From a virus: 21,636 nt of DNA. The DNA is taken from the IMG/VR virus record IMGVR_UViG_3300033571_021436, positions 1 through 21,636 of that record; one strand, 5' to 3'. Of the stretch, positions 1 through 21,636 are shown piece after piece. Positions within the stretch are counted from its first letter, which is position 1, and each line of letters opens with the position of its first letter. The notes under the pieces were generated by a model, which ran no database searches, was not told the DNA's origin, and worked only from the letters and a program-made list of their open reading frames with translations. Position numbers and translations under genes: made by a program.

Positions 1-100
1 CTGCAGTGACGAAAGTTCCTCTCGGAAGATCGCCAGTTACAGTGAACAGGTTGATAACCTCATGTTCGCTATGATCATTGAATGGTTTTAGTGTTGGCAT
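1..100 (-). CDS. N-terminal part of a probable head protein (cut by window edge)
   Basis: Reading leftward from an ATG at 98-100, an open frame runs off the window edge after 33 codons. It begins MPTLKPFNDHSEHEVINLFT and continues with TVTGDLPRGTFVT. It lies 33 bases downstream of the protease-scaffold gene on the same strand. In many phages this place is held by a capsid decoration or major capsid gene, and the 'F-x-E-H-x-V-I-N-L-F' opening resembles small head or decoration proteins as I remember them, but only a fragment is visible. No Shine-Dalgarno sequence precedes the ATG, and it is probably co-transcribed with the upstream gene. The coding call is fairly good; the function is an inference from context. 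Confidence 0.55.
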   Translation of the reverse strand, partial: MPTLKPFNDHSEHEVINLFTVTGDLPRGTFVTA

Positions 101-133
101 ATATTTGTTTTGTTAAATTATTTTAGATAAAGA

Positions 134-1885
134 TTATCTTTTAATCTTTACACTGGATTTGTTGAAAGCGGCACTAATTTTTTCCATTAGTGATAAATCG
201 GTAGGTGCAGCTGCGTTAGGAATTAAAGCGGCCTCGATTTCAACACTACTTACAACCTCTTCTACAGTCTTGGCTGCTTTCTTGTCTTCTTTCTTTGCCT
301 CTTCTTCTTTCATATCTTCCTCTTCAGTATCGTCCTCTTCCTCTTTTTCATCGTCTTCTTCTACTTCGATTTCGATCTTGGCGCAGGAAGTTTTCTTTTC
401 TGCCATTTCTACTTTCTTGTCTTCTACTTTCTCTTCATCTTTCTTAGCTACTTTCTTCTTGGCTTCCGCTAGTGTAGCAAATTTATTGTACCACTTTTCA
501 AATGACTCTTCGTCCGCAATTGCCTGTAGATCCTCTGCAATGATCGTACGATCAGCGTCAGTTAGATTGAACTCGTCATCAATTAAGGACATACGGCGCT
601 GGAATGTCGCCTCAATTTCTTGCTTGCGGATATTCTCTTGGACCTCAGCAAATTCTGCCTTAACCTTCTCGCTATCGGCCTTGATGGACTCTAGATCAGT
701 TTTTAGGGCAGCTAGTTCTTCTTGCGCGACCTTAAGAGCATTTTCTTTCTCTTCGGCTTTTGCTGTCCAATCCTTGGCTAGCTCGGTGATTTTGCTGGAA
801 ATGAATTCACGAACCGCGCTGGCGGAAACTTCTTTCATTGCCTCGTCTGTGATATCTTCAATCTGATTGATTTGCATAATGTTTTTTACATCTTTAATTT
901 CCGAAGAGACACTTTTTTTATTCATTTCAATGTCTTCTTTTTGATTTTTATTTTCTTCTTGGTTATCGTATGATATAACAACACCCTTTACCTCTGCGGC
1001 GGGATTATTAGTAAACCCAATACCTAACGGTAGAATATTGCCCTGTAAATTTAAGAAAATTTGCTTTCCAGATATAGAAGAAATACCACTCCCACCAAAA
1101 ACCTTTAGGTCATCTTTGTGTTTTAAGATTTCTTCCTCACTGTCAATGATTGTTGCTTCTTGCAGATTCTTGCTTCCCTCTGCAATATTGAACTCGTTAA
1201 ATCCAAGCTCCCAACTAGCACTTACAGATAGGTACTTTGAAGAACTTGGGTCACTACTACTAACAAGCTCTTCGGCAAACTCTGGATTTGTAATTTTCCA
1301 TACATATCCGGATAAAACAACATTAAACGGCTCTGTCATAGCAGAAACCTGCTCCAGTGTTAATGGTTTACTTGTACCAAACTCACTAAAACCATATCCA
1401 GTGCAGAAGCCCACGACAGTTTTACGATTGTGTTCGATATTAAAAGGCTTATTAACAAAATTGCTTACCATTGCTAATGCATTATCTGTTCCAATCATGT
1501 GTCCATTTTTATTGCCTCTATTAACTACAAATGCGTCAAAAGCAACGCCCATTAAATCTTTATTAACATCCAAGTCTACATTAGTTGGAAGGTAGCTTTT
1601 TAATTGATCTACCGAAGCGACTGCTAGATACTTATCCTCCTCAAAATCCACTCTTGCTTGAACAACAATACCGTCAAAACGCGCATAGTACTTGAATTTA
1701 TCCATGTTAAGATTTACACTGCTATTAGCAACAGGTGCAATATTTTTTAATTTTCTGTTTACTAATACGCTATTATCGTTGTTATTTTTTAGTAACTCAA
1801 AAGCGCAGAGTTGAACTTGTTTTCCGGGACTGTATTCTAAATCGTGTAAATCAAAACCGGGCGCTTGAGAGTCTTCGATAATCAT
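134..1885 (-). CDS. Prohead maturation protease fused to a scaffold-like C-terminus
   Basis: The 583-residue protein appears to have two parts. Residues 60-300 resemble a phage prohead serine protease. A conserved-looking His is at 152 (FNIEHNR), and a serine cluster KYLSVSASWE at 218-226 gives S222 or S224 as the likely nucleophile. Residues 320-583 look like assembly scaffold: a long charged coiled coil (about 365-430), then a Lys/Glu-rich region with a very acidic run (507-530), and a short hydrophobic tail. The acidic part recalls T4 internal core proteins. The protease would cleave scaffold and capsid proteins inside the prohead. The gene lies among structural and lysis genes, with a late-promoter-like GTGTATAAT 17 bases before its ATG. 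An in-frame ATG at 923-925 (residue 321) opens the scaffold half and could give a separate scaffold product. Family placement rests on motifs and layout. Confidence 0.72.
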   Translation of the reverse strand: MIIEDSQAPGFDLHDLEYSPGKQVQLCAFELLKNNNDNSVLVNRKLKNIAPVANSSVNLNMDKFKYYARFDGIVVQARVDFEEDKYLAVASVDQLKSYLPTNVDLDVNKDLMGVAFDAFVVNRGNKNGHMIGTDNALAMVSNFVNKPFNIEHNRKTVVGFCTGYGFSEFGTSKPLTLEQVSAMTEPFNVVLSGYVWKITNPEFAEELVSSSDPSSSKYLSVSASWELGFNEFNIAEGSKNLQEATIIDSEEEILKHKDDLKVFGGSGISSISGKQIFLNLQGNILPLGIGFTNNPAAEVKGVVISYDNQEENKNQKEDIEMNKKSVSSEIKDVKNIMQINQIEDITDEAMKEVSASAVREFISSKITELAKDWTAKAEEKENALKVAQEELAALKTDLESIKADSEKVKAEFAEVQENIRKQEIEATFQRRMSLIDDEFNLTDADRTIIAEDLQAIADEESFEKWYNKFATLAEAKKKVAKKDEEKVEDKKVEMAEKKTSCAKIEIEVEEDDEKEEEDDTEEEDMKEEEAKKEDKKAAKTVEEVVSSVEIEAALIPNAAAPTDLSLMEKISAAFNKSSVKIKR

Positions 1886-1902
1886 ATTATTATAGTAGTA
1901 AT

Positions 1903-1911
1903 ATTATACAC
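1903..1911 (-). promoter_or_regulatory. Variant late promoter motif for the protease-scaffold gene
   Basis: On the minus strand this reads GTGTATAAT, a variant of the GTGTAATTA motif upstream of other late genes in the window. It ends 17 bases before the ATG at 1885, and the stretch between is almost entirely A and T. It is weaker support than the exact copies. Confidence 0.45.
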
Positions 1912-1921
1912 AGAAAACAAA

Positions 1922-2536
1922 TTATTTTGCGCAAGAAAGAACCAATTTTGACTCTGCGTCTCTTCTCTCTAGTAAACCATCTAAACCTCTGCCCTTCCAT
2001 ATTCGCTTCATCTTCTGAAATTCTAAAGCAATACTTCTATAATCTTTTTTTGGAACTAGATCTCTAATTTCACGCATTTCTCTTCTACTATCGCCAGACA
2101 TACTACTTCCACGGTTAAAAACCAACGAAACGATTGCTCCGTACGCATTATCACAAAGCTTATCTAAATCGGGGAACGCTCTTTCTGCTAACTTAGAAAA
2201 CTTTGGCCAAGTCAATGTTTCGAATATTTCTTTCGCTTGCTCCCATGAAACAACTATGCCAGCTTGCCTTAGTGTTCTTGTATACTCTTTTCCTGATTGG
2301 CCTGTTTTGCCCGATGCGCCTTGTATTAATTTTATCTCGTCATTTTTTAAAAAATAGAATATTCTTGCGAGTTCTTCTTTTGTATAGTATGCACAATCAA
2401 TACCAATTCCAATTGTAGGTCCAGAAGCACCACCGGGCCAAGTGAATCTAGAAAGGTATTTATCATAATATGGTTTCCCGCCTCCTACTTCATAATCTAA
2501 TAATAGTTTTAATGTTTCTGGTGATGGTTTTTTCAT
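1922..2536 (-). CDS. Endolysin, pesticin/T4-lysozyme-like muramidase
   Basis: The 204-residue protein matches the lysozyme-like fold of the pesticin C-terminal family. E16 in LLDYEVGGG, D25 in PYYDK and T41 in SGPTIGIGID form a Glu-Asp-Thr set; the nine-residue Glu-Asp spacing equals that of T4 lysozyme (E11, D20). Later motifs VSLVFNRGSSM and a C-terminal RRDAE also fit phage lysozymes. It would cut the glycan strands of peptidoglycan. No signal peptide is present, so it needs a holin to reach the wall. The start overlaps the end of the upstream membrane protein gene by four bases, and no clear Shine-Dalgarno precedes it, suggesting coupled translation. With the two genes upstream it forms a complete lysis cassette. 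Confidence 0.86.
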   Translation of the reverse strand: MKKPSPETLKLLLDYEVGGGKPYYDKYLSRFTWPGGASGPTIGIGIDCAYYTKEELARIFYFLKNDEIKLIQGASGKTGQSGKEYTRTLRQAGIVVSWEQAKEIFETLTWPKFSKLAERAFPDLDKLCDNAYGAIVSLVFNRGSSMSGDSRREMREIRDLVPKKDYRSIALEFQKMKRIWKGRGLDGLLERRDAESKLVLSCAK

Positions 2537-2958
2537 TCTATTGTATAGTCGTCTTCTTTGACGTTATGGGTAAGATTTTCAGTTATCTCTTCTTTTATTG
2601 TTTCTACATTACCAGTCATCTCTGCATTAGAATCACTGCGGTATTTTAGATCCACAACAGCCTGTACGCCAAGATATGACGCAATAATTACGGCAAATAT
2701 CTCTATTGTTTTCGAAAACAATGTTACAAAAGCTGGTATATGCTCTGGCATTTCTATGGCTAACAATATTGCCACGCTAGAATAATATAATGCAGCTAGC
2801 ATTAAAACAGAAGTAAATATTATAAAAAACTTCTTTGAAGATAAATGGTTAGTTTTTTCCATTTCTCTTTTTAGATAATCTGGAGTATTTGGCGGAACCT
2901 TTCCGTTTTGCAAAAAGGCGCATGCTGTTTTAGCTATATTTGCGATATTGTGCCACAT
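2533..2958 (-). CDS. Small membrane protein, putative holin
   Basis: The 141-residue protein has a polar N-terminus, two hydrophobic segments (about 43-66 and 74-103) joined by a short turn, and a charged C-terminal tail of about 38 residues. Size and topology fit a two-segment holin, the pore former that times lysis by letting the endolysin through the inner membrane. Holins share little sequence, so the call rests on topology and position: the gene overlaps the endolysin gene by four bases and begins seven bases after the u-spanin gene ends. The tail is longer than in many class II holins, so another lysis-associated or unrelated membrane protein is possible. No own promoter motif is seen; it is probably expressed from the promoter before the u-spanin gene. 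Confidence 0.6.
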   Translation of the reverse strand: MWHNIANIAKTACAFLQNGKVPPNTPDYLKREMEKTNHLSSKKFFIIFTSVLMLAALYYSSVAILLAIEMPEHIPAFVTLFSKTIEIFAVIIASYLGVQAVVDLKYRSDSNAEMTGNVETIKEEITENLTHNVKEDDYTIE

Positions 2959-2964
2959 ATGCTT

Positions 2965-3546
2965 TTAAAATAACTTAAATCCGCTATTCATCCTAAGATA
3001 GATATAACCACCAATCAGCGCTAAAAGCGCAACAATAATGATGTTTCTCCAGAGAATAGCCAAATCTTTTTCAACAAGTTTCTTTTGCATTATGTTAAGA
3101 TCTTTTACCATCTTATTTGTCATCTCTTGTTGCTTTGTGCGTTCTGCATCAAATTCTTGTTTGGCTTTAGCTAAAACTTCATTATCCTTTTTAAGTTTTG
3201 CTGCAATCTCTTTATCTTCTAAGAGTTTGTCATAATCAGATGAATTGACCACAACTACCTTATCGCTTTTATATTGTTCGGGGACGATTACTACTCTTTG
3301 CTTTGAATCATTTACAGAGATAGGCTTTTGGTATATAGCATTGATTTGAATTCTCTTTTTAGGAGGATTGATTAACTTTGTGGTCTCATTTATATAAGAC
3401 TCTGCCAAATCAATTCTGGCTAAATCAATTGAATCTTTTGTAGCATAAACGGACTGAGAAACTGCTTCAGTCTGTTTTTCGGTATAAACAGTACATCCGC
3501 TTAATAAAAAACATGACAATAAAATTATTGCTGAATAAATTCTCAT
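2965..3546 (-). CDS. Lipoprotein with C-terminal membrane anchor, probable unimolecular spanin
   Basis: The 193-residue protein begins with a lipoprotein signal peptide ending in lipobox LLSGC, making C18 the lipidated residue. A long soluble part follows, with a charged coiled coil at about 103-160, and a single membrane helix lies near the C-terminus (about 163-184, WRNIIIVALLALIGG). Attachment to the outer membrane by lipid and to the inner membrane by a helix is the layout of u-spanins such as T1 gp11, which disrupt the outer membrane in the last step of lysis. This implies a Gram-negative host. At 193 residues it is longer than T1 gp11. The gene sits directly before holin and endolysin genes. 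An exact GTGTAATTA motif ends only 6 bases before the ATG. A structural lipoprotein is a less likely alternative. Confidence 0.76.
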   Translation of the reverse strand: MRIYSAIILLSCFLLSGCTVYTEKQTEAVSQSVYATKDSIDLARIDLAESYINETTKLINPPKKRIQINAIYQKPISVNDSKQRVVIVPEQYKSDKVVVVNSSDYDKLLEDKEIAAKLKKDNEVLAKAKQEFDAERTKQQEMTNKMVKDLNIMQKKLVEKDLAILWRNIIIVALLALIGGYIYLRMNSGFKLF

Positions 3547-3552
3547 ATATTA

Positions 3553-3561
3553 TAATTACAC
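3553..3561 (-). promoter_or_regulatory. Late promoter motif of the lysis cassette
   Basis: The minus strand reads GTGTAATTA, an exact copy of the motif, followed by TAATAT and then the ATG of the u-spanin gene. With so short a gap the transcript would start at or next to the ATG if the motif acts as a -10 element. Surrounding sequence is nearly all A/T. Confidence 0.6.
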
Positions 3562-3587
3562 CTTATAATTGGCGTATATATAATATA

Positions 3588-3851
3588 TTAACACAAACCA
3601 GTACCAAAAGACTCACGATAAGTAACAGTTCCAATTGATATTCCAGACACGGCACCGTCTCCCCATACTATTCCACTTGGTATTGTTGCACTAGATAATA
3701 ACGTCATTGTAACACAAGAATTTCTGTTAAAATTAGACCATAAAACTCCACTTACGGGCATTGGTGGCCAAACTTGAGATTCCCCAAGATACATTGATGT
3801 AACCCCGGTAGATCCCAATCTAATTGCTCCAATTCCAGTTGATATTATCAT
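3588..3851 (-). CDS. Short fibre-type structural protein
   Basis: The 87-residue protein opens with a Gly/Ile-rich stretch containing IRLGSTGVTSMYLGES and then QVWP. This type of motif (IRLG..x-V..x-YLG..x-VWP) is common at the ends or beginnings of phage tail-fibre and other virion proteins. The rest is short, polar and beta-prone, with no membrane helix and no enzyme motif. It lies among late genes between a glycosyltransferase and the lysis cassette and has its own variant late motif 23 bases upstream of the ATG. I infer a small virion or fibre-associated protein; the exact role cannot be read from the sequence. Confidence 0.5.
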   Translation of the reverse strand: MIISTGIGAIRLGSTGVTSMYLGESQVWPPMPVSGVLWSNFNRNSCVTMTLLSSATIPSGIVWGDGAVSGISIGTVTYRESFGTGLC

Positions 3852-3874
3852 AGTAAGTAATTATGTACTAGTAT

Positions 3875-3883
3875 TAAATACAC
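3875..3883 (-). promoter_or_regulatory. Variant late promoter motif before the short fibre-type gene
   Basis: The minus strand reads GTGTATTTA, a one-base variant of GTGTAATTA, preceded by AA and followed by an A/T-rich 23-base gap to the ATG at 3851. Confidence 0.4.
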
Positions 3884-3925
3884 TTTTTATCTATTTGCAT
3901 GCAGAGTAAATATTAATTTATACTG

Positions 3926-4552
3926 TTATCGATTATTAGTAGGTATATCATCTACTCTTGCCTTTATATCGTGAAATTCTTTGTTTGTATTAATGGAGAC
4001 AGTATCAGTATTAATAACGGCCAATAATGGTGGACGATATAATTTTATACCATTAAATTGCATGGACTGCATTATAATAGATTCGTGGCACAGGGAACTG
4101 TTCTGTTCTATAGCAGAAAGTGCTAAAATTTCCCATACAGTTTCTGTAAAGTTAGTTTTTTTTATTCTTGGCAAATAAATAACAGCCTTAGCTGAAGAAA
4201 ACTTTTTTACAATTGGCGTCCATGTACCAATCGGCTCCGGAAGCCCATCTCCCCCTAAAATAATTGCACCACAGTCTTCTGGTACAGAGTTTAATGAAAC
4301 TATATTAGAGTATATTTCTGAATCTATTATTGCATCATCCTCAAGAACCAGTAAGGGCTCATTTATTAAATATTTAGATATCGCCTTCAAGTGAGATGCG
4401 GTGCTTCCAACTATAGATTTTTCTAATAATGAGTGTCCTCTTTTTGGTATTACCGCATCTACAATGCTAACATCTCTAAAAAGCCTAATCAATGGAAAAA
4501 TATATTTCTCTCTATCCGTTATTTCCGGATTGTGAATTATAGCTATCTTCAT
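3926..4552 (-). CDS. Glycosyltransferase family 25-like protein
   Basis: The 208-residue protein has the features of GT25 (LPS-type) glycosyltransferases: a GSTASHLKAI motif at 49-58, matching the 'G-C/S-x-x-S-H' motif of the family, and LLVLEDDAI at 67-75, whose acidic triad fits the metal and sugar-nucleotide site. A later GAIILGGDG also fits. It would transfer a sugar to a lipopolysaccharide, a virion protein or another acceptor. It lacks a signal peptide, so it would act in the cytoplasm. It stands between the fibre-like gene and a short structural gene, so modification of a fibre or of the host surface is plausible, but the acceptor is unknown. The 70 bases upstream are almost pure A/T and contain no exact late motif. 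Confidence 0.75.
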   Translation of the reverse strand: MKIAIIHNPEITDREKYIFPLIRLFRDVSIVDAVIPKRGHSLLEKSIVGSTASHLKAISKYLINEPLLVLEDDAIIDSEIYSNIVSLNSVPEDCGAIILGGDGLPEPIGTWTPIVKKFSSAKAVIYLPRIKKTNFTETVWEILALSAIEQNSSLCHESIIMQSMQFNGIKLYRPPLLAVINTDTVSINTNKEFHDIKARVDDIPTNNR

Positions 4553-4620
4553 GTATATAGCTATTATATTATAATATAATTTATATATAAATAATATTTA
4601 CTGTTGAATTTTTGAATAAA

Positions 4621-5859
4621 TTATCCCACTATCAAATAGACAGTTGTCGGAGAAGGCGTTGTGATTAAATTAAATTGTGCTTGGGTTAATGATACCATAT
4701 TCGTAATTAATCCATTACCTATAACGCAATTTCCGCTTAAGTTATTTATTCTATTATCAAGTGTCCCAGTTGTAACAAATGATCCCGTTTGTAATTGCCG
4801 ATTAAACCAAATACCGCTATTAGAATCATATTGAATAATATCATTATTTTGTAAACTTACAGACCTCGCAATATTTACATCGTGTAATTCGCCCAACTCA
4901 AAACCATTCTGAACCTTTACATAAATTGACCCCTGAGTTTGGTGAGCACGGGCGACAACACCTAAATAAACCATGTGCGCTGGCGCAAATGGCTTGTTTG
5001 CAGTGCCATATACCAAATTACCAGTTGGCCCCAACCAAACCGGATCACCATCAACTGCTGATATAGTATTTATTTGAGATAAAAGGCCCTCTGTTATTAT
5101 TCTTCCCGTGGCGTTAACTGCTAAAGTATCATATAACAAACCAAGGGTTTTTGATGACGTGAAATCGCCCGTATTTGATGCGGGTACAACCATAAGGTTG
5201 CTACCTACAGCATCAGAAATATATACTGGCTGACCCTTACTTATAACAGAATTACTACCATTTTTTACTATTTGAGTTAAATATGTTGGATCAGGAAGCG
5301 TATTGATATTGAAAAATCCACTTGGATTATTTACAGAATAAAATGAACCAGTTTGTCCAGTTGTGATAAATGCACCAGTTTCTCCGGTGGTTACAAATGT
5401 ACATGCTTGCGCAGCACCTATAAATAAACCAGTTAAATCTTCAGTAATAAATGTACCAGTCTGATCCTTAGTTACAAATATTCCAGTTTGTTCTTTACCA
5501 ACAAAAGCGCCAGTTTGTCCACTTGTTATAAATATACCAGTTTTATCATTAGTGGTAAAAATTCCCGTCTGACCACTTGTTATAAATAAACCTGTTTCTA
5601 ATTTTTTAACATAATCTCCAGTTAGCATACCACTTAACGAGGTAAACTGAGAAGACACCAAAATATTATTAGACTCGAAAATTCCAGTTGCAACATACGA
5701 AGATGAGCAAAATCCACTTAAACCAGTTAATTGAGTATATGTAGCATAACCAGATTGCCCATCACTGGGTATAGACAAAAAATATCCACTACCATACTGA
5801 CCAACTAAATCGGCTATATCTGGATCTAATTGATTTTTTTTAATTAAACTTATTGGCAT
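4621..5859 (-). CDS. Repeat-rich tail-fibre-like structural protein
   Basis: The 412-residue protein has three parts. Residues 88-175 hold about nine tandem ten-residue repeats of form T-G-x-F-x-T-x-x-Q/D-x; one copy (151-155, QACTF) has lost the TG and gained a cysteine. Residues 190-330 form a domain often seen in phage fibre-like proteins (SVISKGQPVYISDAVGSN, then a GDPVWLGPTGNLV stretch and VYLGVVARA). The end, LTQAQFNLITTPSPTTVYLIVG from 391, is the kind of short C-terminal motif found on fibre and neck proteins. The repeats suggest a fibrous trimeric shaft. The gene starts four bases after the portal gene with a Shine-Dalgarno (GAGGAA, 5867-5872) seven bases before the ATG, so it is co-transcribed with portal. 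Whether it is a tail, head or neck fibre is not known. Confidence 0.72.
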   Translation of the reverse strand: MPISLIKKNQLDPDIADLVGQYGSGYFLSIPSDGQSGYATYTQLTGLSGFCSSSYVATGIFESNNILVSSQFTSLSGMLTGDYVKKLETGLFITSGQTGIFTTNDKTGIFITSGQTGAFVGKEQTGIFVTKDQTGTFITEDLTGLFIGAAQACTFVTTGETGAFITTGQTGSFYSVNNPSGFFNINTLPDPTYLTQIVKNGSNSVISKGQPVYISDAVGSNLMVVPASNTGDFTSSKTLGLLYDTLAVNATGRIITEGLLSQINTISAVDGDPVWLGPTGNLVYGTANKPFAPAHMVYLGVVARAHQTQGSIYVKVQNGFELGELHDVNIARSVSLQNNDIIQYDSNSGIWFNRQLQTGSFVTTGTLDNRINNLSGNCVIGNGLITNMVSLTQAQFNLITTPSPTTVYLIVG

Positions 5860-5863
5860 AAAT

Positions 5864-7915
5864 TTATTCCTCGTCTATTTGGCTATGCATTAAGACAATA
5901 GCGGTTTTTATATCTACGCCATGTTCCTGAGCAATATCCATTACAGTTGTTAGATTTTCTGTATTTGTTACTGGTTCATTAATATACTTAGCAATGCTTT
6001 CAAGCCACTGCTCGGGCTTTTCATTCATAGCTATTGTCTCCGCTACTTCATTAACTATTTCTTTCTGTTGCTTTATTAATTTTTTCTTTTTAAATTTCTC
6101 CTTGAGATAATTTTCAATACTACCAGATAATAAATCGAATCTTGTTAGGTTTGCAGCAATTTGTGTTGCGCTAACCTTTTTCCCAATTTTTCCAATATTG
6201 TTAACATTTTTGGATACTCCAGATCCGGGTGGCCTTCCAGTCATTTGCTTGATTTCTTTATTTTTTTGCGCACTAGTACCAGACTGCTTATTATCTTGCT
6301 GTTTACTAGTAGTACTGTCTTGTGGCGCGCCAATATTTGGGTTATTTAAAACTGGCTGATATAAAGACTCCTTATGATACTGTATTAACTTTCTTTGGCT
6401 CTCAAGACTTTCTTCGGGAAGAGGTAGTCTACCAGTTTGTAGTGCAGTCAGCCCCTCCTCTGGTGTCAGTATACCAATCTCCATTAATCTAGAGTAAATT
6501 CTAGCTGAATTTGGGTCGTCTCTAAAGTCTGCATCTTTAAATCTCGGCGTTGGTAGGGACTTAAATCCGAGTTCTGCACCTATAGATTTTATTTCGGGAA
6601 GTAAAAATTCGTTTAAAAATGTCTCTCTTGCGTGTTTTAATCTTGCCAAAAACATTTCAACTTTTGTTGACGAGTTTGCATACTTTTCTTCTCCAATTAG
6701 TATATTGTTAAGCCCATTTTTAATATCTTCATTTACGATTTGATATTTTTTGGGGTCAAGAATCTTTTCCACCTCCGGAATGACAAATTTTGCCTGTGTT
6801 GTATAGTCGGTAATAAGAATGCGCCCAACACTTTCATTTTGAAATATTTCCTTAAGATTATTTATTTGCTTTGCTGTTGGCATACCAATCTCATCATTAC
6901 CCATAGTAACAAGCAATACTGCTTGCATGATTGTTCTGCTAATAGCCATATCTATGTTTTTCAATTCCTGCTTCCAGTTAATATCCTGCAAAACAGGGAA
7001 TCCCATTGGAACACCGAATGGTTCATATGGTTGCTTTTTATAAAAAACTGCTTTAACTTTATCGGGATCAAGATAAAATACTAAATAAGTCTGCGATTGC
7101 GCCGTCTTTACCGTTTCTTGTAACTGTCCAAATTCCTGTATTTTCTTGGCCAACTCCTTCTCCTCATCTGATTTTGGGTTGGTTAATACTTGCATTTCAA
7201 AATCGTTAAGTACTTTTACATATCTAGGAGATATAAATGATGCCGATCCAATTGACTGAATATCTGCGGGGTTAAGAATAATGTACTTAATTGGAACTTC
7301 TTTCTGTGTTCCAGCTGCTGTTAGCACATCAGTAATAGTCATCATCTCCTCTTTATTAAATACCGCGTTTAGTTTATACAAGAAAACATTACCGCTACGA
7401 TAGTATTCACGATAAAAATCATCTTGCAAACGCCATAGGTTTACTCTATTTGACCAAGCCTCAAAAAACTTTCTAGACTGTGCGTTACCTCCGGTAAAAT
7501 ATATTGGCGAGCAACTAAACTCGGTCATCATATCAATAGTATTACGAAATACAGAAAAATTGTAATATGCTTTTTGACAAAGAATAATAGCATCTCGAAT
7601 AGAGACATTTGATGTATACTTGCCTCTAGAAGCGCTATATATAAATGGAACCACACCGCCCTCAATATTAGAGTACCTTTCTGACCTAGTCATCGTACTC
7701 GCACGATTTCTTCTTAGCGGAGAATTCTGATTTACTCCATACCCAGAATCCTCTGTATCATAAGATGAATAAGCGGAAATTTCTATCTGTGAATTACTTT
7801 TATATGACCCCTCAATTAGAGAAGGCTCAACAAAAGTGGTATTTTTCTTCTTTTTTACCTCTGTTGTCGATGCCTTAGCTTGTAAATTTTCCGTGCTTTT
7901 ACCTTTCTTAGTCAT
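5864..7915 (-). CDS. Portal protein
   Basis: The 683-residue protein follows the large terminase gene by 36 bases and has portal-like features. A low-complexity Lys/Ser/Thr-rich N-terminus (1-85) comes before the core. The core has SIRDAIILCQKAYYNF (105-120), FRNTIDMMTEF and then FYREYYRSGNVFLY (167-180), a pattern of portal wing regions. A long helical stem region and a charged Gln/Lys-rich tail (540-683) follow. The portal forms the ring at one capsid vertex through which the terminase pumps DNA. The protein is longer than T4 gp20, because of the basic N-terminus and the extended C-terminus. An exact late motif GTGTAATTA lies 16 bases before its ATG, so portal starts its own unit, shared with the fibre-like gene. 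Identification rests on context plus weak core motifs. Confidence 0.83.
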   Translation of the reverse strand: MTKKGKSTENLQAKASTTEVKKKKNTTFVEPSLIEGSYKSNSQIEISAYSSYDTEDSGYGVNQNSPLRRNRASTMTRSERYSNIEGGVVPFIYSASRGKYTSNVSIRDAIILCQKAYYNFSVFRNTIDMMTEFSCSPIYFTGGNAQSRKFFEAWSNRVNLWRLQDDFYREYYRSGNVFLYKLNAVFNKEEMMTITDVLTAAGTQKEVPIKYIILNPADIQSIGSASFISPRYVKVLNDFEMQVLTNPKSDEEKELAKKIQEFGQLQETVKTAQSQTYLVFYLDPDKVKAVFYKKQPYEPFGVPMGFPVLQDINWKQELKNIDMAISRTIMQAVLLVTMGNDEIGMPTAKQINNLKEIFQNESVGRILITDYTTQAKFVIPEVEKILDPKKYQIVNEDIKNGLNNILIGEEKYANSSTKVEMFLARLKHARETFLNEFLLPEIKSIGAELGFKSLPTPRFKDADFRDDPNSARIYSRLMEIGILTPEEGLTALQTGRLPLPEESLESQRKLIQYHKESLYQPVLNNPNIGAPQDSTTSKQQDNKQSGTSAQKNKEIKQMTGRPPGSGVSKNVNNIGKIGKKVSATQIAANLTRFDLLSGSIENYLKEKFKKKKLIKQQKEIVNEVAETIAMNEKPEQWLESIAKYINEPVTNTENLTTVMDIAQEHGVDIKTAIVLMHSQIDEE

Positions 7916-7931
7916 AAAGTATTATAAAACT

Positions 7932-7940
7932 TAATTACAC
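7932..7940 (-). promoter_or_regulatory. Late promoter motif before the portal gene
   Basis: The minus strand reads GTGTAATTA, exact, 16 bases before the portal ATG. It lies in the 36-base gap between the terminase stop and the portal start, indicating that portal can be transcribed separately from the terminase operon. Confidence 0.58.
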
Positions 7941-7951
7941 TTAAATCTGTT

Positions 7952-9853
7952 TTAAATCAACACCGCAACAAATTCTGTGTTTTTTTTCTTGAAATTATCT
8001 GGGGCCATTATATCAAAATAGCATTTTACAGCCCAATTTCCAAGCATTAAAGTTGTATAGTTATCTTTTCTAGCTCGGTTTGCACTAACTGACTTTCTTA
8101 AGTGAGATGGCAAATCAAAACTTTGAGTTCCTCTTGATGTACTTGTTACCTCTACGTTTGCGCACTGATCTTTGGTATCCTTAATAATAAAATCTTGCTG
8201 CTCGATAAAATCACGTACGGTCAATTTTTTTGTTTCATATTCATTATCCGCCCTATCACCTATACCCTTAGGGTAAACATAATCCATAGGTAGATTCATA
8301 GTGAACATATTTTCAAGAATATCCGGATGATTGCTTGCCCTAGAAGCAAACCATATTTTCTTATGGTCGATACATGTCTGTAAATAGGAATTTGCTCTGC
8401 CCAAAAATGCCGATGTAAAATATTGCTTAATACATATTGTTCCTAAATCTGTATTATATTGCTTGGCACACTCTTTTAACATGTTCATGTAGTCTTCATT
8501 TTCTTTATCAGAATCAAAATCAATAAACCCAATTTTCTTGTTCATACCCTTAAAGAACTCTGAATTATTAACTGCATCTATAAATGTATCGGCTCCAGCA
8601 TGGTCAATAATCATTAATGCAATATTGAAATTTTTGAATATATAATATAAATATTTAATATGGTCTTGAAGAGAAGCTCCAGCAACTTGATAGCCATGAA
8701 CTAGTACGCCCTGTTTTTTCTCTTCGTCTAGTTCTATAACGCTCATTGCAAAATAGTCAGCACTACGAGAAGAAGAGAAGTTGGGGTCAATTGATAGTAT
8801 ATATTTTTTATCACTTTCTCCAACGATTTTAGTAGTTGGGTATTCTCCATCTGGAATGGTACAAAGGTGCATTTTTTTCGGTGAAAAATAACTATCTCCA
8901 CCATCAATAAATCTAGCAGCATATTCGCGTAAGAACGAGTTATGTGAACTTCCGCCATTTTTTGCCAACTGAATTGCAGCTTGGTCTACCATGTGATTAG
9001 GCAGGGCCTCGTAGCTCAACTGCGATATGAAATAAGTTCCCGGTAGCTCGCCTTCTTTTGACTCCTGATCTTCTGGGTGTTCGATAAGATGCGCCCATTG
9101 TTGATGCACTTGAAATAAATGCTCAAACGTGTAACTAGCAGAACTCAACGCTAGCATCTGAGATGTGTTTTCAAAAATTTGACGATCATCGGGGTGCAAC
9201 ATTCCCTTTTTAATTAACTCCTCTTCCAGTCTTCTTGTTCGGATACGATCACTAACATCTCTTGGGGAACTCAAGAACGGCATTAATACGTTATCAATAA
9301 TATCTGGAGGTAATAACAAGAACTCGTCCAAAATAAGTACGTTAGCACGAATACCACGAATTTTTTCTCCAGTTAGTGGGATAGCAGTAATACTACCACC
9401 ATTAACCAGCCACTCATACTGGTCATTGCGCTTCATCTTGTCTCCAAAGCACTGCCTAAATAATGATGCTTCAGGAGAAGCCAAGAATTTTTCAATTTCA
9501 TTAAACATTCTTCGGGCAGTACGAAAGTTAATAGATGCTATCAATATCTTTGTTCCCGGTTCAAATATACATTTAAGTATGCAGTAAACAGCAGCACAGA
9601 AACTTTTCGCACAACCTCTTCCCCAGACTAACATGCAATAATTTCTATTAAAAAACGACTTTATTGTTAATTCTTGGTAAGATTCTAATGTGACACCCAA
9701 TCCCAATTCTGTAGTAAATCCGAGATTATTTCTCAAGAATTTTGCTAATGTAATTCTGGCCTCTGAATCTGAAAGCTCGCCTTTTAGCAATTGTAATTCC
9801 TTGTTAACATCAGTAATTATTTTACTATTTTGTGTGCCAGTTATTAAAGCCAT
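7952..9853 (-). CDS. terL: Terminase large subunit
   Basis: The 633-residue protein is the DNA-packaging motor. The ATPase half has a Walker A-type LVWGRGCAKSF (75-85), a Walker B LILDE (173-177) and a coupling motif LSSAS (236-240). The nuclease half starts near 350 with YILSIDPNFSSSRSADYFA (first acidic residue D356), followed by a second strand LMIIDHAGAD (413-422) and a late acidic segment GIGDRADNEYETKK. It cuts concatemeric DNA and pumps it through the portal. Length is typical for the family. A strong Shine-Dalgarno (AGGAGG, 9861-9866) lies seven bases before the ATG, inside the upstream nuclease gene, whose end overlaps this start by ten bases. It is the last gene of the operon that begins at 13182. 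Confidence 0.94.
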   Translation of the reverse strand: MALITGTQNSKIITDVNKELQLLKGELSDSEARITLAKFLRNNLGFTTELGLGVTLESYQELTIKSFFNRNYCMLVWGRGCAKSFCAAVYCILKCIFEPGTKILIASINFRTARRMFNEIEKFLASPEASLFRQCFGDKMKRNDQYEWLVNGGSITAIPLTGEKIRGIRANVLILDEFLLLPPDIIDNVLMPFLSSPRDVSDRIRTRRLEEELIKKGMLHPDDRQIFENTSQMLALSSASYTFEHLFQVHQQWAHLIEHPEDQESKEGELPGTYFISQLSYEALPNHMVDQAAIQLAKNGGSSHNSFLREYAARFIDGGDSYFSPKKMHLCTIPDGEYPTTKIVGESDKKYILSIDPNFSSSRSADYFAMSVIELDEEKKQGVLVHGYQVAGASLQDHIKYLYYIFKNFNIALMIIDHAGADTFIDAVNNSEFFKGMNKKIGFIDFDSDKENEDYMNMLKECAKQYNTDLGTICIKQYFTSAFLGRANSYLQTCIDHKKIWFASRASNHPDILENMFTMNLPMDYVYPKGIGDRADNEYETKKLTVRDFIEQQDFIIKDTKDQCANVEVTSTSRGTQSFDLPSHLRKSVSANRARKDNYTTLMLGNWAVKCYFDIMAPDNFKKKNTEFVAVLI

Positions 9854-10788
9854 ACAAATCCCTCCTGTTCAAACCAGTATTCTAAATCTATAGTTCTTGC
9901 TAGTTCTCCCATTTCGAGTATAAACAGCGTTTTTTTGGATGCCTCTGCTTTACCATTGGCAAATACAAATTGTATATTATCAAATTCTCTACATAAAGAC
10001 CTCATATGGTGCATAATATACTCTCCGGAACACGCGCCAAATTTTCTTTTCGCATACAGGGCAGTATTTAGCGCGCATTCAGTAACAACTACTATATAAA
10101 TACCCATTTCCTTTGCCCTAATTATTTCTCTCTTGAACCTGTCAAAACCCGTACTTAAAGTTGAGTAGAAATCGCCTAAACTTTTTCTTTCTACCACTAC
10201 CTTGCTTTCGATAGATTTGGCATAGTCACCACATTCCAATTTCGAGGAAATTATGTTAAGCCCCTTAAATTTCAATGGTTGCTGCTCTCTAGTATCGACA
10301 ACAATATCCTTGTTAGTATAATTTATAAATTCATTTTGAGTATGTTTTATCTCATAATTAAAATCACATTTTAATTTTATTGATTCACATATTTTACCGA
10401 AGTCTTCCTGACAGCAGTAAACAAAAGTATCTACTTTAGGTAAGCAAAATATTGTTTTTAATTGAGATTGTGTGGGCGATTTTTCTAGGCCTTTAATTAT
10501 GCAATATGACTTCAATTTATTCTTTAAGTATTCGCATGCAGTATTTCTATCTACCGATTGCAGCCATAATTTCATATTTCTTTTATCTATAAAATCTGCT
10601 AGATAATACTGTTCTAGGGCTTTATATTTTATTGGTGCCTGAGTATGCAGGTCTTTTTTTGCAAATTTTTCCTCGAAATATTTCTGAGCGTTTTGTTGGT
10701 GTGATTTAATATGACTCAGTATTTGCGCGGCAGAGTTAAATTGCACGTCGCAAATTTTACATTTTAGATATTGATCGTAATCTTTCAT
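9844..10788 (-). CDS. ERCC4 (XPF)-family nuclease with N-terminal C2H2 zinc finger
   Basis: The 314-residue protein opens with a C2H2 finger (C10, C13, H26, H30). Its C-terminal half is an ERCC4/XPF nuclease domain: VVDTREQQPLKF (163-174), ECGDYA (185-190) and VVVERKSLGDF (197-207) supply the acidic catalytic residues D165, E168 and E200 with R201-K202. RFKREI follows at 217-222. This family cuts branched or flap DNA near junctions. The gene overlaps the terminase large subunit gene by ten bases and abuts the upstream gene, so the product may clear branches or junctions before packaging, as endonuclease VII does in T4; this role is inferred. Residues 30-160 match nothing I recognise. Confidence 0.85.
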   Translation of the reverse strand: MKDYDQYLKCKICDVQFNSAAQILSHIKSHQQNAQKYFEEKFAKKDLHTQAPIKYKALEQYYLADFIDKRNMKLWLQSVDRNTACEYLKNKLKSYCIIKGLEKSPTQSQLKTIFCLPKVDTFVYCCQEDFGKICESIKLKCDFNYEIKHTQNEFINYTNKDIVVDTREQQPLKFKGLNIISSKLECGDYAKSIESKVVVERKSLGDFYSTLSTGFDRFKREIIRAKEMGIYIVVVTECALNTALYAKRKFGACSGEYIMHHMRSLCREFDNIQFVFANGKAEASKKTLFILEMGELARTIDLEYWFEQEGFVWL

Positions 10789-11927
10789 TATCCATTAACC
10801 ATTTCATCTACATTGATACCACGAATAACTGCCTTCAATTCATCCATTGATGACAACCTCTTCGCCTCTTCATGTAGATTTTTCTTTTGTGCCTCTGCCA
10901 GTGCCAATATACCCTTTCTCTTTTCCTCATCTTTCCAAGCCTGAACTAAGTTTAGAATACTAGCATTCTCTTCTTGACGAAGTTTTATTCTTTGCGCGCG
11001 ATCATCGACAAGTGATTTATACAGTTTTTGCTGCCTTGTCCTGCACTGATTATACTCGGTCTGTAAATTACTAATAGCCTCGTTAAGCTGCATTTTAATA
11101 TTTCGCCCCTCACCGTCACTAGTGCTATTACGTAACATATCACGTAAATCCTCAACTTGCTGTAAGATTGTTGCCGCAGTAACTACTTCTGTACATAGTA
11201 CAATGAATTGATCTAACTCCTCCTGACTGAGGTCTGGCTTATCGAAAGTATACCTAATAAATGAATCCTCAAAAAGCTGTCTATCGTTATTGGTCTTATA
11301 TGTATTAATTTGATAACAAAAACTAAAAGTATTCAAATACCTTTGTAACATATCAACCATTTTCTGTTGTGATGCCTTGAGAGTGTCCGCTGACCAGCCG
11401 ATGTTAAGATACTTATTTATTCTAAATACAGTTTGATCCGTCCTTCTTGGTGGAAAATATGCGCCTGAAGTAGAATCGGTACCCCTTTCAGATGGGACAT
11501 AAGTCGTCATATCCAATGCATCTTTTTGGTATTCTGGGTCTTGCTTCTGTAGTTCTTGTATATAACTATTTACTTCTCGGCACTCAAGTGTTACATGAGT
11601 TAACTTATCATTAACGAAAATCGTTTTGGCAATATCTACATAATTTTGTTCTTTATAATGATTTTTTATGAACTCTTTTTGCTCTTCTGAAAGAGTAATT
11701 CTTTCCCTTTGTGTAACGCTCTTGTTTTTATATTGAATATTATTATCCAATAGAAACTGTTTTACTAGCCTACCCTCTTTGCTTCTGCTATCAATTTTTT
11801 CGTCATTATAGGCATAAGAAGTAATTTGTGTTAATGTAGCATCTGGATTTAATTTTAAGAAGTCACGAATCCTATCTTTCTGTTCGTCAAAAAGAATCAC
11901 ATCCGTGCTTTCTGGTGTATCACTCAT
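10788..11927 (-). CDS. Unrecognised helical protein, candidate small terminase subunit
   Basis: The 379-residue protein is mostly helical. Two similar helix-turn-helix-like units sit in the N-terminus (about 13-57 and 79-126): each opens 'DEQK/EEQK-x-x-I/F', carries a helical motif, and ends at a 'V-x-x-F/Y-I/L' segment. A middle portion (about 175-255) and a charged coiled coil (about 255-360, rich in Q, R, K, E) follow. DNA-binding N-terminus, oligomerising middle and position two genes before terL would fit a small terminase, which recognises packaging sites, but this protein is long for one and I see no family motif. A transcription-linked role next to the sigma-like gene is another option. 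The ATG has a strong Shine-Dalgarno (AAGGAGGT, 11931-11938), and the start overlaps the sigma gene end by four bases. Confidence 0.35.
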   Translation of the reverse strand: MSDTPESTDVILFDEQKDRIRDFLKLNPDATLTQITSYAYNDEKIDSRSKEGRLVKQFLLDNNIQYKNKSVTQRERITLSEEQKEFIKNHYKEQNYVDIAKTIFVNDKLTHVTLECREVNSYIQELQKQDPEYQKDALDMTTYVPSERGTDSTSGAYFPPRRTDQTVFRINKYLNIGWSADTLKASQQKMVDMLQRYLNTFSFCYQINTYKTNNDRQLFEDSFIRYTFDKPDLSQEELDQFIVLCTEVVTAATILQQVEDLRDMLRNSTSDGEGRNIKMQLNEAISNLQTEYNQCRTRQQKLYKSLVDDRAQRIKLRQEENASILNLVQAWKDEEKRKGILALAEAQKKNLHEEAKRLSSMDELKAVIRGINVDEMVNG

Positions 11928-12622
11928 ACTACCTCCTTAGCTAATATTCGGGCCTTCTGTAAAATTTTTGACTTGATTTTACTAATTTGTCTATATGCTG
12001 GTCGGCCATCCTTATAGCTTAACTTGTAACCCATTTTTTTTGCAATATCTGCTTCCTCAAGGTTCTGCAGAAACATGTAGTCATAAACCTTCCATTCTAT
12101 AACGGAAAGATTCTTTTTCATAATATCGTTAAAAGATGGGATTATATTCTCTATATCAACATCTATTTCTCTAGAATGAAGAACAGACTCTAGGGTAGTC
12201 TCTGGGTTTTGGGCATTCGGACTATTTATACTTACAGGAAACTTAATATCATAAGCTGACTTCTTAGTTTTTTCCCATTTTGCATATGTAGTACAGGAAT
12301 TATTCTGTGTTCCATATAAGGAGCATCCATACTCACCAGTATTGAATTTGCACTTTAAACATGGTCTAGAAAAATTTGAATAGTGATTACGAAGCATGTT
12401 TGTAATCTGGTGATTAATTACTTGATTTAGCCAAGGTCTTAATGGGCGGATATTATCCCATTTATCCCACTTTTTATATATATGTATACGTAATCTTTGT
12501 GATACGTCCTGAAAATCCATCCAAGAAATAGCGGTTAGGTGCCAGCGCGATTTACGCTTATTAATTTCTTCGTCTATAATATCAATAGACTGTTCAAATG
12601 TGGGTCTAGATTGAGTTGTCAC
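11924..12622 (-). CDS. Sigma-70-like RNA polymerase sigma factor with inserted four-Cys motif
   Basis: Of 232 residues, 33-82 look like sigma region 2 (WMDFQDVSQRLRIHIYKKWD, then RPWLNQVINHQITNMLRNHY). The end, 172-230, looks like region 4, with a helix-turn-helix (EEADIAKKMGY, then RQISKIKSKILQKARIL). Between them lies a likely zinc-binding insert with C88, C91, C100 and C110 (RPCLKCKF, GEYGCSLYG, NSCTTYAKWE). The protein would direct host RNA polymerase to phage promoters, most likely the GTGTAATTA-type late promoters in this window. It is read from an operon that itself carries that motif at 13210-13218, suggesting positive feedback. Start is GTG at 12620-12622 with AGGAG 11 bases upstream. 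Similarity to ECF and T4 gp55-type factors is by pattern only. Confidence 0.72.
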   Translation of the reverse strand: MTTQSRPTFEQSIDIIDEEINKRKSRWHLTAISWMDFQDVSQRLRIHIYKKWDKWDNIRPLRPWLNQVINHQITNMLRNHYSNFSRPCLKCKFNTGEYGCSLYGTQNNSCTTYAKWEKTKKSAYDIKFPVSINSPNAQNPETTLESVLHSREIDVDIENIIPSFNDIMKKNLSVIEWKVYDYMFLQNLEEADIAKKMGYKLSYKDGRPAYRQISKIKSKILQKARILAKEVV

Positions 12623-12627
12623 GCAAT

Positions 12628-13182
12628 TTATTGCTCCTGTTGTCCCCTATTGCTGCCAGCCTCTCTTCTAAACTCCTCTAAAATAGAGTCAGCATTTCTT
12701 GTTGGAATATCTAGAGACTGGCTATTTAGCTCTTCTGGACTAACTGGCTTATAATTACTGGCATAAGATTGCGTCAAAATGTTCTCAAAGGATTCGGATG
12801 TATTTCTGTAATGTTGAACGGTAAATTTCGGCTTTACCTTGGTCAGGTTGCTGATATCAACGTATTCCGAATCTTCATCGTCATAATCGTCGTCATATCC
12901 ATCCTCTTCATTCTGCTGTGGCGCAGTACCACGATCATCAACTATACGAAAGGAGGCCCTAGCGGGATTTGGATATTTTTTGGGAGGGGCCTTGGTAACA
13001 GGAACAAACTCACGATTATTATCGGAATACTTGTTTTTTAACTTTTCTAAAGCCTGATCACCAGCAGACTTATCCTTTTCTTTAGTAACTAACGAAAATT
13101 CGTTGCCGCAATTAGAGCAAAATTTTGGTAGTGATAAGTTATATATTGTTGGCTTACCACATATTGTGCAAAAATGTTTCAT
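12628..13182 (-). CDS. Zinc-ribbon, acidic low-complexity protein of unknown function
   Basis: The 184-residue protein begins with a zinc ribbon: C5, C8, C22 and C25 (CTICGKP, then FCSNCGNEF). A basic proline-rich stretch, an acidic run at about 92-107 (EEDGYDDDYDDEDSEY) and a polar C-terminal tail follow. It looks like a protein that binds nucleic acid or RNA polymerase and has mostly unfolded regions. It is the first gene of the operon and lies directly before the sigma-like gene, so a co-factor for late transcription is a reasonable guess, not shown by any motif. The ATG is 27 bases after an exact late motif. Confidence 0.6.
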   Translation of the reverse strand: MKHFCTICGKPTIYNLSLPKFCSNCGNEFSLVTKEKDKSAGDQALEKLKNKYSDNNREFVPVTKAPPKKYPNPARASFRIVDDRGTAPQQNEEDGYDDDYDDEDSEYVDISNLTKVKPKFTVQHYRNTSESFENILTQSYASNYKPVSPEELNSQSLDIPTRNADSILEEFRREAGSNRGQQEQ

Positions 13183-13209
13183 AATTTTTTTGATACACTT
13201 ATTATTAGT

Positions 13210-13218
13210 TAATTACAC
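13210..13218 (-). promoter_or_regulatory. Late promoter motif before the sigma/terminase operon
   Basis: The minus strand reads GTGTAATTA, exact, 27 bases before the ATG at 13182. A second partial motif, GTGTATC, lies nearer at 13193-13199. It forms a divergent pair with the plus-strand copy at 13265-13273. Confidence 0.58.
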
Positions 13219-13240
13219 AGAAAATTCTAATTTCTCTTTA

Positions 13241-13260
13241 GGGTTATATTATATATACCC
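13241..13260. promoter_or_regulatory. Imperfect palindrome between divergent late promoters
   Basis: Twenty bases with arms GGGT and ACCC enclosing a TATATTATATAT core (one extra T in the left arm). It sits between the two divergent GTGTAATTA motifs, 22 bp from one and 4 bp from the other. It could be an operator or simply an A/T-rich unwinding segment. Confidence 0.3.
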
Positions 13261-13264
13261 AAGA

Positions 13265-13273
13265 GTGTAATTA
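13265..13273 (+). promoter_or_regulatory. Late promoter motif before the metallopeptidase gene
   Basis: The plus strand reads GTGTAATTA, exact, 8 bases before the ATG at 13282. It is the only exact copy I found on this strand, and it points to the only rightward gene inside the late block. Confidence 0.6.
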
Positions 13274-13281
13274 TCTGTAAC

Positions 13282-13881
13282 ATGCGATCCATTAAAAATA
13301 CGAAGCTTTATAGCGTTATAAATAAACAGCTTAAAGCTAATAATGGTAAAATAATATTATTTAAAGGAGAGTATTGCGGCGGTAGCGATAGGTGTCATGG
13401 TATGTTTGCTTTTAATCATAAAGACGAGCCTGTAATTAAGGTCGCAGTTGGCAATAAAAGCAATGAGCAGTGGTTTGGTATATTAATTCATGAATACTGC
13501 CACTTTCTTCAGTGGGTAGAGGGTAGTAAAATATGGAAGCAGTTCGAGGAATGTAATTTTAATATTGATGAAATAATCAAATGCCCCAAGAAATATAAGA
13601 AGGAGATACTCCTATTAATAAGACTAGAGGCAGACTGTGAAAGAAGGACTGTTAAATTAATTAAGGAATATGACCTGTTTTGTCACAAACAGTACGCAAG
13701 GGAGGCCAATGCAGTATTATATAAATATGCTTTCCTATATACAGAAGGATTCTGGCCGAAAGGCAATCCAGAACTAGAAGATTCTTGGGCAGTATGTCCA
13801 GATAAAATACATCGTTCCTATCTGGACTATCTTGAAGTTCCTGAAGAATTATATGATATATATATTAATTCACGACCTTAA
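13282..13881 (+). CDS. Putative zinc metallopeptidase (HExxH)
   Basis: The 199-residue protein has the zinc-binding motif H70-E71-Y-C-H74 in GILIHEYCHFLQWVEGS, and a later acidic helix RLEADCERR (114-122) that could give the third ligand, E116. This is the pattern of compact gluzincin-like peptidases. It also carries C32 and C38 in a YCGGSDRCHG segment near the N-terminus. No signal peptide or membrane helix is visible, so it probably acts in the infected cell. The gene runs against the flow of its neighbours and has its own exact late motif 8 bases before the ATG. Its end overlaps the end of the phoH gene by 17 bases in convergent orientation. Substrate unknown; a virion-protein or host-protein target are both possible. 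Confidence 0.75.
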   Translation: MRSIKNTKLYSVINKQLKANNGKIILFKGEYCGGSDRCHGMFAFNHKDEPVIKVAVGNKSNEQWFGILIHEYCHFLQWVEGSKIWKQFEECNFNIDEIIKCPKKYKKEILLLIRLEADCERRTVKLIKEYDLFCHKQYAREANAVLYKYAFLYTEGFWPKGNPELEDSWAVCPDKIHRSYLDYLEVPEELYDIYINSRP

Positions 13882-14626
13882 TTCTCATATTTTCGAAGGT
13901 CTCAATAATATAAGATAATATCTCTGATCTGACAATGTCTTCTTTTGTGAATTCAAAAGTATGAATACCATGTTCTTTTGCTACTTCAGTATTGAACGAG
14001 TTATACACACGGTTAAATCCGCTCTGTTTAATATCTGACTGCTGTTCATCACCTATAATAAATAGGTTGGAAAAATTCGCCATACGGCTCATTACTAATA
14101 AGAAGTCTTCAACCCTGCAGTTTTGAGCCTCATCCATTATAAAAGAAGCGTTTGATATATTTAATCCACGAAGAAATCCTAATGGCAAACCCTTTATTCT
14201 ATCGTCATTCATTAACGCCTTAACTTGTGGGTCTGGCAGTAACTCATGCAGTTTATCTACTAGGGGTTGTAGATATGGCGACATCTTCTCGTCCGTAGTA
14301 CCCTTAATATACCCTATTCCATGTATGGAACTTTCGACAGGAACACGGCTATAATATATTTCAGCAGATTTTTTCTCGCTTATTTTCTTCAGCGCACAGT
14401 ATACCGCTAGCAATGTTTTTGCAGTTCCGGCAACACCCTTTACTATCATTACTTTAGTATTCTTATCCAAGGCTACCTTAAAAAATTCTTTCTGCTTATC
14501 TGTCCAAGGAAGCTCTCTTAATGTTAATTGTATAGTACTTTTTGTACGTTTTTTATCAACATAAGGAGAAGTATCTTTTGGTTGTTCAGCGTTTTGCTTG
14601 ACTGGAGTTTTTTTCTTGTGACTCAT
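13865..14626 (-). CDS. phoH: PhoH-like ATPase
   Basis: The 253-residue protein is a PhoH-family P-loop ATPase: Walker A GVAGTAKT (64-71), a typical PhoH segment YYSRVPVESSIHGIGYIKGT (91-110), Walker B FIMDEAQN (162-169) and GDEQQSD (192-198). It lacks any N-terminal KH or PIN domain; the first 30 residues are basic and polar. PhoH proteins are common in aquatic phages and probably act on RNA or RNA-protein complexes, but their role in infection is unsettled. Its 3' end overlaps the convergent metallopeptidase gene by 17 bases. Upstream is a 250-base intergenic space shared with Hsp20; a GTGTAAATA motif lies about 120 bases before the ATG. Confidence 0.95.
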   Translation of the reverse strand: MSHKKKTPVKQNAEQPKDTSPYVDKKRTKSTIQLTLRELPWTDKQKEFFKVALDKNTKVMIVKGVAGTAKTLLAVYCALKKISEKKSAEIYYSRVPVESSIHGIGYIKGTTDEKMSPYLQPLVDKLHELLPDPQVKALMNDDRIKGLPLGFLRGLNISNASFIMDEAQNCRVEDFLLVMSRMANFSNLFIIGDEQQSDIKQSGFNRVYNSFNTEVAKEHGIHTFEFTKEDIVRSEILSYIIETFENMRIKVVN

Positions 14627-14749
14627 AAAATTAAAAAAATTATCCCGTTATTCGGGGTGTTAAATACCTAGCGACAGCGTTCCCTTGGTAATACTTGTTT
14701 ACCCAATATACTTCATCCCATTTTATAATAGTGCTGTTCACTATAGATA

Positions 14750-14758
14750 TATTTACAC
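14750..14758 (-). promoter_or_regulatory. Possible late-type motif for phoH
   Basis: The minus strand reads GTGTAAATA, one base off the exact motif. It is 123 bases before the phoH ATG, much farther than for other genes, so it is weak. The rest of 14627-14878 is A/T-rich and holds no gene I can support. Confidence 0.25.
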
Positions 14759-14840
14759 TGTATATTTGCATGTACTACAAAATTTATACTTATGGATAAA
14801 TCAGGTGTCCATTTATTTTTTTGCATGTATTGAATTTTTT

Positions 14841-14870
14841 TTGAACGTTTTTGCCACATGCTAGTCTAAT
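14841..14870 (+). promoter_or_regulatory. Sigma-70-type promoter before hsp20
   Basis: TTGAAC (14841-14846), an 18-base spacer and TCTAAT (14865-14870) lie 8 bases before the ATG at 14879. No late motif and no Shine-Dalgarno is present, so Hsp20 may be made from a near-leaderless early or host-read transcript. Confidence 0.5.
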
Positions 14871-14878
14871 ATTTCAAT

Positions 14879-15379
14879 ATGAAAACACTAATGAATATAT
14901 CACTAGTCCCTAAAAATAATTATGATAATTCTTATCTAACGGCACCAGATCCGTATAGTACGGGTACGTCATACCAAGCTATTCCATATACAATTGGCAA
15001 GACATATCTCGACCCTTTCTGGCCGATTGATGAATGGACAAAGAAATGGCCTGACCTATTTAGTCAATTTGATGCTATTTCTAGTCCGCAGTTCAGCCTA
15101 GAAAAACTCAACCCTTGGAAGGAAGAAGATGACAAGTTTCTTTATGAGACAGAACTACCTAGGTTTAAGGCTAATAGTCTCGATGTAACTACAGAAAATG
15201 GTATTCTGCATATTAAGGCCGAGCAGGACAGTCTTAAGTACTACAATAGTATTAATATCCCAAAGAATGCAGATGTAGAAACAGTTGATGCTAGACTAGA
15301 TCACGGTGTTTTATATATCTCTATGTCAAAGTTGGCGTCGGCAAAAAGTAAAAAAATAAAGGTACAGACGGTTAAGTAA
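14879..15379 (+). CDS. hsp20: Small heat-shock protein (Hsp20/alpha-crystallin family)
   Basis: The 166-residue protein ends in an alpha-crystallin domain (about 78-165): FLYETELPRFKANSLDVTTE, then GILHIKAEQ, YYNSINIPKNADVETVDARL and the hallmark HGVLYISM (142-149), with a Lys-rich tail KKIKVQTVK. The N-terminal 77 residues are Tyr/Pro/Trp-rich and unlike the usual bacterial form. Hsp20 proteins hold unfolding proteins as ATP-independent chaperones; related genes are widespread in aquatic T4-like phages, where they are thought to help virion or host protein folding. The gene runs divergently from phoH and has its own sigma-70-type promoter. Confidence 0.92.
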   Translation: MKTLMNISLVPKNNYDNSYLTAPDPYSTGTSYQAIPYTIGKTYLDPFWPIDEWTKKWPDLFSQFDAISSPQFSLEKLNPWKEEDDKFLYETELPRFKANSLDVTTENGILHIKAEQDSLKYYNSINIPKNADVETVDARLDHGVLYISMSKLASAKSKKIKVQTVK

Positions 15380-15388
15380 TCTCTTTAT

Positions 15389-15655
15389 TCAACCTTCGGT
15401 TGGCGGGATAGGCTCTTGCTTATCTCGCCAATTTTTTTTATACTCACTAACTTTACTTAAGTTATTCTTCTGCCATTCGCGTACCTCGGCTATCCTTTGC
15501 TTTTTTACTATATTATAGCGTTCGCGCTCGGCGTTACGACAGCAGAGCTTACACCAAGCATGTAAGCCGTCTTTTGCTTTTCTGTTTATATTAAAACAAG
15601 ATAAAGATAATTCCTTCTTGCAAAGTCCGCAGGTTTTTGTTATTCCCCCGTCCAT
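15389..15655 (-). CDS. Small zinc-binding protein of endonuclease VII-like or HNH-associated type
   Basis: From ATG at 15653-15655 the product has 88 residues; a TTG two codons earlier at 15661 is a less likely start. Four cysteines in two pairs (TCGLCKK and WCKLCCR, 22 residues apart) bracket a SLSCFNINRKAKDGLHAW segment. The pattern 'C-x2-C ... F-x..K-DGL-x3-C-x2-C' followed by a basic helix is common near HNH and endonuclease VII-type nucleases and in small phage zinc proteins. No catalytic HNH residues are visible, so it may only bind DNA. It overlaps the preceding gene by 16 bases and ends 10 bases after the convergent hsp20 stop. Confidence 0.6.
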   Translation of the reverse strand: MDGGITKTCGLCKKELSLSCFNINRKAKDGLHAWCKLCCRNAERERYNIVKKQRIAEVREWQKNNLSKVSEYKKNWRDKQEPIPPTEG

Positions 15656-15861
15656 TTCCAAGGGTCGATAATATTATTACTATCTATATAATCCTGACAT
15701 TCCTGCTCGGAGTCTCCGATGACCAGTGTGAATGGTGATACGCAAATACCATGACCTCCAAATACACGAGTGATCAATGTATTTGAACCTTCATTATAAT
15801 AAAAAGCATATTCGTCTTCGGATAATGGGTAATTACTTGGCGATTGTATTATTGTTATCAT
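15640..15861 (-). CDS. Small hypothetical protein
   Basis: The 73-residue acidic protein (SNYPLSEDEYAFYYNEG, later GDSEQECQDYIDSNNIIDPW) matches no family I recognise. It has no membrane helix and no cysteine cluster. It sits 8 bases after the LRR-like gene and overlaps the zinc-protein gene by 16 bases, so the three are likely one operon from the promoter motif at 16754-16762. I regard it as a real gene because of tight packing and an ATG in the right place. Confidence 0.6.
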   Translation of the reverse strand: MITIIQSPSNYPLSEDEYAFYYNEGSNTLITRVFGGHGICVSPFTLVIGDSEQECQDYIDSNNIIDPWKWTGE

Positions 15862-15869
15862 TATTTCAA

Positions 15870-16745
15870 TTAAGGGTTAAAAGTGATTGACCAACCTCTT
15901 CCCGAGAGAGTAGCTAAATTACTTAAATCTACCGCTCCTGTAACCCTAGCATTTGACCCTGCCTGTATTGCCAGTCCACCAGTTCTTGAGTTAGAGTTTA
16001 CTAATTCTTGTAATATTCCACTTATTGCATTGGGCGTTAAGCGGTTTGCGGCAAAATTAAAGCTTAGACCAGATATGTTGCTTGGGAATCTTCCTGTAAA
16101 ATCCGTTAATAAATTATTAGCAAAAGCTCCTATTCTCATAGCGCCATTTGAGAAAAAATTTGGTACAAAACCCGTTAATTGGTTATTACCGCAATTAAAA
16201 TCTCTTAATAAATGTGATCCAGATGGCCATTGTGGTATAGAGCCGGTAAATCTATTATTATTATACCAGAAAATACGAAGCTCCCTATTACTCGCGGCCA
16301 GTATTGGCGCGGCACCACTAAAGCTAGAAGCATTTAGGTATAACTGCTGAAGACCAGTTAATCCTGTTATAGTTGGAAACTCTCCACTTAGCCCTCTATT
16401 ATTTCCATAGTGAGCTTGTGCTAATAGCCCGTTATTTCCAAAATTAGGTACGGTTCCAGTAAATCCCGCATTGCTTGCCTGAAAACTAAACAGTCCAGAA
16501 TTTTGTGCTATACTTGGACATGGGATAGCAAGTCGATTATTGCTTACGTCAATCGCACGAAAACGTGATTGTCCATCTATACCTATTATGTTAGTTAGGG
16601 CACACCCATTTGCAAAAAACCCCGTTACATTTGGGAAGGTTGATATATCAACAGTGCCACCGGCAGGTACACCGCTTACTCCAGTCGGAGTTATTCCAAG
16701 AGCAATTCTTGAAATGAACTGACCACTATTTATTACTATTGCCAT
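15870..16745 (-). CDS. Leucine-rich-repeat protein, possible receptor-binding or fibre-tip protein
   Basis: The 291-residue protein carries about nine leucine-rich-type repeats over residues 60-260, with a plant-like 'N-x-F-T-G-x-I/V-P' form: NAGFTGTVPNF, NNRFTGSIPQW and NNQLTGFVPNF. The opening MAIVINSGQF and Gly/Val-rich N-terminus recall virion proteins, and the end LSGRGWSITFNP is short and aromatic. No signal peptide is seen. LRR domains form curved binding surfaces, so a role in binding host surface or another virion protein is a fair inference. A late-type motif ends 8 bases before the ATG, so it belongs with the late genes, though far from the main block. Confidence 0.65.
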   Translation of the reverse strand: MAIVINSGQFISRIALGITPTGVSGVPAGGTVDISTFPNVTGFFANGCALTNIIGIDGQSRFRAIDVSNNRLAIPCPSIAQNSGLFSFQASNAGFTGTVPNFGNNGLLAQAHYGNNRGLSGEFPTITGLTGLQQLYLNASSFSGAAPILAASNRELRIFWYNNNRFTGSIPQWPSGSHLLRDFNCGNNQLTGFVPNFFSNGAMRIGAFANNLLTDFTGRFPSNISGLSFNFAANRLTPNAISGILQELVNSNSRTGGLAIQAGSNARVTGAVDLSNLATLSGRGWSITFNP

Positions 16746-16753
16746 ACTTTTAT

Positions 16754-16762
16754 ATATTACAC
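16754..16762 (-). promoter_or_regulatory. Late promoter motif before the LRR gene
   Basis: The minus strand reads GTGTAATAT, differing from GTGTAATTA only in the last two bases, and is preceded by CA as in other copies. It ends 8 bases before the ATG at 16745. Confidence 0.52.
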
Positions 16763-16782
16763 TGCTTTATTGCTAATAAAAC

Positions 16783-16811
16783 TTGTTTTCTGTTCAAATA
16801 TATTATATAAT
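16783..16811 (+). promoter_or_regulatory. Sigma-70-type promoter before the 64-residue gene
   Basis: TTGTTT (16783-16788), a 17-base spacer and a consensus TATAAT (16806-16811) lie 9 bases before the ATG at 16821. It is divergent to the late motif of the LRR gene. Confidence 0.6.
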
Positions 16812-16820
16812 ACTATATCT

Positions 16821-17015
16821 ATGAAAACCAAATTTAATCAATTTAAATTAAACGATAACGTTGAATTTTTAGAAACGGGCGCTCGTAATTGGCGCTATGG
16901 GAAGATCATAGAAATTAACGACCGCATGGGTCGTTATAAGATATATAGCGGTATTGACATTTTTTGGGCCAAGCAGGTACAGTCCGGTGATAAAGTTCAA
17001 CTAGAAACAGTATAA
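16821..17015 (+). CDS. Small basic protein with Tudor/KOW-like fold pattern
   Basis: From ATG at 16821 the product has 64 residues. A longer frame back to 16770 is open, but it would place the start upstream of the TATAAT box, so the later ATG is favoured. The sequence has short beta-strand-like stretches (NDNVEFLETG, WRYGKIIEINDRMGRYKIY, DIFWAKQVQ), the kind of small barrel seen in KOW- or Tudor-like domains. No catalytic residues are visible. It is the first of three small rightward genes and ends five bases before the next. Confidence 0.6.
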   Translation: MKTKFNQFKLNDNVEFLETGARNWRYGKIIEINDRMGRYKIYSGIDIFWAKQVQSGDKVQLETV

Positions 17016-17019
17016 TGTA

Positions 17020-17238
17020 ATGTTTGGCAAGTGGAGAAAGAAAGAAAAGAAAAAGTCGGCGGAAGAACTCCGGGCCGAAGACTTTGTCATTACCACTCTA
17101 AAAAAGAAGTTCTTAAGTTTGGCGGCGCAGGAGAAATTTCCCAAAACACCCGATATAACCCAAGAATTAGATTATATAATAAAAACAATAAAAGAACTCC
17201 AAGCAGAAAACAACGAAAATTTAGAACAAGACACCTAA
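17020..17238 (+). CDS. Small charged helical protein
   Basis: The 72-residue protein begins with a very basic segment (FGKWRKKEKKKSAEELRAED) followed by predicted helices (FVITTLKKKFLSLAAQEKF and ELDYIIKTIKELQAENNENL). It begins four bases after the previous stop. A second open frame on the same strand covers nearly the same bases, but its start is inside this gene and its composition is unusual (Arg/Asn/Lys mixture), so I prefer this frame. Function unknown. Confidence 0.55.
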   Translation: MFGKWRKKEKKKSAEELRAEDFVITTLKKKFLSLAAQEKFPKTPDITQELDYIIKTIKELQAENNENLEQDT

Positions 17239-17254
17239 TCTATATATAATAAAA

Positions 17255-17437
17255 ATGAGCAAAACAAAATTGAACCCTAAGAAGGCCAATGTTGCAACCA
17301 AGAAGAAAACTGCAACTAAACCTAAAGCGGCCAAAAATGGCAAGCGTAAGTGTGCGGTTGTCCCCCCTATCGCCGTAGAGCCCACCAAGACGGGTCTATG
17401 GCAGCGGATTTTAAACTTCTTGCGGCTTAAGGGTTAA
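17255..17437 (+). CDS. Small Lys/Ala-rich basic protein
   Basis: The 60-residue protein is Lys-, Ala- and Thr-rich in its first half (KKANVATKKKTATKPKAAK), like the tails of histone H1-like or other nucleic-acid-binding proteins, and ends in an amphipathic or hydrophobic helix (GLWQRILNFLRLKG). The combination could bind DNA or membranes. It is 16 bases from the previous gene, without a clear Shine-Dalgarno. Low-complexity composition makes function unclear. Confidence 0.5.
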   Translation: MSKTKLNPKKANVATKKKTATKPKAAKNGKRKCAVVPPIAVEPTKTGLWQRILNFLRLKG

Positions 17438-17459
17438 TACCAAATACCGCTCTTAATAC

Positions 17460-17504
17460 GTATCTTACGAATCTAGTAAGATACATTTCAGCGATCTTAC
17501 TGAA
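17460..17504. terminator. Paired hairpins between convergent genes
   Basis: GTATCTTAC (17460-17468) and GTAAGATAC (17476-17484) form a perfect 9-bp stem with a 7-base loop. A second small hairpin, TTCAG/CTGAA (17487-17504), follows. They sit between the ends of a rightward and a leftward gene, where a bidirectional terminator is expected. No long T run follows on either strand, so termination by the usual intrinsic route is uncertain. Confidence 0.45.
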
Positions 17505-17524
17505 GGTTGCGCGCATGTATGTTT

Positions 17525-18472
17525 CTATAAAACTGCTTGTGCGACTATATCATAGCCGTTGTCTATTATTTCTTGTGCTATTTTTTGATCGCATGTCGCA
17601 GTAATAGAGAAGTCTTGACCGTTTCCGCCAATCATTAGTCCATTTAGAGATGGCGCGGTTAATTCGGGCGAAGATAAATGTAAATTTAAATTAGATGTTG
17701 CGGAAGTAGTCCAAGGTATACTATTTGCCGCCGCACCTAAGCCGTCTGCGGAAGTGTTCCAATTTTGTAATGTTGACCACAGGCCATCGCCGCCAGCGTT
17801 AGTATAGTATAGAGCAGTTGGTAAAATTTCAATAGAAACCCATACGCCCGCGCTCCATATCTGTCCCTGCCAACTTCCACTATACGGAGTGCCATTCTCA
17901 CTAATTGTTATATTTGGATAGTCGATAGATCCACCGACATTTGTGAATCCATTAATATTGTATTCCCCGCCAAATATAGATGTCCCAAATCCATTTTCTT
18001 CATTTGTAAAGTTTGACCCAAGAAATACTCCACCATAGATTTTTGAATCATTAAAAAAGTTGTTACCATAGAATGTTCCACCATATATATATCCATAACT
18101 ATCAAAGCTCTGGTTATTATTACGATTTGATGACACGCCATAGAAATTTCCACCGACAATCTGGCCCTGATTGGTAAATGTTCCATACCAGTTACCCCCA
18201 TCAATAGTGCAGTAATCTCTCATATGTACATCTAAATAACAACTTCCAGTAGTTGGAGAGATGGATACACTTGCGGGAGTTGCCCAATACACCGTACCAC
18301 CAAAAGAATCGCCGTAACGCAAATCGTAATCAAAATAGCCGTCAACCCAAGGAATACCCGTTGGCGTATCTCCAGATCCATCTGGCTCGGTATTCCAGTT
18401 TAGTACGTTCGACCACTCGCTAGGATAGAAAAATTCACCACCTGCTGCATTTGTATAATATAGATTGGCCAT
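17525..18472 (-). CDS. Repeat-rich structural protein with duplicated terminal module
   Basis: The 315-residue protein holds two copies of one module: residues 4-42 (LYYTNAAGG, NVLNWNTEPDG, then GIPW) and 221-254 (LYYTNAGGDG, TLQNWNTSADG, then SIPW). Between them is a run of Gly/Tyr/Phe-rich short repeats (VGGNFYG, YGGTFYGNNF, YGGVFLGSNF, FGGEY) that would form a beta-helix-like stack. No signal peptide is seen. I infer a fibre or other virion protein. A late motif ends 15 bases before the ATG. Confidence 0.6.
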   Translation of the reverse strand: MANLYYTNAAGGEFFYPSEWSNVLNWNTEPDGSGDTPTGIPWVDGYFDYDLRYGDSFGGTVYWATPASVSISPTTGSCYLDVHMRDYCTIDGGNWYGTFTNQGQIVGGNFYGVSSNRNNNQSFDSYGYIYGGTFYGNNFFNDSKIYGGVFLGSNFTNEENGFGTSIFGGEYNINGFTNVGGSIDYPNITISENGTPYSGSWQGQIWSAGVWVSIEILPTALYYTNAGGDGLWSTLQNWNTSADGLGAAANSIPWTTSATSNLNLHLSSPELTAPSLNGLMIGGNGQDFSITATCDQKIAQEIIDNGYDIVAQAVL

Positions 18473-18487
18473 TGTATTCTTATAATT

Positions 18488-18496
18488 TAATTACAC
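18488..18496 (-). promoter_or_regulatory. Late promoter motif before the repeat-rich structural gene
   Basis: The minus strand reads GTGTAATTA, exact, 15 bases before the ATG at 18472. Nothing like a -35 box is conserved upstream of this or the other copies. Confidence 0.58.
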
Positions 18497-18629
18497 CATT
18501 TAATATTGTTTGGTTACAGTTTGTATTATATTTATAATAATTCTTCTCGCCCGGATTTCCAGACTGAAGTGTATTCCTACCTACACATACTATTAATGTT
18601 TTAATAAAAGGCAGGGGGTTATTATTAAT

Positions 18630-18652
18630 TTATTATTATTATTATTATTATT
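18630..18652. repeat. ATT trinucleotide repeat
   Basis: About seven and a half tandem ATT units, preceded by a shorter ATTATTAATTT stretch. It may act as an easily melted DNA segment or be a simple slippage tract. Confidence 0.85.
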
Positions 18653-18784
18653 GTGTTATGATATGTTATTACTGTTATGCGCTCGCAACCACATCGAGCG
18701 GCGCGGATTTCTGAATAATGTATGTTTTTTATTGGGGGAGAAGGAAGTTTCACCCCCCCGACCACTTCCCGGTAAAATGTCAAG

Positions 18785-18803
18785 CCATTTTTTCAAAAAA
18801 TGG
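18785..18803. repeat. Near-perfect palindrome CCATTTTTT/AAAAAATGG
   Basis: Nine-base arms separated by a single C, enclosed between a C7 run (18753-18759) and a G7 run (18802-18808) that can also pair. It overlaps a GTCAAGC-type motif (18779-18794) shared with the two later early modules. Confidence 0.7.
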
Positions 18804-18866
18804 GGGGGCTTACGGTGTAACACAACTGTCATACACCATATGGCTTTAAAAAATTAAAAATAATTC

Positions 18867-18895
18867 TTGCACCAATGGGCACTCTCAAGCATACT
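18867..18895 (+). promoter_or_regulatory. Early promoter 1, leaderless type
   Basis: TTGCAC (18867-18872), 17 bases, CATACT (18890-18895), then six bases (CTAATC) and the ATG at 18902. The preceding A-rich tract and -35 (AAAAATAATTCTTGCA, 18856-18871) matches 15 of 16 bases of the region before the gene at 20370. Confidence 0.65.
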
Positions 18896-18901
18896 CTAAT
18901 C

Positions 18902-19018
18902 ATGAAAGACACGCTACACCACATCGAAACAGGGGGCATCCTTGCCACCTTCCTCGCCTACGGCATCACGGCGCTCTCCGTCGTCGGCCTTTTGGTTCTT
19001 GCAATGGAGAACCTGTAA
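18902..19018 (+). CDS. 38-residue single-pass membrane peptide
   Basis: Reading from ATG at 18902 gives MKDTLHHIETGG and then one hydrophobic helix (ILATFLAYGITALSVVGLLV) ending AMENL. An in-frame ATG at 18875 would add nine residues, but it lies between the promoter boxes, so the later start is preferred. No family is recognised. Small membrane peptides made early in infection often alter host membrane proteins; that is only a general possibility. The -35 box of the next promoter lies within the last 20 bases of this gene. Confidence 0.55.
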   Translation: MKDTLHHIETGGILATFLAYGITALSVVGLLVLAMENL

Positions 19019-19027
19019 CCCTATACT
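18999..19027 (+). promoter_or_regulatory. Early promoter 2, leaderless type
   Basis: TTGCAA (18999-19004), 17 bases, TATACT (19022-19027), then eight bases (CTAATCAT) and the ATG at 19036. The stretch TACTCTAATCAT is shared with promoter 1. Confidence 0.68.
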
Positions 19028-19035
19028 CTAATCAT

Positions 19036-19122
19036 ATGAAGCTCGTATCACTCCTCATCATTGCCAACCTCTCCGTGTTTGGCGGTATCCTTTACTTCGT
19101 GGATCAAATCTGCAATCACTAA
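19036..19122 (+). CDS. 28-residue membrane micropeptide
   Basis: ATG at 19036 opens MKLVSLLIIANLSVFGGILY and ends FVDQICNH. It is nearly all one hydrophobic helix with a short polar tail. Its strong promoter, in exact register with the ATG, is the main evidence that it is expressed. No family is recognised, and a signal-peptide-like leader of no independent function is also possible. Confidence 0.48.
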   Translation: MKLVSLLIIANLSVFGGILYFVDQICNH

Positions 19123-19123
19123 A

Positions 19124-19183
19124 ATGTTTTTTCTTTTGTGTTGCTTTATCGTAGCAATCGTAATAAAATTCAAATCACAATAA
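19124..19183 (+). CDS. 19-residue hydrophobic micropeptide (tentative)
   Basis: ATG at 19124, one base after the previous stop, opens a short frame MFFLLCCFIVAIVIKFKSQ that looks like a membrane helix with a basic end. It has no promoter of its own; translation would depend on the gene before. The TTGCTT box of the next promoter lies inside it. It may be chance. Confidence 0.3.
   Translation: MFFLLCCFIVAIVIKFKSQ
19141..19169 (+). promoter_or_regulatory. Early promoter 3
   Basis: TTGCTT (19141-19146), 17 bases, TAAAAT (19164-19169). The next ATG (19195) is 25 bases on, so unlike the neighbouring promoters this one would give a short leader. Confidence 0.42.
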
Positions 19184-19194
19184 AGCTACATCAT

Positions 19195-19341
19195 ATGACC
19201 CTCTGCATCTTCAAGCTCTCGCAGCGTCTCTACAATCAGTCAGCCAAGCACTCGCGCCTTGGCAATACTCTTCGCATGAAGGGCTACTACTACATGAGCA
19301 ACGCCCTGTTAGAGGCAAAGACCTTCCTTCAGTCCATCTAA
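19195..19341 (+). CDS. Small basic hypothetical protein
   Basis: ATG at 19195 gives 48 residues, MTLCIFKLSQRLYNQSAKHS and onward, with a Tyr-rich segment GYYYMSNALLEAKTFLQSI. The frame is open to a possible start at 19138, but the later ATG is preceded by ATCAT, as are the neighbouring starts, and lies after the promoter. Helical and basic; no family recognised. Confidence 0.55.
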   Translation: MTLCIFKLSQRLYNQSAKHSRLGNTLRMKGYYYMSNALLEAKTFLQSI

Positions 19342-19366
19342 TACAATAACACTACACTATAAGACA

Positions 19367-19720
19367 ATGGCAACACGATCCAACCTACACTTCAAAGACG
19401 GCAACTATCTCGGCGCGAACATCTATGTTCACTATGACGGCTATCCAGAGAATCGCGTACCCGAACTCTATCGCTTCTTCAATGCGGTAAAGGAGCAATG
19501 CAATGACACTCGCTTTAATGACTCGTCTTACCTTGCCGCAAAGTTCATTGTGTGGTACTCCATGCAACAGGTAAGCGATGCAGAGTGTTCGCCCCTAGAC
19601 TTCCTAGGCATTGGCCCTGCGGTACAGGACAGCGGCGACATAGAGTATCGCTACACCATTGACTGCAGCCATCGTGACCCTAACGGCTTTCCCCTTGTCT
19701 CATACGAGAAGGTAATGTAA
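19367..19720 (+). CDS. Conserved-type small phage protein with a 'DGYPE' motif
   Basis: The 117-residue protein opens MATRSNLHFKDGNYLGANIY followed by VHYDGYPENRV. The pattern 'MATRS..x-DG-x-Y..x-H-x-DGYP' occurs in a group of small phage proteins of unknown function known to me from memory. Aromatic and acidic residues continue to the end with no membrane helix. It is the largest gene of the first early unit. No clear -35/-10 pair lies before it, so it is probably read from a promoter upstream. Confidence 0.65.
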   Translation: MATRSNLHFKDGNYLGANIYVHYDGYPENRVPELYRFFNAVKEQCNDTRFNDSSYLAAKFIVWYSMQQVSDAECSPLDFLGIGPAVQDSGDIEYRYTIDCSHRDPNGFPLVSYEKVM

Positions 19721-19732
19721 TACAATATAGTA

Positions 19733-19885
19733 ATGACAATAGTACAACAACTCAAATGCAAACAGGACTTTGCCGAATGGTGCAAGCGTTGCAAGATACC
19801 CGTGCAGGATAACGCGGTATATCGTAAGAGAGTGTATGACATCTATGAGAGATGCTGGAAGCGTAGCTATGGTATAGATAAGTAG
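19733..19885 (+). CDS. 50-residue Cys-containing hypothetical protein
   Basis: ATG at 19733 opens MTIVQQLKCKQDFAEWCKRC and continues to VYDIYERCWKRSYGIDK. Four cysteines (C9, C17, C20, C41) and many basic and aromatic residues suggest a small zinc-binding or nucleic-acid-binding protein, without a known family. It lies 12 bases after the previous stop. The first hairpin element starts 6 bases after its TAG. Confidence 0.5.
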   Translation: MTIVQQLKCKQDFAEWCKRCKIPVQDNAVYRKRVYDIYERCWKRSYGIDK

Positions 19886-19890
19886 CTGAA

Positions 19891-19937
19891 TATCAACGAC
19901 TTACGCAGCCGGGCCTAGCCCGGTCTTGCGCTGTAAG
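19891..19937 (+). repeat. Early-unit 3' hairpin element, copy 1
   Basis: The core ACTTACGCAGCCGGG (19899-19913) is identical to copy 2. CCGGGC-CTA-GCCCGG makes a 6-bp stem, and outer arms CTTAC (19900-19904) and GTAAG (19933-19937) can pair. It lies right after the last gene of the first early unit. No T run follows, so it may be a terminator of unusual type or an RNA-processing site. Confidence 0.65.
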
Positions 19938-19968
19938 ACAACCATTATACCATGCAGATACCCAAACA

Positions 19969-19981
19969 GTCAAGCGTTTTC
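19969..19981 (+). promoter_or_regulatory. Shared upstream motif, copy 1
   Basis: GTCAAGCGTTTTC begins exactly 82 bases before the ATG at 20051. The matching motif before the gene at 20891 is also 82 bases from its ATG. A/T-rich sequence resembling an UP element separates it from the -35 box. Confidence 0.5.
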
Positions 19982-20015
19982 GTAAAATAAAAATACAAAA
20001 AAATAAAAGTTTTTG

Positions 20016-20044
20016 TTGCGCTCCGAGCGATTCTGCCCTATCTT
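20016..20044 (+). promoter_or_regulatory. Early promoter 4, leaderless type
   Basis: TTGCGC (20016-20021), 17 bases, TATCTT (20039-20044), then AAAACC and the ATG at 20051. An 11-base palindrome CGCTC-C-GAGCG (20019-20029) overlaps the -35 box and the spacer. Confidence 0.62.
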
Positions 20045-20050
20045 AAAACC

Positions 20051-20326
20051 ATGAAGAACGAACTGAACTACAACGAGAAAGTGAACAATGTGCAGAACTT
20101 CCTGAACTGCGACCTGCAGTTTGAGAACCTGAATGAGTTCGACCGCTACTGCTACAAGAACCTTCCCGAGTACTACTCGGTTTCGGTTTCGGATTTGGGT
20201 GAAGAGTTCGTGAAGGCTAACGAATGCGGATACAACGAGGAACCCTACGAGAACCCCTTCCAGAAAGGATCGGTTCGCTACTTTGTAGCCGAAGGGTGCT
20301 ACGCTCAAGGAGCTTCGGATTGCTAA
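20051..20326 (+). CDS. Acidic hypothetical early protein
   Basis: The 91-residue protein starts MKNELNYNEKVNNVQNFLNC and is rich in Tyr, Asn and Glu, with several cysteines and a tail GCYAQGASDC. It is preceded by a clear promoter whose -10 box ends six bases before the ATG. A long open frame exists on the other strand over the same bases, but it has no promoter. Family unknown. Confidence 0.62.
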   Translation: MKNELNYNEKVNNVQNFLNCDLQFENLNEFDRYCYKNLPEYYSVSVSDLGEEFVKANECGYNEEPYENPFQKGSVRYFVAEGCYAQGASDC

Positions 20327-20335
20327 AAATAATCC

Positions 20336-20363
20336 TTGCAAAAACCATAGAATCTGACAGAAT
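20336..20363 (+). promoter_or_regulatory. Early promoter 5, leaderless type
   Basis: TTGCAA (20336-20341), 16 bases, CAGAAT (20358-20363), then CAAATC and the ATG at 20370. The -10 box is weaker than in the others. A GGATT/AATCC hairpin (20317-20335) straddles the preceding stop codon. Confidence 0.5.
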
Positions 20364-20369
20364 CAAATC

Positions 20370-20561
20370 ATGAAGAATAAAAAACCACTGAACGAAGCAA
20401 CGATCAAGATGCTCGCCAATAGCGAGAGGATAGAAAGAGAGATCCAAGCAGTTTGCGACATGATCCGCAAAGAAAGAGAGGCAAAGGGATTGCCCGCACC
20501 TGTAATGACTGGAAGAAACAGGCTTTGCGTAGAAGCAAAAGAAGACCTTTGGAATTGCTAA
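20370..20561 (+). CDS. Small charged helical early protein
   Basis: The 63-residue protein starts MKNKKPLNEATIKMLANSER and continues as a charged helix (IEREIQAVCDMIRKEREAKG), then MTGRNRLCVEAKEDLWNC. It could be a small binding or dimerising protein. Its last codon and stop (TGC TAA) with the trailing AAAAAT repeat the end of the preceding gene. No family recognised. Confidence 0.58.
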   Translation: MKNKKPLNEATIKMLANSERIEREIQAVCDMIRKEREAKGLPAPVMTGRNRLCVEAKEDLWNC

Positions 20562-20565
20562 AAAT

Positions 20566-20730
20566 ATGAATGATGAACAATACAATGCCTTGTATGACAA
20601 GGCCCGTCTGTATGCGGAAACACACTTCGCCACAGAATGCTTCTCTCTCGTTGAGTCTTGCGAGGTAGATTCAAGGGTTGACTTTGTTTTTCAAGGTAAG
20701 ACAGGAAAGATTTTCGAGATAAGTCTCTAA
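20566..20730 (+). CDS. 54-residue hypothetical early protein
   Basis: ATG at 20566 opens MNDEQYNALYDKARLYAETH and continues through CFSLVESCEVDSRVDF to VFQGKTGKIFEISL. It is acidic, with a helical first half and beta-prone end. It lies four bases after the previous stop, and the second hairpin element begins right after its TAA. No family recognised. Confidence 0.52.
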   Translation: MNDEQYNALYDKARLYAETHFATECFSLVESCEVDSRVDFVFQGKTGKIFEISL

Positions 20731-20765
20731 TACTCAACCACTTACGCAGCCGGGTCCCGCCCGGT
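20731..20765 (+). repeat. Early-unit 3' hairpin element, copy 2
   Basis: The core ACTTACGCAGCCGGG (20740-20754) is identical to copy 1; CCGGG-TCCCG-CCCGG forms a 5-bp stem. It begins at the base after the TAA of the second early unit. Downstream, TGTCTTACA is the reverse complement of the TGTAAGACA found after copy 1. Confidence 0.65.
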
Positions 20766-20808
20766 GTATGGTGTCTTACAATCTATCATATCAGATAGAG
20801 TGATTCTT

Positions 20809-20821
20809 GTCAAGCATTTTC
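20809..20821 (+). promoter_or_regulatory. Shared upstream motif, copy 2
   Basis: GTCAAGCATTTTC starts exactly 82 bases before the ATG at 20891, matching copy 1 in sequence (one difference) and distance. A third, related form (GTCAAGCCATTTTTTC, 18779-18794) precedes the first early unit. Confidence 0.5.
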
Positions 20822-20856
20822 ACACAAAAAAAGTCTACCAAGAGTAAAAAAAGTTA

Positions 20857-20884
20857 TTGCAAAGATGCCATGATTGTATATACT
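20857..20884 (+). promoter_or_regulatory. Early promoter 6, leaderless type
   Basis: TTGCAA (20857-20862), 16 bases, TATACT (20879-20884), then GAAACC and the ATG at 20891. Confidence 0.65.
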
Positions 20885-20890
20885 GAAACC

Positions 20891-21142
20891 ATGAAAACGA
20901 AACTGACACTAAATGGAAGGGAGATTAATTCCCAGTCGATCAACATTGAAGGCGTAAATCGTGGCGACTACCCAGACTTTGCTGATGCATTCATCGCGCA
21001 AGCTGTTTGGATGAACGATGGAACGGCCCTTAATGACGAGGAACTTAATCAACTAACAAATGAGAATGGTGAACTCGTGAACGAATTGGCAATGAGTAAA
21101 TACTGGCTAATAAGAGTTCTTGACACATATATCACCATCTGA
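20891..21142 (+). CDS. Conserved-type early protein with 'DYPDFADAF' motif
   Basis: From ATG at 20891 the product has 83 residues. The frame extends upstream to a TTG at 20807, but that would place the start before the promoter, so it is rejected. The stretch GVNRGDYPDFADAFIAQAVW, then DGTALNDEELNQLTNENGEL, recalls a small protein family in cyanophages and other aquatic phages ('DYPDF.DA...L.D.EL..L'), recognised from memory and of unknown function. The last 25 residues may form a short helix. The -35 box of the next promoter lies within its last codons. Confidence 0.65.
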   Translation: MKTKLTLNGREINSQSINIEGVNRGDYPDFADAFIAQAVWMNDGTALNDEELNQLTNENGELVNELAMSKYWLIRVLDTYITI

Positions 21143-21148
21143 TAGACT
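21120..21148 (+). promoter_or_regulatory. Sigma-70 promoter 7, with a normal leader
   Basis: TTGACA (21120-21125), 17 bases, TAGACT (21143-21148), then a 29-base A-rich stretch to the ATG at 21178. This is the only canonical -35 box in the early block and the clearest case that is not leaderless. Confidence 0.65.
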
Positions 21149-21177
21149 ATAAATAGAAAGATAAGAAAAACAAAAAT

Positions 21178-21501
21178 ATGAGATCATACAAATATCCCCT
21201 CCGTTCCTTCAAGGTAGTCTGTGGTGGCGAAACGCCAGAAGCCAGACATGGCAGAATCCAGTCCGACATTATGGACAGGGAAACCGCTCGGATGAATGCC
21301 GAACGCTTCGCTGACCCGATCATTCTGTCTGGAAGCGCAGAGGAAAAGGTTAAGCAACTGCTCTTTGCGGTTGACACTTACGAACAGGATCTTGCTATGT
21401 ATCGCAAGCTTGAGAGGCAAGCCAAGCAAGAGAAGATTGTCTTACAGGCTAGGATTGCCGAGCTTGAAGAGAAAATCCTTAAAATGGAGGCCAAAAACTA
21501 A
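21178..21501 (+). CDS. Coiled-coil hypothetical early protein
   Basis: The 107-residue protein starts MRSYKYPLRSFKVVCGGETP, has a central RETARMNAERFADP helix, and ends in a long charged coiled coil (about 60-107, YRKLERQAKQEKIVLQARIA then ELEEKILKMEAKN). It probably forms an oligomer. Overlapping frames on both strands are long but not supported by any promoter. Family unknown. Confidence 0.62.
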   Translation: MRSYKYPLRSFKVVCGGETPEARHGRIQSDIMDRETARMNAERFADPIILSGSAEEKVKQLLFAVDTYEQDLAMYRKLERQAKQEKIVLQARIAELEEKILKMEAKN

Positions 21502-21511
21502 TCCATTTAAT

Positions 21512-21613
21512 ATGAGCATCCAAAGAATCTCTCTCCACTTAAATTGCATGGTTCATAGGCCCAAAAACTGGCGATTTTATATGTTAGGAATCTTGAGAGA
21601 GTTCAGAGTGTAA
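21512..21613 (+). CDS. 33-residue basic micropeptide (tentative)
   Basis: ATG at 21512, ten bases after the previous stop, gives MSIQRISLHLNCMVHRPKNW then RFYMLGILREFRV, a basic and aromatic peptide. It fits the packing of this block and ends just before the third hairpin element. The frame is open much further upstream through the previous gene, which weakens the case for this particular start. Confidence 0.38.
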   Translation: MSIQRISLHLNCMVHRPKNWRFYMLGILREFRV

Positions 21614-21622
21614 ATCGCTAAG

Positions 21623-21636
21623 TATCAACGACTTAC
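21623..21636 (+). repeat. Early-unit 3' hairpin element, copy 3 (cut by window edge)
   Basis: TATCAACGACTTAC matches the first 14 bases of copy 1 exactly and begins nine bases after the stop at 21613. The rest lies outside the window. Confidence 0.5.

Follow-up and report, generated by a model that had tools for sequence, protein, structure and literature searches.

Sigma Factors of Phages with Single-Element Promoters

For T4, a late promoter consisting of a −10 element only is read by the sigma-like protein gp55, with gp33 as a separate small partner; according to a review of T4, a fused late sigma factor has not been found in nature (PMC2988020). For phiEco32, the middle and late promoters of gp36 were described as consisting of one element only, tAATGTAtA; transcription starts 6–8 bp downstream of it, and a −35 element is absent (PMC8948821). 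The promoters of gp47 from phage 7-11 are bipartite, with the composition GTAAtg-16-aCTA (PMC8948821). Here, a phage sigma factor with a four-cysteine insert is presented, designated Zn-sigma, which is encoded by the virus record IMGVR_UViG_3300033571_021436. This record was analyzed over its whole length of 21,636 nt and is referred to as the window.

Among the described systems, phiEco32 gp36 and T4 gp55 with gp33 come closest in function. Like Zn-sigma, gp36 is a sigma factor encoded by a phage and is comparable in size, and its promoters are very similar to the element GTGTAAW identified in the genomes related to the window. However, the gp36 sequence contains no four-cysteine insert, and gp36 has been described as having no homology to region 4, while Zn-sigma does contain a sigma4 fold. 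A profile comparison of the two proteins revealed no similarity (hhalign E 0.47). The same was the case for T4 gp55 and Zn-sigma (hhalign E 0.17, probability 0.3%), and phrog_234 was not among the matches of Zn-sigma in a search which does find gp55. T4 divides the sigma2 and sigma4 roles between gp55 and gp33, while Zn-sigma has both domains in one chain. A sliding clamp of the gp45 type, searched for as PF02916, was found at most weakly in one of 14 contigs. The original prediction had compared Zn-sigma and its upstream neighbor to the gp55/gp33 pair in logic and not in sequence. The parallel is indeed one of logic only, and Zn-sigma differs from gp55 by including a sigma-4-like domain. Compared by description, phage 7-11 gp47 resembles what is proposed for Zn-sigma, since it is a late sigma factor which is encoded by the phage and has a promoter class to itself (PMC8948821).

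The Operon Containing Zn-Sigma

Zn-sigma is encoded at 11924–12622 on the minus strand and comprises 232 amino acids. Its gene begins with a GTG codon, which is found at the same position in several close relatives, and is the second gene of its operon. The first gene, at 12628–13182 (minus strand), codes for a zinc-ribbon protein of 184 amino acids. Downstream of Zn-sigma follow, all on the minus strand, the gene for a 379-amino-acid protein (10788–11927), which by its position and an HTH-like stretch only is a possible small terminase, a gene for a nuclease with C2H2 zinc finger and ERCC4 domain matches (9844–10788), and the gene for the large subunit of the terminase (7952–9853). In relatives, the latter gene keeps its position about 2 kb downstream of Zn-sigma. 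It is followed by a portal-like gene (5864–7915), which is preceded by a late motif of its own at 7932–7940 (minus strand). Few genes could be named by Pfam or PHROGs because the proteins are too divergent, and the labels late and early as used here rest partly on unannotated genes.

Zn-Sigma as a Member of the Sigma Factor Family

Zn-sigma had been proposed to consist of a region 2-like end and a region 4-like end, and both were recovered by profile searches and structure prediction. Residues 33–80 (12383–12526, minus strand) match Pfam Sigma70_r2 with an E-value of 2.5e-5, above the gathering cut-off, as do all 32 aligned relatives; PHROG sigma family 1740 was matched by 27 of these 32. The C-terminal domain, residues 157–231 (11930–12154, minus strand), is clear by its fold and weak by its sequence, with a region 4 match in 2 of the 32 relatives and an atypical recognition helix. 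The structure of Zn-sigma was modeled with AlphaFold2 from 75 relatives, resulting in a mean pLDDT of 81.1 and a pTM of 0.41, so that the orientation of the domains is uncertain. This model superseded an earlier and weaker one obtained from 32 sequences (pLDDT 70.5). Residues 152–232 of the model superimpose on sigma-H with a Z-score of 9.8 and an rmsd of 2.3 Å over 71 residues, and among the matches listed in both comparisons to the PDB nearly all are sigma factors.

In the profile alignment to CnrH, a PDB profile match for region 2, D39 and Q42 of Zn-sigma correspond to the D-V-x-Q motif of ECF region 2.2, and both residues are invariant among the distinct relatives. The equivalent positions in sigma factors are in contact with core RNA polymerase; the invariance of D39 and Q42 is suggestive of core binding by Zn-sigma. 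The arrangement of sigma2 followed by sigma4, with regions 1 and 3 being absent, is the one found in ECF sigma factors. Together, this supports the assignment of Zn-sigma as a phage sigma factor with an ECF-like layout. With the ECF (group IV) factors CnrH, SigE, SigL, and sigma-H, Zn-sigma shares the two domains and the region 2 sequence, but it differs from them by the putative zinc-ribbon insert between the domains, and its promoter would be one without a −35 element if the assignment presented below is right. A recognizable anti-sigma factor is not found in the neighborhood of Zn-sigma.

The Four-Cysteine Insert

Between the two domains, residues 85–119 (12266–12370, minus strand) form an insert in which C88-X2-C91 is followed by C100 and C110, a spacing similar to that of zinc ribbons. 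In the AlphaFold2 model, the cysteines follow the long helix with which region 2.4 ends (residues 61–84) and precede the linker, and the insert is predicted to form small strands with a pLDDT of about 73–88. The four cysteines pointed out in the original prediction were found without exception in all 124 distinct relatives, the most divergent of which have an identity of 33%. For a protein of a phage, cysteines kept this strictly speak in favor of a structural metal site, and the insert is therefore regarded as a putative zinc ribbon. The accompanying statement that ordinary sigma factors have no such cysteines was too broad, since ECF52 sigma factors have been reported to contain a zinc-finger domain (PMC5826349). 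ECF52 and other cysteine-bearing ECF factors resemble Zn-sigma in the presence of a cysteine or zinc module on an ECF sigma factor; they are set apart by being described as cellular proteins with other added domains (PMC5826349, PMC9023288).

The Upstream Zinc-Ribbon Protein

The protein encoded directly upstream of Zn-sigma contains the N-terminal cysteines C5, C8, C22, and C25, which are kept in 115 of 115 aligned homologues. They are followed by a variable middle part, which is acidic in the window, and by a conserved C-terminal tail with the motif F..EAGS.R. A role of this protein as a partner of Zn-sigma had been suggested from its position in the window. The relatives of Zn-sigma fall into eight sequence clusters, and in all eight the zinc-ribbon gene is located directly upstream of the gene for Zn-sigma. 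This conserved neighborhood strengthens the proposal and is the strongest support for it; the zinc-ribbon protein is a candidate partner, and probably a dedicated co-factor, of Zn-sigma.

Distribution of Zn-Sigma

At least 593 relatives of Zn-sigma were identified in IMG/VR, while a tblastn search among 50,697 phage records gave no significant match. The relatives of the large terminase subunit among cultured phages are distant only, mostly with an identity of about 22–24%. Zn-sigma marks a large, uncultivated phage group, which is very common in the environment and for which the collection searched contains no cultured phage as a close relative. Four relatives were found in GTDB contigs, three of which are titled as MAGs, and these are likely to be binned viral contigs. 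The contigs of the relatives L082, L083, and L085 had been assigned to genome bins of Flavobacteriales and Halobacteriovorax and are probably viral.

The Late Motif and Other Promoter Classes

The late motif GTGTAATTA is present in five copies in the window compared to 0.35 expected, and none of 100 shuffles reached five. Each copy precedes a start codon of its own strand by 6–27 nt. In the related contigs, an ATG of an open reading frame was found within 40 nt downstream for 133 of 192 occurrences of GTGTAAT and for 101 of 214 occurrences of GTGTAAA, while the value for most control words was 2–15%. No −35 signal was detected near GTGTAAW, with columns −50 to −8 carrying at most 0.14 bit in 80 nonredundant instances. 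The distance from the end of GTGTAAW to the ATG is most often 7–9 nt, with a mode of 7 nt. Since this matches the −10 element of TTGACA-type promoters in the same genomes, for which the mode is 6 nt, GTGTAAW is a −10-type element, and it is a real single-element promoter. A free EM motif search was abandoned after drifting to A/T-rich signals, and a search for exact copies of GTGTAATTA in MAG assemblies was uninformative because of the background.

In the whole group, host-type and late-class promoters both end mostly 5–10 nt before the ATG, an example being 13265–13282 of the window. This suggests that the mRNAs of both classes are largely leaderless, and probably they are leaderless or nearly so. 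In four of five genomes, no more than a single gene has promoters of both classes. GTGTAAT is kept in clusters 1, 4, and 6, in which Zn-sigma is only 40–45% identical; in cluster 3, likewise a clade of 40–45% identity, both GTGTATA and GTGTAAT are found. In cluster 5 (G025, G026, G046, G048), GTGTAAT is nearly absent from the −10 position and ATAAATAA is enriched instead. The latter is reminiscent of the T4 late motif.

A third class, in addition to TTGACA/TATAAT and GTGTAAW, has the composition TTRGAW-N16-18-TATAAT, typically with N17, and was recognized as a conserved further promoter upstream of the operon of the zinc-ribbon protein and Zn-sigma. It occurs 18 times in the window's clade compared to 2.25 in shuffles, and nine times in cluster 5 compared to 0.7, and is absent from two other clades. 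This middle class could instead represent weak host promoters. In the window, the operon is preceded by TTAGAA as the −35-like element of the putative middle promoter (13225–13230, minus strand) and, 18 nt downstream, by AATAAT as the −10-like element (13201–13206, minus strand). The promoter is imperfect, and therefore the first expression of the operon is not assured by its sequence alone.

The operon was said to carry the late motif as well, and a copy of GTGTAATTA, conserved in the clade, indeed heads it at 13210–13218 on the minus strand. The conclusion drawn from this, a self-reinforcing late transcription, needs to be restricted. Of the 107 operon heads showing the ribbon pattern, a GTGTAA-type motif is present in 48, while 55 have a TATAAT-like element only. 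With about half of the heads being without GTGTAA, feedback is a trait of clades and not a general one; it is possible in the clade of the window.

A Second Sigma Factor

All 11 contigs of more than 100 kb which were fetched through Zn-sigma also encode a second sigma factor. It has a length of about 190–215 amino acids, is present at at least 345 loci in IMG/VR (for example, L097:16294-16923 and L107:18746-19318), and contains an ordinary-looking HTH; a similarity to Zn-sigma is not detectable. In the window's clade, its gene has host-type TTGACA/TATAAT promoters, and GTGTAAW was not found near it in the contigs examined. Contigs with the second sigma factor and the terminase region all carry Zn-sigma, with the exception of two which end at that region (G028, G032). 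Contigs with the second sigma factor and no Zn-sigma were therefore rejected as evidence, since those with a terminase end right beside it and the others do not include the terminase region. Some relatives contain a third sigma factor (G024:159442-159654, designated L212; G015:23256-23441; G027:45297-45506), and the one of G024 resembles a full RpoD-type factor.

Proposed Assignment of Sigma Factors to Promoters

Three promoter classes and three sigma factors are thus to be matched, and the simplest assignment would be host sigma to TTGACA, the second sigma factor to TTRGAW, and Zn-sigma to GTGTAAW. In such a cascade, host sigma70 would transcribe the early genes from TTGACA/TATAAT promoters, among them the gene for the second sigma factor. 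The latter would probably read the bipartite TTRGAW-N17-TATAAT promoters of some clades, one of which heads the Zn-sigma operon. Zn-sigma, as the third factor, would most likely bind the core RNA polymerase of the host and direct it to late promoters consisting of the one −10-like element GTGTAAW, with the RNA starting at the start codon or within a few nucleotides of it. The cotranscribed zinc-ribbon neighbor would probably act as its co-factor, and the late genes and, in the window's clade, also the operon of Zn-sigma itself would be transcribed in this way. The absence of a −35 element is in keeping with the atypical region 4 of Zn-sigma, while the HTH of the second sigma factor has the ordinary appearance. 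Zn-sigma is a plausible reader of the late motif, and we slightly favor the cascade as outlined.

The assignment of Zn-sigma is tentative, though, because of the second sigma factor in the near-complete relatives. This factor, as a putative early product, might itself read GTGTAAW, with Zn-sigma as a late product serving very late genes, the shut-off of host sigma, or a coupling of transcription to packaging. We consider this doubtful. Its presence in every near-complete relative, its host-type promoters in the window's clade, as expected of a late-gene activator, and the late motif of the Zn-sigma operon would fit; yet a factor with a normal region 4 would then use promoters without a −35 element, and the TTRGAW class would be left unexplained. 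Moreover, the operon heads with a TATAAT-type element and no GTGTAA imply that Zn-sigma is not simply a late product. The change of the motif in cluster 5 does not discriminate between the two factors, since both are altered at DNA-proximal positions there.

Two further explanations leave GTGTAAW to the host or remove Zn-sigma from transcription. Host sigma70, alone or aided by a phage activator, might read GTGTAAW as a −10 variant, since the motif is located where the −10 element is found and TGTAAT differs from TATAAT by a single change; Zn-sigma would then act at another step. This is improbable, however, given that a G is constant at the usual position of the −11 A, that a late-motif and a TTGACA promoter are rarely found at one gene, and that GTGTAAW, without a −35 element, is kept across clades in which Zn-sigma is only 40–45% identical. 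An exaptation of Zn-sigma for DNA packaging, in which Zn-sigma and the partners from its operon would bind either DNA, at a pac site, or the terminase, with no role in directing transcription, would account for the tight, conserved linkage to the large terminase gene, the C2H2/ERCC4 nuclease in the same operon, and the atypical region 4. We regard it as the least probable of these explanations, in light of the invariant core-contact positions D39 and Q42 in region 2, the existence of a single-element promoter class in need of a reader, and the possible small terminase encoded separately as the next gene of the operon.

Within the cascade in which Zn-sigma reads GTGTAAW, a more detailed version can be formulated for the whole of this large uncultivated group. 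Here, Zn-sigma would be a natural one-chain late sigma factor, corresponding to the fused gp55-gp33 which is missing from nature according to the T4 review. The ribbon would replace region 3 and recognize GTG, the first half of GTGTAAW; a zinc-ribbon co-activator would be obligatory, three sigma factors would form the cascade, and the transcripts would be mostly leaderless. In this full combination the version is rather unlikely. The cascade in its simpler form would already add a new layout to the known sigma factors, with a zinc ribbon where the region-3 segment is otherwise located and with a conserved zinc-ribbon protein as the counterpart, and this pair would act as the late switch in phages which are very common in the environment. 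The predictions are defined by the −10-only promoter, the protein pair, and the rival sigma factor in the same genomes.

Genes under the Late Motif and in Its Neighborhood

Other late motifs of the window are located before the gene at 17525–18472 (motif at 18488–18496, minus strand) and before a lysis-like cassette at 1922–3546 (motif at 3553–3561, minus strand), which codes for a lysozyme-like protein, a membrane protein, and a lipoprotein. On the plus strand, a late motif at 13265–13273 precedes a divergent gene (13282–13881) for a small protein with an HEYCH (HExxH) motif, for which no family match was obtained. Beside the late operon, genes of host type were identified which code for a PhoH-like (13865–14626) and an Hsp20-like protein (14879–15379). 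The divergent pair of late motifs spans 13210–13273, with starts 55 nt apart, and the same spacing was found in several relatives (G001, G002, and G004).

Follow-up and report, generated by a model that had tools for sequence, protein, structure and literature searches.

To our knowledge, the exchangeability of the variable, often anti-host, early genes of phages is an open question, for which the PeSL (promoter early stem-loop) of T4 is the main described example. A PeSL combines a stem-loop terminator with a strong early promoter. These elements of T4-type phages were reported by Arbiol 2010 and Comeau 2014, as cited in PMC4503421. In the 21,636-bp stretch of viral DNA analysed here, an IMG/VR record (hereafter, the window), we found a repeated element that appears closest to a PeSL in arrangement and is built differently; the two are likened by arrangement, not by sequence. 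Going by the PeSL work as cited there, the likeness would consist of a repeated composite border of the early region, in which the next unit's early promoter comes after a stop signal of the preceding unit (here a putative one), and of the modular shuffling of small early genes bounded by that border, seen here as one exact junction and as order changes in a variable block. Unlike a PeSL, the present element has neither a T run nor conserved stem pairing, i.e., no canonical stem-loop terminator. Additionally, it has a second dyad over the stop codon and fused palindromes at convergent gene ends, and its borders include predicted leaderless starts and a facing antisense promoter.

In mycobacteriophage L5 and its cluster A relatives, stoperators are monomer sites of 13 bp with an asymmetric sequence (PMC9283540). 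They resemble the present element as many short intergenic sites whose orientation is tied to transcription blocks, and the phage protein bound to them halts elongation, an action that we only propose here (PMC9283540). The present element differs in its length of about 53 bp, its two dyads and its lack of the 13-bp asymmetric consensus to which a phage repressor binds in L5; the TGTCAAG boxes found near it read as reverse -35 hexamers.

The element in the window and in related phages

The left 18.5 kb of the window contains structural and packaging genes, mostly on the minus strand, including those for terminase, portal, a phage sigma factor and PhoH, with Hsp20 on the plus strand. Rightward of 18.9 kb, small plus-strand early genes are arranged in short units. 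No named phage sharing DNA with the window was found, and the best identity of its terminase to those of named phages is only about 22-24%. The phage group carries rIIA and rIIB, and its terminase is only 22-24% identical to those of other groups. The product of window positions 11924-12622, a phage protein with sigma-70 region 2 that is 80-91% identical in the 8 of 8 relatives covering that stretch, is a candidate late sigma factor.

Within positions 18501-21636, ACTTACGCAGCCGGG (at 19899 and 20740) is the sole non-microsatellite exact 15-mer that is repeated; 198 of 200 dinucleotide shuffles of the same region had none. Using an nhmmer profile built from the whole element family, we located three copies in the window, the third cut by its edge (Table 1). 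As the sequence-only reading had proposed, each copy closes an early unit, according to both the profile match and the position after the last gene of the unit. That reading had also placed the start of the element 0-9 bases past the stop codon, which has to be corrected, as all three stop codons lie inside the left dyad. The degenerate relic that it suggested at 18760-18773 gave no match to the profile at E<0.1.

Table 1. Positions of the element, its parts and the neighbouring features in the window and in related contigs.
Feature	Contig	Position	Strand	Basis or remark
Element copy 1, whole conserved unit	Window	19872-19924	+	nhmmer E=7e-13, model positions 3-55
Copy 1 left dyad, TAAGTAGCTGA-ATA-TCAACGACTTA	Window	19879-19903	.	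Sequence, column conservation, stop positions
Stop codon inside copy 1 left dyad	Window	19883-19885		Ends gene 19733-19885
Copy 1 GC core, GCCGGGC-CTA-GCCCGGT	Window	19908-19924	.	Sequence
Operator-like TGTAAGACA (TGTnnnACA family dyad)	Window	19932-19940	.	Sequence
Antisense promoter facing copy 1, TTGACT-18-TATAAT	Window	19944-19973	-	
Probable forward promoter of unit 2, TTGCGC-17-TATCTT	Window	20016-20044	+	Read from sequence, inferred
Element copy 2, whole conserved unit	Window	20715-20765	+	nhmmer E=3e-11
Copy 2 left dyad	Window	20720-20744	.	Holds stop codon 20728-20730 of gene 20566-20730
Copy 2 GC core, GCCGGGT-CCC-GCCCGGT	Window	20749-20765	.	Sequence
Operator-like TGTCTTACA	Window	20772-20780	.	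Sequence
Antisense promoter facing copy 2, TTGACA-17-TATGAT	Window	20785-20813	-	
Probable forward promoter of unit 3, TTGCAA-16-TATACT	Window	20857-20884	+	Predicted leaderless ATG at 20891
Element copy 3, cut by window edge	Window	21609-21636	+	nhmmer E=3.5e-4
Copy 3 dyad	Window	21611-21635		Holds stop codon 21611-21613 of gene 21514-21613
GC-rich motif, examples	G2	17805, 21967, 23277		
GC-rich motif, example	G6	18991		
TTTGTGGTGAGC-loop hairpin	G1	18869		
TTTGTGGTGAGC-loop hairpin	G2	34530-34580		
TTTGTGGTGAGC-loop hairpin	G4	7458		
TTTGTGGTGAGC-loop hairpin	G5	136434		
TTTGTGGTGAGC-loop hairpin	G6	8156		

Ten related IMG/VR phage contigs, 14 to 154 kb long, contain about 80 distinct copies of the element. 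In the 8 of 8 relatives whose sequence stretch covers the terminase gene, the terminase is 86-96% identical to that of the window, and the order of the genes neighbouring it is common to the window and these eight relatives. The first two contigs were recognised by the downstream hairpin half, and the other eight with wider patterns; a scan of IMG/VR with a 14-mer gave 109 matches, nearly all by chance, with the downstream half in only 2. A looser pattern yielded 99 occurrences, of which 85 were distinct once duplicates were removed, some of these being two readings of one double palindrome, and the profile adds weaker copies. Two contigs, of 81.7 and 52.4 kb, were scanned over their full length, and their copies are confined to 12.5-29 kb and 14.9-34.6 kb, an early region spanning 17-20 kb; the early end of the larger contigs likewise carries nearly all pattern matches. 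The sequence-only reading, which turned on the presence of the element in the rest of the early block, agrees with this recurrence among the relatives.

A strict pattern had no match in 84,980 bacterial and archaeal species genomes, and the element was found neither in named phages nor in the stretches examined of more distant relatives (PhoH 38-46% identical). A host origin was also considered; a loose pattern matched two isolated sites in high-GC actinobacteria among the 84,980 species genomes, which we judged to be chance. No Rfam family matched positions 18500-21636 at E<=1, and the relatives gave tRNAs only. A Bordetella plasmid (NC_018830.1) has, in the gap between two of its genes (L252 1501-1550), a dyad nearly identical to that of the element, GTAAGTCGTTGAAAATCAACGACTTAC, with a GC hairpin after it (E=0.02), possibly a hint of a wider class of stop-rich palindromes.

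Anatomy and conservation of the two dyads

Based on column conservation, and numbering positions from the C of CTTAC, the conserved unit extends over about 53 bp (-28 to +24) and has two parts, the dyad TAAGTnnYTGA-N3-TCARnnACTTA (-21 to +3) and the GC core GCCSGGC-CCC-GCCSGGC (+8 to +24). Within the small-gene block, a same-direction gene upstream has its stop at -30 to -10, inside or just before the dyad. For elements following a same-direction gene, the three frames are used about equally by the stop codons (13, 12 and 9 cases, with positions transcribed by hand). At several convergent gene ends, two left dyads and one common core form a double palindrome, e.g., at G2 34571/34606. The orientation of the elements is constant inside a block and reversed between blocks; they run along the genes in the small-gene block and against them in the rIIA/rIIB/tRNA block, which a simple directional terminator does not fit. 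Absent from the sequence-only reading were the dyad over the stop codon, the fusion of palindromes where genes converge, the dependence of orientation on the block, and the antisense promoters facing the element (see below). Beside a glycosylase-like gene, a hairpin with a conserved TTTGTGGTGAGC loop stands in place of the left dyad (Table 1), and similar TGTGGTGAG loops are found after rIIA.

One way to read the GC core is as a U-less hairpin that acts at the RNA level, either as an intrinsic terminator devoid of a T run or as a stabiliser of the mRNA 3' end, with a 7-bp GC stem (GCCGGGC-CCC-GCCCGGC) sometimes lengthened by ACTTAC/GTAAGT. The location directly after stop codons agrees with such a hairpin, as do the folding energy of the perfect core stem (-13.7 kcal/mol) and the fold z values of the window copies (-2.1 and -2.8), which are better than those of most shuffles. 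Nevertheless, the middle pair of the core is G-C in 32, C.C in 27, G.G in 22 and C-G in 1 of 82 copies; i.e., it is mismatched in 60% of them and paired in 40%, versus 57% expected by shuffling. The two mismatched states fold at -7.5 or -9.4 kcal/mol, at a cost of 4 to 6 kcal/mol. Neither the left dyad nor the GC core showed covariation. A conserved stem with a varying loop, as previously described, holds for both window copies and fails across the family, and the RNA hairpin is not supported as the conserved feature.

The earlier statement that the element lacks a T run is valid for the window copies and for most of the family: the T content near the stem reaches at most 5 T per 8-base window, in 8 of 85 copies, and is lower in the others. 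Textbook hairpin-plus-T terminators are present in the structural region of one relative; these are presumably what the polymerase uses, the early element being a different device. With bidirectional intrinsic terminators the element has in common a GC-rich palindromic stop at convergent gene ends, and it differs from them in lacking T runs and in not maintaining the stem. Considering both sides, we regard a function at the RNA level as unlikely.

In both dyads, the rule is one deviating half-site at most. The core state in which both half-sites deviate (C/G) was found in 1 of 82 copies (Fisher p=2e-4), and both half-sites of the left dyad were altered at -14/-4 (C/G) in 3 of 84 (p=1e-5), these p-values being optimistic because the copies are related and independence is overstated. 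This conservation pattern suits symmetric recognition of duplex DNA by a protein better than it suits an RNA stem. The pattern search demanded C or G at the core centres, and a profile-based recount gave 1 T in 79 copies. The restriction of the core centres to C or G was considered as a recognition specificity, and it is probably better explained by a genome-wide avoidance of CCWGG. CCWGG is nearly missing from the window (0 versus about 18 expected) and from all relatives (e.g., 9 versus 92 in G1 and 0 versus 39 in G4), unlike CCSGG, which is not depleted in either; this scarcity of CCWGG but not CCSGG points to a host restriction system of CCWGG specificity.

Recognition by a protein could also mean a site for replication, segregation or silencing (iteron-, parS- or operator-like) that lies between units by chance. 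Such a site would agree with two dyads whose centres are spaced by 10-bp multiples, with conservation at the sequence level, with an orientation fixed per block and flipping between blocks, and with the similar intergenic dyad and hairpin of the Bordetella plasmid (E=0.02). It would not lead one to expect the stop-codon overlap or the placement at unit ends and convergent ends, and the copies extend over 17-20 kb instead of being clustered, so we hold this explanation to be quite improbable.

Operators and promoters beside the element

Rightward of the core, the order is a TGTnnnACA dyad, an antisense promoter in one class of copies, and then, as read off the letters, a forward promoter and a leaderless ATG. 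The composite border of hairpin, operator and promoter that had been described from the window recurs repeatedly among the family copies. TGTnnnACA dyads are present to the right of the core in 36 of 85 copies, versus 0.95 in shuffles. In one class of copies, an antisense promoter, GCTTGAC-17/18-TATACT, faces the element, with a mean -10 match of 4.26/6 versus 2.31 in shuffles (sd 0.21). The ATG of unit 2, at 20051, would be leaderless, lying about 6 bases past the probable promoter.

Strong antisense sigma-70 promoters, two in the window and 19 in class-A copies of the relatives, point towards the element and towards the 3' end of the unit upstream of it, and operator-like dyads often overlap the spacer or the start of these promoters. 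Additionally, a GC-rich motif, GCATAAACACTGGCTCTA...GGCTGYRGATGAATA, is found to the right of about 18 copies, between the element and the next gene, and is often doubled (examples in Table 1); TRF called no tandem array for these right-flank repeats in the one stretch tried.

Cassette exchange at the border and proposed function

We compared the cassettes lying between elements across eight contigs. The downstream early cassettes keep their order, and the upstream ones are shuffled: the pair c48-c49 comes after the first unit in the window and after the c6 cassette in G8, and c6 is located before c9 in G5 and G7 and after c9 in G2 and G8. In the variable part, a region chosen afterwards, adjacency was kept in 7 of 11 cases within cassettes versus 7 of 28 across elements (p=0.046). 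Over the whole early region, the difference was not significant (0.82 within cassettes versus 0.76 across elements, p=0.14).

G5 lacks exactly one cassette that G7 has, and the junction falls within ACTTACAGNGCCCGGCCCCGCC, a 22-bp part of the element. On its left, the G5 element is flanked as G7 copy 3 is (98%, 800 bp), and on its right as G7 copy 4 is (94%, 291 bp). The cassette skipped in G5 measures 426 bp and codes for a 91-aa protein, whose homologue in G2 has other neighbours. The gain or loss of at least one gene has its join exactly inside the element; the sequence-only reading had suggested looking for gene swaps bounded by the element, and what was found is this gain or loss, with the crossover mapped inside the element. 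Flank reassortment, i.e., copies that match on the left only or on the right only, is common. The c9 of the window is 80% identical to that of the distant G5 and G7, 69% identical to that of the nearer G2 and missing from the nearest G1 and G6, a pattern opposite to the relatedness of the terminases, by which G2, G1 and G6 are nearer to the window than G5 and G7. At G2 26087/26119 (L190 6087-6119), a double palindrome is made up of the left dyads that elsewhere flank c26 (G1 21337-21787), and c26 is absent from G2, as if two elements of opposite orientation had been joined at their GC core and the gene lost.

A number of breakpoints and replaced genes are found within units, away from the elements. 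In the window and G6, c37 replaces c34 ahead of the small gene c5, a swap within a unit, so the element is not the sole exchange point. The earlier proposal of exchange borders is accordingly borne out by the exact indel junction and the varying cassette order, and limited by the exchanges inside units.

Integron attC sites conserve structure, not sequence. The present element resembles them in marking the 3' end of a small gene cassette with a recombinogenic site, and a phage cassette system using it for site-specific recombination would be in keeping with the exact cassette indel and the shuffled order of cassettes that end in the element. Nevertheless, its conservation is the reverse, of sequence and not of structure, its cassettes have their own promoters, and several gene swaps lie outside the elements. 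Searches of six contigs of up to 154 kb yielded neither a tyrosine nor a serine recombinase; the tyrosine integrase family PF00589 matched 0 of 6 contigs, the control giving a signal in 14 of 14. We consider a site of this kind very unlikely. A RecA-type recombinase was also not found in the six contigs, and with neither type of enzyme found there, homologous exchange would proceed by another route.

Frequent flank reassortment would equally be produced by a passive linker, kept alike by recombination between copies only and with no role in transcription. The half-site rules, the stop-codon overlap and the double palindromes argue for selection on the sequence itself, and the copies are alike even in phages with divergent flanks; a mere linker is hardly credible.

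Considering the recurrence, position, symmetry and conservation pattern of the element, together with the exact indel inside it, we infer with a probability of about 0.55 that this phage-specific unit-end element acts as a transcription stop or insulator in both directions and, in addition, as a border for homologous exchange. Placed after the stop codon of an early unit and ahead of the operator and promoter of the following unit, it would keep upstream read-through apart from the antisense promoter directed at the element; where genes converge, both transcripts would be served by the fused double palindrome. It would act mainly as duplex DNA, with one putative dyad-recognising protein on the stop-codon dyad and another on the GC core. 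Since the same sequence ends many units in the same orientation and in any frame, recombination between copies could shift whole cassettes, and homologous recombination would in this manner delete, insert or move complete promoter-gene-stop cassettes. More tentatively, and with less than even odds, the element might be a DNA roadblock bound by a phage-encoded protein, with no RNA hairpin, that stops transcription arriving from either side, is placed to end translation in all three frames and forms the standard border for cassette exchange.

The element adds a second, apparently unrelated, border with a mapped internal junction, in a group of large phages for which no named member was found, and this border apparently acts via its DNA sequence and not via an RNA stem. 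If the proposed termination is true, the element would provide a stop in both directions that is compact and needs no U tract, and its copies, marking the ends of early units, would help in locating host-takeover genes.
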